Assembly (NCBI RefSeq): GCF_002982135.1
Contig: NZ_CP019981.1
Location: 1,364,001 to 1,428,000, forward strand
Reading direction: 5' to 3'
DNA length: 64,000 nt
Origin: Pediococcus inopinatus
Lineage (GTDB): Bacteria; Bacillota; Bacilli; Lactobacillales; Lactobacillaceae
The number at the start of each line of letters is the position of its first letter. Position 1 is the first letter of the stretch. Shown in pieces: positions 1-64,000 of the stretch. The notes beneath the pieces are model-generated. The model did no database searches. It was not told where the DNA came from and saw only the letters and a program-made list of their open reading frames with translations. A program made the translations under genes and the position numbers.

Positions 1-540
1 ATGTGGCTTTTCATTCGCCTTCCAAGAGGTTGGCTCTACCCAAATTCGTTTAATTGTTTTATGGGCGGCAGTAATTTCAGACTCTCCTGCCAATTGACTG
101 CCATCACTAAATTCGGCATGAAGCACAAGCGGTTCATCTGAGGCTGGGTAAATATGACCATCAACCTTCATCATTTCGGAAAGTTCCTGGACCGCAGTAA
201 AAATTCCCGATTTCATTTCCGATAAAGCCGCAATAATTAGGTTCCCAATTGCATGTCCAGATAAGAAACTATCATTACTTTTAAATCGATATTGAAAAAT
301 ATCGAGTTCTAGTTTTGGCAAATCAGAAAGCGCCACAATCACATTACGAATGTCGCCAGGGGGCACAACGTTGACGTAGTTTCGAATGACGCCTGAGGAC
401 CCCCCATCATCAGCGACTGTAACAATGGCTGTGATGTCTGCATTTTGTTTTTTTAAGCTTTTTAAGATGACCGGTAAACCAGTCCCACCACCAATCACCA
501 CAAATTTAGGGCGATTTTTTGCCGCATGTTTCTTTGTCAT
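1..540 (-). CDS. yvcK: YvcK/GlmR family protein, N-terminal part (cut by window edge)
   Basis: The frame is open from an ATG at 538-540 to the left edge, giving about 180 residues. The start reads [20 protein letters not shown], with a glycine-rich nucleotide-binding loop, followed by a [10 protein letters not shown] motif near residue 40 and a PGDIRN motif near residue 60. These are hallmarks of the YvcK/GlmR (CofD-like) family, cytosolic UDP-sugar-binding proteins that in Bacillus support gluconeogenic growth and peptidoglycan precursor supply. Its ATG overlaps the rapZ stop codon (ATGA), so the two are translationally coupled. The C-terminal part and the usual following gene whiA lie outside the window. 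Confidence 0.93.
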
Positions 541-1430
541 GATCGATTCACAGTTTCCTTTCGCTTGTTCATATCACGATGTTGAATATGAACAGTATAG
601 TCGGACTCCAAATCTTCAGCAACACGCTTTGCAATCGCCACAGACCGGTGTTGACCGCCTGTACAGCCAATTGCAATTGTGACTGTCGACTTGCCTTCTT
701 TTTGATAACCAGGCATTACATATTTTAATAATGAAATAAAATGATTATAGAATTTTTCAGTAACAGGTTGTTCCATCACATACTTGTACACAGCATCGTC
801 TAAGCCAGACTTACTCTTTAGCTCTGGCACATAATAAGGGTTAGGTAAGAATCGAACGTCCATCACGATATCTGCATCAATTGGGAGCCCATATTTAAAA
901 CCAAAAGAAACCACTTCGATATGGAATTTCCCTGTTGCACCTTCTGTACCAAAATTCTCAAAAATCTGTTCTCGTAATTCACGCGGTGTCATTGAAGTGG
1001 TGTCAATCACATATTGCGCATTTGAACGGATTGGGGCCAAAAGTTCTCGTTCCTTACGCACACCATCAATCACACGGCCATCCATTGCTAGCGGATGCGA
1101 ACGACGTGTTTCTTTATAGCGAGAAATTAATTCCTTATCGGATGTGTCTAGAAAAAGAATTTGAGAATCAATTGTAGCTGGCTCTGAATCCTCATCCGTA
1201 AGCATGTGTAAAATTTGGTCATAAAAAGCACGTGACCTTAAATCCACAACCAAGGCAACCTTGTTAATCTTCCCAGACTCTTTAACCAATTCCCAAAACT
1301 TAGGTAAGAGTGCGGGTGGCATGTTATCCACACAGAAAAAGCCAAGGTCTTCAAAGCTTTGCATGGCAACTGTTTTCCCAGCTCCACTCATTCCGGTTAC
1401 AATGACTAATTGCATTTTTTCATCTGTCAT
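537..1430 (-). CDS. rapZ: RNase adapter protein RapZ (nucleotide-binding, YvcJ family)
   Basis: The 297-residue product has a Walker A loop, GMSGAGKT, at residues 13-20 and the C-terminal GCTGGQHRS motif of the RapZ/YvcJ family. The family binds nucleotides. In E. coli RapZ delivers the sRNA GlmZ to RNase E; in Bacillus YvcJ has been linked to competence, so the role here is inferred only as a cytosolic P-loop regulator. The start is an ATG preceded by a GGGGG ribosome site about 9 bases upstream; Met6 lacks such a site. It precedes yvcK with a 4-base overlap, the usual rapZ-yvcK-whiA order in Firmicutes. Confidence 0.93.
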
Positions 1431-1457
1431 TTAAATATCCCCCGTTCATGATAGCTC

Positions 1458-1486
1458 ATTATAACACACCGGGTGTTTCATTTTAA
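1458..1486 (-). promoter_or_regulatory. Predicted rapZ promoter with palindrome in the spacer
   Basis: On the minus strand a TATAAT hexamer (1458-1463) lies 17 bases from a weak TTAAAA (1481-1486). The spacer carries a perfect ACACC-C-GGTGT palindrome (1466-1476), a possible operator. The rapZ ATG follows 28 bases after the -10. The promoter is inferred from the hexamers only. Confidence 0.5.
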
Positions 1487-1580
1487 GCTTCGCGCCAAAT
1501 TTAAAGCTGTCTTAAGTTATGACAGGTAATTAAATTTACGCCTTGCTCTATGAAAAAATCCTCCATGCCATTTAAATTAC

Positions 1581-1630
1581 AAAAAAATCGAAACACCTTC
1601 TTTAATAGTCGAGGTGATTTCGATTTTTTT
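1581..1630 (-). terminator. Intrinsic terminator after uvrA
   Basis: On the minus strand AATCGAAA(T)CACCT pairs with AAGGTGTTTCGATT and is followed by a run of seven T. It starts right behind the uvrA stop codon. The flanking A/T runs would let it act in both directions. Confidence 0.85.
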
Positions 1631-1631
1631 A

Positions 1632-4499
1632 TTAGGCTTTTGCGTCAGTCAAAGAAACTTCTGTAGTCCGTTTCTTATCACGTTTTAAAATCGGCTTTAA
1701 ATACTGCCCAGTATAACTTTCCTTTACTTCAGCAACTTGTTCAGGTGTACCTGTTGCGACAATTGAACCACCGCCGGCCCCGCCTTCTGGTCCAAGGTCA
1801 ATTAAATAGTCAGCCGTTTTAATGACATCCAGATTATGTTCGATAACCAAAACGGTATTGCCTTTATCTACTAATCGCTGCAAAACTTCCAATAAACGTT
1901 TGATATCGTCAGTATGCAAACCAGTAGTTGGTTCGTCCAAAATGTAGAAACTCTTCCCTGCAGATTGTTTATGCAGTTCAGAAGCAAGCTTCATCCGTTG
2001 CGCTTCCCCACCAGATAATGTCGTTGCAGACTGACCCATTTGGACATAACCAAGGCCGACATCCACAATGGTTTGCAGTTTACGCCGAATTTTAGGAATT
2101 GGTTCGAAGAAGTTCAAAGCTTCTTCAACGGTCATTTCTAAAACATCCGCAATGCTCTTTCCTTTGTATTTCACTTCAAGGGTTTCTGAATTATACCGCT
2201 TTCCCTTGCAAACCTCACAAGGAACATAAACATCTGGTAAAAAGTTCATTTCAATTTTAAGAATTCCATCGCCTTTACATGCTTCACAGCGGCCACCTTT
2301 GATATTGAAACTAAAACGACCTTTTTGATACCCACGTAATTTGGCTTCATTGGTTTGCGCAAATAACCCACGAATATCATCAAAGACACTTGTATACGTT
2401 GCCGGATTACTTCTTGGAGTCCGCCCAATTGGGCTTTGGTCAATGTTAATAATTTTTTCAATGTTTTTTACACCAGAAATTGATCGATACTTGCCTGGCT
2501 TTTCAGAATTACGATTTAATTTTTGTGCTAAAGCGCGTTTTAAAACCATATTAACAAGTGTCGACTTTCCCGATCCGGAAACACCGGTTACAGCTACAAA
2601 TTTGCCAAGGGGAAAATCCACATTAATATTCTTTAAATTGTTTTCAGACGCACCTTTAATTGTAATCTTCTTACCATTACCTTTACGCCTTTTTAAAGGA
2701 ACTGGCACAAATTTTTTACCAGCTAAGTATTGGCCAGTTAGCGAAGCCGGGTTCTTTTCAACTTCTTCAGGTGTTCCAGCAGCCATAATTTTGCCACCAT
2801 TATCACCAGCACCGGGACCAACATCAATTAAGTAATCCGCCGCTCGCATGGTATCTTCATCATGTTCGACAATAATTAATGTGTTCCCAAGATCACGCAT
2901 CTTCTTTAATGATCCAATTAACCGGTCGTTATCTCGTTGATGTAGTCCAATTGAAGGCTCATCCAAAATATACAAAACACCAGATAAATTAGATCCGATT
3001 TGAGTAGCCAATCGAATTCGTTGAGCTTCTCCACCCGATAAAGTCCGGGACGCGCGACTTAAAGTTAAGTATTCTAAACCAACATTTTTAAGAAAAGTTA
3101 GCCGATCACGAATTTCTTTTAAAATTGGTTTGGCAATGGCACTTTCTTGTTCAGATAAAACGACATGATTAAAAAAGTCCATCGCATCATTAATTGGCAA
3201 ACTGGAAACTTCACCAATATGCTGATCCATAACTTTAACACTTCGCGCTTTGCGGTTTAAACGATAACCGTGACACGTTTGACAGGTCAATTCACGCATG
3301 TAACCACGCATTACGTCACGTGTGAAATCACTGTTAGTCTCTCGATAACGACGATCCACGTTTTCAATCACGCCCTCAAACTCGGCATCAACATCGCGAA
3401 CACCACCAAAATCATTTTCATAATGAAAATGAAATGTTTTACCTTTTGATCCATAAAGGACAAAATCTTTATCCGCTTTGCTAAGTTTTTCGAACGGCGT
3501 ATCCATATCAATTCCAAAAGCATCACAAGCTTGTTCTAATAAGCTTGGATAATATTGTGAACTAATTGGATTCCAAGGCGCCAAGGCACCTTCTCGTAAA
3601 GTTTTACTTGTGTCTGGCACAACCAGATCCATATCAACTTCAAGCTTTACACCTAATCCATCACAATCAGGACAGGCTCCAAATGGTGCATTGAAGGAGA
3701 ATAACCGCGGTTCTAATTCGCCCACTGTGAACCCACAAACTGGGCAAGAATAGTGCTCAGAAAACAAGATTGGTTCACCATTGATCAAATCAGCAGTGGC
3801 ATACCCACCACTCAAACGCAAAGCAGCTTCAAATGAGTCAAATAAACGGGAGCGAATTCCGTCCTTAACCACAATTCGATCAATCACAATTTCAATGGTA
3901 TGCATTTTGCTTTTGTTGAGATCAAGCTCTTCTTCAATATCATGAATTTCGCCATCGACCCGAACGCGCACAAAGCCTTCGCGTTTAATTTTTTCAAAGA
4001 TTTTCTTGTGCTGTCCCTTTTTAGCACGCACAATTGGTGACATAATTTGGAGCTTGGTGCGTTCTGGGAGCGACAATACCTTATCAACCATCTGTTCCAC
4101 AGATTGACTCGTAATCAGTGTCCCATCATTGGGACAAATAGGATGACCAACCCGGGCCCACAAAAGACGTAAGTAATCATTAATTTCCGTCACAGTTCCC
4201 ACCGTGGAACGGGGATTTTTAGAGGTCGTTTTTTGGTCAATCGAAATTGCCGGACTTAATCCATCAATTGAATCAACATCTGGCTTATCCATCTGTCCCA
4301 AAAACTGACGCGCATATGCTGATAAACTCTCAACATACCGTCGTTGGCCTTCAGCGTACAAGGTATCAAAGGCTAACGAACTTTTTCCTGAACCTGATAA
4401 GCCTGTGATTACAACCATTTTATTTTTTGGAATGGTTACATCAATATCTTTTAAATTATGTGCTCGTGCACCATGAATGACAATTTTATCGTTTGCCAA
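1632..4499 (-). CDS. uvrA: UvrABC excinuclease subunit A
   Basis: UvrA is the damage-recognition ATPase of nucleotide excision repair; as a dimer it loads UvrB on lesions. The 955-residue protein shows two ABC modules: Walker A GLSGSGKS at 33-40 and GVSGSGKS near 640, with LSGGEAQR signatures near 488 and 828. Zinc-finger cysteines are seen as CPVC/CPDC near 253-276 and CEAC/CEVC near 736-761. The start is TTG, supported by an AGGGGGAAC ribosome site 7 bases upstream. The uvrB stop codon TAG lies inside that site, 11 bases away, so uvrB and uvrA form a coupled operon. Length is typical of the family. Confidence 0.97.
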
Positions 4500-4510
4500 A
4501 TCCGTTCCCC

Positions 4511-6514
4511 CTAACCCATTTCGGTCTTTAATTCCATTATTGTATCACGTAATGTCGCAGCCGTTTCAAAGTCCAACTTCTTAGCAGCTGATCGCATTTG
4601 ATCCGTTAAACTCGCGATCATCTTCTTTTGATCTTCCCGTGACATATCACCAAAATCACTTTCCAAGAAGTCGTCTTTTTTACCAGTATCTTCGTTTTCT
4701 TTAGTTGGCGCAATTAAATCACGAATCGATTTTTTAATGGTATGTGGTGTAATATGATGCTCTTCGTTATAAGCTTCCTGAATTTTTCGACGGCGATTAG
4801 TCTCATCCATTGTTGCTTGCATTGAATCGGTCACTTTATCCGCATACATGATTACCCGACCATTTTCATTCCGCGCTGCTCGCCCAGAAACCTGAATCAG
4901 TGATCGTGTATTACGCAAGAAGCCTTCCTTGTCAGCATCCAAAATTGCAACTAAGGACACCTCTGGCACATCGATTCCTTCACGAAGTAAATTAATTCCA
5001 ATCAAAGCATCATACTTACCCGTCCGCAAATCACGAATAATTCGGGTTCGCTCAAGCGTCTTAATATCACTATGCAGATAAGCAACCTTGATGCCTAATT
5101 CTTTCAGATAATCCGTTAAATCTTCAGCCATTTTTTTCGTCAAAGTAGTGACAAATACCCGTTCGTTACGTTCGGCACGCTTATTAATTTCCCCGACCAA
5201 ATCATCCATTTGTCCCATAATTGGTCGAACTTCAATTTCAGGATCCAATAACCCAGTCGGCCGAATAATTTGTTCAACCACATGATTAGTTTGTTCCTCT
5301 TCATAAGGACCTGGCGTTGCTGACATATAAATAATGTTTTTTACGTGCTTTTCAAATTCCTGTAAAGTTAACGGACGATTGTCCAACGCACTTGGCAAAC
5401 GAAAACCATAATCAATTAATTGCTGTTTTCGCGAGCGGTCGCCATTGTACATTCCCCGAACTTGCGGCATCGTCACATGAGATTCATCGACAACCATCAG
5501 AAAGTCTTTGGGAAAAAAATCTAGTAGGGTATATGGTGGTTCACCTGGTTTGCGACCATCCATAAACCGGGAATAGTTTTCAATCCCGTTCGTATAACCC
5601 ATTTCACGCAACATTTCGACATCATAGGTCGTTCGTTGTTTCAAGCGTTGGGCTTCCAACAACTTTCCTTCACCCTCTAAAACTTTCAAACGATCTTTTA
5701 ACTCAGCTTCAATCCCGGCAATGGCACCTTCCATTTGATCATCATTCGTCATAAAATGAGTCGCTGGAAAAATCGCCACATGCTCACGATCGCCTACGAC
5801 TTCACCAGTCAAGGCATCTACTTCACGAATTCGGTCAATCTCATCTCCGAAAAACTCAACTCTTAATGCTTTTTCATCATGTGAAGCCGGAAAAATTTCT
5901 ACAACATCTCCATGAACTCGAAAACGGCCTCGCTGAAAATCAATATCATTTCGTTCGAACTGAATATCCACAAGTTTTCGTAATAGCTGGTTACGCTCGA
6001 TCTGTTGGCCTACTCGCAGTGACACCGTGTGGTTCTTATATTCGGTTGGATCTCCTAAACCAAAAATGCTTGAAATTGAAGCAACAACAATCACGTCATT
6101 TCGTTCTAGTAAAGAACTCGTGGCAGAATGTCGAAGCTTATCAATTTCGTCATTAATAGCTGAATCCTTTTCAATATACGTATCACTTGAAGGTACATAG
6201 GCTTCGGGCTGATAATAATCGTAATAACTCACAAAATACTCAACAGCATTATTCGGGAAAAATTGTTTGAACTCGCCATAGAGTTGTCCCGCTAAAGTTT
6301 TGTTATGTGACAAAATCAATGTTGGTTTATTAATTTGTTGAATCACATTTGAAATCGTAAACGTTTTTCCAGTTCCAGTTGCTCCCAACAGAATCTGTGC
6401 TTTTTCGTCAGCATTAACACCGGAAACCAGTTGTTTGATAGCTTTAGGCTGATCCCCAGTTGGCTTGTAATCCGATACCAATTCAAATTTATTATTATCA
6501 GTTCGATCAATCAT
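4511..6514 (-). CDS. uvrB: UvrABC excinuclease subunit B
   Basis: UvrB is the central helicase-like subunit that verifies damage and recruits UvrC. The chosen ATG at 6512-6514 gives 667 residues, with GGAGGG 9 bases upstream; a TTG 30 bases further upstream (6544) has no ribosome site. Visible motifs are Walker A GATGTGKT at 44-51, the beta-hairpin region [16 protein letters not shown] (helicase motif II), the QVSGRAARN motif and a C-terminal UVR domain ([11 protein letters not shown]...). It is first in the uvrBA operon. A LexA-like box and a terminator-like hairpin lie in its upstream region, suggesting damage-inducible control. Confidence 0.97.
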
Positions 6515-6542
6515 TTGCGAAAGCCCTCCATTTCGTTCACAC

Positions 6543-6570
6543 AAAAAAAGGAAAGCTATTGCCTTCCTTT
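6543..6570 (-). terminator. Terminator-like hairpin in the uvrB leader
   Basis: On the minus strand AAAGGAAGGC pairs with GCTTTCCTTT (10 bp, one G-T) around a 4-base loop, followed by seven T including those in the stem. It could end the upstream HD gene, but it lies only 28 bases before the uvrB ATG, and the only promoter candidate for uvrB is upstream of it. Transcription of uvrB must therefore cross it. Confidence 0.75.
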
Positions 6571-6585
6571 ACAACAGTGTCCTTA

Positions 6586-6611
6586 ATTTTAACATACCGA
6601 ACATACTTTCG
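6586..6611 (-). promoter_or_regulatory. Predicted uvrB promoter element with LexA-like SOS box
   Basis: The sequence at 6598-6611 is CGAAC-ATAC-TTTCG, one mismatch from the Gram-positive LexA (DinR) consensus CGAAC-N4-GTTCG. It sits just upstream of an extended -10 (TG-T-TAAAAT, 6586-6591) on the minus strand; the -35 is poor. This fits SOS control of uvrBA, known in Bacillus, but here it rests on motif match alone. Confidence 0.65.
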
Positions 6612-6623
6612 CTATAATACTGT

Positions 6624-7253
6624 TTAACTAATAATATGTCTCGTAATTTCCTCTAATTTGGCTTGATCTGTAAACTTCTCCCGCAGCAGATCTGGGAGAA
6701 CTTCATTTAAGAAATACTGCACAGAAGCCATCGATTGAAACTTCACAATTGTGGTTAAGCTTTCTTTGTAGATCTCTTCATATGTTAATTCAGGGTTTCC
6801 CTTTTGAATTTCACCAAATGACTCATACAACAAATCAATTTTATCCGCTACCGACAGAATTTTACCTTCCAGAGTTGAATCTTTTCCTTCTGACAAACGG
6901 CGACGGTAAGCAGCGCGAAACTCACTTGGAATTTCAGTATTTACAAAACTTTCTGAAAGTGAATCTTCCACATCAGCTAACATGGCACGCAATTTAGGTG
7001 TCGCATACTTAACCGGCGTTTTAATATCGCCAATAAAACGTTCGTTGTAATCGTGATTCAAGGCCTTTTCATAAAGTGATTGCCAGTTTATTGTTTGACC
7101 ACTATTTTCTTCAACATCACCTAAGAATTGCGCAATCTGGGCGACCTTAAAGGAATGCTCAGCAACAGAATGCTTCTGATATTTAAAAATACCGGGTGCC
7201 CGAACTAATGTCTCTAGATTACTCAAACTCTGAATATACTGATGAATTCCCAT
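6624..7253 (-). CDS. HD-domain phosphohydrolase, YfbR-like
   Basis: The 209-residue cytosolic protein carries HD-superfamily metal ligands: SVAEHSFKVAQIAQFL near residues 28-45 and an HDYNE segment near residue 67 that supplies the HD pair. The layout resembles the YfbR-like 5'-deoxynucleotidases, which remove phosphate from deoxynucleoside monophosphates; the substrate here is inferred. The ATG has an AAGGAG site 8 bases upstream. It lies between the phosphoglucomutase gene (40 bases upstream) and the uvrB promoter, probably cotranscribed with the former. No membrane segment is seen. Confidence 0.8.
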   Translation of the reverse strand: MGIHQYIQSLSNLETLVRAPGIFKYQKHSVAEHSFKVAQIAQFLGDVEENSGQTINWQSLYEKALNHDYNERFIGDIKTPVKYATPKLRAMLADVEDSLSESFVNTEIPSEFRAAYRRRLSEGKDSTLEGKILSVADKIDLLYESFGEIQKGNPELTYEEIYKESLTTIVKFQSMASVQYFLNEVLPDLLREKFTDQAKLEEITRHIIS

Positions 7254-7293
7254 ATGCGATCTCTCCTTTTTAGCTGCAAAAATTTGATTTTCT

Positions 7294-9021
7294 TTAAGCT
7301 ACAATAAAACGATCGATTGCTTTTTCAAAGTCAGCAACCTTTTGTTGAGCTGCTTCATTATTATCTGCTGAAGTTCCAATATAGAACTTAATTTTAGGTT
7401 CGGTTCCAGATGGACGAATCGCAATCCACGTCCCGTCCTTAAGTTGATACTTTAAAACATTTGAGGTTGGTAAGGCAATTTTTTCGCTCGTACCATCTGA
7501 ATAAGTGGTTAATTGTTTTTCAAAATCTTCTAATGCCACAACCGGTTGGTCAGCAAATGCGGCTGGCTGTTCTTCTCGGAATTTCGTCATTAGGTTAGCC
7601 ATTTGCGTTTTGCCATCTACACCAGGAAAATCCTTTGAAATTGTCTTTTCGGCGTAGTAACCGTAAGTCTTAAAGAGATCTTGAATACCGTCGTACAAGG
7701 TTTTTCCTTGCTTGCGATAGTACGCCGCAATCTCAGCCAACATGACAATTCCTTGAATGGCATCTTTGTCACGAACAAACGGCTTAATTAAGTATCCGTA
7801 ACTTTCTTCAAAACCAAACATGAAGGTATGTGCCTTCGTTGTTTCATAACTTTGAATTTGATCAGCAATAAACTTGAACCCGGTTAGGACATTTACCATT
7901 TTAGTCTCATGAGCTTCAGCAATTTTAGTTGCTAATTCACTAGATACAATGGATTTCACCGCCACAGCATTCGCTGGTAAAGTGCCATTTTCTTCGCGAG
8001 CCGTTAAAATATAATTTAGCATCAAGGCTGCCATCTGGTTACCTGTCAACAATTGGTATTCACCATCAGGTTGACGAACGGCCGCCCCTAAACGATCAGC
8101 ATCAGGATCGGTAGCCACCAACAAGTCCGCTTTTTGCTTCTTGCCTAATTTAATTGCTAGGTCAAAGGTTTGCGCAAATTCTGGATTTGGAAATGGTGTT
8201 GTAATAAATTCAGGATCAGCCGTAGCTTGTTCTGGCACCATTGTAAAATCACTAAACCCGGCATTTTGAAGGGCCCGATTCCCCAATACTTTTCCCGTTC
8301 CATGCAGCGGTGTATAAATTAACTTCATATCCGCCCCATACTCGCGGATTAATTCCGGGTTAATCGTAATTTGTTTAACTTCATCAAGATATGCTTCATC
8401 AACATTTTCACCAATTAAAGTCATCAATCCATTTTGACGAAGAACTTGTTCTTTAGCTACTGGCACATCAAAGATATCCGTCACTTTACGAATATAATCT
8501 GTTATTTTATCAGATTCTGTCGGTGGCATTTGACCACCATCAGGTCCGTAAATTTTGTATCCATTATATTGTTTCGGGTTATGACTAGCGGTAATCATAA
8601 TTCCGGCATAAGTTTTCAAATGACGGACTGTGTAAGAAAGTTCTGGCGTGGGACGCATGTCGTCAAACACAAAACTTGGAATATGATGGGCTCCTAAAAC
8701 ATGGGCGGCTTCGTGAGCGAATTCCTTTGAGTGATAGCGTGAATCAAAACTAATTGCCACTCCCCGTTGCTTGGTTTTATCATCCAACTCATCCATGAAG
8801 TTTGCAAGTCCTTCTGTAGCCTGGCGAACTGTGTATATATTCATGCGGTTAATTCCAGGTCCCATGACCCCCCGCATACCAGCCGTTCCAAATTCCATAG
8901 GTGCATAAAAAGCTTCTTCTAATTTTGAATCCTGTCCTTCTAGCTCAGTTAATTCTTCTTTTAAACTTGGCTCTAAATCATCACGTTTTATCCATGATTG
9001 ATAGGTTTCTTTCCAACTCAA
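7294..9021 (-). CDS. pgcA: Phosphoglucomutase / phosphomannomutase (alpha-D-phosphohexomutase)
   Basis: This enzyme interconverts glucose 1-phosphate and glucose 6-phosphate, feeding UDP-glucose synthesis with GalU (same window). Key motifs are the active-site serine loop TASHNPKQYNGYK (about residue 145), the metal loop DPDADR, the sugar-binding FEESYGY and the phosphate-binding RPSGTEPKIKFY near the C-terminus. I chose TTG at 9021 (575 residues) because GGGGG lies 8 bases upstream and the product then begins MSWKETYQSW, as in other lactobacilli; a TTG five codons upstream lacks a ribosome site. The symbol follows Bacillus pgcA; pgm is also used. Confidence 0.93.
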   Translation of the reverse strand: MSWKETYQSWIKRDDLEPSLKEELTELEGQDSKLEEAFYAPMEFGTAGMRGVMGPGINRMNIYTVRQATEGLANFMDELDDKTKQRGVAISFDSRYHSKEFAHEAAHVLGAHHIPSFVFDDMRPTPELSYTVRHLKTYAGIMITASHNPKQYNGYKIYGPDGGQMPPTESDKITDYIRKVTDIFDVPVAKEQVLRQNGLMTLIGENVDEAYLDEVKQITINPELIREYGADMKLIYTPLHGTGKVLGNRALQNAGFSDFTMVPEQATADPEFITTPFPNPEFAQTFDLAIKLGKKQKADLLVATDPDADRLGAAVRQPDGEYQLLTGNQMAALMLNYILTAREENGTLPANAVAVKSIVSSELATKIAEAHETKMVNVLTGFKFIADQIQSYETTKAHTFMFGFEESYGYLIKPFVRDKDAIQGIVMLAEIAAYYRKQGKTLYDGIQDLFKTYGYYAEKTISKDFPGVDGKTQMANLMTKFREEQPAAFADQPVVALEDFEKQLTTYSDGTSEKIALPTSNVLKYQLKDGTWIAIRPSGTEPKIKFYIGTSADNNEAAQQKVADFEKAIDRFIVA

Positions 9022-9163
9022 GTTGTTTACCCCCAACTATTTGGCATATTTGTTAATCACTCTAAGTATACAACATTTACACCCAAACTTTGAACCGTTT
9101 TCTTTGGTATAGACTGATTCTTAATTTTTACTTTTGCTTCGGCCTTGCCAACTTATCTAGTCA

Positions 9164-9199
9164 TAAAAAAAGCTTTGAGAATATCTCTTCTCAAAGCTC
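9164..9199 (-). terminator. Intrinsic terminator after trxB
   Basis: On the minus strand AGCTTTGAGAA and TTCTCAAAGCT form a perfect 11-bp stem around a 6-base loop, followed by six T. It follows the trxB stop by about 35 bases. Confidence 0.9.
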
Positions 9200-9233
9200 A
9201 TCAAAAACATTCAAAATTTTATAAAACAATCTC

Positions 9234-10175
9234 TTATTTTACCGTGGCCTTAGCCTTTAAATCCTGGATATAAGAGAATACTTGCTGACCGGCAATACCA
9301 CCTTCACCAACTGCAGTAGCAATTTGGCGGAGATCTTTTTGACGCACATCACCAACCGCAAAAATTCCAGGAACTTTGGTACGCATATGATCATCAGTTG
9401 GAATCCAACCATTTTCATCAAGAATTGGTAAGTTGTGTAAATTGTCAGTCATTGCATGATTACCAACATAAATAAACACACCAGAAGCTTCAATAAAGCT
9501 ATCTTCGCCGGTTTTATTATTATTGACCTTCACACCAGTCACTTTTTGATCATCACCAACAATTTCAGTCACATTACTATCCCAAACAAATTCCATTTTT
9601 GGATTAGCAAAAGCCCGTTCTTGAGTAATTTTTTGTGCTCTTAATTCACCACGACGATGAATAACAGTTACCTTAGAAGCTAATTGAGTCAGATAGATTC
9701 CTTCCTCAATTGCAGAATCTCCACCGCCAACAACAACAAGATGTAATCCCTTAAAGAACGCGCCATCACAGACCGCACAGTACGAAACACCACGGCCACT
9801 GTAGGTATCTTCACCAGAAACCCCTAATTTTTTATATTCAGAGCCCGTTCCAATCACAATTGATTTCGTTGTAAATTCGTCAGTATCTGTTTTGACTATC
9901 TTTAAATCGCCTTGATCTTCAATGCTTTGAACACTGCCATAAGCGTATTCTGCACCAAATTGAACTGAGCTATCATACATGTCCTTCGCTAGATCTGGGC
10001 CTAAAACTGATTTGAATCCAGTATAATTTTCAATTTCTGCCGTATTATTCATTTGACCGCCGTAAATTCCACGATCTAACATTAAGACAGATAAGTTTGC
10101 CCGTGAAGCATAAAGCGCGGTTGTCATTCCCGCTGGTCCAGCTCCAATAATAATGACATCATACTCTTTTGCCAA
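9234..10175 (-). CDS. trxB: Thioredoxin-disulfide reductase
   Basis: This 313-residue NADPH-dependent flavoenzyme reduces thioredoxin and supports the redox supply of ribonucleotide reductase and antioxidant systems. The N-terminal FAD loop GAGPAGM is at about residues 12-18, the redox-active disulfide is YCAVCDG near residue 137, the NADPH-binding GGGDSA follows, and the C-terminal FAD motif is AVGDVR. The start is TTG with AGAAGGTG 7 bases upstream. The gene is transcribed alone, between its own promoter (10208-10237) and a terminator. Its length matches the family. Confidence 0.96.
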   Translation of the reverse strand: MAKEYDVIIIGAGPAGMTTALYASRANLSVLMLDRGIYGGQMNNTAEIENYTGFKSVLGPDLAKDMYDSSVQFGAEYAYGSVQSIEDQGDLKIVKTDTDEFTTKSIVIGTGSEYKKLGVSGEDTYSGRGVSYCAVCDGAFFKGLHLVVVGGGDSAIEEGIYLTQLASKVTVIHRRGELRAQKITQERAFANPKMEFVWDSNVTEIVGDDQKVTGVKVNNNKTGEDSFIEASGVFIYVGNHAMTDNLHNLPILDENGWIPTDDHMRTKVPGIFAVGDVRQKDLRQIATAVGEGGIAGQQVFSYIQDLKAKATVK

Positions 10176-10207
10176 ATGCTTGCACCTTCTCTTCCATGTT
10201 TTAACAT

Positions 10208-10237
10208 AATATACTATTTTATTTTCTAAATGTCTAA
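10208..10237 (-). promoter_or_regulatory. Predicted trxB promoter
   Basis: On the minus strand TTAGAC (10232-10237) is followed after 18 bases by TATATT (10208-10213), in an AT-rich region between the galU hairpin and the trxB start. Assigned from hexamers only. Confidence 0.5.
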
Positions 10238-10285
10238 TAATTAGCTTACAAAAAGTTAGTTAATTTATTTTTATGTCATATAAGC

Positions 10286-10327
10286 AAACTGGCAACATCA
10301 GAAAAATATTCTGATAATTGCCAGTTT
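10286..10327 (-). terminator. Hairpin downstream of galU
   Basis: On the minus strand AACTGGCAA and ATCAGAA pair with TTCTGAT and TTGCCAGTT, a long, slightly interrupted stem. The T tail is weak (TTTGCTTAT), so efficiency is uncertain. It lies 25 bases after the galU stop. Confidence 0.65.
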
Positions 10328-10351
10328 AAAATCATTCACACGATTCATAAA

Positions 10352-11269
10352 TTATTTAGATTTTTTTGCGGTTTTGTCCGTTTTATCTTCCTCAGTCAGT
10401 TCAGCACCCAATTGCTTGATGTATGTTCGCAATTCATCACGAACCTCTGGATGATTTAAACCATATTGAATGTTTGTCTTTAAGAAACCAAATTTATTTC
10501 CAACGTCAAATCGTTTTCCCGTAAAGACATGGGCAAATACCCGTTGAGTTTTGTTAAGTTCGTTAATTGCATCGGTTAGTTGAACCTCATTACCCTTACC
10601 AGGCTTTTGATGTTCCAAAACGCCAAAAATTTCTGGAGTCAACAGATAGCGGCCAATAATTGCATAATCACTTGGAGCATCTTCAGGGCTTGGTTTTTCA
10701 ACAAAGTTTTCAACGTTAAACAAATCAGGTTTAATTTTAGCTTGAGGTTTAATTACTCCATACTTCGAAACTTCTTTATGAGGAACCTGCATAACTGCCA
10801 AAGTAGAAGCATGGGTTTCTTCATAAGAGTTCATCAGCTGCTTAGTTAGTGGAACTTTGTCTTCCATTAAATCATCGCCAAGCATGACCACGAAAGGTTC
10901 ATCGCCCACAAAATCCTTAGCCATCAAGACAGCGTCACCTAAGCCACGAGGATGTGACTGGCGGATAAAGTACAAATTAATATCAGTGGTTTCTTCAACT
11001 AATTTTAAAAGGTTGTCTTTATGCTTAGTTTTCAAGTTGTTTTCCAACTCAGGAACAGAATCAAAATGATCCTCAATTGCGCGTTTACCTTTACCGGTTA
11101 CAATTAAAATATCTTCAATTCCAGATTTTTTTGCTTCTTCAACTATGAATTGAATCGTTGGTTTATCAACAATTGGCAACATTTCTTTTGGCGAAGCTTT
11201 AGTTGCTGGTAAAAATCTTGTTCCCAATCCTGCTGCTGGAATAATCGCTTTTCTAACTCTATCTGACAT
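10352..11269 (-). CDS. galU: UTP-glucose-1-phosphate uridylyltransferase
   Basis: GalU makes UDP-glucose from UTP and glucose 1-phosphate for cell-wall glycosylation, polysaccharides and the Leloir pathway; GalE in this window acts on its product. The 305-residue protein opens with the nucleotide-binding [20 protein letters not shown] segment (residues 12-31) and holds VEKP and [10 protein letters not shown] motifs typical of bacterial GalU. A lysine-rich tail ends it. The ATG has a GGGGAG site. It is the distal gene of a run with gpsA, 29 bases upstream, and is followed by a hairpin. Confidence 0.95.
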
Positions 11270-11298
11270 AAGTAACTCCCCTTTTAACTAAAAATTTT

Positions 11299-12315
11299 TT
11301 ATTCAATTTCTGGTTTTCCTTCACGATCCATCAACTCATCAATGGCCGTTTTGACATCCTTATCGTTATACAAAACATCGTAAATAGCATTTGTAATTGG
11401 CATATCAATATGATTTTGAGCCGCTAATTCATAAGCAGCCTGAGTTGAAGGAATTCCTTCAATAACCATTCCCATCGTATCAATAACTTCTTTCAAGGGC
11501 ATCCCTTGTCCAAGCTCGTTACCAGCGCGCCAGTTCCGTGAATGGACACTTGTGGCAGTTACAATTAAATCACCGACCCCAGACAACCCGATGAAAGTTA
11601 GAGGCTTCGCGCCCAACGCGACACCGAGCCGACTAATCTCAGCTAATCCTCGGGTCATCAGAGCTGCTTTTGCATCATCTCCATAGCCCAAACCATGTAA
11701 GGCACCGGCACCGATGGCAATGATATTTTTAAGGGCAGCACCAGTTTCGACACCAACCACATCATCATTTGTATAAACTCTGAAATATTTATTCATAAAC
11801 AATTTTTGAATTTTCTTTGCAGCTTTTTCATTAGAGCTAGCTGCCGTAACCAAAGTAATATCTTTTTTAGCTACTTCTTCAGCATGACTTGGACCTGACA
11901 GAACGACGGTTGCTTCTCGATTACGTTCTGGAATTTCTTCTTCCAAAACTTGAGAAAGTCGTTTGTGTGTTCCCTGTTCCAGGCCTTTACTTGCATGCAC
12001 AATAATTGGCTTGTTGCCAGTTTTTTCCAAAACCTCAACCATCTCATTAGCAACCAAGCGCATAACCTTAGTTGGCACTACAAACAACACGACTGCAACA
12101 CCATCAAGTGCTGCTTCAAGATCATCATAAGCAACTAACTTATCCGAATACTTAAATCCCGGAACATAATGTTCATTAGTGTGCTTCTCGTTTAATTCTT
12201 TAACTTGTTCAGATGCGTTTGACCAAACGCGAACGTCATTTCCGTTCTCTGTTAACAGATTGGCCAAAATACTACCCCATGAACCAGCACCTAATACCGC
12301 AATTTTCTCAGACAT
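11299..12315 (-). CDS. gpsA: Glycerol-3-phosphate dehydrogenase [NAD(P)+]
   Basis: GpsA reduces dihydroxyacetone phosphate to sn-glycerol 3-phosphate, the backbone for phospholipids and glycerol teichoic acids. The N-terminal Rossmann loop is [10 protein letters not shown] (residues 7-16), and [13 protein letters not shown] and the RGLAE segment match the substrate-binding C-terminal domain. The ATG at 12315 has AGGAG 8 bases upstream and gives 338 residues; a TTG one codon earlier is also possible. It lies in the hprK-lgt-gpsA-galU order found in many lactobacilli. Confidence 0.95.
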
Positions 12316-12382
12316 CAATATAACTCCTTATAGTTAATCATTCTTAGTTACTTTACCATTATCTAACACTCTATCGTATTAC

Positions 12383-13225
12383 TCAACTTTTCTGCGGATT
12401 TAATTCGTTTCCATCCAAGTACCAGGGGTTATCAGGCGACTTCTTTCGTCGAATTGCCCAAAGTGACAAACCACCCACAAATAAAACAATTGATAAAACT
12501 TGTGATACTCTAATGACGTTTCCAATCATCAAACTGTCCGTTCGCATGCCTTCAATGAAGAAGCGCCCAAACGAATACCAGATAACATAACTTAAGAAGA
12601 CTTCACCTTGCTTAAAAAGTCCCTTACGATGACGCAAACTTATCAACAGAATAAATCCGAGTATATCCCAAAGTGATTCATACAAGAATGTTGGTTGGCG
12701 ATAGGCACCGTCGATAAACATTTGTTGCACGATAAAATGGGGAATATGTAAATTTTGTAAAAACTGAAGCGATGTGATTCTTCCAAACGCCTCTTGATTC
12801 ATGAAATTTCCCCAGCGTCCAATCCCTTGAGCCATTAAAACAACTGGGCCTGCGACATCTAACATCAACCAGACTGGAATCCACTTTGCACGACAGAAGA
12901 AGAAAACGACCAATCCGGCTCCAATTAAAGATCCATAGATGGCGATTCCGCCATCCCAAATGGCAATGATTTGATCTAAATGTTGTGAATAATATGACCA
13001 TTCAAACACCACATAGTAAGCCCGCGCAAAGATCAACGCAAAAGGTAATGCCCATAAAATCATATCGTAAATATCATCCGAATTGATGCGCCGTTTTGTG
13101 CCTTCCCGCACAGCTAAGAATGTTGCAAGTACAACAGCACTGGCAATAATGACACCATACCAGTGAACTTCAATCGGTCCCAATTTTAAAGCAATTGGGT
13201 TTAATGCCCCTAACAATAAATTCAC
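12383..13225 (-). CDS. lgt: Prolipoprotein diacylglyceryl transferase
   Basis: Lgt is the membrane enzyme that adds diacylglycerol to the lipobox cysteine of prelipoproteins such as PstS in this window. The 280-residue sequence is strongly hydrophobic with about seven membrane segments and contains the family signature [13 protein letters not shown] near residue 137, plus HWYG at residues 21-24. The start is GTG with AGGAG 8 bases upstream. It follows hprK after 15 bases, so the two are probably cotranscribed. The C-terminal tail is polar and charged. Confidence 0.96.
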
Positions 13226-13240
13226 GCTGCCATCTCCTGC

Positions 13241-14182
13241 TTAATTCTTTTTTGAATTGTCTTTAATAAGTTCATTTAAATTGTCATCGAAGACTTTTGT
13301 AGCATCATATCCCATATTGCGGGCCCGGAAGTTCATCGCTGCCGATTCAATAATAACCGCTAAATTGCGACCCGTACGAACTGGAATCGCGATCCGTGGG
13401 ATTTCAACATCAAAAAACTTACGTGTTTCTTGCCCGTTGCCCAGGCGATCAAATTGCTTGTCATCATCCCAATTTTCGAGATGGACAATCAAATTAATAT
13501 CGGTTTCCGTCCGCACTGCACCGGCACCAAACAGATTCATAACATCGATAATACCGACCCCACGAATCTCTAACAAATGACGTAAAATTTTGGGTGCTTC
13601 ACCAACAAGTGTTTGTTCATCTTGTTGATAAACATCAACTCGATCATCTGCAATCAAGCGATGTCCTCTTTTAACCAACTCAAGTGCTGTTTCACTTTTA
13701 CCTACACCAGAATCCCCGGTAATTAAGACACCAAGCCCATAAATATCAACCAGTTCACCATGGACAGACTGACGTTCAGCTAATTTTCCTTCAAGAAAAT
13801 TCGTCATATTACTCAACAACCGGGATGTGGGCAAAGCGGATCCTAAAACCGGAATATTATTTGCTTTGGCTGCATTGGTTAACTCTTGCGGGATTGGTAA
13901 TCCCCGAGAGATGACGAATGCCGGCGTATCTTCATGCGCCATCCGTTGATAAATATCTTGGCGTTCTTCACTCGTCATACTCCCTTTTGCATAAGAAATT
14001 TCTGTTCGCCCAAATAATTGAACTCGTTCATGTGGATAAAAATTAAAATACCCGGTTAATTCCAAACCGGGACGTGAAATATCACTGACAGTAATATTTT
14101 TCTTATCTAAAAAATCTTTACCTGAATACACATCAAGCCGGATCGCTTCCACAAGTTCCGCTACCGTTACGCTGTCTGCCAA
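13241..14182 (-). CDS. hprK: HPr kinase/phosphorylase
   Basis: HprK phosphorylates and dephosphorylates HPr at Ser46, the master signal for CcpA-dependent catabolite repression. The P-loop GDSGVGKS lies near residue 153, followed by the HprK signature [16 protein letters not shown] chose TTG at 14182 (313 residues, starting [13 protein letters not shown]) because GGGGG lies 7 bases upstream and other Lactobacillus HprK proteins begin the same way; an ATG six codons upstream is less likely. It sits between the YvlD-like gene and lgt in a conserved Firmicutes cluster. Confidence 0.96.
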
Positions 14183-14215
14183 ATTATTACCCCCTGTCAT
14201 TTTTACCCTTAAAAT

Positions 14216-14575
14216 CTAGTTTCGATTGAAAAAGTAGTTTGAAATAATTGCATTTAAGATAGACATCAGCAATGCAATCCACATGGTCATTCCAAACGAT
14301 GAAAAATAAAAGCTTGCAGAGCCCACTAGCACCGAAGTCAACTGCAGAATAAGTGCATTAATGACAATGCTAAACAAGCCAAGCGTTAGAATCGTAATCG
14401 GTAAAGATATCAGCTGTAAAAAAGGCTTTATCGAAGCATTTAGAAATGCCAAAACCAAGCTAGCCCCAAGCGCTACCCAAACATTTGAGACCACAAAACT
14501 ACCACTGTTCCGATAAAACCCTGCCAATGCGATAAACAGGATGGCATCAACGAGTACTCTTTGCCAAAATTTCAT
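14216..14575 (-). CDS. YvlD-like membrane protein (phage holin 4 superfamily)
   Basis: A small integral membrane protein of about 119 residues with four predicted hydrophobic segments. The segment LVLAFLNASIKPFLQLISLP is characteristic of the YvlD/phage_holin_4_2 family. The biochemical role is unknown; in Bacillus the yvl genes respond to envelope stress, and its partner here is the PspC-like gene immediately upstream. ATG at 14575 has AAGGAG 11 bases upstream; a GTG four codons earlier overlaps the ribosome site. Despite the family name there is no phage context. Confidence 0.8.
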   Translation of the reverse strand: MKFWQRVLVDAILFIALAGFYRNSGSFVVSNVWVALGASLVLAFLNASIKPFLQLISLPITILTLGLFSIVINALILQLTSVLVGSASFYFSSFGMTMWIALLMSILNAIISNYFFNRN

Positions 14576-14594
14576 TCTTGAATTCACTCCTTAA

Positions 14595-14936
14595 TTAATC
14601 TCGGTGTTTAGTTTTCGGATCGTCTTCTTCTTGGACATTTTTAATCACTTTTCTTTTACGTGATTGTGGTTGCGAGCCTTGTTGGGTCTGTCCAAAACCA
14701 GAAAAAAAGTTCTCACTAAATCCACTTGGCCGTTGCTCCTGGCTTTCTGGCATCAACCATGCCAACAGCGCGTAAATAAGGACCCCAGGAATAAAATGGG
14801 TGACAAGCGTGATTAAGACGAACACTAATCGGACAATCGATGCGTCAATGGAAAAATAGTTAGCGATTCCACCAAGAACACCAGAGATCATGCGTCGATT
14901 AGATTTTGCAAATTTTCTTTTTGAATTTGATTTCAT
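14595..14936 (-). CDS. PspC-domain membrane protein (YvlC-like)
   Basis: This 113-residue protein holds a PspC domain: a basic N-terminus, the RRMISGVLGGIANYF motif (residues 14-28) and a hydrophobic segment VLIYALLAWLMP, then a polar tail rich in Q, K and D. PspC proteins are envelope-stress sensors or membrane-protective factors; the exact partner here is unknown. A GAGGTGG site precedes the ATG. It is the first gene of a likely run with the YvlD-like gene and hprK, behind the promoter at 14971-15000. Confidence 0.82.
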   Translation of the reverse strand: MKSNSKRKFAKSNRRMISGVLGGIANYFSIDASIVRLVFVLITLVTHFIPGVLIYALLAWLMPESQEQRPSGFSENFFSGFGQTQQGSQPQSRKRKVIKNVQEEDDPKTKHRD

Positions 14937-14970
14937 GAATTATCCACCTCGTAAGTTGTTAATTACTTAT

Positions 14971-15000
14971 ATTCTACTGCTTGTGAAGCCTTCTTGGCAA
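14971..15000 (-). promoter_or_regulatory. Predicted promoter of the pspC-yvlD-hprK run
   Basis: On the minus strand TTGCCA (14995-15000) and TAGAAT (14971-14976) are 18 bases apart, 35 bases before the PspC-like ATG. The rest of the 303-base gap (14937-15239) holds the phoU terminator and AT-rich sequence in which I see nothing else. Confidence 0.6.
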
Positions 15001-15155
15001 ACTTAACCCCTAAATAAAACTTACCAATCTTCGCTCCTCATGGCTTTCTTTAATACTTGTATTGATAAAGCCTGTATCTTGTGACAATCCAACTGAAATA
15101 TATTTAAACTTAACTCAAAAGTATACACAGTTTTGCGTATAAATTCTACAGAAAC

Positions 15156-15198
15156 GCAAAAACTTGATAGATTCTTAAATTCACCTATCAAGCAATTT
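15156..15198 (-). terminator. Intrinsic terminator of the pst operon
   Basis: On the minus strand CTTGATAG pairs with CTATCAAG around a 14-base loop, followed by TTTTT. It lies about 45 bases after the phoU stop and ends the pstS-phoU run. Confidence 0.75.
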
Positions 15199-15239
15199 TT
15201 CTATGTTTTTATTAACATTTTTTTAAAGATATTTTTTAA

Positions 15240-15917
15240 TTATTTAGCCTCAGGATGTTGGTCAGGGGTCAATTCTGCAATATGACCAGTCTTATTATAA
15301 ACCACCCATTCTGCAACGTTACCGATGTGATCACCAATTCGTTCTAGATAACTGGCAACCATCAAATAACTCGTGCTTCCCGTGATGACCTTGGCATCTT
15401 GTTTCATAGTTGCAATTGTTTTTTCGCGAACCTCTACATACGCATCGTCAATTTTTTGATTTGCATCGGCAATTCGCTTAGCTTCCATTGCATCTTCTTT
15501 AACGTACGCATCCAAAACTTCTTCCAACATGGCCCGCACGTTATTAGTCATTTCCGCAATATCATCTTCAATCTCTGCAACTCGATGTTCCCCTTTTAAC
15601 TCAATGGATTCTCTGGCAATGCCCACCGCATGATCACCAATTCGCTCTAAATCAGAGCTTGCTTTCAACACAATAATAATTCTTCGAAAATCAGTTGCCA
15701 CCGGCTGCTGTAAAGCGATTAACATTAATGCCTGATCTTCTAAATTAACTTCTTCTTCATTAATTTGTTCATCATGATCAATCACCTGCTGAGCAAGCAC
15801 CTTATCATGGTCAATAAAGGACTTTGAAGCGCGATAAATGGCCTCACTGACATTAATTCCCATTTCCGTGAACTTTCCGTGTAATTTTTTCAACTCATCT
15901 TCAAAAATTCCGCGCAT
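15240..15917 (-). CDS. phoU: Phosphate transport system regulatory protein PhoU
   Basis: PhoU links the Pst transporter to the PhoR/PhoP two-component system and keeps the regulon off when phosphate is plentiful. The 225-residue protein is all helical, with two PhoU repeats; both contain the metal-binding ERIGDH motif (near residues 90 and 193). A GGAGG site precedes the ATG. It is the last gene of the pst operon, 19 bases after pstB, before a terminator. Length is normal. Confidence 0.95.
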   Translation of the reverse strand: MRGIFEDELKKLHGKFTEMGINVSEAIYRASKSFIDHDKVLAQQVIDHDEQINEEEVNLEDQALMLIALQQPVATDFRRIIIVLKASSDLERIGDHAVGIARESIELKGEHRVAEIEDDIAEMTNNVRAMLEEVLDAYVKEDAMEAKRIADANQKIDDAYVEVREKTIATMKQDAKVITGSTSYLMVASYLERIGDHIGNVAEWVVYNKTGHIAELTPDQHPEAK

Positions 15918-15935
15918 ATGAATAGCCTCCTTGTG

Positions 15936-16691
15936 TTAACCAAATTTACCGTTCAAATAGTCACTAGTCTCTTCTTTTTTGGGTGCAATAAACAACTCTT
16001 TTGTTAATCCAGTTTCAACAAGTCTTCCATCCAAGAAAAATGCCGTACGATCAGATATTCTAGAGGCTTGCTGCATATTATGGGTCACAATTGCGATTGT
16101 AAACTTGTCTTGAATATCCAGCAAGAGATCCTCAATTTTAGCCGCCGAAACTGGGTCTAAAGCGCTTGTCGGTTCATCCATCAAGATAATTTCTGGTTGG
16201 ACGGCCAAAACTCTGGCAATACAAATCCGTTGTTGCTGCCCACCTGAAAAAGATAGGGCGTTTTCATTTAATTTATCCTTTACTTCATCCCAGACAGCGG
16301 CCTGTTTCAAACTAGTTTCGACTCTTTCTTGAATAAGCTTGCGGTCTCGCACTCCTGCCAGCCTTAATCCAAAAGCAACATTTTCAAATACCGAGAATGG
16401 AAACGGATTGGGCTGTTGAAAAACCATCCCGACTTTTTTTCTTAAATCCACCACATCAGTTTTAGGACTATAGATGTCTTTTCCATCTAATTTGAAGCTT
16501 CCTGTAATCGTAACCCCGGGCGTTAAATCATTCATCCGATTCAAGCAACGTAAAAAAGTCGATTTTCCACTACCAGACGGGCCAATCAAAGCTGTAATTT
16601 TACGTTTTGGAAAATCTAAATCAATCCCATGTAATGCTTCTTTCCGTCCATAGTATAAACGAACGTTATGCGTAGTAATGACATTTTCCAT
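15936..16691 (-). CDS. pstB: Phosphate ABC transporter ATP-binding protein PstB (second copy)
   Basis: ATPase of the high-affinity phosphate importer. The 251-residue protein has Walker A GPSGSGKS (residues 36-43), the PstB-type FQQPNPFP segment, the signature [10 protein letters not shown] and Walker B ILMDEP. It is the second of two adjacent pstB genes, 14 bases after the first; the pair is diverged, so this is not a recent tandem duplication. Two PstB paralogues are common in lactobacilli and streptococci; whether they form homo- or heterodimers cannot be told from sequence. Confidence 0.93.
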
Positions 16692-16705
16692 GCTTTTTCT
16701 CCCTC

Positions 16706-17509
16706 CTATCCGAAGTTTCCCGAAATATAGTCCTCAGTTGCTTGAATTCGTGGTCTCGTAAAAATGTTTTCTGTTCGATCAAACTCCAAGATGTGGCCCA
16801 TATGAAAAAACGCTGTATAATCACTAATTCGCGACGCTTGTTGCAGGCTGTGCGTGACCATAATTATCGTATAGTGCTGTTGTAATTCTTGTAATGCCTG
16901 CTCCAACTTTCCAGTTGAAATGGGATCCAACGCGCTGGCTGGTTCATCTAAGAGCAAGACGTCCGGATCCATCGCCAAGGCCCGTGCAATACAAAGTCGT
17001 TGCTGTTGACCGCCTGAAAGGGCTAAGGCACTCCGGTTCAAATCATCTTTCACTTCATCCCAAAGTGCCGCTTGCCGCAAACTTTTTTCGACTCGCTCGG
17101 CAATAATTTTTTTATCTTTAATACCGGATTTTTGTAGTGGATAAGCAATATTTTTAAAAATTGATTTAGCAAAGGGATTAGGCCTTTGAAATACCATTCC
17201 TACATGTTTTCTCATTTCATAAACGTTAATCTCCGGAGCATTAATATCAAGATCTTGATAGTAAATCTTTCCTTCTACCGTGGCAATATCATCATTCATC
17301 CGATTCAGGCAACGTAGAAAAGTCGATTTTCCTGATCCAGATGCGCCGATCATTGCCGTAATTGAATTCTTGCGAAACTGTAAGGTCCCATCAAATATGG
17401 CATGGTTTTCACCATAGAATACCTGAAGATTTTCTGTGGATAACCCAATGTCAGTCTTTTCGGAATCAAATTTATGCACATAATTATCTGTTAATGAGTA
17501 AGTCTTCAT
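16706..17509 (-). CDS. pstB: Phosphate ABC transporter ATP-binding protein PstB (first copy)
   Basis: Cytoplasmic ATPase subunit of PstSCAB. Walker [19 protein letters not shown], signature ALSGGQQQR and Walker [13 protein letters not shown] are visible. ATG at 17509 has AGGTG 6 bases upstream and gives 267 residues; a GTG three codons earlier overlaps that site. An N-terminal extension of about 20 residues precedes the ABC domain relative to the other PstB. It lies 15 bases after pstA. Confidence 0.93.
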
Positions 17510-17524
17510 CTGAATCACCTCGTT

Positions 17525-18412
17525 TTATTTAGATGCCGTTACTTTCCGATAAATTCTGTTGCCTAACCAGCGAGCAGAAAAGTTAAAAATTAAAACTGCT
17601 AAAATCAAGACTGCGGACGCTCCTGCAGAAACTGCACTAGCATCTGGCATGATCCCTTCAGAATTAATTTTCCAAATATGCACCGCTAAAGTTTCTGCTG
17701 GTCGCATGGGATTTAACGGGCTGCTTGGACTTAACGGATTCCAGTTGGCAAAGTTTAAAATTGGTGCGCTCTGCCCAGCTGTGTAAATCAAGGCAGCAGC
17801 TTCTCCAAAAATTCGACCTGCACTCAAAATTATGGCCGTTAAAATGCCAGGTAACGCTTCTGGAAAAATGACTCCAAGGACCGTTTGCCACCTTGAAAAT
17901 CCCAAGGCTAGACCAGCCTCTCTTTGTAGCTTAGGAACTGCTGCCAAAGAGTTTTCCACACTTCTTGTTAACAACGGTAGATTGAAGAAAGTTAACGCAA
18001 TCGCACCAGACAAAATCGAGAATCCTAATTTAAACTCAACAACGAACAATAAAAATCCGAAAAGTCCTACGACTACAGAGGGCAATGAACTTAAAACTTC
18101 AATGGCCACTCGAATTGTACTTGTTATCCAATTTTTTGGAGCATATTCAAACAGATAAATGCCGGCACCAAGCGCAATGGGAAACGAAATTAGCAAGGTT
18201 AAAACGAGCAGATATAGTGAGTTGAACAGTTGATCACCAATTCCCCCGCCCTTTAAAAATGATTGCGACGGAGAAGTTAAAAAATGCCACGAAACGTGAG
18301 GAAGCCCGGTAACTAAAATATAACCAATTAAGGAAACTAAGATTAAGACAACTACTGCGACTAAAAGACCAATAATAGTCGTAGCCAACTTATCTATTTT
18401 TTTAGCGTTCAT
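17525..18412 (-). CDS. pstA: Phosphate ABC transporter permease PstA
   Basis: One of the two membrane channels of the phosphate importer. The 295-residue protein has six predicted membrane segments and the permease loop EAGLALGFSRWQTVLGVIFP (near residue 175), which contacts PstB. The ATG overlaps the pstC stop by 4 bases (ATGA), indicating coupling. The C-terminus is basic and short. Length and order match pstSCAB operons. Confidence 0.94.
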   Translation of the reverse strand: MNAKKIDKLATTIIGLLVAVVVLILVSLIGYILVTGLPHVSWHFLTSPSQSFLKGGGIGDQLFNSLYLLVLTLLISFPIALGAGIYLFEYAPKNWITSTIRVAIEVLSSLPSVVVGLFGFLLFVVEFKLGFSILSGAIALTFFNLPLLTRSVENSLAAVPKLQREAGLALGFSRWQTVLGVIFPEALPGILTAIILSAGRIFGEAAALIYTAGQSAPILNFANWNPLSPSSPLNPMRPAETLAVHIWKINSEGIMPDASAVSAGASAVLILAVLIFNFSARWLGNRIYRKVTASK

Positions 18413-19332
18413 TTGGCCATCCTCCCTTTTTTACCGATATAACGAATAATCAAATTGAAGCACAATGACATCAGCAACAGGATCAAAGCTAGTGACCAAA
18501 GTGCGTTGTTTGGCAAGGTCCCCATCACTGTATTTCCCATTCCCGTCGTCAACACACTCGTTAATGTGGAGGCTGGCGAGATAAGATTGTGTGGTAACAG
18601 TGAAGCATTTCCAATCACCATTTGAACGGCCAACGCTTCACCAAAAGCCCGTGCCATTCCAAAGATAATTGCTGTGAGCAGCCCAGGAATCGAGGCCCTT
18701 AGAACAACCTTATAAGTAGTTTGCCAACGGGTCGCCCCAAGCGCTAACGAGGCCTCTCTATAAAAGCGCGGAACTGCTCGTAAACTGTCGACATACATAG
18801 ATGTAATTGTAGGCAATACCATCACGAACAAAACTAACGTTCCAGAAAGGATTCCAAAGCCAGTCCCTCCGACTAGTGCTCGAACGACTGGCACCACAAT
18901 TGTCAGGCCCACAAATCCGTAGACAACCGATGGAATTCCAACGAGTAGTTCAATCACAGGCTGAAGAAATTTGGTTCCCCGACGAGGGGCGATTTCTGTC
19001 ATGAAAAGGGCCATGGCAATTGCAAATGGCGTCGCTAAAACTGCGGATAAAACTGTCACAGAAAAAGAACCCACAATCATTGGAAGAGCTCCCACTAAGG
19101 CAGCACCGTTTTTGTCAACCTGGCCTGGATTCCAGTTTTGTTTCGTTAAAAAATCCCAGACAGATACATGATTCTTAAAGAAAGTTGCTAAACCCCTGGA
19201 GGTAACTAAGTATAAAATTGAGGCCACCAACAAACCAATTAAAAACGTACACAGAAATGCAATTAATTTGCCATAGCGATCCTGTCTCGTTGCCTTTGAG
19301 GAATGCGTTAATTGCCGTTTAATGTCTTCCAA
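18409..19332 (-). CDS. pstC: Phosphate ABC transporter permease PstC
   Basis: Second permease of PstSCAB, 307 residues, with an N-terminal cytoplasmic stretch (residues 1-22), six membrane segments and the EAA-type loop REASLALGATRWQTTYKVVL near residue 190. The start is TTG with AGGAG 10 bases upstream. It begins 5 bases after pstS and overlaps pstA by 4 bases. Confidence 0.94.
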   Translation of the reverse strand: MEDIKRQLTHSSKATRQDRYGKLIAFLCTFLIGLLVASILYLVTSRGLATFFKNHVSVWDFLTKQNWNPGQVDKNGAALVGALPMIVGSFSVTVLSAVLATPFAIAMALFMTEIAPRRGTKFLQPVIELLVGIPSVVYGFVGLTIVVPVVRALVGGTGFGILSGTLVLFVMVLPTITSMYVDSLRAVPRFYREASLALGATRWQTTYKVVLRASIPGLLTAIIFGMARAFGEALAVQMVIGNASLLPHNLISPASTLTSVLTTGMGNTVMGTLPNNALWSLALILLLMSLCFNLIIRYIGKKGRMAK

Positions 19333-19337
19333 ATTTA

Positions 19338-20204
19338 TTACACTCCTTTCTGGAAATCATGAACCTTACCATTTCGATCCCGGGTAACTTTCATGTCATG
19401 TGTTGAAATATACCCTAAATCTGTAATCAATTGTTTTTGCATTTTTTTAGATTGAATGTAATCTAAAAATTGTCGTGTTTGCTGATTTGGCTTTCCCTTT
19501 GTGTACATGTGCTCGTAGGACCAAATCTGCCAACGATTATCGATCACATTCTTTGCTTCAGGTTTAATGCCATTCAAATTTAACGCCCTAACTTGATCGT
19601 TCACATAAGAAAATGATGTATAACTAATGGCCCCTGGAGTTGCGGCCACAATCTTTTGAACCGTCCCATTAGAATCCTGTTCTTGAGAGCGAACGGCTTC
19701 TTTTCCATCTAAAACACTCGTTTCAAAGGAACTCCGAATGCCGCTTCCTTGGGCCCGATTAATCACCGTTATTTTTTGGTTTTTTCCGCCTACTTGTTTC
19801 CAATTTGTAAGCTTGCCACTAAAAATTTGCGCAAGTTGACGAGTACTTAAGTTTTGCACAGTAACTTTTTTATTAACAATTGGTGTAATTCCTACCACGG
19901 CCACTTTATGGTCAACCAATGCAGACGCCTTAATGCCATCTTGATCTTCTGCAAAAACATCTGAATTGCCAATCGTTACCGCACCAGCCTGAACTTGGCT
20001 CAATCCGGTTCCCGATCCGCCACCTTGGACAGTAATTGTCACTTTAGGTTGTCTAATCTGGTAATTATTAGCTGCCCGTTCTACCAACGGTTGCAAAGCC
20101 GTTGACCCCACAATGGTGATTGTCTGGTCCTTTTTTGATCCACAACCTGCTAATCCAATCAAACTAACTAATAAAGTGAGAACTAATCCCGTAACTCGTT
20201 TCAT
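19338..20204 (-). CDS. pstS: Phosphate-binding lipoprotein PstS
   Basis: Extracellular, lipid-anchored receptor of the phosphate importer. The N-terminus MKRVTGLVLTLLVSLIGLAG is a lipoprotein signal ending in the lipobox LAGC, with Cys21 as the modified residue (Lgt substrate). The mature part has the phosphate-binding GSTALQPL and GGGSGTGLSQV motifs and RAQGSGIRSSFE. It is the first gene of the operon, behind PhoP-like repeats. A GAGGAG site precedes the ATG. Length 288, typical for lactobacilli. Confidence 0.95.
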   Translation of the reverse strand: MKRVTGLVLTLLVSLIGLAGCGSKKDQTITIVGSTALQPLVERAANNYQIRQPKVTITVQGGGSGTGLSQVQAGAVTIGNSDVFAEDQDGIKASALVDHKVAVVGITPIVNKKVTVQNLSTRQLAQIFSGKLTNWKQVGGKNQKITVINRAQGSGIRSSFETSVLDGKEAVRSQEQDSNGTVQKIVAATPGAISYTSFSYVNDQVRALNLNGIKPEAKNVIDNRWQIWSYEHMYTKGKPNQQTRQFLDYIQSKKMQKQLITDLGYISTHDMKVTRDRNGKVHDFQKGV

Positions 20205-20237
20205 TTTCTCAACTCCTCTATTTCAACCTCAATGTCA

Positions 20238-20310
20238 TAATTAACGCCTTAACATGAGTTTAACAATTGCATGTTTAGCTATCGTATTGGTTGTGTAAAG
20301 ATTGTGTAAA
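20238..20310 (-). promoter_or_regulatory. PhoP-box repeats and promoter of pstS operon
   Basis: On the minus strand four hexamers are spaced exactly 11 bases apart: TTTACA (20305-20310), TTTACA (20294-20299), AATACG (20283-20288) and TAAACA (20272-20277). This matches the tandem TTWACA-type PhoP box of Firmicutes. Downstream a TTGTTA (20261-20266) and TAATTA (20238-20243) are 17 bases apart. Phosphate-starvation induction by the adjacent PhoP is inferred. Confidence 0.75.
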
Positions 20311-20312
20311 GA

Positions 20313-20352
20313 TTAAAAAAAGCATTCCTACTCAAAATGAGTACGAATGCTA
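20313..20352 (-). terminator. Intrinsic terminator after phoR
   Basis: On the minus strand AGCATTCGTACTC pairs with GAGTAGGAATGCT and is followed by seven T. It separates phoP-phoR from the pst promoter. Confidence 0.88.
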
Positions 20353-20390
20353 ACGGTTGCTTTTTATTTGATTTACATCTTATTTATTCT

Positions 20391-21821
20391 CTAAAATTCT
20401 ATGATTGGTTGCCAAACTTTAGGAAACGTCAAAATAAACTGTGAGCCCTTACCAGGTTCAGAATTGAGTCTGATTTCTCCACCTAAGTTTTTGACACTTT
20501 CTGCTACAATTGGTAATCCCAACCCAGTTCCACTAACTAACTCACCAGGTCGGTTAGAGTTTACCCGATAAAAGCGTTCAAAGACTTTATGTTGATTTTC
20601 TGGAGCAATTCCAATCCCATCATCTTGAACGATCAGTTTCCAACGATTGTGAGTTTCCTGGTACGAAATTGTCACCTTACCCTGAGGACGATTGTAGCGA
20701 ATTCCATTAGCGACTAAGTTTTTAATAATCTGTCCTAATTGCTCTGCATCAGTTTGCACTTTTGTACCCTCAGGAATCTGATTTGAAACCTGTACTTGAT
20801 GTAGCTGTACACCTCGATGCAAGACATTAATCTCTTCTTGGCTCAAAGCCGCGAGATCACAATCCTCAATCTTTAAGGACTGCTGATCATCAGACTGCGT
20901 TCGTGAAATTGATAAGATATCTTCACTCAAATGAACTAATTTACGACTTTCTTTTTGAATAATTCGTAAAAACTCATCCAGTTTGTCGGGATCATCTTTA
21001 GCACCATTCATCAGTGTCTCTGCAAAGCCTGAAATAGCAGTGATTGGTGTCCTTAGTTCATGGCTGGCGTTGCTAACAAAGTTTAATTGCATTTGTTCAA
21101 CAGTCCATGCTTCTGTAATGTCATAAAGTAAAACAATGACTTCAAAACGATGATGCACTCGTTTGTTATAAACAACTGAGGCTTCGACCACTTTTTCACT
21201 TGGTTCCCGTTTTAAATGAATTGTTCGGTGGTGATCTCGTTTCGTTTCAAACGTTCGCTCAATCAAAGCTTGCAGCTTACCTTCTTTAATGTCCATCGTA
21301 TAAGGATGCGGATCCGTCTTAATTTGTAACTGTAACAAATCCACTGTCGCTGGATTAGCCAGCTGAACTTCTCGATGCCGGTTGATAACCAAAACCCCAA
21401 CAGGTAGGTTATTCACAATCGCTTTTAACTCGTTGCCTTGATTAGTCAAATTGTGAATTTGATGACGATCGTGAGATTCAATCTTATTAACTGTCATCGT
21501 TAATTCATAAAACGGATCATCGGTTGGCAAAACAATTTGACTAGCTTTTTTACCTTTTAAAACTTCTTGAAGCTTTTCATTCAAAGCATCCTGACGTAAC
21601 TGAGTCTGCCGTAAATTACTGTAATAGACCACAACCTCAATTGCTGTTACAAAAATCGTAATTGCAAACAACAAAAAGTAGTTTATTTCTTGAGCACTAA
21701 AACTGTGTTGTCCCTTTTGAACCGCTTTTAAAACTAAAAACGCCATCAAAACATTTCCAATTAAACTCGTTAGGAAAAAGCGTAGGGTTCTATTCACCAT
21801 TCTTTTTTGTGTTGAATTCAT
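20391..21821 (-). CDS. phoR: Phosphate-regulon sensor histidine kinase PhoR
   Basis: Membrane sensor kinase that pairs with PhoP. Two membrane segments lie in the first 60 residues with a very short outside loop, then a PAS-like domain (GVLVINRHREVQLANPA), the dimerisation box NASHELRTPI with the phospho-accepting His near residue 260, and the ATPase motifs NGIRYN, DDGIGI and GTGLGL. ATG at 21821 (476 residues) has GAGAGG 8 bases upstream; it overlaps the phoP end by 32 bases. The lack of a large extracellular sensor domain suggests signalling through the Pst-PhoU complex. Confidence 0.93.
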   Translation of the reverse strand: MNSTQKRMVNRTLRFFLTSLIGNVLMAFLVLKAVQKGQHSFSAQEINYFLLFAITIFVTAIEVVVYYSNLRQTQLRQDALNEKLQEVLKGKKASQIVLPTDDPFYELTMTVNKIESHDRHQIHNLTNQGNELKAIVNNLPVGVLVINRHREVQLANPATVDLLQLQIKTDPHPYTMDIKEGKLQALIERTFETKRDHHRTIHLKREPSEKVVEASVVYNKRVHHRFEVIVLLYDITEAWTVEQMQLNFVSNASHELRTPITAISGFAETLMNGAKDDPDKLDEFLRIIQKESRKLVHLSEDILSISRTQSDDQQSLKIEDCDLAALSQEEINVLHRGVQLHQVQVSNQIPEGTKVQTDAEQLGQIIKNLVANGIRYNRPQGKVTISYQETHNRWKLIVQDDGIGIAPENQHKVFERFYRVNSNRPGELVSGTGLGLPIVAESVKNLGGEIRLNSEPGKGSQFILTFPKVWQPIIEF

Positions 21822-22509
21822 AACCAAAGCCTCTCACTGTTAAAATTAATTTTGCATTTTTAGGATCATCTTCAATTTTATCACGTAAATGACTCACGTG
21901 AATATCAACCATGCGCGTTTGCCCAGCATAATCATAACCCCACACAGCATTTAAGATTGTATCCCGATTCAAAACATGATTCGCGTGTTTCCACAAATAG
22001 GCCAATAATTTAAACTCATTCGGCGTTAAAGCCACTTTCTTATTTGCTTTAAAGACTTCAAAACGATCTTCATCAATAACTAAGGACCCTACCGCTTTTA
22101 ACTGCCTTTCCGGTTCTGGAGTAGGCACATCACGATGGCCATTTTGAGTTCGTCTTAATATGGCTTTGATTCGGGCAACCAATTCTCGTGGACTAAAAGG
22201 TTTGGTGAGATAATCATCCGCGCCTATTTCAAAGCCGACAATCTTATCCAGCTCGTTATTTTTAGCTGTTAAAATCAAAACAGGTAGGTCTGGTTGGGTT
22301 GAACGAATACGTTTAATCGTTTCTAGCCCATCAATTCCTGGTAACATTAAATCCATGACTACTAAATTGGCCTGATTTTTCTGTAGCCAATCCAACGCCT
22401 GCAACCCCGAAGAAGCACTATCAGTTTCAAAACCCGCCTCGTTAAGATTATACGTAATTAATGTCACAATTGAGGGCTCATCGTCAACCACTAAAATTTT
22501 CTCACTCAT
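21790..22509 (-). CDS. phoP: Response regulator PhoP (OmpR family)
   Basis: DNA-binding partner of PhoR. The receiver domain (residues 1-120) shows acidic residues DDE near 8-10, the phospho-acceptor in VVMDLMLPG (about Asp53), and the conserved Lys in TKPFSPREL. The C-terminal winged helix ends with the ..RDTILNAVWGYDY and DIHVSHLRDKI segments. The 239-residue protein is of usual length. It follows prfB after 32 bases and overlaps phoR. Its probable targets in this window are the repeats before pstS. Confidence 0.94.
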   Translation of the reverse strand: MSEKILVVDDEPSIVTLITYNLNEAGFETDSASSGLQALDWLQKNQANLVVMDLMLPGIDGLETIKRIRSTQPDLPVLILTAKNNELDKIVGFEIGADDYLTKPFSPRELVARIKAILRRTQNGHRDVPTPEPERQLKAVGSLVIDEDRFEVFKANKKVALTPNEFKLLAYLWKHANHVLNRDTILNAVWGYDYAGQTRMVDIHVSHLRDKIEDDPKNAKLILTVRGFGYEFNTKKNGE

Positions 22510-22541
22510 TAACTTTGCCTCCGTTCATTTGCAAAGTCCAA

Positions 22542-23658
22542 CTACTGTGGATTCTCTTGTTGTAATTTCCACTGTAAGTATGCATCGATAAATCCATCCA
22601 AATCGCCATCCATCACGCCTTGCACATTGGCAGTCTCAAAGTTAGTACGGTGATCTTTGACCATGGAATAAGGATGAAAAACATAAGAACGAATCTGAGA
22701 TCCCCAGCCAATTTCTAACTGTTGCCCCTCAATCGCCGCACGTTGTTCCGCCTTTTTTTGTTCTTCACGTTCATAAAGTTTAGCCCGCAATATGGACATT
22801 GCTGTCTGCCGATTTTGTAATTGCGAACGCTGGGCCTGACTGGCCACTACAATCCCCGTAGGCAAATGTGTAATTCGGACAGCAGAAGATGTTTTGTTGA
22901 TATGTTGGCCGCCAGCACCACTTGAGCGGTAGACATCAACTCGTAAGTCATCTGGATTAATATTAATTTCCACTGAATCATCTAGTTCTGGCATGACATC
23001 AACAGAGGCAAATGATGTATGACGGCGACCAGCTGAATCAAACGGCGAAATCCGAACGAGGCGATGAACGCCTTTTTCCGCATGCAAATACCCATAAGCA
23101 TTGTGTCCACTAATCACGACACTCACACTGTTCAGTCCTGCCACGTCTCCAGCCTGATAATCCTCAATCGAAACTGTAAACTGATGTTTTTCAGCCCATC
23201 GTGTGTACATTCTTAACAACATGGCTCCCCAATCCTGAGATTCGGTGCCACCGGCCCCTGGATGAATTTCCAAAATGGCATTGTTTGCATCGTATTTTCC
23301 GTTAAGCAGCAACCCCAATCGATACTGTCTTAATGCCTGTTGAGTTGTATCAAAGTTTTGTTCAAACTCCTTTTGCATGTCTGCATCAGCTTCCATTTCA
23401 AGCAGTTCTTCTGTCACAGATAAATTTTCCACTTGAGACTGTAAATTATGAAACTGATCGTATTTTTGCTTTAAAATATTTGTTTCATCAATAAGTTTTT
23501 GAGCCTGCTCCTGATTATTCCAAAATTCAGGTTCGCCCATTTTTGATTCATTGATTGAAATGTTTTCGCTTAGTTTATCGAAGTCAAAGTGACCTCCTAA
23601 AGTCATTGACTTCTTCTTGCATTTGTTTAATTTGTTTTTTTGCTTCACTTAATTCCAT
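22542..23658 (-). CDS. prfB: Peptide chain release factor 2 (programmed +1 frameshift)
   Basis: RF2 releases peptides at UAA and UGA. Translation starts at ATG 23656-23658 (AAGGAG 9 bases upstream) and reaches an in-frame TGA at 23584-23586 after 24 codons. The site is AGG-AGG-TCA-CTT-TGA-C: an internal Shine-Dalgarno stretch and the slippery CTT-TGA. Sliding +1 on CTT joins it to the long frame (DFDKL...), giving about 371 residues. The main frame carries the SPF tripeptide (HTSFASV region) and GGQ (GAGGQHINK). This is the known autoregulatory frameshift of bacterial prfB, not an error. Confidence 0.95.
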
Positions 23659-23688
23659 TTTATCAAACTCCTTAAAACATTCTTTCTG

Positions 23689-23732
23689 CAAAAAAAGATT
23701 GGCCAAAACATAGTGTTTTGATTCCAATCCTT
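23689..23732 (-). terminator. Intrinsic terminator between secA and prfB
   Basis: On the minus strand GGATTGG-AATCAAAACAC pairs with GTTTTGGCCAATC, followed by seven T. It ends secA transcription about 20 bases after the stop codon. Confidence 0.85.
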
Positions 23733-23751
23733 TCTTTAGTATACGTCTAAA

Positions 23752-26118
23752 TTAACGTTGGATATTTTGACGAATTTCAGACTTTAAGAATAATCTGGTT
23801 GCATCATATTCAATATCTGACACCATTTCTTCGAACATCCGGTAACCATCCTGTTGATATTCAACCAACGGATTCAGTTGTCCATATCCACGAAGACCGA
23901 TTGATTGACGTAATTGATCCATCGCATCAATGTGTTCAGTCCAATGAGCATCAACCACTCGTAAGATAACAACTTTTTCGAATTCCAACATTTGTGCAGG
24001 ATCATAGAGTTGTTTTTCTTTTTGAGTGTATATTTCTTTAGCCCGATCTAATAAATAACCTTTAACTTCATCTGCTGTTTTACCTGTAAGGTCATCTAAC
24101 GAAATCGTATCTTCATTAACCATATTAGACTTTGCAAAATCTAGAATCGTCTCTAAATCCCACTTATCTTTTTCAGTTCCTTGCATGTGAACATCTACAA
24201 CTTGATTAACTGTCCGCTGAATCATTGGAACCATTACGTTTTTCAATGAGTCTTTGGCCAAAATAACTTGTTGTCGTTCTCCGTAAATCACTTCACGTTG
24301 TGCCCGCATCACGTCATCGTATTGCAAAACATTTTTACGTGAGTCGTAGTTATTTCCTTCTACTCGTTTTTGAGCAGATTCCACTTGTTTAGTAATCATG
24401 CGGCTTTGAATAACGGCATCATCATCGGAAACCTTCATACGTTGCAACAAATTCTTGATTCGCTCTGAACCAAAACGAATCATTAAGTCATCTTCTAATG
24501 ATAAATAGAATTGTGACATACCAGGATCACCTTGACGACCAGAACGTCCTCGCAACTGATTATCAATACGTCGTGACTCATGTCGTTCAGTTCCGATTAC
24601 AGCTAGTCCGCCTAGCTCTTTAACACCAGGTCCTAACTTAATATCAGTTCCTCGACCAGCCATATTAGTCGCAATTGTAACGGCGCCTTTTTGACCAGCA
24701 TTGGTAATGATTTCAGCTTCTTTAGCATGATTTTTCGCATTCAAAACAACATGGGGAATTTTTTCATCATCTAATAGATGGGAAAGATGTTCAGAAGTTT
24801 CAACAGCTACCGTACCAATTAACATAGGCTGCTCTTTGGCATGCAATTGTTTGATTTCTTTGATAACTGCTCCGAACTTGCTTTCCAACGTTGGATATAA
24901 CAAGTCTGCACGATCGTCACGAATCATTGGGCGGTTAGTTGGAATTGTGATAACTTCCATATTGTAAATTTCGCGGAATTCTTCCTGCTCTGTTCTAGCC
25001 GTACCAGTCATCCCAGATAATTTATGATACATCCGGAACAAGTTTTGATAAGTGATGTTAGCCATGGTCTTTGTTTCTTCTTGAATCTCAACATTTTCCT
25101 TGGCTTCAATCGCTTGATGCAATCCGTCAGAGAAACGACGACCTTCCATTACTCGACCAGTAAACTGATCCACGATGAGTGCTTCCCCATCTTGAACCAC
25201 ATAATCCTTATCTTTTAACATAATGTAGTTAGCACGTAAGGCCTGATCAAGATGATGAGTTAATGAAGCATTATCAACATCATACAAATTCTTTAGGTTG
25301 AAATATTTCTCAGCTTTTTCGATTCCGTTATCGTTTAAAGAAATTGATTTCGATTCCCAATCAATTTTGTAATCTGTGTCAGCTGTTAACGTCTTTGCAA
25401 ACCGATCTGCCCGCTTATACATGTGGGTCCCATTTTCGGATTGTCCGGAAATAATCAATGGTGTTCGGGCTTCATCAATTAAAATTGAATCTACTTCATC
25501 AATGATAGCAAAGCTAAGGGGACGTTGAACCATATCCTCTTTATAGACCACCATGTTATCCCGTAAATAATCAAACCCGATTTCACTATTAGTTGAATAA
25601 GTAATATCAGCCAGATAAGCAGCTCGTTTTTCCTCAGGTGATTTTTCAGCGGTATTTAGGCCAACACTTAGACCTAACCAATTATATAACTCACCCATTT
25701 CTGTAGCATCACGACCAGATAAGTATTCATTAACGGTAACAACATGAACCCCTTTGCCGCCAAGCGCATTCAAATAAACCGGCATTGTTGCTGTTAAAGT
25801 TTTACCTTCACCAGTTTTCATCTCGGCAATGTTACCTTCATGCAGAACAATTCCACCCATAATTTGAACATGGAATGGGAATAATCCAAGAACCCGTTTT
25901 GCACCTTCACGAGCAACAGCAAAAGCCTCAGGCAAAATATCATCAAGCGTTTCGCCATCCTGTAAACGTGCCTTAAGGGCTGGAGTTTTGGCCTGTAAAT
26001 CAGCATCGGTTAACTTACTATATTCATCTTTGTATGCTTCAACTTTATTTGCTAAACGATCCAAACGTTTTTGATCACGTTTGTCACTTTCAACCCATTT
26101 CTTTAATAAATTAGCCAT
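23752..26118 (-). CDS. secA: Protein translocase ATPase SecA
   Basis: SecA drives preproteins through SecYEG. The 788-residue protein has Walker A GEGKT near residue 103 ([15 protein letters not shown]), the [15 protein letters not shown]alker B segment, the preprotein cross-linking region and the [16 protein letters not shown] and [11 protein letters not shown] helicase motifs. It ends at [10 protein letters not shown] without the cysteine-rich zinc tail of E. coli SecA, which is usual for lactobacilli, so I do not read it as truncated. It is a single-gene unit ending in a terminator. Confidence 0.97.
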
Positions 26119-26285
26119 TCAATTGTTCCTCTCTTAAATCTAGACTCTTTTAATTTTTTAAATTACATATTTGTTATTTTTGAAAATTTGTAGACTATAT
26201 AACATTTTAACATTATTGAAACGATTTTTAAACAAAATAGTTAAGAACCCATGTTGTGATAGTTTTTTAGTTAATTCTACGCCAC

Positions 26286-26360
26286 AAAAAAAGAATCAAA
26301 CCAGCTTTCACAATGACAGCTCTACATACAATCTGTCATCACAAACTGGTTTAATTCTTA
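26286..26360 (-). terminator. Long terminator hairpin after hpf
   Basis: On the minus strand AAGAATTAAACCAG and TGACAG pair with CTGTCA and CTGGTTTGATTCTT, followed by seven T; the stem has small internal loops. The surrounding 312-base gap (26119-26430) otherwise holds the AT-rich secA upstream region, with no gene seen. Confidence 0.8.
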
Positions 26361-26430
26361 CTTGAATCCCATGTTCATTTTAAATTTAGTTTTAATTAAT
26401 TTTCACAAAAGCTACTTACTTTTACGTTGC

Positions 26431-26997
26431 TTAGTCGTCTGATTCGATCAAGCCATATCGCCCGTCATTACGACGATAAACAATGTTAACCGCATCAGTT
26501 TCAGCATCTTGATAAATAAAGAAGTCATGATTCAACATATCCATTTGCAAAACAGCTTCTTCACTATCCATTGGTTTTAGTGAAACTCGTTTAGTCCGAA
26601 CAATATCAAATTTAGTGTCTTTTGAATCAGGCTCGTCACTGTCATCTACGTCAAGCTCAGCACCTGGTACTTCAACACCCTTAAATCCTTTTTCACGAGA
26701 TTTACGATTGATTTTTGTTTTATATTTGCGGATTTGGCGCTCCAATTTATCAGTTACCAAATCAACGCTTGCATACAGATCAGGTGATGTTTCTTCAGCT
26801 CTCAGTACCAAATATGGAAGCGGGATCGTAACCTCAACCTTTGCTGTCTTATCCGGATGAACCTTGAGGTTTACATGCGCCTTAGCATTCATACTATTAT
26901 CAAAATATTTTTCTAGTTTGCTAATACGTTTTTCCACATAGTTTCTAATTGCTTCTGTCACTTCAATATTTTCGCCACGTACATTAAAATCAAGCAT
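26431..26997 (-). CDS. hpf: Ribosome hibernation promoting factor, long form
   Basis: Long HPF dimerises ribosomes into inactive 100S particles in stationary phase. The N-terminal HPF/YfiA domain (residues 1-100, MLDFNVRGENIEVTEAIRNY) is followed by an acidic linker (DVDDSDEPDSKD) and the C-terminal dimerisation domain ending VVYRRNDGRYGLIESDD. Length 188 is typical of the long form. It is monocistronic with its own promoter (27086-27114). It neighbours the comF operon upstream. Confidence 0.95.
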   Translation of the reverse strand: MLDFNVRGENIEVTEAIRNYVEKRISKLEKYFDNSMNAKAHVNLKVHPDKTAKVEVTIPLPYLVLRAEETSPDLYASVDLVTDKLERQIRKYKTKINRKSREKGFKGVEVPGAELDVDDSDEPDSKDTKFDIVRTKRVSLKPMDSEEAVLQMDMLNHDFFIYQDAETDAVNIVYRRNDGRYGLIESDD

Positions 26998-27085
26998 AAA
27001 TTATCTCTCCCTTCAGTAGCAAGCATTTACGCTCGCCCAAACACGATATCGAAAGGACCACTCTTCTAATATCTTGCTTAACTTC

Positions 27086-27114
27086 ATTATAAATGAAAAC
27101 GCTCTTTTAAACAA
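27086..27114 (-). promoter_or_regulatory. Predicted hpf promoter
   Basis: On the minus strand TTGTTT (27109-27114) and TATAAT (27086-27091) are 17 bases apart, about 90 bases before the hpf ATG. Confidence 0.65.
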
Positions 27115-27139
27115 ATGAAAAACAAAAGAATTTTGGATA

Positions 27140-27829
27140 CTACCGGCAAAGCGTCACACTTTCTACACACCCGCAGCCCTGATCATATAAAGTCTCGGCT
27201 GCATGACGCAGCGTTCTACCGGCTGTATAAACATCGTCGATCAAAAGAACTCTTTTGTTTTCAATCTGTTGCCGATATTCTACATCAACCTGAAAATGAT
27301 TACCAGTTTTCAGACGTTCTTGACGCTTTTTTTGCGATTGGCGTTTTTCTTCTTGAGCTCTGTTCATTTGAAGAATGGCACTGTTCTTTAACGAGCCCAT
27401 CAAACCTAAAACCTGATTAAATCCACGGGTTGTCCAAGTGGTGGGATCAATTGGCAAAGCAACAACTAAATCGAATCCTTGAAAACTTTCAATAAAGTGC
27501 GGAAACTCGGTATCAAACACATGCCTTAACTGATAGTCCCCTTGAAATTTATACGTATGCATGTAGGCTTTCATTGCTTCATTGTATTGATACAAAGCAT
27601 GGTTTGCATAGTGATAGGTACTATGAAGTTGCCATTTTTCACAATCACTACACACTTTCAAAGAAGCCTGTCTTCTTCCACATTTTGGACAAGCCACGGC
27701 TGTAGTAATTTTATAAAAACCAGACTGACAATCCTCACAAATTGGAGGAATTTCCTTTCTGCTTGGCAGCATCAAATAACTCAATGGCCATGTCACGCGG
27801 ATGGCTTTATGACAAATGAGACACTGCAT
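27140..27829 (-). CDS. comFC: ComFC-type phosphoribosyltransferase-like competence protein
   Basis: ComFC is required for natural transformation in Bacillus and acts in the cytosol with ComFA after DNA entry. The 229-residue protein has four cysteine pairs at the N-terminus (CLICHK, CEDC, CPKCG, CSDC), consistent with zinc binding, and a C-terminal phosphoribosyltransferase signature VLLIDDVYTAGRT. It overlaps the end of comFA by 23 bases, so the two are coupled. Whether the strain is transformable cannot be told from this window. Confidence 0.9.
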   Translation of the reverse strand: MQCLICHKAIRVTWPLSYLMLPSRKEIPPICEDCQSGFYKITTAVACPKCGRRQASLKVCSDCEKWQLHSTYHYANHALYQYNEAMKAYMHTYKFQGDYQLRHVFDTEFPHFIESFQGFDLVVALPIDPTTWTTRGFNQVLGLMGSLKNSAILQMNRAQEEKRQSQKKRQERLKTGNHFQVDVEYRQQIENKRVLLIDDVYTAGRTLRHAAETLYDQGCGCVESVTLCR

Positions 27830-29144
27830 GCGATTCCTCCTTTGCTTTGTGATTCACAAATCTGATTTGATGAATTGCTTCATTGACCGCCTTTGAAATG
27901 CCATCACAAATAAACAATACGGTCCCCGTTGGACGTTGTGGGTTCCGCCCCACCCTTCCAGCAATCTGCACTAAGGCTGCCGAAGAAAAGGTTCCATCAT
28001 CTGCACCCAACACGCAAACATCAATTTTAGGAAAAGTTACCCCCCGTTCTAGGATGGTCGTCGTTATTAGACCGTCCACTTTGCCATCCCGCATTAATTG
28101 CACTTTTTCTAAACGTTGTTCATCTGCAGAAAAAACAGTTGTTAGTTTCAAGGTTGGAAAGTTTTGGGCAATTGCGTTTAAAACCACCTTTAATTGATTA
28201 ATATGTGACACAAAAACTAAAAATTGTCGCCCCGTCTGTTGGCATTCAGCAAGAAATCTCTTTAAAGCTTTGGGTAATTTTTTGTTTTGTACCTTTTTCC
28301 ACCAATTAAAAACCAACTTGGGCTTTATTTCCGGTAATGGAAATCCGTGGAAACGCTGGGGTAAGTAACTCACGCCGATCTGTTTTTGTTTAACTTTTTG
28401 CATTAAGGCTTTCCCAGGAGTGGCTGTTAAGTATAGACACATTCCGGTTGGCTTCTTAGCCTGTTTTGTCGCATACATTAACTTTTCATTTTGTGCGTAC
28501 GGAAAAGCATCAACTTCATCAATAATCAAAACATCAAATGCGTGGTAAAATCTTAATAGCTGATGAGTTGTGGCAATTGTGAGTTGGGCGTAATGGTACG
28601 GATCAGTTTGATGCCCGTGTAATAACGCAATATCGACATTTTGAAAGGCATCTTGTAAACGTGGAAAAAGCTCCAAACACACATCCACTCTTGGAGAAGC
28701 CAAACAAACCCGTTTTCCCTTTTGAAGGGCATCGGTAATTCCTGGAAAAAGCATTTCTGTTTTTCCGGCTCCGGTCACCGCCCATAAAAGATGATCTCGA
28801 CTATGCTCAAAGGCCTGTAAAACTTCCTTTGAACACCGTTTTTGACTATTTGTGAGCTCACCATGCCAAGTTAAATAAGTCTCTAAAGGTTTAAAATGGT
28901 TCGGTTCCGTTGCGGTTACAAAATTTTCTAATGTCGAAACACGACCCAATTGAAGACAGCTTGGACAATAAAACTCATTTCTTGGTAGTGAAACGGCTTG
29001 TTTCAAATGCCACGTGTGACAACGCAAACAACGTACCCGATTCTCGCTAATTTGCATTGTCGGCAACTTTTGTAAGTTTGCATCTGTTATTGCCCAGTCA
29101 CGGGGCATCAAAACTAGTCTCCCAAAGAATTCTGATTTTTCCAT
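27807..29144 (-). CDS. comFA: ComFA-type DNA translocase/helicase
   Basis: ATP-driven helicase-like protein that helps pull single-stranded DNA into the cell during transformation. The 445-residue protein has a zinc motif CLRC...CPSC in the first 85 residues, Walker A AVTGAGKTEM near residue 125, Walker B with DEVD (LIIDEVDAFPY), a TATPG motif III and a QIAGRVGRNPQRP motif VI. It is first in the comF operon and is divergent from yigZ, with only 48 bases between the starts, so the promoters are close or overlapping. Confidence 0.93.
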   Translation of the reverse strand: MEKSEFFGRLVLMPRDWAITDANLQKLPTMQISENRVRCLRCHTWHLKQAVSLPRNEFYCPSCLQLGRVSTLENFVTATEPNHFKPLETYLTWHGELTNSQKRCSKEVLQAFEHSRDHLLWAVTGAGKTEMLFPGITDALQKGKRVCLASPRVDVCLELFPRLQDAFQNVDIALLHGHQTDPYHYAQLTIATTHQLLRFYHAFDVLIIDEVDAFPYAQNEKLMYATKQAKKPTGMCLYLTATPGKALMQKVKQKQIGVSYLPQRFHGFPLPEIKPKLVFNWWKKVQNKKLPKALKRFLAECQQTGRQFLVFVSHINQLKVVLNAIAQNFPTLKLTTVFSADEQRLEKVQLMRDGKVDGLITTTILERGVTFPKIDVCVLGADDGTFSSAALVQIAGRVGRNPQRPTGTVLFICDGISKAVNEAIHQIRFVNHKAKEESHAVSHLS

Positions 29145-29192
29145 TTCCTATCACCCAATTTTAAAATACGCAAAAGAAAGGAAATATTTTTT

Positions 29193-29831
29193 ATGGAAAA
29201 CAATTTAATCACCATTGCCAAAAATGGTAGCCATGAGCTTGATATTAAAAAATCTCGCTTTATTGCTGATATATTTCGTATTCAAACTGAAGAAGATGCT
29301 TTGCAATTTATTCAAGAAATTAAATCCCATCATCACAAAGCTAATCATCATTGTTTTGCATATTTGCTGGGGAAGGATGATCACATCCAAAGAGCAAGTG
29401 ATGATGGTGAACCTTCGGGAACAGCCGGTGTTCCCATCTTAGAAGTTCTTCAAAAAAATCATGTTCACAATGTTTTGATCGTGGTAACTCGTTACTTTGG
29501 CGGTATAAAGCTCGGGGCGGGCGGGCTAATCCGGGCTTACAGTAACTCTGCCTCCCAAGTACTTACAGAAATTGGTTTAGTTGAACTCGTTTCACAAACT
29601 AACCTAAAACTCACTGTTACTTACGCTCAGCATGATTCTTTAATCCACTGGCTGGCCGCTAATCACTATGAAGTATTAGATAGCCAATTCGGCGAATATG
29701 TAGCAATTCAGGTTCCAGTGGCTGAATCTGAAGTTGAATCCTTCAAAACTGCTCTCATAAATCTTTTCAGCGGCAAAATTACTTTTCAAATTATTGGGAC
29801 GCAGTTTAGTGAAATTCCTCTACAAAAATAA
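29193..29831 (+). CDS. YigZ/IMPACT family protein
   Basis: The 212-residue cytosolic protein matches the YigZ (YvyE) family: an N-terminal IMPACT domain with KKSRFIADI, HHHKANHHCFAY, DDGEPSGTAG and RYFGGIKLGAGGL, then a ferredoxin-like C-terminal domain. Its molecular role in bacteria is not settled; the eukaryotic relative is a translation regulator. The ATG has an AAAGGAAA site. It faces away from comFA, a common arrangement in Firmicutes, and ends in a bidirectional terminator shared with tagO. Confidence 0.9.
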   Translation: MENNLITIAKNGSHELDIKKSRFIADIFRIQTEEDALQFIQEIKSHHHKANHHCFAYLLGKDDHIQRASDDGEPSGTAGVPILEVLQKNHVHNVLIVVTRYFGGIKLGAGGLIRAYSNSASQVLTEIGLVELVSQTNLKLTVTYAQHDSLIHWLAANHYEVLDSQFGEYVAIQVPVAESEVESFKTALINLFSGKITFQIIGTQFSEIPLQK

Positions 29832-29887
29832 TCGTATTTAAGCTACTCAGCGTCTTTGCTGAATAACTGAATACGATTATTTTTTTG
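29830..29887 (+). terminator. Terminator between yigZ and tagO (bidirectional)
   Basis: AATCGTATT and ACTCAGC pair with GCTGA and AATACGATT, with small bulges, followed by a seven-T run. It lies between convergent genes and can serve both. Confidence 0.8.
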
Positions 29888-29888
29888 G

Positions 29889-31100
29889 TTATTTTTTATC
29901 TTTTTCAGGTTTTGATGTCTCACTTTTAGCTTGCTCATCAGTTTTTTTCTGAGCTGTCCTAATTTTTTCCACACGCTCTTTTTCTTCTCTTTCGTCTTCT
30001 AACTGATTGCTAGTTTCTTTAGACGTAGTGGAAGTCACAACTTTTTGAATCCAATTTAACAATGGCCGCCTATCCTTGCCAACCAGCCCGATAGCTTCGA
30101 CGAACAGCTCCAAACCAATTAAGATGCCAATTGTTAGCAGCACAGATCCCCATATGGTGGAGATTGGATAAAGTAAAGCAATAAAAGAAAAAATTAGCGA
30201 AATTCCATAGATGACAAAAACGGTTTGACGATGGGTTAACCCCATCTGCATCAATCGATGATGCAGATGCCGTTTATCTGCATGAGAAATTGGTTCTTTG
30301 TTTAAAATCCGCCGTAACATCGCAAAAACCGTATCGGTAATTGGTACTCCCAAAATCATTACCGGAATAATTACCGAAATAAAAGTTGCGTTCTTTAAGC
30401 CCGATAATGAAAAAACTGAAATCATAAAGCCAATAAACAGTGCACCCGTATCACCCAGATAAATTCGGGCCGGGAAGAAATTATAAGGTAAAAAACCAAT
30501 TTCGGCCGCAACGAGCGTAAAAATCATAATTACGACATACACATTAGTTGTCGGCAAAAAGAATAATCCAGTAATCCCAGTTGTGAATAGGGCAATGATC
30601 GAAACCCCAGTAGCTAGACCATCAAGGCCATCTAGTAGGTTAATCGCGTTTGTAATTCCTGCAATCCACAGATAAGTAATCGGAAAACTTAGCACGCCTA
30701 GCCCAACTGTTCCCAAAAATGGAATCGTTAGTGTCGTCATTCGCACATTAGCAAATACAAACACCTCGATAGCAGCTAAAGAAATACCAATCATTTTCTG
30801 ATAAGGCTTAAGGACAAAAATATCATCAATTACACCGGTTAGGATAATGATACATTCTCCCCCAAATATCCCCCACAGTTGTCTGGTTGGAATTTGCGCT
30901 CTCAAAAGGAAAAATGTAGCGAAGTTAAAGGCCAGAAAAATAGCTAGCCCGCCCATTGTTGGCATTGGAACTTTGTTTACCCGTCGCGCGGAGGGTTCAT
31001 CAACTGCCCCCACCTTAAAAGCGAGTCGTCTAACAAACGGCGTTAAGACAGCAGAGATAATTGCTGTTGCAAACAAACTGACAATAATTTCAAATCGCAT
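29889..31100 (-). CDS. tagO: Undecaprenyl-phosphate N-acetylglucosaminyl-1-phosphate transferase (TagO/TarO)
   Basis: First enzyme of wall teichoic acid synthesis: transfers GlcNAc-1-P to the lipid carrier on the membrane. ATG at 31100 (403 residues) has AGAGGT 5 bases upstream; a frame 21 codons longer has no ribosome site. About eleven membrane segments surround conserved cytoplasmic loops: GVIDDIFVLKP, NAINLLDGLDGLATG, YLGDTGALFIG and HLHHRL. A polar, charged tail of about 60 residues rich in K and E ends it. The promoter region carries PhoP-box-like repeats. Confidence 0.93.
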   Translation of the reverse strand: MRFEIIVSLFATAIISAVLTPFVRRLAFKVGAVDEPSARRVNKVPMPTMGGLAIFLAFNFATFFLLRAQIPTRQLWGIFGGECIIILTGVIDDIFVLKPYQKMIGISLAAIEVFVFANVRMTTLTIPFLGTVGLGVLSFPITYLWIAGITNAINLLDGLDGLATGVSIIALFTTGITGLFFLPTTNVYVVIMIFTLVAAEIGFLPYNFFPARIYLGDTGALFIGFMISVFSLSGLKNATFISVIIPVMILGVPITDTVFAMLRRILNKEPISHADKRHLHHRLMQMGLTHRQTVFVIYGISLIFSFIALLYPISTIWGSVLLTIGILIGLELFVEAIGLVGKDRRPLLNWIQKVVTSTTSKETSNQLEDEREEKERVEKIRTAQKKTDEQAKSETSKPEKDKK

Positions 31101-31296
31101 GTTAGACCTCTTTTCTAGAACGTGTTTAAAAACATTTTGCTTGTGGGCAGGTTCTCTCCACAAATTTGAAGTTTAAAATAACAAAAAATATTCAACTACC
31201 CCAAAAATGAAAGAAACGATCTTTTTAAACACATTTAAGCTAGAACAATTATAAAAGTATTGAAAACATTCACAATATGAACTAGTCACTATAATT

Positions 31297-31325
31297 ATTA
31301 TACAAACCCCACAACCGTAACACAA
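31297..31325 (-). promoter_or_regulatory. Predicted tagO promoter
   Basis: On the minus strand TTGTGT (31320-31325) and TATAAT (31297-31302) are 17 bases apart. TTACAC and TTACGG, spaced 11 bases, overlap the -35 and resemble the repeats before pstS. The leader to the ATG is about 190 bases and holds no recognised RNA element. Confidence 0.65.
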
Positions 31326-31363
31326 GTGTAATCAATGTTACCACTTACACATTAAGTCAAAAT

Positions 31364-31402
31364 AAAAACTGGCTGTGTCATAATTCTCAACACTGCCAGT
31401 TT
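31364..31402 (-). terminator. Intrinsic terminator after the KimA-type transporter gene
   Basis: On the minus strand AACTGGC-GTGT pairs with ACAC-GCCAGTT, followed by TTTATTTT. It lies about 30 bases after the stop codon. Confidence 0.8.
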
Positions 31403-31432
31403 AAAAATAATTAGAAATTAAGCCATCGTTGA

Positions 31433-33268
31433 TTATTCATTTAAGTGATAATGATATGTCGAAACGATGATGTTTTCCCGTGAATTCAATGCTGCTCTTA
31501 ACCGCAACCCCGTTTGATTATGCAAAATATTTTGCCAAGGTTTGCGCGGTACAAATTGTGGCACAAGTACTGTCGTTGTGTAATTTCGTTCCGATGCTCG
31601 ACGCGCAATTACATCACAGAAACGTAAGGTTGGATTTGCAATCGAACGGTATGAGGAATGAATATCAACAAACCGAACATCAGGATATTCTGCCTTAAAT
31701 TCAACGGCCGTTTTATGTTCTTTTTTAGGATCTGCATCAAAAGAGACGTGCATTGCAATCACGTAGTCCCCGATTGAACGTGCATAATTAATTGCGCCTG
31801 CAGTCACTCGAGTTACATTACTAACCAAAACAATCACTGTTGAGCCATCGTAATCATGTAACTGAACTTTACCCTTGGCTGCAATTCGCAACTGTTTAGC
31901 AACTTTTACATAATGTTGATGAATTTTATAAAACAGTCTTAATAAGACCGGCATGATAATAAGGTATGGCCAAACATTTCCAAAATGTAAGAAGAACAAA
32001 CAGATTACTAAACCAAAAGACAGTGCCGCTCCTAAAAGATTGGCAGAAGATTTTAATAACCAGTGGCCCGTTCGTTCACGGAACCAGTGAATAATCATCC
32101 CTGATTGAGAAAGTGTAAAAGGTACAAACACCCCGACCGCATACAATGGAATCAACAAACTAGTTTGTCCATGGAAAATTAAGATCAAAACGATCGCACC
32201 GACTGCTAATGAAATAATCCCGTTTGAATAGCCTAACCGATCGCCGCGATCCATGTATGCGTGAGGCATAAACTTATCTTTAGCTAGATTATAAGCTAAC
32301 ATTGGGAAAGCTGAAAATCCGGTGTTTGCGGCTACCGCCAAAATAAGAGCAGTAGATAGTTGTAACAGGTAGAACAATAAACCGTGTCCAAACACACTTT
32401 CTCCGACTTGTGAAAGAACTGTTTGCTGAGCATTAGGTAAAATTCCACTGAAATAACTCAAAACTGTGATTCCAGCAAAGAAGACTGCCAAAATCAGTGC
32501 CATGATGGTTAAGGTTCCAGCAGCATTCTTCCGTCGTGGTCGTTTAAAGTTTGGGACAGCATTACTAATTGCTTCTACACCAGTTAATGATGAGGATCCT
32601 GAAGATAGAGCCTTTAAAAATAGGACCATCGTCATTCCAGGAACGGCCGTCCCAATGCCGGCTGCGGCATGGGCAACGACTCTACCGGTGACAATGTTGA
32701 AAAAACCAACACCAATCATGATCGTAATCATGACAATAAATAAATAAACCGGTAAGGTTAAAAATGAAGCCGAATCACGCAAGCCACGTAAGTTCAAAGC
32801 CATGATCCCAATGACAATTAAAATTGCCAAGGGAACGGCAAAGGGATGAATGCTTGGAATGGCCGAAGTAATGGCTTCAGTTGCAGAAGTCACACTAACC
32901 GCCACGGTCAACATGTAATCAACCAGTAACGATCCCCCAGCAACTAGTCCTGCTGATTGTCCCCAATTGGTACTAGCAACCACATAGGCGCCACCGCCTG
33001 AAGGATACGCATGAATAATCTGCCGATAAGAAATCGTAATCGCAAATAATAGAATTAAAACAATTCCTGCAACAGGTAATGCATACCACGTTGCTGCAGC
33101 TGAAAGAACCAGCAAAACGGAAAGAATTTGCTCTGTCCCGTAAGCAATTGATGATAAAGCATCCGAAGATAACAAAGCCAAAGCTTTAAACTTGGTTAAT
33201 GCTTGTCCACCTTCATCTAAGGTTTTAAGCGGTTTACCAATTAAAAGTCTTTTTAGATAATGCCACAT
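31433..33268 (-). CDS. kimA: KimA-type potassium transporter (APC superfamily, YdaO family)
   Basis: Close in sequence to Bacillus KimA, a high-affinity K+/H+ symporter inhibited by c-di-AMP: TKFKALALLSSDALSSIAYG near residue 25, YRQIIHAYPSGGGAYVV, AGGSLLVDYMLTVAVSV and a soluble C-terminal domain after about twelve membrane segments. ATG at 33268 (611 residues) has GGAGGAG 7 bases upstream; the longer frame lacks one. Generic annotation would be amino acid permease, and I judge KimA more likely from the motifs. The c-di-AMP receptor DarA is also in this window. No ydaO riboswitch was recognised in the leader. Confidence 0.8.
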   Translation of the reverse strand: MWHYLKRLLIGKPLKTLDEGGQALTKFKALALLSSDALSSIAYGTEQILSVLLVLSAAATWYALPVAGIVLILLFAITISYRQIIHAYPSGGGAYVVASTNWGQSAGLVAGGSLLVDYMLTVAVSVTSATEAITSAIPSIHPFAVPLAILIVIGIMALNLRGLRDSASFLTLPVYLFIVMITIMIGVGFFNIVTGRVVAHAAAGIGTAVPGMTMVLFLKALSSGSSSLTGVEAISNAVPNFKRPRRKNAAGTLTIMALILAVFFAGITVLSYFSGILPNAQQTVLSQVGESVFGHGLLFYLLQLSTALILAVAANTGFSAFPMLAYNLAKDKFMPHAYMDRGDRLGYSNGIISLAVGAIVLILIFHGQTSLLIPLYAVGVFVPFTLSQSGMIIHWFRERTGHWLLKSSANLLGAALSFGLVICLFFLHFGNVWPYLIIMPVLLRLFYKIHQHYVKVAKQLRIAAKGKVQLHDYDGSTVIVLVSNVTRVTAGAINYARSIGDYVIAMHVSFDADPKKEHKTAVEFKAEYPDVRFVDIHSSYRSIANPTLRFCDVIARRASERNYTTTVLVPQFVPRKPWQNILHNQTGLRLRAALNSRENIIVSTYHYHLNE

Positions 33269-33480
33269 TATAATGCTCCTCCACAAAAATAAATTAACCC
33301 GAGTCAATAACCCGGGCAATGCAAATCAAAAGTAAGTTTACTACAAATGAGCATGTTATTCTACATCAAGTTTTCATTATTTCAGTAATCTGCTCGCTGT
33401 CCATTCAAACACATAAACAAATGAAGTGCAACCTTTAAATTCACCGTTTTATACACACTTCTTTCAAAAATTTTCAGAAA

Positions 33481-33530
33481 ACAAAAAGAGCTTTCAAAAC
33501 TAGGCTTACACCTAATCTCAAAAGCTCTCG
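33481..33530 (-). terminator. Intrinsic terminator after groEL
   Basis: On the minus strand GAGAGCTTTTGAGATTAGG pairs with CCTAGTTTTGAAAGCTC, followed by TTTTTGTTTT. It ends the groESL operon. Confidence 0.87.
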
Positions 33531-33556
33531 ACTATACTAAATTAGCCGTTTTTTGT

Positions 33557-35200
<1,644 letters not shown>

Positions 35201-35221
35201 TCATTGAATTTATTTTTTTAA

Positions 35222-35503
35222 TTAGTCAGTAATTGCAACGATATCTTTTTCGTGCAAAACCAAATATTTTTTGTCTTCGTATGAAACTTCGGTACCTGCA
35301 TACTTGTCAAAAATAACGGTGTCACCTGTCTTAACAGCGGGGGCAACTTTTTCTCCGTTATCTAATACGCGTCCTTCACCCACAGCAATAACTTTACCGC
35401 TTTGTGATTTTTCCTTAGCATTACTTGCAAGGACAATTCCACCAACGGTTTGTTCTTCTTCCTGTGCTTCTAATATCACGCGATCTCCTAATGGTTTTAA
35501 CAA
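35222..35503 (-). CDS. groES: Co-chaperonin GroES (10 kDa)
   Basis: Lid of the GroEL chamber. TTG at 35501-35503 (93 residues, [14 protein letters not shown]) has GGAGGG 7 bases upstream; an ATG five codons earlier overlaps that site and would add residues not found in the family. The mobile loop [13 protein letters not shown] and the C-terminal [12 protein letters not shown] are visible. First gene of groESL, behind a CIRCE operator. Confidence 0.96.
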
Positions 35504-35541
35504 TATGAATCCCTCCATTTATTTTATACTTTTTACTGTTT

Positions 35542-35568
35542 TTAGCACTCTTGACGTTCAAGTGCTAA
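35542..35568 (-). promoter_or_regulatory. CIRCE operator (HrcA site) of groESL
   Basis: TTAGCACTC-N9-AAGTGCTAA on the plus strand: the 9-bp inverted repeat of the HrcA operator, with one changed base (A for G) in one arm. It lies between the promoter and the groES start, so HrcA repression with release on heat shock is expected from the known system. Confidence 0.95.
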
Positions 35569-35579
35569 CAACAATATTT

Positions 35580-35607
35580 ACTATATCATTCTCCCCACAG
35601 AATGCAA
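35580..35607 (-). promoter_or_regulatory. Predicted groESL promoter
   Basis: On the minus strand TTGCAT (35602-35607) and TATAGT (35580-35585) are 16 bases apart, just upstream of CIRCE. Confidence 0.7.
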
Positions 35608-35659
35608 GTATTTTACTGACCTTTTTTGACAAATAAATTCAAGTATCTTGCAAAAATGC

Positions 35660-35665
35660 TATACT
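35660..35665 (+). promoter_or_regulatory. Predicted extended -10 of the CPBP protease gene
   Basis: TG-C-TATACT precedes the gene by about 25 bases, with a weak TTCAAG 16 bases upstream. It lies back to back with the groESL promoter. Confidence 0.45.
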
Positions 35666-35690
35666 ATAGGAACAAATATGAGGTGAGCAA

Positions 35691-36347
35691 ATGAAATTAG
35701 AAAAGAAATCCATCTATATATTAATTACGTATTTAATCGTTTATTTGTTGCCCGGTGTCTTAAATAGTTTCTTTAAATTAACACACATGGAAATTTTTAA
35801 CATTCAAATTGTTGACTATTTAATCGGTGCTTGCTTGTTAGGCTATTTTGCCTTTCATAACATGCCGACTAATCTGCCTGAAAAAAAGCGCCGTTCTGTG
35901 GGCCAAACCATTTTGTGGGGTGTTTTAGGATTCATCGTGGTCATTATTCTCCAATCGGTAATTTTACGCCTGACCATTCAAACGGGTGGCAATGCTAATT
36001 CTCAAAATACGAGCGCCCTTTTATCAATTGTAAAGAGCTATCCCATTTATGCTTTGGTTATTATTGTGGCAGCCCCAATTATGGAAGAAATTGTTTTTCG
36101 CAAAGTACTTTTCGGCAATCTTGCCAATCTGCTAAGTTTCATTAATCCTAAAATTGCCCAGTTGCTTACCGCCTTTATTTCTAGTGGCTTGTTCGCCTTA
36201 GCACATTCAGACGGCCATTTAATTCTATACGCCGCAATTGGCCTCTGGTTTTCGTGGCTCTACCATCATACCGGCCGTATTCAAACTTCAATGATGGCGC
36301 ATATTTTAATGAACTCGTTAGTTGTATTGCCAATATTAGGCTTGTAA
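35691..36347 (+). CDS. CPBP family intramembrane glutamic protease
   Basis: The 218-residue membrane protein has about six hydrophobic segments and the CPBP (Abi/Rce1-like) motifs EEIVFRKVLFG near residue 146, FALAHSDGH near residue 182 and HILMN near the C-terminus. Relatives cleave prenylated proteins or bacteriocin peptides or give bacteriocin immunity; no substrate is suggested here, since no bacteriocin genes are nearby. AGGTGAG precedes the ATG. Its stop codon touches the rex stop codon with no bases between. Confidence 0.88.
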   Translation: MKLEKKSIYILITYLIVYLLPGVLNSFFKLTHMEIFNIQIVDYLIGACLLGYFAFHNMPTNLPEKKRRSVGQTILWGVLGFIVVIILQSVILRLTIQTGGNANSQNTSALLSIVKSYPIYALVIIVAAPIMEEIVFRKVLFGNLANLLSFINPKIAQLLTAFISSGLFALAHSDGHLILYAAIGLWFSWLYHHTGRIQTSMMAHILMNSLVVLPILGL

Positions 36348-36971
36348 CTAATCATGCCGAATTGCATAGATTAGTGATTGCAGCTCATTGGTCAGATCAA
36401 TATTTTGAATTCGGACCTCCGCCGGCACTGAAACGCGAACCGTTGTAAAATTCATGATGCCTTTAATTCCGGATTGCACGAGTTCATCAGTAACTTTTTG
36501 GGCAATAGCTGCCGGAATAGTAATAATGGCAATTTTAATTTGTTGTTCCTGCAGCTGTTCTCGTAACTGGGCCATTCCATATACAGGAACGTTACTTTGC
36601 ACGGAACCAATCATGGTCGGATCAATGTCAAAGGCAGCACCGATTCGGACATTACTGTTTTTATGAAAATTGAAATTCAACAGGGCATGCCCTAAGTTTC
36701 CAACCCCAATCAATGCGACATTAGTGAGTGTGTCTTGATCAAGAATTTTTTTGAAAAAATCAATTAATTTGTGGACATCATACCCATACCCACGTTTCCC
36801 TAATGTACCAAAATAAGAGAAATCGCGGCGAATGGTTGCCGCATCAACTTGAATCGCTTCAGCTAGCTCAGTTGAAGAAACCCGTAGTTTATTTGCATTT
36901 AATAAATTATTTAAATAGCGATAATATAAAGGTAACCGTTTGGCAGTAGCTTCCGGAATTTTGGTTTCCAT
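36348..36971 (-). CDS. rex: Redox-sensing transcriptional repressor Rex
   Basis: Rex senses the NADH/NAD+ ratio and represses fermentation genes when NAD+ is high. ATG at 36971 gives 207 residues, with GGAGG 6 bases upstream; the open frame continues 39 codons further without a ribosome site. The N-terminal winged helix ([30 protein letters not shown]) is followed by a Rossmann domain with the loop [13 protein letters not shown] Rex-like palindrome lies just downstream of the -10, suggesting autoregulation. Confidence 0.95.
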
Positions 36972-36989
36972 TTTGAACCTCCAATAAAC

Positions 36990-37040
36990 TTTGTGAATAA
37001 TTAACAAAGTTAGTTTACCACTTCCCTCACTGGGAACCAA
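36990..37040 (-). promoter_or_regulatory. Predicted rex promoter with Rex-like operator
   Basis: On the minus strand TTGGTT (37035-37040) and an extended -10 TG-G-TAAACT (37012-37017) are 17 bases apart. Directly downstream TTTGTGAAT-A-ATTAACAAA (36990-37008, plus strand) is a near-perfect palindrome resembling the Rex operator TTGTGAA-N4-TTCACAA, but one base shorter in the centre. Confidence 0.6.
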
Positions 37041-37094
37041 GAACCACCCAAACTTAGATATTTTATAAACTGATTTACGAAAGGACAAAAGATT

Positions 37095-39032
37095 GTGATT
37101 TTACTACAAGCCCAAAATGTCAGCCGAGAATTTAATGGAGAGCGGTTGTTCTCACAGATCACTTTTGATATTCAGGAACAAGATCGCATTGGTCTTGTCG
37201 GTCGAAATGGGGCCGGTAAAACAACGCTTCTCAAAATGTTAATTGGTCAAACACAACCTGATGAAGGTCAGATCATTACCAAAAAAGACCTTTCGATTGG
37301 TTATCTTGCCCAAAATCAAGGCTTAAATACGGATAATACCGTCTGGAATGAATTATTAACCGTTTTTGCTGACGTTATTGCTTTAGAACAAGAAATTCAT
37401 CAGCTCGAAAGCCAATTAGGCGATCCTGAAATCATCGCTAACTCCGAAAAGTTTAAGTCTTTATCTAATTTGTACGATCAAAAACAGCAGACCTTTAAAA
37501 CCAAAAACGGTTTTGGTTATCAAGCAGAAATTCGTGGTGTCCTTAACGGTTTTAGTTTTGGTGAAGAATTTTATGACCGCTCAGTTAACTCCCTATCTGG
37601 GGGCCAAAAAACTAAATTAGCTTTGGCGAAATTGCTGTTGGAACAACATGACCTCCTTGTGTTAGATGAGCCTACCAATCATTTGGATATGGACACTTTG
37701 GCTTGGCTAGAAGAATACATTAAGTCATACAAAGGCGCATTGTTAATTGTGTCACATGATCGCTACTTTCTAGATCATGTAGTTTCAAGAGTTCTTGACT
37801 TAGATCAGCACACGCTATTTCCTTACACTGGAAATTATTCGGATTATATCGACAAGAAAGCTGCTCGTCTCAAAAGTGAATGGAAAACTTACGAAAAACA
37901 ACAAACTCAGATTGATAAACTTCAAGATTTTGTTAATAAAAATATTGTCCGTGCTTCAACCACTAAACGCGCTCAGAGTAGGCGCAAGCAGCTCGAAAAA
38001 ATGACCGTCCTGGAACGACCCAATACAGATGATGCTGAAATGCATTTCCATTTTGCGGCAAAACAGTCTAGTGGTAATGTCGTTTTAACGGTCAAGGATG
38101 CTGCAATCGGTTACGAAACGGACCATGTTTTGTCGGCCCCAATCAACATTAATTTAACTAAACATCATGTTTTAGGAATCGTGGGCCCAAATGGGGTTGG
38201 TAAATCAACCCTGTTGAAAAGTATCTTAGGTCAAATTCCATTGCTTAGTGGCACCGCTAAACTAGGTACTGGCGTAGAAGTCGGCTATTATGATCAGGAA
38301 CAACATAACTTAGACGACCATAAAACAGTTTTAAATGAACTTTGGGATGAGCATCCACTCGTCCCAGAAAAAGATATTCGCTCTCTGTTAGGTAGCTTTT
38401 TGTTTTCCGGAGATGACGTATTAAAACCTGTGAAAAACTTAAGCGGTGGAGAACGAGCTCGCCTACTTCTAACTAAATTAACCATGCAGGCTGACAACTT
38501 CTTAATTTTGGATGAGCCAACCAATCATCTAGACATTGATAGCCGTGAAGTTCTTGAAAATGCCTTAAATGAATTTGATGGTACCGTCCTTTTCGTCTCT
38601 CATGATCGTTACTTCATTAATCGAGTAGCAACAGAAATTTTGGAAATCTCTGCGGCTGGAAGTCAACTATTTCTGGGTGATTATGATTACTATTTAGCTA
38701 AAAAAGAGGCTCAGGACCAAACACCAAATTCAGCTGTTAATGACGAGACCGAAGATATTGAGATTTCAAAAAAGCAAACTTACTTAGCCTCTAAAGAAAC
38801 CCAAAAGGTCCAAAGAAAGTTGCAACGTGAAGTTGAACACCTTGAAGAACAACTCGATACATTGTCAGAAACCGAGGCTCGGATTCAAAACCAAATGGCT
38901 GATCCGCAAAACTTTAACGATCATTTAAAATTGGAAGAACTTCAAAAAAGTTTGGACGCAACTCAAACCCAAATTACCCAAACTGAAAATGACTGGACAA
39001 CAAAGAGTGAGCAACTTGAAGACCAAGATTAG
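37095..39032 (+). CDS. ABC-F family ATPase, Uup/YfmR-like
   Basis: Soluble protein of 645 residues with two ABC modules and no membrane segment. Walker A loops are GRNGAGKT (about 35-42) and GPNGVGKS (about 360), signatures SLSGGQKTK and LSGGERAR, and the ABC-F linker rich in charged residues lies between. A charged coiled coil of about 90 residues at the C-terminus matches the Uup/YfmR branch, whose members act on stalled ribosomes; antibiotic-resistance ABC-F proteins are less likely. The start is GTG with AAAGGA 9 bases upstream. It is divergent from rex, with 123 bases between. Confidence 0.9.
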
Positions 39033-39045
39033 TATTTAAATTCAC

Positions 39046-39086
39046 AAAAAGAGAGTAAGTTCAGTTAATGAACTTACTCTCTTTTT
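39046..39086 (+). terminator. Terminator between the ABC-F and serine hydrolase genes (bidirectional)
   Basis: AAAAAGAGAGTAAGTTC pairs perfectly with GAACTTACTCTCTTTTT around a 7-base loop. It lies between convergent genes. Confidence 0.92.
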
Positions 39087-39096
39087 ATGTTATTTA

Positions 39097-40092
39097 TTAA
39101 TTTGAAAAAAACATTTTAATCAATTGATCCCGATCCTGATTCCAACGTTCATTGTCACGAGTTGGATAGATTCGATTTGTCAGGCACACAAAGCCTTGTT
39201 TATTAACGGGGTCAAATGCCAAAATTGTCCCAGTATAGCCAGTTTGCACATATTGCTCTTGATGATTGACTCTTTGCCAACCTAAAGTCCGCCCATTCTC
39301 ATCGTAACTGGCCATCAAATCAAACAAATTAGGATCCAGAATTTCTTTTTTCTGGTATTTTCCCCGATTAATCATCATCTCAGTAAAGACAGTTAAATCA
39401 CTAAGAGTCGAAAACAGGCCTGAATGGCCACTTTCGCCATTTAAGAGTAACGCCTTATAGTCATGGACCTGTCCTTGAATTTGACCACGTTGCGCATCAA
39501 CTTCAGTAGGAACAAATCGTGACTTAGGACGATTCAAATTATACCCCGTATTTGTCATAGCCAGTGGATACCATATGTGATCCTGAACACTGCGGTCAAT
39601 CGAACCATTTAATGTCCGAATAATTAAACCTAATAAAATAAATCCTAAATCAGAATAAACCGTTTTTTCACCCGGTTTGCTAATTAATGGATCCTCATAA
39701 ATTTTTTTTACAAGCTCAACACCAGTTAAATTAGGAATGTTATCCACATCCGCTGGTAACCCACTGTTGTGTAGCAACAAATTTTCAATCGTCACTTCTG
39801 GATGCGAAAAACCTGGTAAATATGCAGTAACTGAATCTTGTAATCCCAATTCATGAATAGATAACAACTGAAATACCCGTGTTGTTGTTGCCACAACCTT
39901 CGTTAAAGAAGACAAGTCATAGATCATAGAAGGATCCAATCTTTCAGCAAAAACATCCTTACCTTGAAATCCATGATAAAAACTATCAATTTTATTTTCG
40001 TTTATAAAGCTGAAAGAAGCACCATAAATATCGCCACGATCAATTGCTGCATCAATTTCATTCCTCATTTTAGTGAACTTATTTTCTGTCAT
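39097..40092 (-). CDS. Serine hydrolase of the beta-lactamase/PBP-like family
   Basis: The 331-residue protein has the catalytic SxxK motif in DLSSLTKVVA (about residue 64), a YSD motif at the usual YxN position, and YTGT in place of the KTG box, as in class C-like esterases and PBP4*-type hydrolases. No signal peptide is visible, so it may be cytosolic or exported without one. The natural substrate is unknown; acquired beta-lactam resistance should not be assumed. It follows tsaD by about 20 bases and may be cotranscribed. Confidence 0.85.
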   Translation of the reverse strand: MTENKFTKMRNEIDAAIDRGDIYGASFSFINENKIDSFYHGFQGKDVFAERLDPSMIYDLSSLTKVVATTTRVFQLLSIHELGLQDSVTAYLPGFSHPEVTIENLLLHNSGLPADVDNIPNLTGVELVKKIYEDPLISKPGEKTVYSDLGFILLGLIIRTLNGSIDRSVQDHIWYPLAMTNTGYNLNRPKSRFVPTEVDAQRGQIQGQVHDYKALLLNGESGHSGLFSTLSDLTVFTEMMINRGKYQKKEILDPNLFDLMASYDENGRTLGWQRVNHQEQYVQTGYTGTILAFDPVNKQGFVCLTNRIYPTRDNERWNQDRDQLIKMFFSN

Positions 40093-40112
40093 ACATTCGT
40101 CCCCGCTTCATC

Positions 40113-41150
40113 TTATTTGACGGCATCTGGTACCCAATCAAATTCCAAACTCGGTTCAGCATTCAAACTAGCATCAGCAAAAACATTATGCTTCATTGCC
40201 ACATAGCCAGCTGCCCCAATCATGGCTGCGTTATCACCACAATACTTCAGAGGTGCTTTTACAAAATCTAGATCCGGCTCCTTCACACTAAGTTGCTCAG
40301 ATAAGGTTTCTCTAAGTCCTTGGTTTGCAGCAACCCCTCCTGCTAAAATAAGTTGTTTGATCTGAAATTTTTCACAAGCCAATAAAGTTTTTTTAACAAT
40401 CACATCGACCACGCTTTGTTGGAAACTCGCGGCAAGATCGGCGCGATTCAACGTTTCATTAATCTGATCAGCATGATGAACCGTGTTAATAAAAGCACTT
40501 TTTAGGCCACTAAAACTAAAGTCGAAATTATCTTCATGAACCATTGCCCGTGGAAAGTGAAAGGTATCTTTTCCTTGATGAGCTAATTCATCAATTGGTT
40601 TCCCAGCCGGATAAGTCATTCCCAAAACGCGCCCGATCTTATCATAAGCTTCCCCAGCCGCATCGTCACGTGTTTCACCAATAATTTGAAATTCATTTTC
40701 ATATGGCATATAAACAAGCTCTGTATGACCGCCAGAAACTAATAGCGCCATTGAAGGAAATACAATCGGTTTTACAAAGCGAGCCGCATAAATATGGCCT
40801 GCCATGTGATTTACTGGGACAATTGGTAATTCATTGGCATAGGCAAATGCTTTAGCAGCAGCCACACCTACCAACAATGCCCCTACAAGTCCAGGACCAT
40901 AAGTAACGGCCACCGCAGTCAAATCACTAGTTTTAACTTGTGCTTTTTCTAACGCCTCATCAATACAAATTGTGATTTGCTCAATGTGGTGACGGCTAGC
41001 CACTTCTGGCACAACTCCGCCGAATCTTTTATGACTATTAATTTGAGTTGCAACCACATTTGACAGGATTTTCTCACCATCTTCAATAACGGCAACACTT
41101 GTTTCATCACAACTTGATTCAAATGCTAAAATTAAGTTCTTTTTAGTCAT
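40113..41150 (-). CDS. tsaD: tRNA N6-adenosine threonylcarbamoyltransferase TsaD
   Basis: TsaD transfers the threonylcarbamoyl group to A37 of tRNAs reading ANN codons, working with TsaB and TsaE. The 345-residue protein has the ASKHA fold motifs [11 protein letters not shown] at the N-terminus, the metal-binding [13 protein letters not shown] and [13 protein letters not shown]. It ends the tsaB-rimI-tsaD run, 7 bases after rimI. Confidence 0.97.
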
Positions 41151-41157
41151 AATTCTC

Positions 41158-41733
41158 CTAATCCTTTTGGGTCAATGTTAAGGTCATATCAATCGCATCT
41201 TCATGATCACCAAAATAATAGTGTGCTTTCACGCCTGTTTTTTCAAAGCCCATCTTTAGATAAAGGGCCTGTGCACGTACATTACTTCTTCTAACTTCAA
41301 GCGTCATCTTTTTGTATCCAATGTATTCAGCTTTTCCAATCATTGTCTTAAGCAAGTAAGCACCAATGCCTCGATTCTGTTTGTCTGGGACCACAGCCAC
41401 ATTTGTAATATGTGCAGTCGCAGTCCGATCATCGAACGATGCACCGATAAAACCAAGCATCCGATCGTGATATCGGATAACTAAATAAAGCCGATCAAAT
41501 TTACGGCGAAGTTCCGTAGCAAAAGCGGCTCGATCCCAAGGCGTTTGGCCTTCATAAACAGATCGCTCCACATTCAAAATTTTCGGGATATCCGGAATCA
41601 TCGCCTTGGCAATGAAATACGTGTCCGTTTCAATTTGGATAACATGGTCATGAATTTCAAATGCTTGTTCTCTCAACTGTTTTGTTCGATTAAAAAAACG
41701 ATCTTTAATTAATGCTTTAATTTCTTTCAACAT
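41158..41733 (-). CDS. rimI: Ribosomal protein S18-alanine N-acetyltransferase (GNAT)
   Basis: GNAT-fold acetyltransferase. The acetyl-CoA loop [15 protein letters not shown] and the [19 protein letters not shown] segment match RimI. ATG at 41733 (191 residues) has GAGGAA 10 bases upstream and overlaps tsaB by 17 bases; a longer open frame of 14 codons is not supported. Compared with RimI of about 150 residues it has an N-terminal extension of about 45 residues, as in other lactobacilli. The placement between tsaB and tsaD is the usual one. Confidence 0.88.
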
Positions 41734-42442
41734 AAGGCTTTGTTTCCTCTTGTGGATGACGTTTTTTCCATTCAACTTCCGCTTCAGTCAAACGCAAATA
41801 TCGGGGCACAAAATTAAATGGATGGGCTACAGGTTCGGCGTGTAATCCTAATTTTCCAAGTACATAAGCATTAGGAAGATTCATTGCATCTGAAACTTGA
41901 TGAAAATATGGCCCCAACTGATCCTGAAGAAAGGCTGCATAAACAGATACATCTTGGCCCACAAACCAAACAGGCTTGTGCATTTCCAGTAATTTTGCGG
42001 CCAATTCTTTAATAGCTAAATGTTGGTCCTCCAAAACCGCCACCAAGCCATCAGCAGTTTGTTGATAGATGCCTGCAAATACATTTTCTCGGCGCGCATC
42101 AAATAAAGGCACGATTAAACGATCTTCATCGCCTACATTTGCCGCTAATGTCCGTAAGCTGGACACCGCCACTAAATCAATATTTAAGGTATATGCCAGT
42201 GTCTTCGCAGTCGTTGTTGCAATCCGCAATCCAGTATATGAACCCGGTCCGTCTGCCACCACAATTCGTTTGAAGTCCTGCATCTTAAGTCCAACCTGCT
42301 TAACCAATGTTTCAATAATTGGCTGCAACTGAATACTATGATTTTTACGAATATTTGTGGTCGTCATTGCTAGTAACTGGCCATCATCTAAAATCGCCAC
42401 ACTTAAAGGCCGATTTGAAGTATCTAACGCCAATATTTTCAT
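41717..42442 (-). CDS. tsaB: tRNA threonylcarbamoyladenosine synthesis protein TsaB
   Basis: TsaB is the partner of TsaD in t6A synthesis; it has the same fold but no catalytic role. ATG at 42442 (241 residues) has AGGAAA 6 bases upstream. The N-terminal ILALDTSNRPLSVAI and the GPGSYTGLRI motif are family hallmarks. It is the first gene of the tsaB-rimI-tsaD run. Confidence 0.95.
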   Translation of the reverse strand: MKILALDTSNRPLSVAILDDGQLLAMTTTNIRKNHSIQLQPIIETLVKQVGLKMQDFKRIVVADGPGSYTGLRIATTTAKTLAYTLNIDLVAVSSLRTLAANVGDEDRLIVPLFDARRENVFAGIYQQTADGLVAVLEDQHLAIKELAAKLLEMHKPVWFVGQDVSVYAAFLQDQLGPYFHQVSDAMNLPNAYVLGKLGLHAEPVAHPFNFVPRYLRLTEAEVEWKKRHPQEETKPYVERN

Positions 42443-42512
42443 AACCAATTTCCTTTTCTCGTTCTATTCTTTAAATATCTTATCACAATTTTTCTATAGC
42501 GGGATAATTCAT

Positions 42513-42552
42513 AAAAAAGAACTCGCAAATCTTTACCGATTGTCGAGTTCTC
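42513..42552 (-). terminator. Intrinsic terminator after galE
   Basis: On the minus strand AGAACTCG pairs with CGAGTTCT around a long loop, followed by six T. Confidence 0.75.
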
Positions 42553-42557
42553 TAAAT

Positions 42558-43553
42558 TTATTTTTGATCTTCAAACCCGTTTGGATGTTTTTGTGTCCAG
42601 TTCCACGCAGTCCTGATGATTTCATGGATATCATCATATTGAGGCTGCCAATTTAGGATTTTACGTGCCTTATCGCTTTTAGCAACTAAAGTATCTGGGT
42701 CTCCAGGACGCCGAGCAGTAATTCTTGCAGGAATTTCTTTGCCGGTCGCAACACGAGCAGCTTCCAAAATTTGCTTCACGGAAAATCCCGTCGAAGAACC
42801 CAAATTAAATGCATTGCTTTCGTTACCAGCTTGGAGATACTTCATCGCTAAAATATGCGCATCTGCTAAATCTGTAACGTGCACATAGTCACGAATATTG
42901 GTGCCATCTGCAGTTTTATAATCATCCCCAAAAATCTGTAATTCGTCACGTTTTCCAGAAGCAACCTGCAAAACAATCGGAATGAGGTGAGTTTCAGGAT
43001 GATGATCTTCGCCAATGGTTCCATCCGCAGCAGCTCCCGCAACATTAAAGTAACGCAGTGCCACAAACTTAATACCATAAGCAATATCAGACCAGTGCAT
43101 AATCTTTTCCATCATGAGTTTGCTCTCACCGTACGGGTTGATGGGATTTTGTAAATCAGTTTCTTTAATTGTATCATTCTCAGGATTACCATAAGTAGCG
43201 GCCGTTGAAGAAAAGACAATTCGACTTACATGATTGGCGTGCATAGCTTCAAGCAAAGTGATCACACCGCCAGTATTGTTATCAAAATACTTCAACGGAT
43301 CCTTCATTGATTCTGGAACAATCGAAAAAGCTGCAAAATGGATAACTGTATCAATACTTTCTTCAGCAAAGACTTTGTCCAAAAAATCCCGATCTCGAAC
43401 ATCCCCCTGGTAAAAACGAGCTTGCTTCGAAACTGCTTGTCGGTGTCCGGTAACTAAATTATCAATCACCACTACATCTTCATTTTGTTCAATCAATCTT
43501 TTTACTGTGTGCGAGCCAATATACCCTGCACCACCAAGTACTAAAATTGCCAT
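42558..43553 (-). CDS. galE: UDP-glucose 4-epimerase
   Basis: GalE interconverts UDP-glucose and UDP-galactose; here it may serve wall or exopolysaccharide synthesis, since no other Leloir genes are next to it. The 331-residue SDR protein has the NAD loop GGAGYIGSH at residues 7-15, the catalytic SSTAATYG serine and the YGESK motif. It is a single-gene unit ending in a terminator. GalU in the same window makes its substrate. Confidence 0.96.
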
Positions 43554-43618
43554 TTTACGCCTCTCCGTTTTCCTGAAATTTTAACGTAATTATACCATAA
43601 AACCGTTTCACTTGTTTG

Positions 43619-44377
43619 TTAGTTAGCTATTGAGCTCCAAGTACAATCCGCTTCACAATAGACTTCGCCATTAACTGACATCCTATGTAGCGTCTTTGTT
43701 TCACCATTTTCACCAGTTGTTTTTCCCACTTCACTCACTACCGTATGTCCATACTGAATTTCTTTATGATATTGAATATTTAAATTAGTTGGCATGTGAG
43801 TTTGCAAAAAATCAGCCGGTAAAACATCCAAAAGCCACTCAAAATAATGTGAGTTGTTTACGTGGCCGTTGGTATCTAAATCAAAATAACGAACAGAATA
43901 TTGTTTGGTTAGCAGTTCTTGTCCATCCGTAATCTTTTGAACCCGTGGTAACCGAGCTAATCGTTTAACCTCATCACTTCCGTATGGGTCAATCAATGCC
44001 GGAATTAATTTCCCCATCTTACGTGTTTCATGGTTCATTTGGACAAAATTACTGTTAGCAGTGATAAGTGGTTGGCCTGCTTCGTCTTCAATGCCAAAAT
44101 GACGCTCGCAAAAAAACTTATTGTGGGCAGTGGCTTCGGTTGACAAACGAATTGTCGTCCCAATCTCAGGTAAAGCATTTATTTGGATCGAATACTGCGT
44201 AACTACCCAACCCACGCCATATTTTAAGACTTCTGATGTTCCAACTCCCAAAAGTTCACTTTGGTCTTCTGAAGCTAAAACCATTAAGTTGATTAGCATT
44301 GGCATTGATGCTCGCGAGGTTCGATCACCATCGTAATAAACCAATCTATGTTCTTCGCTAAATTTTTTTCCTGCCAT
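43619..44377 (-). CDS. Acyl-[acyl-carrier-protein] thioesterase
   Basis: The 252-residue protein shows the tandem hot-dog arrangement of the acyl-ACP thioesterase family (YDGDRTSRASMPMLINLM at the N-terminus; YFDLDTNGHVNNSHYFEWLL in the second half, with the Asn-His pair). The family releases free fatty acids from ACP in the cytosol. It lies between rsmI and galE and appears to be transcribed alone. Confidence 0.9.
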   Translation of the reverse strand: MAGKKFSEEHRLVYYDGDRTSRASMPMLINLMVLASEDQSELLGVGTSEVLKYGVGWVVTQYSIQINALPEIGTTIRLSTEATAHNKFFCERHFGIEDEAGQPLITANSNFVQMNHETRKMGKLIPALIDPYGSDEVKRLARLPRVQKITDGQELLTKQYSVRYFDLDTNGHVNNSHYFEWLLDVLPADFLQTHMPTNLNIQYHKEIQYGHTVVSEVGKTTGENGETKTLHRMSVNGEVYCEADCTWSSIAN

Positions 44378-44475
44378 GCCAATCTCCTCTCACATTACTT
44401 ACATTATTTCTTTTTTATAATTCATTTCGTGATCGAAACCAAAAAAGTTTTACCACTCACTACCATCCTCTTAAA

Positions 44476-45369
44476 CTAACTATTTTTCGAATTGTCATTG
44501 TTTAAATGGTGGTATGTTGCATAAACATCTTGCTTTTTCAGCCCGCGTAATTTAGCAACCTTTTTTATTGCTACGGTTGGTTTCTCACCCGCGCTAATCA
44601 AATTAGTGATTTGATCTTCAACAGGAATTTCTGGTAATTCTTCACCTGCTACAACTGCATGGCTGTTACCTTCCACAATCACAACAAATTCGCCGCGAAT
44701 TTCATTATTACTAGCCCATTCCAACAGTTCTGCCAAAGTTCCACGAAGAAACTCTTCAAATTTTTTAGTTAGCTCTCGACACAATACTGCCGAACGATCT
44801 GTACCCAAGATACCAGCCATATTGGTCAGCGTCTTTTTCAAACGGTGTGGAGCTTCATAAAAAATAAGCGTTTCTTCTTTATTTGCAAGCTTTTCCAATT
44901 GACGTTTTTGGTCAACCGGTTTTCGATTTAGAAAGCCAAAGAAATAAAATGGTTGCGGAACTAATCCGGAGGCAATCAAGGCGGTCAACGCTGCGTTAGC
45001 TCCTGGCAAAGGAACAACTGTAATGTCTTGTTCAATACAGGCCACTACCAAATCATGCCCAGGATCACTAATTGATGGCATTCCTGCATCACTCACTTGC
45101 GCAATGGTCTCCCCTTTTTTTAAACGTTCAACTAATTCAGGGACACGTTCATGGGTGTTATATTCATGAAAACTAATTTGTTTCGTTTCAATTTCAAAAT
45201 GATTTAATAACTTTTGGGTATTCCGCGTATCTTCAGAAGCAATAACATCTACTTCCTTCAATATTTCAACTGCCCGATAGGTCATATCTCCAAGATTGCC
45301 AATTGGGGTGGGCACTAAATACAGCGTTCCACTAGCCTGATTTTTTGCAAAGCTTTTTTGTGATTGCAC
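44476..45369 (-). CDS. rsmI: 16S rRNA (cytidine1402-2'-O)-methyltransferase RsmI
   Basis: SAM-dependent enzyme that methylates C1402 in the decoding centre. The 297-residue protein has the tetrapyrrole-methylase fold motifs LVPTPIGNLGDMT (residues 18-30), SEDTR, SDAGMPSISDPG and LPGANAALTALIASGL. The start is GTG with AAGGAG 8 bases upstream. It follows yabA closely in the replication-linked cluster. Length is typical. Confidence 0.96.
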   Translation of the reverse strand: MQSQKSFAKNQASGTLYLVPTPIGNLGDMTYRAVEILKEVDVIASEDTRNTQKLLNHFEIETKQISFHEYNTHERVPELVERLKKGETIAQVSDAGMPSISDPGHDLVVACIEQDITVVPLPGANAALTALIASGLVPQPFYFFGFLNRKPVDQKRQLEKLANKEETLIFYEAPHRLKKTLTNMAGILGTDRSAVLCRELTKKFEEFLRGTLAELLEWASNNEIRGEFVVIVEGNSHAVVAGEELPEIPVEDQITNLISAGEKPTVAIKKVAKLRGLKKQDVYATYHHLNNDNSKNS

Positions 45370-45381
45370 TTTTCAATCTCC

Positions 45382-45726
45382 TTACCGATCACCGTAAATA
45401 ACATCAAGGCAAAAAGCACACGGTTCGTTATTTTCACGGTGTCTGCCAAACCATTCATTGCACACGTGATATCCGCGACCATATAATTTTTCTAAGTTTT
45501 TTCGAGATTTAGAAAGACCGTGCTTAGTACTTTTGGGATCTTCGTTTTTTGACGATTGCTCATATTTGCTTAATTGCTCACGCAAATGCTCATTTTCGAT
45601 AACCAATTCAGCATTTTCTTCAAGAATCTCCGTCAAACCATTTTGTAATTCCTGAATCTGGTCTGACATTTTTTGTGATTCTTCTTGAAGACCATCGAAG
45701 CTTTCGTATATCTCTCGTTTGTTCAC
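45382..45726 (-). CDS. yabA: Initiation control protein YabA
   Basis: YabA bridges DnaA and the sliding clamp DnaN to restrain replication initiation. The 114-residue protein has an N-terminal leucine-zipper-like coiled coil (residues 1-60) and a C-terminal zinc motif HVCNEWFGRHR...CAFC. The gene lies between holB and rsmI as in Bacillus and other lactobacilli. Confidence 0.94.
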   Translation of the reverse strand: MNKREIYESFDGLQEESQKMSDQIQELQNGLTEILEENAELVIENEHLREQLSKYEQSSKNEDPKSTKHGLSKSRKNLEKLYGRGYHVCNEWFGRHRENNEPCAFCLDVIYGDR

Positions 45727-45764
45727 AGTTTCACCTCATTCACAGTCCTTAATCTCAGAATGAC

Positions 45765-46772
45765 TCAATAAATACGACATAATCTAATGGTTAGTGCTTC
45801 CAAGACATTTTGAAAACTTACATTACGATTCATTAAATTCTTAGCCTGTAAAGCTTGCTCAGTTGCTGCCATTAAACTGCTTTCTGATTTGTTGGTAAGT
45901 CCCTGCTTTATTTGTTCATCTTGATTTGGAAAACTTAACCGTAAATTGTTGGGGTTTACTTTTAAAATTAAAGCTTCACGACAATATAACATGACGATAT
46001 CTAAAATTAACTGCTGACTTTCTTTAGTTTTTGCTAATCCCATGATTTTCGCCTGAACCTCGACGAAGGACCGCATATCTTTTTGAAAAGCCAATAGAAA
46101 CCAGCGACTAACCGCTGATTGAACTTGTGATAACCAATCATCGGCTAACCAATTTTTAACTTCAACCACACTGTTAGTTAGATTCATCGCCATGGCTATT
46201 AAACTTGGCGTAATCTCCTCTTTTTGCAATTGGGCCTTAAATTGAGCTGGTATCAATGGTTTCAATTCTACTACTTCTGTTCGTGAGATGATGGTTGGTA
46301 GCATCAGGTTCTTATTGGTTGTCAAAAGAAAAGCAGTCACATTTGGGCTTGGTTCCTCAATAAATTTTAAGAGGCTATTTGCTGCACCTGCAGTCATTTT
46401 ATCAGCATCAGAAATAATAAATATCTTTTGATTACCTTCAACCGCACTTTTTGTAAACTCAGATTTCAAAAATCGGACTTGATCAACCTTTATACTTTGA
46501 CCATCTGGTTTCACAACCACCACATCCGGATGCTGGTTTGTACTGATCCTTCGACATTCCTGACACTTTCCACAGGGCATGTTGTTTTGTACATTTAAAC
46601 AAAAAAGACGCATCGCAATCCAGGTTGCTAACTCGTCTTTTCCAATGCCCGATTCACCAGCAAACAAATAAGCATGGGCCAGCTTTCGTGACGCGATGAC
46701 CTGTGCAAAATGTTCAACTAATTCTGGTTGCTTTTCTTTAACCGCAATTTGGATTCCATCTTCTTCAGCCAT
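45765..46772 (-). CDS. holB: DNA polymerase III delta' subunit
   Basis: Clamp-loader subunit. The 335-residue protein has an AAA+ N-domain with a degenerate P-loop GESGIGKD (Asp replacing Thr/Ser, usual for delta' subunits, which do not hydrolyse ATP), a zinc module CLNVQNNMPCGKCQEC, and the sensor region SLLKFIEEP. A GGAGGAG site precedes the ATG. It sits between darA and yabA. Confidence 0.93.
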   Translation of the reverse strand: MAEEDGIQIAVKEKQPELVEHFAQVIASRKLAHAYLFAGESGIGKDELATWIAMRLFCLNVQNNMPCGKCQECRRISTNQHPDVVVVKPDGQSIKVDQVRFLKSEFTKSAVEGNQKIFIISDADKMTAGAANSLLKFIEEPSPNVTAFLLTTNKNLMLPTIISRTEVVELKPLIPAQFKAQLQKEEITPSLIAMAMNLTNSVVEVKNWLADDWLSQVQSAVSRWFLLAFQKDMRSFVEVQAKIMGLAKTKESQQLILDIVMLYCREALILKVNPNNLRLSFPNQDEQIKQGLTNKSESSLMAATEQALQAKNLMNRNVSFQNVLEALTIRLCRIY

Positions 46773-46793
46773 CGTTACTCCTCCGCCAACTTT

Positions 46794-47132
46794 TTAGAAT
46801 TGTTGAAATTGCTCAATTGGCATGACAAACACCGTTGCTCCACCAACTTGAACCTTCACAGGATAAGCAGTTGTGCCTTCCATACTAGCATCCAAATTGA
46901 CCGGTGGTGTCATGAATTCCTCACGACTATGGGAAGCCTCTTTGACCATTGCCAATACTTCATCAACTCGTTTTTCATCAATCGCAATCATGTAAGTTGT
47001 ATTTCCTGATTTTAGAAAACCACCTGTTGTTGATAATTTTGTTGCCCGAATATTTGCATCGATAAATTCATCGCTTAATTGATTGGCATCCTTATCTTGA
47101 ACAATTGCAATAATTAATTTCATATTTGTCAC
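46794..47132 (-). CDS. darA: Cyclic-di-AMP receptor DarA (YaaQ, PII-like)
   Basis: Small PII-like trimeric protein that binds c-di-AMP. The 112-residue sequence MKLIIAIVQDKDANQL...TKLSTTGGFLKSGNTT matches the family, with the ligand-binding TGGFL loop. The downstream partner is unknown even in Bacillus. It overlaps tmk by 4 bases. The KimA-type transporter in this window is a second component connected to c-di-AMP in other Firmicutes. Confidence 0.93.
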   Translation of the reverse strand: MTNMKLIIAIVQDKDANQLSDEFIDANIRATKLSTTGGFLKSGNTTYMIAIDEKRVDEVLAMVKEASHSREEFMTPPVNLDASMEGTTAYPVKVQVGGATVFVMPIEQFQQF

Positions 47133-47803
47133 TCTCCTGACTCATTGAAAAACTCTGAATTAGATTGCCGAATAATTGTTTCAACTTCTGAAACAACTTT
47201 TTCTTTACTTTGCGTTGCGTCTATCACTTTGATACGCTCAGGATTTTCTTTGGCAATTTTTAAATAAGACGCTCGAACCCGTTTATGAAAAGATAATTTT
47301 TCAACATCTAAACGATTAATTTCATCCGTCCGGTGCGTCATAATGCGTTTCAGACCAATCTCTGAAGGAATGTCAAAGTAAATCGTCAAATCAGGAAGTA
47401 AACCAGCCGTGGCAAAAAGGTTCATTTGATAGACTTCCTGTTCACCAATCTCGCGACCAGCTCCTTGATACGCCACCGAACTGTCAATGTAGCGATCGCA
47501 TAAAATTAGCTTGTTGGCTTTTAATGCCGGCTCAATCGTCTCTACAATGTGTTGTCGCCGAGCGGCCGCATAAAGTAATGCCTCTGTACGGTCATCCATT
47601 TCTGTATTCTGGCGATCCAAAATAACACTACGAATGGCTTCAGAGATTCGGTTACCGCCTGGTTCACGAGTCACAACCAGCTGCGTTTTTAACTGAGGTT
47701 TTAAGTCTGCCACAATCGTATTCAAAGCTGTTGTTTTTCCTGCGCCATCTGGGCCTTCAAATGAAATAAATTTTCCTGTCACCATGCCATCTCGCTTTTT
47801 CAT
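47129..47803 (-). CDS. tmk: Thymidylate kinase
   Basis: Phosphorylates dTMP to dTDP for DNA synthesis. P-loop FEGPDGAGKTT (about residues 15-25), the DRYIDSSVAYQG motif and the LID region near RIMTHRTDEINRLD are visible. The ATG at 47803 follows recR by 14 bases and lacks an evident ribosome site; an ATG six codons later (47785) is an alternative start. It overlaps darA by 4 bases. Confidence 0.95.
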   Translation of the reverse strand: MKKRDGMVTGKFISFEGPDGAGKTTALNTIVADLKPQLKTQLVVTREPGGNRISEAIRSVILDRQNTEMDDRTEALLYAAARRQHIVETIEPALKANKLILCDRYIDSSVAYQGAGREIGEQEVYQMNLFATAGLLPDLTIYFDIPSEIGLKRIMTHRTDEINRLDVEKLSFHKRVRASYLKIAKENPERIKVIDATQSKEKVVSEVETIIRQSNSEFFNESGE

Positions 47804-47817
47804 AAGTATAAGTTTGT

Positions 47818-48417
47818 TTACATCTCTGTACGGCCTTCTACAGCTTTGAACAAAGTCATCTGATCCGCATATTCAATATCACTACCAACCGATAAACCAT
47901 GCGCTAATCTGGTTACTTTAATTCCAGCTGGCTTGATAAGTCGTGACAAGTACATCGCTGTCGCTTCACCCTCTGGAGTTGCATTAGTTGCTACAATAAC
48001 TTCTTTGACCGCTTTATTTGTTTGAAGCCGTTTAAGCAAACTTGAAATATTCAAATCTTCTGGTCCTTTGCCTTCCATAGGTGAAAGGACTCCCTGAAGG
48101 ACATGGTAAAGGCCATGATACTCTTTCATTTCTTCCATTGACATCACATCTTTAGGATCCTCAACTACCAATAAGGTCCCTTGATCACGCGATTTATCTC
48201 GACAGATTTCACAAGGATCATCTTCGGTAATATTTCCACAAATACTGCAAAAATGAAGATCACGTTTTGCCGAAACCAATGCCTTAGCGAACTCTGTCAC
48301 ATCATCTTGATCCATATTAATCGTGAAGAATGCTAATCTAGTTGCACTCTTTTCGCCGATTCCTGGCAGCTTCATATAACTATCAATTAATTTCGCAATT
48401 GGCTCTGGATATTGCAT
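47818..48417 (-). CDS. recR: Recombination mediator protein RecR
   Basis: Part of RecFOR, which loads RecA at gapped DNA. The 199-residue protein has the helix-hairpin-helix [14 protein letters not shown] (residues 18-31), a zinc finger [16 protein letters not shown] near 57-72 and the TOPRIM motif [14 protein letters not shown]. It lies 15 bases after ybaB in the conserved dnaX-ybaB-recR order. Confidence 0.97.
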
Positions 48418-48432
48418 TATAGGCCCTCACTC

Positions 48433-48747
48433 TTACATTTTTGGCAAACCTTTAGTGTATTTGCCCATCGTTTTGTTTGTTTCATCAGTAATCTTAGTCA
48501 TCGCATCATTTACAGCGGCAACAACCAAGTCTTGTAACATATCCACATCATCTGGATCAACTGCTTCAGGCTTAATGGCGATGTCTTTCATAGTCTTATC
48601 ACCCGTAAAAGTGACCTTAACCATGTCGTCTGGTGCAACACCAGTAAATTCCGTTGTATCTAAGCTTTCTTGTTCCTCAGTAACTTTTTTCTGCATCTTT
48701 TGCATTTGACGCATCATGTTTTGCATATTTCCCATTCCACCGCGCAT
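48433..48747 (-). CDS. YbaB/EbfC family nucleoid-associated protein
   Basis: A 104-residue DNA-binding protein with a Met/Gln-rich N-terminus ([20 protein letters not shown]) and the family segment [21 protein letters not shown]. It lies between dnaX and recR, its usual place. Its function is described as nucleoid-associated, and the exact role is uncertain. Confidence 0.94.
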
Positions 48748-48767
48748 CTTAATTCCGCCTTTCTTAA

Positions 48768-50543
48768 CTAATCGTTTCTAATTTCGACTGCTTCTGACCC
48801 AAATAAGGCTTCAGCTTGAGTAACTACTGGGTCTTGTTCAGACTGGGAAGCTGGAGAATCCTCATCTGTCGGCATCCCTTCAGCATTTTCCTCATTTGAA
48901 TCAGCTTCATTATTCTGTAAATCATCTTTATGTTGCTGAATATAACTTGTTCGAATTTCTGGCCATTGCTCAGCATCAACATAAGCAATTTTTAAATCAT
49001 GACCTACTAGTTTGTCAATATCTTCGCTCAAAAGTTGACGTAAATCTCCATCATCCGCTGCTTGTTCATACAAGAAAGCGTAGTTAAAGGCGATTACAGC
49101 TCCTTTTTCACTAGCTGCCACTGGTTGAGCCACATGCATCAAGGCTCTCTGTGTGACACTCAACATTGCCATAAGATCTGGCCATATCTCTTTTAATTGT
49201 ACCAAATTTTGTTTCGTTGCGTTGGCTAAAACTGGATAAATCTTTGTTAAATTAGGTTTCACAGCCTGCTTTCGCTTGCCAGTAGTCCCGCGTGCTGCCC
49301 CATTTGGTTTAGCCTCTTTTGCTGGCGCCTGACTTTGTCCCTCTAACTTCTTAACTTGATCCGTTAATTTTTTAATTTCTTCTTGTAAATGATCCAATTC
49401 ACCTTCAGTAGCTGTCTTTGGTTGCCGATTCTCATTTTCAGGCATTTGGATGTTCTGCTTTGCTGGCTCTGCCAATTTAATCGTTAAAACTTCCATATAA
49501 ACATCTGGATGAGTGGTAAACCGCATTTGTTGCTGAGTATCGTTTAAATGATCAATCATTTGATAGATACGCTCAGCAGTTAGTGAGGCCGCAAATGACT
49601 TGAATTGGTCATCTACATCACCTAACGCTTGATCAACTATCAGCGACGGATCTTGTTGATATAGCAAAAGGTTTCGACAGAAATTGATGAGATCTTCAAT
49701 AAACCGATTAGCATCCTTGCCTTCCGCCAGCACTTTTTCAAGGGTATTCAGAGCCGAAGTAACCTCCTGATCAGAAACATTTTGAACATATGAATTCAAG
49801 AGATCATGATTGACGCTCCCTGTCACTTGCAAGGCATTTTTCAGGGTGATTTCATTATCACCAAACGACAGGGTCTGATCCAAGATGCTAAGTGCATCCC
49901 GCATACCGCCTTCTGCTGCTTTAGCAATAACCATCAACGCTTTCTCATCAAATGTAATCTTTTTTTGTTGCAAAATGTAAACCATTCGGTCGTAGCTATC
50001 TTTAGTTGAGATTCTTCGGAAATCAAACCGTTGTGTTCTGGAGATGATCGTTAGCGGAATCTTTTGTGGCTCCGTTGTTGCTAAAATAAACACGACATTA
50101 GCTGGCGGTTCTTCCAAAGTTTTTAACAAAGCATTGAAAGCCCCCGTGGACAGCATATGGACTTCATCAATAATGTAAATTTTGTAGTCTGCTTCAGTAG
50201 GCGCATACTTGGCTTTATCACGAATATCTCGAATTTCTTCCACGCCATTATTGGAAGCAGCATCGATTTCAATGACATCGTTTAAGCGCCCTTGCGTAAT
50301 TGCTTTACAAGTTGCACATTCATTACAGGGCTCACCATCTTTTAAATAACGGCAGTTAATTGCCTTGGCAAAAATCTTGGCAGCCGAAGTTTTCCCAGTT
50401 CCACGCGGACCCGTAAACAAATAAGCGTGACTAGTTTGATCAGTAATTAAAGCATTTTTTAATGTTTGCGTAATCACTTGCTGTCCCACAATTTCGTCAA
50501 ACCGTTGTGGACGCCAAACGCGATATAAAGCCTGATAGCTCAT
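48768..50543 (-). CDS. dnaX: DNA polymerase III subunits gamma/tau
   Basis: Clamp-loader ATPase that links leading- and lagging-strand polymerases. The 591-residue protein has Walker A GPRGTGKT (about 45-52), a zinc module C...CNEC..C near 64-79, the Walker B IDEVHMLS, the SRC-type motif [11 protein letters not shown], and a charged C-terminal tau-like region. No obvious A-rich slippery site to make a short gamma was noted. It is followed by ybaB and preceded by the SRP RNA gene. Confidence 0.97.
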
Positions 50544-50573
50544 TTTTGAATTCCTCTCAATTGTTTACCTATA

Positions 50574-50605
50574 TAAAAAACTCTTAGCCATGTTGACTAA
50601 GAGTC
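50574..50605 (-). terminator. Terminator of the SRP RNA gene
   Basis: On the minus strand ACTCTTAG pairs with CTAAGAGT around a 9-base loop, followed by six T, about 20 bases beyond the RNA. Confidence 0.85.
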
Positions 50606-50622
50606 TTACCAATTTCCTAATA

Positions 50623-50715
50623 ACTTAAGGCACAAGACAGAGCAGACTTAGTGCTGCTTCCTTCCGGATCTGACACAATTCGTGAGTCCATCCTTGCCTT
50701 AAGGCCTCTCGGCAC
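50623..50715 (-). ncRNA. ffs: Signal recognition particle RNA, small bacterial type
   Basis: On the minus strand the conserved apical domain GTCAGATCCGGAAGGAAGC is followed by AGC and flanked by a closing stem of CCTTAAGGCAAG and CTTGTGCCTTAAG. This is the small (4.5S-like) SRP RNA, which forms the particle with Ffh for co-translational targeting. The position between tadA and dnaX is the standard one in lactobacilli. The ends are estimated from the stem. Confidence 0.93.
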
Positions 50716-50736
50716 TATTAATAATACTCGAAATCA

Positions 50737-51252
50737 CTAAAAATTTCTACTAATTTGTTTACTTTTTTTAAGCTTTTTTCTTCGAAGCCGAATTTCACGA
50801 AAAAAATCTTGCATAATTTGGCTTGATTCTCTTTGAAAAAGTCCTTCATAAACCCGTACTTGATGGTTTAAGCGTTGATCATTCAAAAGCTGATACAAGC
50901 TTTGAACTGTGCCAGCTTTTGGATCTCGGGTTCCAAAATAAATTTCTGGCAGCTGTGAATTAATGATTGCTCCACTGCACATCATGCACGGCTCAACAGT
51001 AACAAACAATTGACAATCCCATAACCGCCAACTTTTTAAGGTTCGGCAAGCATCTTGAATTGCCAAAACTTCTGCATGCGCAGTTGCGTCTTGATTCTGT
51101 TCTCTTAAGTTGTGACCACGGCCAACAATTTGATTTTTGTGGACAATGATTGCCCCAATTGGCACCTCACCCATGAATTTTGCCTTGCGTGCTTCTTCCA
51201 ACGCCAAGCTCATAAAATAAAGCTCTTGGTTTGGCGACAGTTTATTCTGCAT
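50737..51252 (-). CDS. tadA: tRNA-specific adenosine deaminase TadA
   Basis: Converts A34 to inosine in tRNA-Arg(ACG). The 171-residue protein has the zinc and catalytic motifs HAEVLAI and PCMMCSGAI of the cytidine/deoxycytidylate deaminase fold. It overlaps the upstream methyltransferase by 11 bases. It ends 22 bases before the SRP RNA. Confidence 0.95.
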   Translation of the reverse strand: MQNKLSPNQELYFMSLALEEARKAKFMGEVPIGAIIVHKNQIVGRGHNLREQNQDATAHAEVLAIQDACRTLKSWRLWDCQLFVTVEPCMMCSGAIINSQLPEIYFGTRDPKAGTVQSLYQLLNDQRLNHQVRVYEGLFQRESSQIMQDFFREIRLRRKKLKKSKQISRNF

Positions 51253-51865
51253 TGTCTTCCTGCTCTTTCACGCTCTTAATAATGTAGTAACCTTTTTGTT
51301 TTAAAACAATCTCTGCATTGCCAAATACGTGGGTCATCGTTTTTTTTGCTGAAGGTGCGCCTTGCTTTTTTTGCAAAACGATCATTAATGAGCCTCCCAC
51401 CTGCAAATGTGCAAAAGCATCCGTTAAGATTTTGGTTACAACTGTTTTACCTGCCCGCACCGGTGGATTGGATAATATCGTGTGATAATCTTTTTTAGAA
51501 ACTGCTTCATAAGTATCTGATTCCCAGATTGTGACATTTTGAATGCCATTTTGCTCAGCGTTTTGTTTGCATAAATCAAGTGCCCTTAAATTTACATCAA
51601 CAAGATCAACGTGAATTTCTGGCACCGCCTTCGCGATTGCTAATCCAATTGGCCCATAACCACAACCAACATCCAAGACATCTCCATGACTCAGATCTTT
51701 CAAATCAACCGCATCCAATAACGTTCGGGTTCCAAAATCGATGGTTCGTTTAGAAAAAACGCCACTGTCTGAATTGAAAGTTAAATTTTGAGAAAGCAAT
51801 TTAAATTGCCATTGTGTTTTTTCATGTAAAGCATCCGGATTTTGTGTATAATAATAATCAGTCAT
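51242..51865 (-). CDS. Class I SAM-dependent methyltransferase, RsmC/YbxB-like
   Basis: The 207-residue cytosolic protein has the SAM motif DVGCGYGPIGLAIA (about residue 62) and the NPPVRAGK motif of N6/N2 base methyltransferases of the RsmC family. The target is probably 16S rRNA guanine, by family resemblance only. In Bacillus the homologue ybxB follows rplL; here it is separated from rplL by nrdHEF and the insertion sequences, which suggests these came between later. It is coupled to tadA by an 11-base overlap. Confidence 0.88.
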   Translation of the reverse strand: MTDYYYTQNPDALHEKTQWQFKLLSQNLTFNSDSGVFSKRTIDFGTRTLLDAVDLKDLSHGDVLDVGCGYGPIGLAIAKAVPEIHVDLVDVNLRALDLCKQNAEQNGIQNVTIWESDTYEAVSKKDYHTILSNPPVRAGKTVVTKILTDAFAHLQVGGSLMIVLQKKQGAPSAKKTMTHVFGNAEIVLKQKGYYIIKSVKEQEDNAE

Positions 51866-52026
51866 TTAATTATTTCCTTTTCATTTTAAAATCTATTATT
51901 TTTAAAGTTAATTTCTATTATAAAGGAATATCCACCGAAATTCACAACTAACTTAGCGTTGGGTCGTCCCTAAATAAGTTGCACGCAACCTGAACAAAAA
52001 AACTTTTTCTTCAAAACCTTGTCGGG

Positions 52027-52072
52027 CCACCATATTTAGTGCTCGTAACATAATTGACACTAAATATGGTGG
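52027..52072 (+). promoter_or_regulatory. Pair of NrdR boxes upstream of nrdHEF
   Basis: Box 1 CCACCATATTTAGTGC (52027-52042) and box 2 ACACTAAATATGGTGG (52057-52072) match the NrdR consensus at about 12 and 13 of 16 positions. Their centres are 30 bases apart, close to three helical turns, as in known NrdR pairs. The boxes are also exact inverted copies over 15 bases. The following T run is not needed to end any plus-strand gene, so I read this as operator rather than terminator. Confidence 0.8.
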
Positions 52073-52080
52073 TTTTTTCA

Positions 52081-52108
52081 TTGAATTTTACATTAGATGT
52101 TGTATACT
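52081..52108 (+). promoter_or_regulatory. Predicted nrdH promoter
   Basis: TTGAAT (52081-52086) and TATACT (52103-52108) are 16 bases apart, right after the NrdR boxes and about 50 bases before the nrdH start. Confidence 0.65.
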
Positions 52109-52157
52109 GAGGATATTCAAAAAACACAAAAGTAACAAGAAATCGAGGGTGGGCAAC

Positions 52158-52388
52158 ATGAGTGAAGTAACTATTTATACAAAAAACAACTGTATGCAAT
52201 GTAAGATGACAAAACGTTTCTTAAGTGAACACAATATTCCCTTTAAAGAACGGAACATTAATACAAATCCTGATTACATTGATTATTTAAAATCTCGCGG
52301 ATTTCAAGCCGTTCCCGTAGTTGAATCCAATGGTAACGAACCAATTGCCGGATTTCGACCTGATGTTTTAAAACAACTTGCTATCTAA
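52158..52388 (+). CDS. nrdH: Glutaredoxin-like protein NrdH
   Basis: Electron donor for class Ib ribonucleotide reductase. ATG at 52158 (76 residues) has GAGGG 8 bases upstream; a GTG three codons earlier lies inside that site. The active site CMQC is at residues 12-15, and the C-terminal GFRPDVL segment is typical. It is first in nrdH-nrdE-nrdF. TrxB in this window is its likely reductase. Confidence 0.95.
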   Translation: MSEVTIYTKNNCMQCKMTKRFLSEHNIPFKERNINTNPDYIDYLKSRGFQAVPVVESNGNEPIAGFRPDVLKQLAI

Positions 52389-52414
52389 CAGATCGACATA
52401 TTTGTTAGGCCATT

Positions 52415-52456
52415 AAAACGCACCATGCTGCTTGTCACAGCTAGGCGTTTTTTTAT
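52415..52456 (+). terminator. Terminator-like hairpin between nrdH and nrdE
   Basis: AAAACGC pairs with GCGTTTT and an inner GCTG with CAGC, followed by a T run. It lies inside the operon, 42 bases before nrdE, where no promoter is seen, so it probably reduces rather than ends transcription. Confidence 0.7.
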
Positions 52457-52498
52457 TTATCCCATTTTTAGGCAGGATCCCAGAAAGGCGTGTAAATT

Positions 52499-54664
52499 AT
52501 GAGTCTTAAGAACCTTAAAGATGTCACATACTACGATTTAAATAACGAAATAAATATTCCAGTTAACAATCAAATTCCCTTGAACAAGGACCATGAAGCT
52601 CTAGCTGCATTCTTAAAAGAAAACGTCAATCCTAACACCAAGCAATTTGATTCATTACAAGACCGATTCGACTATCTAATTAAAAATGACTACATAGAGG
52701 AGGACTCAATTAAGAAATATTCTCCTGAATTTCTGCAAAAGCTTTACGATTTTTTGAATTCCCAAAATTTTCATTTTCAATCTTTTATGGCTGCTTACAA
52801 GTTCTACGCTCAGTATGCCTTAAAAACTAACGACAACAGCTATTATTTGGAACACTTCGTAGATCGAGTTGCCATGAACGCAACCTACTTTGCGGACGGT
52901 GACGAAGATCTAGCTATGTCAATCGCTGATGAGATTATTCACCAACGTTATCAACCTGCTACGCCAAGTTTCTTAAATGCTGGTAGAAAACAACGGGGCG
53001 AACTTGTTTCTTGTTTCTTAATTCAAGCAACTGATGATATGAATGCTATTGGCCGAACAATTAACTCTGCACTGCAACTTTCCAAACTCGGTGGTGGTGT
53101 CGGAATCAACTTAAGTAATTTGCGAGAAGCTGGTGCCCCTATTAAAGGTATTGAAGGCGCTGCTAGTGGCGTTGTCCCTGTTATGAAACTGTTAGAAGAT
53201 AGTTTTTCCTACGCAAATCAACTAGGCCAACGTCAAGGTGCCGGCGTTGTTTATCTCAATATTTTCCATCCTGATATTATTTCCTTTTTGTCTGCTAAAA
53301 AAGAAAACGCTGATGAAAAAATCCGTGTCAAAACCCTTTCCCTGGGTGTTGTGGTGCCTGATAAGTTCTATGACCTCGCGCGTCATGATGAGGACATGTA
53401 CTTATTCAGTCCTTACTCTGTTGAAAAAGTTTACGGAAAACCTTTCTCTTATGTAGATATTTCTGCCGAATATGACAATATGGTAGCTAATCCAGCAATC
53501 ACTAAAACAAAGATGAAAGCCCGTGATCTGGAAAACGAGCTTTCTAAATTACAACAAGAATCAGGCTATCCTTACGTAGTGAACGTTGATACAGCCAATC
53601 GCGACAACCCAATTTACGGGAAAATTGTGATGAGTAATCTGTGTTCTGAAATCATGCAGGTTCAATCGCCATCTGAAATCAATGACAAACAAGAATACAC
53701 AACAATGGGAACCGACATTAGCTGTAACCTTGGTTCCACAAATATTGTTAATATGATGAATACCCCTAACTTTGGTCATTCTGTTGAGACAATGGTCCGC
53801 GCCTTAACTTTTGTTACCGATCATTCTAATATCAGTGTTGTCCCTTCCATTCAAAATGGAAACGCACTTGCTCACACAATTGGCCTTGGCGCCATGGGCT
53901 TACATGGTTATTTAGCTAAGAACCACATGTACTATGGAAATGTAGACTCTCTTGATTTTACAAGTGTTTATTTCATGCTCCTTAACTACTGGACCTTAAA
54001 AGCTTCCAACGAAATTGCACGCGAACGTCATGAAACTTTCCACAATTTTGAAAAAAGTAAATATGCAGACGGTAGTTACTTTGATAAATATGTTTCCAAA
54101 GATTGGGGTCCAAAGACTGAAAAGGCAAAGGCTTTATTTGAAACAATTGATATCCCAACTCAAGCCGATTGGCAAGCACTAAAAGAAGCTGTTATGAAAG
54201 ATGGCCTCTATCACCAAAATCGGATGGCGGTTGCACCAACTGGCTCGATTTCTTACATTAACGACGCCACCGCTAGTCTCCAACCAATTGTTAACCGAGT
54301 TGAAGAACGTCAAGAAAAGAAAATTGGTAAAATTTATTTTCCAGCTCCATATCTTGATAACAGCACTTTAAAATATTATCAATCCGCTTATGATATCGAC
54401 ATGCGTAAAGTTGTTGACATTTATGCTGCAGCTCAACAACACGTAGATCAAGGGATGAGCATGACTTTCTTCATGCGTTCAACCATTCCAGAGGGTATGT
54501 ATGAATGGAAAGATGGCCGGACAAATAAAATGACCACGAGAGATTTGAACATTCTCCGAAACTATGCTTATAATAAGGGAATTAAATCAATTTATTATAT
54601 TCGGACTTTCACTGACAACGACGGTGAAGTCGGAGTTAACCAATGTGAAAGTTGCTCAATCTAA
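52499..54664 (+). CDS. nrdE: Class Ib ribonucleoside-diphosphate reductase, alpha subunit
   Basis: Catalytic subunit that reduces ribonucleoside diphosphates. The 721-residue protein contains active-site cysteines in the NLCSEIMQ region and the NLGSTNIVNM segment, the APTGSISYINDATASLQP motif, and the C-terminal redox pair CESC that NrdH re-reduces. AAAGGCG precedes the ATG. It is followed by nrdF after 25 bases. No allosteric ATP-cone domain is seen, as expected for class Ib. Confidence 0.97.
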   Translation: MSLKNLKDVTYYDLNNEINIPVNNQIPLNKDHEALAAFLKENVNPNTKQFDSLQDRFDYLIKNDYIEEDSIKKYSPEFLQKLYDFLNSQNFHFQSFMAAYKFYAQYALKTNDNSYYLEHFVDRVAMNATYFADGDEDLAMSIADEIIHQRYQPATPSFLNAGRKQRGELVSCFLIQATDDMNAIGRTINSALQLSKLGGGVGINLSNLREAGAPIKGIEGAASGVVPVMKLLEDSFSYANQLGQRQGAGVVYLNIFHPDIISFLSAKKENADEKIRVKTLSLGVVVPDKFYDLARHDEDMYLFSPYSVEKVYGKPFSYVDISAEYDNMVANPAITKTKMKARDLENELSKLQQESGYPYVVNVDTANRDNPIYGKIVMSNLCSEIMQVQSPSEINDKQEYTTMGTDISCNLGSTNIVNMMNTPNFGHSVETMVRALTFVTDHSNISVVPSIQNGNALAHTIGLGAMGLHGYLAKNHMYYGNVDSLDFTSVYFMLLNYWTLKASNEIARERHETFHNFEKSKYADGSYFDKYVSKDWGPKTEKAKALFETIDIPTQADWQALKEAVMKDGLYHQNRMAVAPTGSISYINDATASLQPIVNRVEERQEKKIGKIYFPAPYLDNSTLKYYQSAYDIDMRKVVDIYAAAQQHVDQGMSMTFFMRSTIPEGMYEWKDGRTNKMTTRDLNILRNYAYNKGIKSIYYIRTFTDNDGEVGVNQCESCSI

Positions 54665-54688
54665 TTTAGTTCAGAAAGGAACAAAAAA

Positions 54689-55705
54689 ATGGCAGACTCT
54701 TCAAAATTAGATCCTATCAAATGGACTCAAGATGGTAATTACAAGGCAATCAACTGGAATCAAGTTTCCGATGAGATTGATAAAGCTACTTGGGAAAAAT
54801 TAACCGAACAGTTTTGGCTCGATACCCGAATTCCAATTTCCAATGACTTGGATGATTGGCGCACCCTTGATGAAGATCATAAATGGGTTGTGGGACACGT
54901 CTTTGGTGGCCTTACCCTTCTTGACACCCTTCAATCACAAGACGGTATGGCAGCACTACGAAAAGATATTCGTACGCCCCACGAAACAGCCGTTTTTAAT
55001 AACATTCAGTTCATGGAATCTGTTCATTCAAAGAGTTATTCATCAATCTTTGAAACGTTAAATACACCAGGAGAAATTGACGAGATCTTCTCATGGAGTG
55101 ATAGCGAAGAATTCCTTCAAAACAAAACTAAGAAAATTTATACTCTCTATCATGATGATGGTGATCCACTAAAGAAAAAGATTTCAAGCGTCTTTTTGGA
55201 AACTTTCTTGTTCTACTCTGGTTTCTTTACACCACTCTATTACCTTGGTCACAACAAATTAACTAACGTTGCAGAAATCATTAAGTTAATTCTTCGTGAC
55301 GAATCTGTTCATGGTACTTACATTGGTTACAAATTCCAATTGGCTATGAAAGAATTATCAGAAAACAAACAGCAAGAACTCAAAGACTGGATGTTTAACT
55401 TCTTATACGAACTTTATGATAACGAAGAAAAATATGTCCACGTTTTATATGATCAAGTCGGTTGGACGGACCAAGTCTTAACGTTTACGCGCTATAACGC
55501 AAACAAGGCCTTAATGAATTTGGGTCAAAATCCCCTCTTCCCTGACACAGAAGCTGACGTGAACCCAATTGTGATGAACGGAATCTCTACAGGAACTGCT
55601 AATCACGATTTCTTCTCACAAGTTGGTAATGGTTATCGTTTAGGAAAGCTAGAAACTATGTCTGATAAAGATTACAATATTGGCGAACCCAAAGACCAAA
55701 AATAG
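54689..55705 (+). CDS. nrdF: Class Ib ribonucleoside-diphosphate reductase, beta subunit
   Basis: Subunit that carries the metal-tyrosyl radical. The 338-residue helical protein has metal-ligand segments such as QFMESVHSKSYS and ILRDESVHGTYIGYKF (EXXH). The flavodoxin-like activator nrdI, usual in such operons, is not in this window. The end of the gene is followed after about 45 bases by an IS3 element; the remaining downstream sequence shows only a weak short stem, so no complete terminator is seen. Confidence 0.96.
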   Translation: MADSSKLDPIKWTQDGNYKAINWNQVSDEIDKATWEKLTEQFWLDTRIPISNDLDDWRTLDEDHKWVVGHVFGGLTLLDTLQSQDGMAALRKDIRTPHETAVFNNIQFMESVHSKSYSSIFETLNTPGEIDEIFSWSDSEEFLQNKTKKIYTLYHDDGDPLKKKISSVFLETFLFYSGFFTPLYYLGHNKLTNVAEIIKLILRDESVHGTYIGYKFQLAMKELSENKQQELKDWMFNFLYELYDNEEKYVHVLYDQVGWTDQVLTFTRYNANKALMNLGQNPLFPDTEADVNPIVMNGISTGTANHDFFSQVGNGYRLGKLETMSDKDYNIGEPKDQK

Positions 55706-55791
55706 TATTAAAAAGACGTCACTGGTTAGTAACTAACTGCACTAGGCCCTGTCAAGTTGACAGATGAAATAATATAAATTTAAGTTTGTTT

Positions 55792-56685
55792 CTAAATGGC
55801 TTCATTCCAGTATTCATCTGGAGTGAGGCCATTTCTTATTGCTGAACGGTTATGGTGGTTAAAATAATATATTCCATCTTCTACAAGTTTTACTAGTTCT
55901 TCATAAGTTTTTGCCAACGGATGGCGAGCCATCCAACGAAGTTTAAATTCATTCCACCAACGTTCCATCGGAGCGTTGTCGTATGGAGTGCCTGGTCTTG
56001 ACATGCTACGTGTCACGTTATAACGAGCCAAATAATTATTGAAAGCTCCAGAAGTATAAGCAGATCCTCGATCTGTGTGAATTAATGGATGAGCATTACT
56101 AAATTGATTGAAAGCTCGCTGAAATACTTGAATTTCGGCTGCACTAGTCTCCGTCAGGCTTAGATTGTAGGCTAACAGTTTTCGCCCGTATAAATCTAAG
56201 ACACCACTTAAACGTACCTTGTGCTCACCATTTACACCGTAGGTTAATTCAGTTGAGTCTGATAACCAAACTTGATTAGGTGCCGTAACTTTGAAGCTTT
56301 GATTTAAAGTGTTATCCAGGATATATTGATCAGACTGTTTAACCCGATTATGTTTCTTAACCTTGATTTCACAGCGTAATCCGAGTTCACGCATAATTCG
56401 TTTCACTTGTTTAAGTGTCACAGCAAAAGTGACTTGGTTATCTTTTTCTAGGTTAGTAAGAAGATTCCCAGCTCCTATTCCTTGAAAATGAAAATCAAAC
56501 CAGTATTGGACACGCTCCTTAAGTACTTTATCTTGTCTTTCCCAAGATGTTATTTGGCGATTAATTCCTTTGTAATAAGCTTGACGGCTTACGCCGACAA
56601 CTTTAAGTAGTTTGGTGACCGCTCCTTGTTTCCCCTGACTGACTTCACTTATGGCCTGATATGCCAGTCGATGCTGTTTATTCAC
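55792..56685 (-). CDS. IS3-family transposase OrfB (DDE integrase)
   Basis: The 297-residue protein has the rve integrase core with catalytic residues D (LSDSTELTYG), D (HTDRGSAYTS) and E (NAPMERWWNEFK). An HTH_21-type helix lies upstream. The in-frame start is GTG overlapping the orfA stop by 4 bases, but translation is more likely as OrfAB by -1 frameshifting at the A7 run (56709-56715). No stop interrupts the fused frame. Confidence 0.92.
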   Translation of the reverse strand: MNKQHRLAYQAISEVSQGKQGAVTKLLKVVGVSRQAYYKGINRQITSWERQDKVLKERVQYWFDFHFQGIGAGNLLTNLEKDNQVTFAVTLKQVKRIMRELGLRCEIKVKKHNRVKQSDQYILDNTLNQSFKVTAPNQVWLSDSTELTYGVNGEHKVRLSGVLDLYGRKLLAYNLSLTETSAAEIQVFQRAFNQFSNAHPLIHTDRGSAYTSGAFNNYLARYNVTRSMSRPGTPYDNAPMERWWNEFKLRWMARHPLAKTYEELVKLVEDGIYYFNHHNRSAIRNGLTPDEYWNEAI

Positions 56686-57356
56686 TCCCTGCGCTGAATT
56701 TCTTGAAATTTTTTTATGAAGGCTTCCATAAGTTCTTTATCTTTCAACTCTGATTCTAGTTGTCGGATTCGCAAATTAGCTTTTTCTAAATCAGTTAGTT
56801 CACTTAGTTGTTTATGATGTCCACGATTATCAATCAGAGCTTCATAGCCAGCTTGTTTTGTTTTAAGTACCCATGAGCGTGCTTGCTGATAAGAAACAGC
56901 GAAATGTTCGGCTGCTTCAGCATAACTATGTTTGTGTCTTGTCACATATTCGACAACCTCAATACGTTCCTTAAAGTTGGTTTTACGACTCATAATAGGG
57001 ACCTGCTTTCTAAACGGCGAGGCCGTTATTTGTTTATCCCTATTATACCTGGAAACCCAATTGAGTATCTGAGTCGTTGATCGTAATCCATACTTTATAG
57101 CTATTTCACGATACGTGCCTTCACCATTCAAAAAATCACTAATGGCTTCCCGTTTTAACTCCTTAGAGTAATGCTTGTTATGATGGGCTTCGGAAAGCTC
57201 TTCGGTCCCGCCACTTTGATACTTTACTTGCCAATCTTTCACAGTTTGGGTTGCAACCTTATTGTGTTTGGCAAAGTTACCTAAAGATAAGTTTGACTGT
57301 TTAAATTCCGTCAATATCGCTAATTTTTCAGCCGCTGTATATTTAGATCTAGGCAT
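56682..57356 (-). CDS. IS3-family transposase OrfA (DNA-binding helix-turn-helix)
   Basis: The 224-residue protein has helix-turn-helix regions of the HTH_28/IS150 OrfA kind (residues 1-60, 60-110 and 120-170) and ends with a leucine-rich coiled coil (LRIRQLESELKDKELMEAF). It binds the element ends. It overlaps orfB by 4 bases. An A-A-A-A-A-A-A slippery run near its end fits the usual IS3 frameshift. Confidence 0.9.
   Translation of the reverse strand: MPRSKYTAAEKLAILTEFKQSNLSLGNFAKHNKVATQTVKDWQVKYQSGGTEELSEAHHNKHYSKELKREAISDFLNGEGTYREIAIKYGLRSTTQILNWVSRYNRDKQITASPFRKQVPIMSRKTNFKERIEVVEYVTRHKHSYAEAAEHFAVSYQQARSWVLKTKQAGYEALIDNRGHHKQLSELTDLEKANLRIRQLESELKDKELMEAFIKKFQEIQRRE
56709..56715 (-). 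promoter_or_regulatory. Predicted -1 frameshift slippery site of the IS3 element
   Basis: Seven A on the minus strand, in register A-AAA-AAA relative to orfA. After a -1 slip the frame continues into orfB with no stop, giving an OrfAB fusion, as known for IS3-family elements. Confidence 0.7.
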
Positions 57357-57394
57357 AGAAAAATCCCTCCATGATAATCAGATGAATTATATTG

Positions 57395-58828
57395 GGTCTA
57401 CACTTTCTGGTATTGGTGAATAACTGATACCAGTTTTTATTTTGAAAATTAAAAGGACATCTGTCCTCTTTGTGCTACGATTTAATCACCAAACAAAATC
57501 GAAAAGAGGAAAAACAGATGTCCCTAACTAATTCTATCTTAAGCTTGTTTGAAATGACAGACCCAAATATAACCGTAACTGGTGTTACCAAGAAACGTTG
57601 CCCGAATGGACAACGAATTCATGTCGTTCACGCCAACCTTTCTTATCAGCTTGTGAAATGTCCCCATTGTGGCCATAAAAGTCTAATTAAAAACGGTACC
57701 CACGTTAGTCATCTAAGGTTGGGAACCTTATCAGGCGGACGTTATGAAATGCAGCTAAGAAGACAAAGATATCAATGCCAACATTGTTTAAAAACCTGTG
57801 GAGCTAAAACTAACCTCGTTAGACGTAATGAAACTTTTACCCACAATGTTAAACATCAGGTCATTGTGCTAGCTCGTGACATGCTGACCAGTAAAGAAAT
57901 CGCTAAAATTTGTGGCATTTCACCAAGTAGTGTTCAACGTATTTTAAATGCAAATATTCACTTGGCTTACCGTGTTAAGCAACTTCCGCCAAATCTTTGT
58001 TTCGATGAATTTCGTTCCTGTAATCATCTAATGTCCTTTAACTGTTGCGATGCCGTTAGTCATCGCCGCATTGTGACCCTCAAAGATCGTCTCAGTAAGG
58101 ATATCATTGATTACTTTGAAGCTCGTTATTCAGTTCAAGAACGTGCGAAAGTTCAAACAATTACTATTGATATGAACGCCGAATATGCTAGCTTTATTCA
58201 TCGTTTATTCCCGAATGCTGTCACGATTATTGACCGTTTCCACATTATTCAGCTTGCTGGTCGTGCACTAGACAATGAACGTACATGTATTATCCGTACT
58301 TTTCAAGATAAGCATTCACGCATTTACCGCATCCTTAAATCTCAATGGCGTTTATTTCATTTGGCAGAAGAGAAAATCAATGACACTAAGCTTATCTATT
58401 TACGAGGCATTAACGAGTATATGACCCAACAGAACGCCATCGACCTTGCCTTAGATGAATTTCCAGAATTCAAAACTGTGTATCAAACTTATCAAGGCAT
58501 TCTAACCGCTATTCACCAAAAGGATGCCACGGAATTTAAAAATTTGATTACCAACTACCAAGTAGCTGGTAATCAAATGGACGTCACCATTTCAACCTTC
58601 GTTAAGAACGGCTCAGCAGTGCTCAACAGTTGTCGTTATCCGTATTCTAACGGTCCTATTGAAGGACTTAATCGTAAAATCAAGGTATTAAAGCGTAGCT
58701 GTTTTGGTTTTCGAAATATTCATAACTTCTTCATTCGTATCAGTTTAATTCATGAGTAAACAAAAAGCACATTCACCGAAGTGAACATGCCTTCAAAAAT
58801 CTCTACCAATACAGTTTGACAGAGACCC
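57395..58828 (+). mobile_element. ISL3-family insertion sequence
   Basis: Both ends begin GGGTCT-N10-GTATTGGT: left from 57395, right reading inward from 58828 on the minus strand. This 1434-bp unit holds one intact transposase on the plus strand. The expected 8-bp target duplication is not seen (flanks attatatt and aagattat differ), which suggests rearrangement or deletion after insertion. The right end interrupts a T-box leader. Confidence 0.85.
57518..58759 (+). CDS. ISL3-family transposase
   Basis: ATG at 57518 (413 residues) has AGAGG 8 bases upstream; the frame open 16 codons earlier lacks one. N-terminal zinc-binding CPHCG...CQHC (about 50-90), an HTH segment (TSKEIAKICGISPSSVQRI) and the DDE_Tnp_ISL3 core with TIDMNAEYASFIHRLFPN, DRFHI and the final YPYSNGPIEGLNRKIK are visible. 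Full length and without disruption, so it may be active. Confidence 0.93.
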   Translation: MSLTNSILSLFEMTDPNITVTGVTKKRCPNGQRIHVVHANLSYQLVKCPHCGHKSLIKNGTHVSHLRLGTLSGGRYEMQLRRQRYQCQHCLKTCGAKTNLVRRNETFTHNVKHQVIVLARDMLTSKEIAKICGISPSSVQRILNANIHLAYRVKQLPPNLCFDEFRSCNHLMSFNCCDAVSHRRIVTLKDRLSKDIIDYFEARYSVQERAKVQTITIDMNAEYASFIHRLFPNAVTIIDRFHIIQLAGRALDNERTCIIRTFQDKHSRIYRILKSQWRLFHLAEEKINDTKLIYLRGINEYMTQQNAIDLALDEFPEFKTVYQTYQGILTAIHQKDATEFKNLITNYQVAGNQMDVTISTFVKNGSAVLNSCRYPYSNGPIEGLNRKIKVLKRSCFGFRNIHNFFIRISLIHE

Positions 58829-59086
58829 AAGATTATGGGGCGAAGACTTCGCGGTGCCACCCATTTTTTAATATTTTCCATACTAAACTTAGCAAACACT
58901 CCTCACCACAAAACGGGCAAAAGAATGTTCCGTAAGGTATCGGTTACTACCGGGAAACCAGCCAGATAACGACCACTTTCCAATTTCGAGATCATCTTCA
59001 AGCTTTTAAACAACGCCCTTTTTCATCAACAAAGGCTCTCTTTTAGAAGTTGTTCAGCTCTACTCTTCTCATCAACACTTAATATT
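58829..59086 (-). ncRNA. T-box leader, truncated in its terminator by the ISL3 element
   Basis: On the minus strand: GATGA and AGTA (K-turn and loop-E elements) near 59070, AGAGAGCC with its distal loop, a 3' strand ending AGCTT-GAA-GATGA with the specifier, stem II/III sequences, and the antiterminator T-box GGGTGGCACCGCG (58849-58861). The terminator begins (GAAGTCTTCGCCCC) but its 3' arm and T tail are cut at 58828/58829. The T-box base is C (TGGC), predicting a tRNA with discriminator G73. Specifier GAT (Asp) fits that better than ATG. The regulated gene is absent. Confidence 0.85.
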
Positions 59087-59100
59087 TTTAACTTTTACTT

Positions 59101-59129
59101 AATTTAACATTCACTTCTGGTAAAGTCAA
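59101..59129 (-). promoter_or_regulatory. Predicted promoter of the T-box leader
   Basis: On the minus strand TTGACT (59124-59129) and extended -10 TG-T-TAAATT (59101-59106) are 17 bases apart. The first base of the -35 is also the first base of the IS target repeat, so the promoter was just spared by that insertion. Confidence 0.65.
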
Positions 59130-59144
59130 TAACAGATTATGAAT
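59129..59144. repeat. 16-bp direct repeat, left copy (ATAACAGATTATGAAT)
   Basis: Identical to 60737-60752 and 62330-62345, bordering the two tandem insertion sequences. Best explained as target duplication. Confidence 0.9.
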
Positions 59145-60736
59145 GTTGTTCGCCAGTGTGTTGTTCGCCAGTGATAATGTCTTAACTAATTGGTCAGCAA
59201 AAATGTCTCGCAAATATGTTTCACCTCCGGCAAAATAGTTAATGGAGGTGGACAACATGAGAAAGGTTGTTTTAACAGTGAAAGAAGACCACAAATATCA
59301 AGTAATTCAGCAAGTAGTTAATGAACGAAAGAATCGTTGTCGAGCTAGTATTGAATTAAATCTATCATTACGACAAATTGATCGATTAATAATCAAATAT
59401 CGAACTAAGGGTAAATCTAGCTTTGTGCATGGCAATACTGGCAAAAAGCCACAGAATAAGATCTCAACCAAACAAATCAATCGAATTATTAAGCTGTATG
59501 AAACTGATTACCAAGGCTTCAATATTTCCCATTTCTATGAGTTTTTATTAAGTAGAGAAGGTATTCAAGTTTCTGAATCAACTTTACGACGAATACTTAG
59601 AACCCATCGGGTTCTGTCACCCAAAGCTCATCACAATACCAAAAGACAAATACGCAAAGAATTAAAGCTCAAGGAACAACGGCAGGCTTTGTCTAAACGT
59701 GACGAAAAGACCTTACAAGTTGTTGAACCAGTGGAAGCAATAAAGGCTCATCCGTCACGCGCTAGGAAAAAATTTGCCGGTGAACTTATTCAGATGGATG
59801 CCTCGGTTGAGCTCTGGTTCGGCAATACAAAGACTTATCTACATGCCGCGATTGATGATTATAGTGGTGCGATTGTTGGCGCCTACTTTGATACCGAAGA
59901 AACGTTAAACGCTTATTATCAAGTTATGGCTCAAATATTGACTTCTTTTGGAATCCCGTATGAGATTTTAACAGACCGAAGAACGGTTTTTAACTCAAAC
60001 AAAAAAGCAGATTCTCCAACGAAGGAAAACCCACTCACTCAATTCGGTTATGCGTGTAAGTCACTGGGAACCAAACTCTCAGTGACTAGCATACCGCAAA
60101 CCAAAGGCAGAATTGAACGCCTTTTTGAAACACTACAAAGCCGACTTTTAAATGAACTTAAACTAGCAAATACAACGACAATTGAGCAAGCTAACGACTT
60201 CCTCAACCCATTTGTAAAAGAATTCAATCAAAAGTTTGCTTTACCTATTAAAATTAACACGAGTGGCTTTGACAAACAACTTACATCTTCAGAAATTGAT
60301 CAGATTTTAATCACAACTCGAGAGCGCTCAATTTCATCTGGTCACACTGTCAAATTAAATAATCAGGAATATCAATTATTTGAATCAGATAAGCTAGTTT
60401 GTTTAAAACCACGAACTAAGGTCTTAATCGTTAAAACTTTAACTGGTAAGCTTTACGCTACTACAGATGCAGATCAAATATTTGATTTACATCCGCTTGC
60501 AGATCATGACTTAGTTTCGCCAGCTTTCGAGGTTATTATTGAAAAACCATCTAATATGGCCCCAAAGAACAAGAAGCCCAAGGCTTCTATGAACCACCCA
60601 TGGAGGAGAGCCAATTATCGCGACTATTTGCGTACAATTGGGTATTCCGAAAAAGGAGCAAATCATATGGCATATGAGATTTAAATTTGACAAGGATGTT
60701 CAATGATTATTGAGACATTTTTCCTTACCGATTGAC
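59145..60736 (+). mobile_element. IS1202/ISNCY-like insertion sequence, copy 1
   Basis: 1592 bp between 16-bp repeats, with imperfect inverted ends (GTTGTTCGCCAGTG-ATAATGTC against GTCAATCGGTAAGGAAAAATG, sharing TCG and AATGTCT-AA). The left end carries an extra 15-bp duplication (59145-59159 and 59160-59174) that copy 2 lacks. One intact transposase. Long target duplications are a trait of IS1202-related elements. Confidence 0.85.
59257..60684 (+). CDS. IS1202/ISNCY-like transposase, copy 1
   Basis: ATG at 59257 gives 475 residues; GGAGGTG 6 bases upstream is the ribosome site, and an ATG five codons earlier overlaps it. N-terminal helix-turn-helix (LSLRQIDRLIIKYRTKGKSS), then an integrase core with catalytic residues in QMDASVELW, LTDRRTVF and RIERLFETLQS. 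The C-terminal part has a small beta-rich domain (VKLNNQEYQLFE...). The exact family name rests on recollection of ISNCY/IS1202 elements in lactobacilli. Confidence 0.87.
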   Translation: MRKVVLTVKEDHKYQVIQQVVNERKNRCRASIELNLSLRQIDRLIIKYRTKGKSSFVHGNTGKKPQNKISTKQINRIIKLYETDYQGFNISHFYEFLLSREGIQVSESTLRRILRTHRVLSPKAHHNTKRQIRKELKLKEQRQALSKRDEKTLQVVEPVEAIKAHPSRARKKFAGELIQMDASVELWFGNTKTYLHAAIDDYSGAIVGAYFDTEETLNAYYQVMAQILTSFGIPYEILTDRRTVFNSNKKADSPTKENPLTQFGYACKSLGTKLSVTSIPQTKGRIERLFETLQSRLLNELKLANTTTIEQANDFLNPFVKEFNQKFALPIKINTSGFDKQLTSSEIDQILITTRERSISSGHTVKLNNQEYQLFESDKLVCLKPRTKVLIVKTLTGKLYATTDADQIFDLHPLADHDLVSPAFEVIIEKPSNMAPKNKKPKASMNHPWRRANYRDYLRTIGYSEKGANHMAYEI

Positions 60737-60752
60737 ATAACAGATTATGAAT
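60737..60752. repeat. 16-bp direct repeat, middle copy
   Basis: Shared by both insertion-sequence copies: the only 16 bases between the end of copy 1 and the start of copy 2. Confidence 0.9.
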
Positions 60753-62329
60753 GTTGTTCGCCAGTGATAATGTCTTAACTAATTGGTCAGCAAAAATGTC
60801 TCGCAAATATGTTTCACCTCCGGCAAAATAGTTAATGGAGGTGGACAACATGAGAAAGGTTGTTTTAACAGTGAAAGAAGACCACAAATATCAAGTAATT
60901 CAGCAAGTAGTTAATGAACGAAAGAATCGTTGTCGAGCTAGTATTGAATTAAATCTATCATTACGACAAATTGATCGATTAATAATCAAATATCGAACTA
61001 AGGGTAAATCTAGCTTTGTGCATGGCAATACTGGCAAAAAGCCACAGAATAAGATCTCAACCAAACAAATCAATCGAATTATTAAGCTGTATGAAACTGA
61101 TTACCAAGGCTTCAATATTTCCCATTTCTATGAGTTTTTATTAAGTAGAGAAGGTATTCAAGTTTCTGAATCAACTTTACGACGAATACTTAGAACCCAT
61201 CGGGTTCTGTCACCCAAAGCTCATCACAATACCAAAAGACAAATACGCAAAGAATTAAAGCTCAAGGAACAACGGCAGGCTTTGTCTAAACGTGACGAAA
61301 AGACCTTACAAGTTGTTGAACCAGTGGAAGCAATAAAGGCTCATCCGTCACGCGCTAGGAAAAAATTTGCCGGTGAACTTATTCAGATGGATGCCTCGGT
61401 TGAGCTCTGGTTCGGCAATACAAAGACTTATCTACATGCCGCGATTGATGATTATAGTGGTGCGATTGTTGGCCCCTACTTTGATACCGAAGAAACGTTA
61501 AACGCTTATTATCAAGTTATGGCTCAAATATTGACTTCTTTTGGAATCCCGTATGAGATTTTAACAGACCGAAGAACGGTTTTTAACTCAAACAAAAAAG
61601 CAGATTCTCCAACGAAGGAAAACCCACTCACTCAATTCGGTTATGCGTGTAAGTCACTGGGAACCAAACTCTCAGTGACTAGCATACCGCAAACCAAAGG
61701 CAGAATTGAACGCCTTTTTGAAACACTACAAAGCCGACTTTTAAATGAACTTAAACTAGCAAATACAACGACAATTGAGCAAGCTAACGACTTCCTCAAC
61801 CCATTTGTAAAAGAATTCAATCAAAAGTTTGCTTTACCTATTAAAATTAACACGAGTGGCTTTGACAAACAACTTACATCTTCAGAAATTGATCAGATTT
61901 TAATCACAACTCGAGAGCGCTCAATTTCATCTGGTCACACTGTCAAATTAAATAATCAGGAATATCAATTATTTGAATCAGATAAGCTAGTTTGTTTAAA
62001 ACCACGAACTAAGGTCTTAATCGTTAAAACTTTAACTGGTAAGCTTTACGCTACTACAGATGCAGATCAAATATTTGATTTACATCCGCTTGCAGATCAT
62101 GACTTAGTTTCGCCAGCTTTCGAGGTTATTATTGAAAAACCATCTAATATGGCCCCAAAGAACAAGAAGCCCAAGGCTTCTATGAACCACCCATGGAGGA
62201 GAGCCAATTATCGCGACTATTTGCGTACAATTGGGTATTCCGAAAAAGGAGCAAATCATATGGCATATGAGATTTAAATTTGACAAGGATGTTCAATGAT
62301 TATTGAGACATTTTTCCTTACCGATTGAC
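60753..62329 (+). mobile_element. IS1202/ISNCY-like insertion sequence, copy 2
   Basis: 1577 bp, same orientation as copy 1 and nearly identical. The noted differences are a 15-bp shorter left end and one base change (G to C) in the transposase. This indicates a recent tandem insertion or duplication. Confidence 0.85.
60850..62277 (+). CDS. IS1202/ISNCY-like transposase, copy 2
   Basis: 475 residues from ATG 60850, the same start logic as copy 1. It differs in one residue, Pro for Ala in the strand GAIVG(A/P)YFD between the first and second catalytic Asp; about residue 209 counted from this start. Whether the change affects activity is unknown. All three catalytic positions are kept. Confidence 0.87.
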   Translation: MRKVVLTVKEDHKYQVIQQVVNERKNRCRASIELNLSLRQIDRLIIKYRTKGKSSFVHGNTGKKPQNKISTKQINRIIKLYETDYQGFNISHFYEFLLSREGIQVSESTLRRILRTHRVLSPKAHHNTKRQIRKELKLKEQRQALSKRDEKTLQVVEPVEAIKAHPSRARKKFAGELIQMDASVELWFGNTKTYLHAAIDDYSGAIVGPYFDTEETLNAYYQVMAQILTSFGIPYEILTDRRTVFNSNKKADSPTKENPLTQFGYACKSLGTKLSVTSIPQTKGRIERLFETLQSRLLNELKLANTTTIEQANDFLNPFVKEFNQKFALPIKINTSGFDKQLTSSEIDQILITTRERSISSGHTVKLNNQEYQLFESDKLVCLKPRTKVLIVKTLTGKLYATTDADQIFDLHPLADHDLVSPAFEVIIEKPSNMAPKNKKPKASMNHPWRRANYRDYLRTIGYSEKGANHMAYEI

Positions 62330-62345
62330 ATAACAGATTATGAAT
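62330..62345. repeat. 16-bp direct repeat, right copy
   Basis: Third identical copy. Joining 59128 to 62330 restores a plausible uninterrupted sequence upstream of the T-box promoter. Confidence 0.9.
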
Positions 62346-62419
62346 TAATTTTATACAAAAACCGGAGCCTTAATTACTTTTTTCTGAACAGTACCAACCA
62401 TGGAGCTTACAATTCCAAC

Positions 62420-62451
62420 AAAAAAGAAGCCCGCAAAATGTGAGCTTCTTC
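62420..62451 (-). terminator. Intrinsic terminator after rplL
   Basis: On the minus strand AGAAGCTC pairs with GGGCTTCT (one mismatch and wobble) around a 9-base loop, followed by TTTTT. Confidence 0.8.
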
Positions 62452-62467
62452 GATATAGCAAGTATTA

Positions 62468-62836
62468 TTATTTAACTGTAACAACAGCGCCAGCTTCTTC
62501 AAGCTTAGCTTTAACATCGTTTGCTTCATCTTCTGAAACGTCTTCTTTGATAGCTGAAGGTGCCTTGTCAACAAGGTCCTTAGCATCTTTCAAGCCAAGT
62601 CCAGTGATTTCACGAACAGCCTTGATTGCTTTAACCTTAGCTGAACCTGCTTCTGTTAATTCAACAGTGAATGTTGATTTAGCAGCAGCACCGTCGCCAC
62701 CAGCAGCGCCTGCAGCAGCAACTGGAGCAGCAGCTGAAACACCGAATTCGTCTTCGATAGCTTTAACTAAATCGTTTAAGTCAGTAATTGAAGCACCTTT
62801 TAAGTCTTCAATAAATTGGTCTTTGTCTAATGCCAT
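62468..62836 (-). CDS. rplL: 50S ribosomal protein L7/L12
   Basis: Stalk protein that recruits translation factors. ATG at 62836 (122 residues, [14 protein letters not shown]) has GGAGG 8 bases upstream; an ATG five codons earlier overlaps that site. The Ala/Gly-rich hinge and the C-terminal domain [18 protein letters not shown] are typical. It follows rplJ by about 40 bases and ends at a terminator, so rpoB is not cotranscribed here. Confidence 0.98.
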
Positions 62837-62878
62837 TTTTGTTTCCTCCATTTTTTGTATGTCTAATTTTAATTAAAA

Positions 62879-63385
62879 TTAAGCAGCGTCTTCTTCAGAC
62901 TTCTTGTCTGAAACAGCTTTAACAGCGTATGCCACATTGCGTACAGGTGCTTGTAATACATTAGCAAGCATGCTGAGCAAGTCATCACGACTAGGCATTG
63001 AAGCGTAAACTCCAATTTCTTCAATTGAAGCTACCTTACCTTCGATCATACCACCCTTAAGTTCAAGAGCGTCATGTTCATCAGCAAACTTCTTCAAAAT
63101 CTTAGCAGGTGCAACTGGATCCTCATCAGAAAATGCAACAGCACTTGGTCCAACAAAGATATCGTTTAAATCAGAAAAACCAGCTTTTTCAGCGGCACGT
63201 GTTAAGATCTTGTTCTTAATTACATGCAACGTAACGCCAGCCTCACGTAATTCCTTACGTAATTCTGTATCTTCAGCAACTGTTAATCCACGAGAATCAA
63301 CAACGATTGCAGAAGCAGCATTATTGAAATACTCAGTAGCTTGATCAACAACAACAGCTTTTTTAGCGATTGCTTCTTTACTCAT
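62879..63385 (-). CDS. rplJ: 50S ribosomal protein L10
   Basis: Stalk base protein that anchors L7/L12 and represses its own operon by binding the leader. The 168-residue sequence [20 protein letters not shown]...[17 protein letters not shown] matches the family. The gene lies directly behind the L10 leader and before rplL. Confidence 0.98.
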
Positions 63386-63417
63386 TAATTTTCACCTCCA
63401 GCAAGTTTTTAAACCAT

Positions 63418-63525
63418 AAAAAATCCGCACCCAGACTTCGGATGCGGAAATTTACATTTCTACGTTCCTCGGCAGGCAGTTTGAGACGAAATCGTCACCT
63501 GAGTCTTAGGCAAATTTTATTATAA
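63418..63525 (-). ncRNA. L10 leader RNA (autoregulatory)
   Basis: On the minus strand the conserved L10-binding sequence CCTAAGACTCAGGTGACG, then CGTCTCAAACTGCCTGCCGAGG, ends in a hairpin TCCGCATCC...GGGTGCGGA with TTTTTT (63418-63448), acting as attenuator. Binding of L10-L12 limits rplJL expression, as known in Firmicutes. Confidence 0.92.
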
Positions 63526-63579
63526 TTTACTAATCCAAGTTACCATAGAAACAAGTTCCATGTCAACATTCAATTCAAA

Positions 63580-64000
63580 TTAGAATTGAGAAAGATCAAC
63601 ATGAACCCCAGGGCCAAATGTTGAAGTAACAGATACGTTCTTAACATAAGTTCCCTTAACGGAAGCTGGACGTGAACGTACAATTGTATCCTCAATAACA
63701 TCTAAGTTACCTAATAACTTATCAGCATCGAATGATACCTTACCAATTGGCACATGAACGTTACCGTCACGGTCAGTTCTGTAAGTTACTTTACCAGCTT
63801 TAGACTCTTCAACGGCCTTTTTAACATCCATTGTGACAGTCCCTGTCTTAGGGTTAGGCATTAAACCTTTAGGTCCAAGTACACGACCTAAACGTCCAAC
63901 TTGTGCCATCATATCAGGAGTTGCAACAGCAACATCGAAATCAAGCCAGCCACCCTGAATCCGTTGTACCAAATCATCGTCACCGACAACATCAGCACCA
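63580..64000 (-). CDS. rplA: 50S ribosomal protein L1, C-terminal part (cut by window edge)
   Basis: About 139 residues to the stop at 63580, open to the right edge ([17 protein letters not shown]...). The segment [20 protein letters not shown] is the L1 signature. L1 forms the ribosome's mobile stalk and binds 23S rRNA. The N-terminal portion and rplK lie outside the window. Internal TTG 63972 is not the start. Confidence 0.97.

Follow-up and report, generated by a model that had tools for sequence, protein, structure and literature searches.

An orphan methionine T-box leader in Pediococcus inopinatus, the probable deletion of its metA-hom operon between ISL3 copies, and a neighbouring IS1202-group element that appears to insert at promoters

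The interval between nrdF and rplL of Pediococcus inopinatus holds a T-box leader that is cut within its terminator by an ISL3-family element and followed by no gene. We explain this leader as the remnant of a methionine operon, metA-hom, removed by a deletion that probably ran between two ISL3 copies, and the IS1202-group element on its promoter side as one that appears to follow a target rule tied to the -35 hexamer; the explanation as a whole we hold at a probability of about 0.88. It draws on direct observation of the leader, the orthologous operon of relatives, the absence of metA and hom, the anatomy of the junctions and the promoter pattern at the insertion sites. Gene loss that leaves an orphan T-box behind is, taken alone, ordinary and well documented; what surprises is that the target of the neighbouring IS group is linked to promoters. 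The features discussed (Table 1) lie in a stretch of 64,000 nucleotides, the whole of which we call the window.

Table 1. Features of the nrdF-rplL interval, in window coordinates
Feature	Position	Strand	Remarks
nrdF, left neighbour	54689..55705	+	in relatives separated from the leader by log, hom and metA
IS3-family element, in the nrdF terminator region	55738..57393	-	ends 33 bp early at the ISL3 junction
ISL3-family element	57394..58828	+	flanks ATTATATT / AAGATTAT: no target duplication
Terminator-like hairpin in the ISL3 end, facing the leader	58763..58794	-	-16.8 kcal/mol, z -4.67
Terminator 5' arm	58829..58850	-	by alignment with relatives having the whole hairpin; the relatives' hairpin folds
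T-box leader RNA (RF00230)	58833..59084	-	cmscan 91.9 bits, E 1.3e-20
T-box sequence UGGGUGGCACCGCG	58850..58863	-	intact; identical in relatives
Specifier codon AUG (Met), GAAGAUGA	58993..58995	-	AUG in both relatives too
Promoter of the orphan leader	59101..59129	-	TTGACT-17-TAAATT, TG before -10; 9/12
GTCAA (reverse of -35), then 14-bp direct repeat TAACAGATTATGAA	59125..59143	+	
IS1202-group (ISNCY_2) element, copy 1	59159..60737	+	1579 bp
IS1202-group element, copy 2	60752..62330	+	tandem with copy 1
rplL, right neighbour	62468..62851	-	right neighbour here and in relatives

The orphan leader and the metA-hom operon of relatives

The sequence-only reading had placed a T-box here on the minus strand, with its promoter, specifier and T-box sequence intact, its terminator cut at an ISL3-type end and no gene behind it, and in all of this it proved correct. 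The covariance model RF00230 matches at 58833-59084 over model positions 1-219 (cmscan of 58500-59400); its 91.9 bits (E 1.3e-20) fall 1.1 bit below the Rfam gathering cut-off of 93 bits, which is why the leader is missing from the scan of the whole window at the gathering threshold. The genome has 26 T-box matches, 13 of them below that cut-off. Promoter matches of 9/12 quality are not rare in the region (6 found vs 6.7 expected from shuffles), and hence the evidence for the leader promoter rests on its position and its conservation: near-identical hexamers stand at the same place in P. damnosus and P. parvulus. Both of these species also conserve the specifier and the T-box sequence. The specifier context reads GAAG-AUG-A here and in P. 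parvulus and GAAA-AUG-A in P. damnosus. In other leaders of the same genome the specifier, read by eye, is CUC before leuS, UUC before pheS and UAC before tyrS, and AUG again before metE-like, metB/C-like and metN-like genes, all gene names being taken from translations read by eye. With the AUG specifier common to the three species and methionine genes behind the leader in two of them, the amino acid sensed, as judged from sequence, is methionine.

The terminator of both relatives is a long hairpin with a T-run, complete in each. Here the 5' arm reaches AUAAUCUU and runs to 58829, after which the ISL3 end begins, and the 3' arm and T-run are gone; to the left follow the ISL3 element, the IS3 element and nrdF. 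The covariance match, the T-box sequence and the specifier are present, a complete terminator and a downstream gene are absent; the leader is what remains of a T-box unit that no longer works. Other structured RNAs of the window are an ordinary L10 leader (63409-63528, minus strand) and a small SRP RNA (50619-50705, minus strand). Elsewhere in the genome, two Met-type leaders identical over 252 bases (L011, G000:C1:6390-6641; L012, 2123671-2123922) both precede the same short-chain dehydrogenase-like ORF close to opposite contig ends, a pair that represents either a duplication or overlapping contig ends.

In a search of 60 genomes, that of P. inopinatus included, the leader was otherwise found in P. 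damnosus DSM 20331 (76% identity over 281 bases; 98.9 bits) and in P. parvulus NBRC 100673 (77.8 bits, cut by the contig end), the latter as two pieces at contig ends; three further genomes gave leader matches of just 27-32 bases. The P. damnosus order is rplJ, rplL, leader, metA, hom and then log in opposite orientation. In P. parvulus, nrdE, nrdF and log are followed, in the opposite orientation, by hom, metA and the leader; rplJ-rplL, together with the leader's 5' part, stand at the end of another contig. The metA gene encodes homoserine O-acyltransferase and hom homoserine dehydrogenase. The relatives' metA belongs to PF04204 (266.1 bits), and its closest NCBIfam models are those of MetA, under their cut-offs; hom matches PF00742 and NF004976, and log matches TIGR00730. 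The nrdF DNA of the window genome is 88% identical to that of P. damnosus. The P. damnosus genome compared here agrees with the DSM 20331 record at 2049 of 2049 bases.

A family search of the P. inopinatus genome returned no PF04204 and no PF00742 gene; each family occurs in 2 of the 12 members of the genus, namely P. damnosus and P. parvulus. We had considered that the missing genes were moved by an inversion to lie beside another ISL3 copy, a candidate rejected on the lack of any metA or hom family member in the genome. Among the best 80 of 231 named loci, only P. parvulus has the leader at nrdF. In P. cellicola and P. argentinicus nrdF, log and rplL are present, with neither leader nor metA there, and P. 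ethanolidurans, in which nrdF and log are again present, is without leader or metA at the locus and without rplL in the 10 kb covered. The absence of the genes alone is therefore not unusual, since P. cellicola and P. argentinicus do without both leader and gene, and the history of the operon is patchy across Pediococcus. Outside the genus, Limosilactobacillus caecicola (L125) also carries a homologue of hom (43%) in its nrdF-rplL interval. The idea that a gene had been removed, leaving the leader as a fossil, held up in the two sequence checks for which the sequence-only reading had called: the covariance hit is strong, and in the nrdF-rplL interval the relatives that bear the leader have a T-box-controlled metA-hom behind it. 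Beyond that reading we add the methionine identity, the suggested two-ISL3 deletion and the promoter-linked target of the promoter-side IS.

ISL3 junctions and the route of the deletion

The ISL3 transposase of the window (NF033550, 268.8 bits at a cut-off of 180; PF01610) belongs to one of 22 full-length or nearly full-length copies in the genome, 20 of which have a perfect 8-bp duplication; the exceptions are the window copy and a nested copy. The left junction of the window copy lies inside a palindrome at the end of the IS3 element, CAGATGAATTATATTATTTCATCTG, and three other IS3 copies have this palindrome whole and keep the last 33 bp that are missing here. The right junction is the loop of the T-box terminator. 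Both are hairpin sites, as are 7 of the 20 other ISL3 sites. The inverted-repeat score is at least 8 at these 7 of the 20 sites with duplications, a level attained by 1.3% of 3000 positions drawn at random from the window and by 1.6% of shuffles; the median is 5 vs 4, and 13 of the 20 are without a strong hairpin. ISL3 in P. inopinatus hence favours hairpin targets, a preference of which our literature search found no description. At another locus (L024/L029, G000:C1:1857874-1859487) a second Met T-box is split by an ISL3 copy with its 8-bp duplication intact, and the downstream gene, ECF-transporter-like by eye, is still present. That copy was considered as a further insertion into a T-box terminator loop and rejected, as it lies just 5' of the T-box sequence.

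Each junction of the window copy looks, from the flanking sequence, like one half of a separate ISL3 insertion. No other ISL3 copy in the genome carries the reciprocal flanks, in agreement with a deletion and not with an inversion, and the recombination of two ISL3 copies in direct orientation explains two half insertions of seemingly separate origin. Two such copies were probably the endpoints of the deletion, by an order of events and a recombination mechanism that we infer as follows. In the ancestor, low charged tRNA-Met would have caused T-box readthrough into metA and hom, with log convergent beyond. One ISL3 copy would have entered the terminator loop of the T-box leader. Behind nrdF, an IS3 element would have landed and in turn received a second ISL3 copy, within the palindrome close to its terminus. 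When these two ISL3 copies recombined, everything between them would have been lost, from the end of the IS3 element through log, hom and metA to the 3' arm of the terminator. On the other side of the leader, an IS1202-group element inserted upstream of the promoter, leaving it undamaged.

The genes might instead have been lost through an adjacent deletion started by a single ISL3 copy, which would yield the identical final junction and, as here, leave one ISL3 copy behind. However, the left endpoint falls in the centre of the IS3-end palindrome (stem score 9), the type of site that ISL3 favours, and a random deletion end would rarely fall on the centre of a palindrome; we accordingly regard a one-copy deletion as unlikely. 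In P. damnosus, independently, one ISL3-type end stands right behind nrdF and another before log (L079/L160, L071), with matching 8-bp flanks in the nrdF terminator. These ends lie at nearly the same place as the IS3 element of P. inopinatus.

If the orphan leader is transcribed, its RNA should stop at the hairpin in the ISL3 end (14 pairs with a T-run behind, 58794-58763), about 70 nt past the T-box, giving a predicted length of roughly 330 nt. We propose no remaining regulatory function for it. That it keeps a role as a small RNA, for instance by binding uncharged tRNA-Met, might be read from the intact promoter, specifier and T-box together with the terminator-like hairpin downstream; yet a recent loss would equally leave the motifs intact, and the ISL3 copies of the genome are mostly 99-100% identical; such a role is very improbable. 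As a remnant, the leader offers a clean case, dated by its anatomy, of a riboswitch that has outlived its operon, useful for the study of regulatory RNA decay and for understanding why Rfam-type surveys meet leaders that have no gene.

Insertion sites of the IS1202 group

The element on the promoter side has a transposase matching NF033594 (transpos_ISNCY_2, 366.1 bits at a cut-off of 250), its IS1202 class being drawn from this profile match and from weaker relatives annotated as IS1202-like, not from the IS1202 transposase itself. Seven copies occupy six sites in the genome, and the target duplication is 27-28 bp at the five other sites vs 14 bp in the window. In the window, at 59130-59158 and 60738-60751, the repeats that separate the tandem copies measure 14 bp, half as long as usual (27-28 bp), and the IS left end is present a second time, as a 15-bp duplicate before copy 1. 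At all six sites a TTGAC hexamer starts at the duplication edge or one base further on, and a -10-like hexamer follows 16-17 bp beyond it. Three of the six are T-box leaders (L014, L003, L023), the element standing directly upstream of the promoter also at L003 (G000:C1:1241118-1241345) and L023 (1918487-1918695). The repeat in the window had been considered as a dif-like site; the sites are unlike dif and have the promoter pattern instead.

A search for the transposase covered 395 Lactobacillales genomes (27 matched) and 398 phylum-wide genomes (92 matched), from which 35 places in 13 genomes and 20 places in 5 genomes, respectively, were fetched; the 7 copies of P. inopinatus itself and one plasmid locus bring the total to 63 places. 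A usable duplication was obtained at 44 of these, from 16 genomes, and none at 19. The 42-locus set has no row for L263, L265, L269, L277 and L283, and L057, L058, L264, L267 and L273 were dropped for match lengths below 24 or above 29; the first two of these are the tandem copies of the window, and the flank of L273 resembles another IS end, not a promoter. In the 21-locus set nine have no row (L320-L323, L328-L331, L332). The plasmid relatives comprise 3165 records, of which one locus was scanned (L332), with no duplication. Promoters were scored at offsets 0-1 and spacers 16-18, and duplications were found without the demand for TG/TGT at the IS left end.

The result is one-sided. At the 44 sites the score reaches at least 8/12 on the promoter side in 40 (mean 9.5) vs 3 on the other side (mean 5.1), and at least 9 in 34 vs 1; TTG stands at offset 0 or 1 in 37 vs 1. 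For Lactobacillales only, at least 8/12 is reached on the promoter side by 28 of 32 sites and on the opposite side by 3 of 32; among shuffles the share is 8%, and among random window positions 3%. The binomial tail is 1e-26 and treats the 32 sites as independent, L261 and L280 being 78% identical. The mean promoter score is 8.3 at offset 0 vs 2.7-4.4 at 40 other offsets (-20 to +20), and the -10 match is 4.5/6 at spacer 17, with other spacers at 1.2-2.9, about 2.1. In other classes all 12 sites, from three genomes, score at least 8/12; the duplications there measure 26-28 bp in one genome (G667) and 17-21 bp in two (G485, G639). The four sites scoring below 8/12 are L257, L268, L270 and L272. 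ISL3, taken as a control, gave 0 of 20 sites on either side in the same promoter test. A gene was called behind the promoter at 32 of 44 sites vs 9 of 44 on the other side by a crude ORF finder, and 5 of these 32 calls begin at the hexamer itself and are probably spurious. The genes behind the sites, read by eye, include rpoB (twice), guaB, groES, secE, mreB and aspS and those of the ribosomal proteins bS6, uS15, bL21 and bL28.

The IS1202 group thus appears, on this sequence pattern, to insert just upstream of bacterial promoters. In its long-duplication members one duplication edge would lie exactly at the -35 of a sigma-A-type promoter, with the IS left end towards the promoter and the transposase gene pointing away. 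On balance we favour the view that the transposase of these members picks promoters engaged by the RNA polymerase holoenzyme and makes one cut at the -35's upstream edge and a second 17 or 27 bp upstream of that, so that the element comes to rest before strong housekeeping promoters and leaves them unharmed; the second cuts of the two duplication classes, 17 vs 27 bp upstream, would be one helical turn apart. Recognition of promoter-bound RNA polymerase is our reading of the sites, under which the T-box leaders at three of the six genome sites would be examples of promoter choice.

The transposase could also read the TTG motif directly, promoters as such being irrelevant: TTG stands at offset 0 or 1 in 37 of the 44 sites, and the right end of the IS is itself TTGACA. 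This we consider quite improbable, for the -10 is conserved at spacer 17, and six of the seven sites lacking TTG have a -10 matching at least 5/6, which points to recognition of the whole promoter, most simply as bound polymerase. Survivorship, in which insertions elsewhere are lost and those upstream of promoters, which they spare, are harmless, is hardly credible, since it would not fix the edge to a single base (8.3 at offset 0) on one side only, a precision and one-sidedness that argue for target recognition, and ISL3 in the same genome is without any such pattern.

Sigma-A promoters thus appear to be chosen, precisely to the base pair, by an IS group for which no target was found in a survey of 2023. 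If the transposase recognises promoter-bound polymerase, this would be a bacterial parallel to transposons elsewhere that target the transcription machinery, and each IS1202-group insertion would point to a promoter even where a genome has no transcript data.

Relation to known systems

T-box control of methionine genes is known, for example in L. plantarum (Wels et al., 2008; PMC2494555), a paper whose text contains none of the terms orphan, pseudogene, transposase and Pediococcus. Our literature search on orphan T-boxes and insertion sequences returned nothing on the P. inopinatus case, and promoter targeting by the IS1202/ISTde1 group was not found in the titles and abstract openings that searches of the open-access literature returned. 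The orphan leader shares with the Met-specific T-box leaders of Lactobacillales (RF00230) the fold, the position of the specifier and the T-box sequence; unlike these, its terminator is halved and its target genes are gone. The ISL3 element shares NF033550, PF01610 and the 8-bp duplications with its family, and differs in its preference for hairpins, seen at 7 of 20 sites.

The promoter-side element resembles the IS1202 family as portrayed in the relevant portion of its survey (Harmer, Pong and Hall, 2023; PMC10132070): a length of about 1.5 kb, one transposase, TGT...ACA ends and long duplications. The same portion gives the family a DDE transposase with Q seven residues after E and the IS1202 subgroup duplications of 16-28 bp; it has the short-duplication members target dif, from the same side, and reports that a conserved target was not found for members with longer or no duplications. 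As in the dif-targeting members, the target here lies left of the IS with one duplication copy between the two; unlike in them, it is a sigma-A-type promoter and not a dif site. The dif-targeting ISAjo2 and ISAba32 likewise keep a fixed side, orientation and distance to a site occupied by a host protein, differing in their duplications of 3-5 bp and in the use of XerC/dif instead of promoters, so far as the passages on these elements in that survey describe them (PMC10132070).
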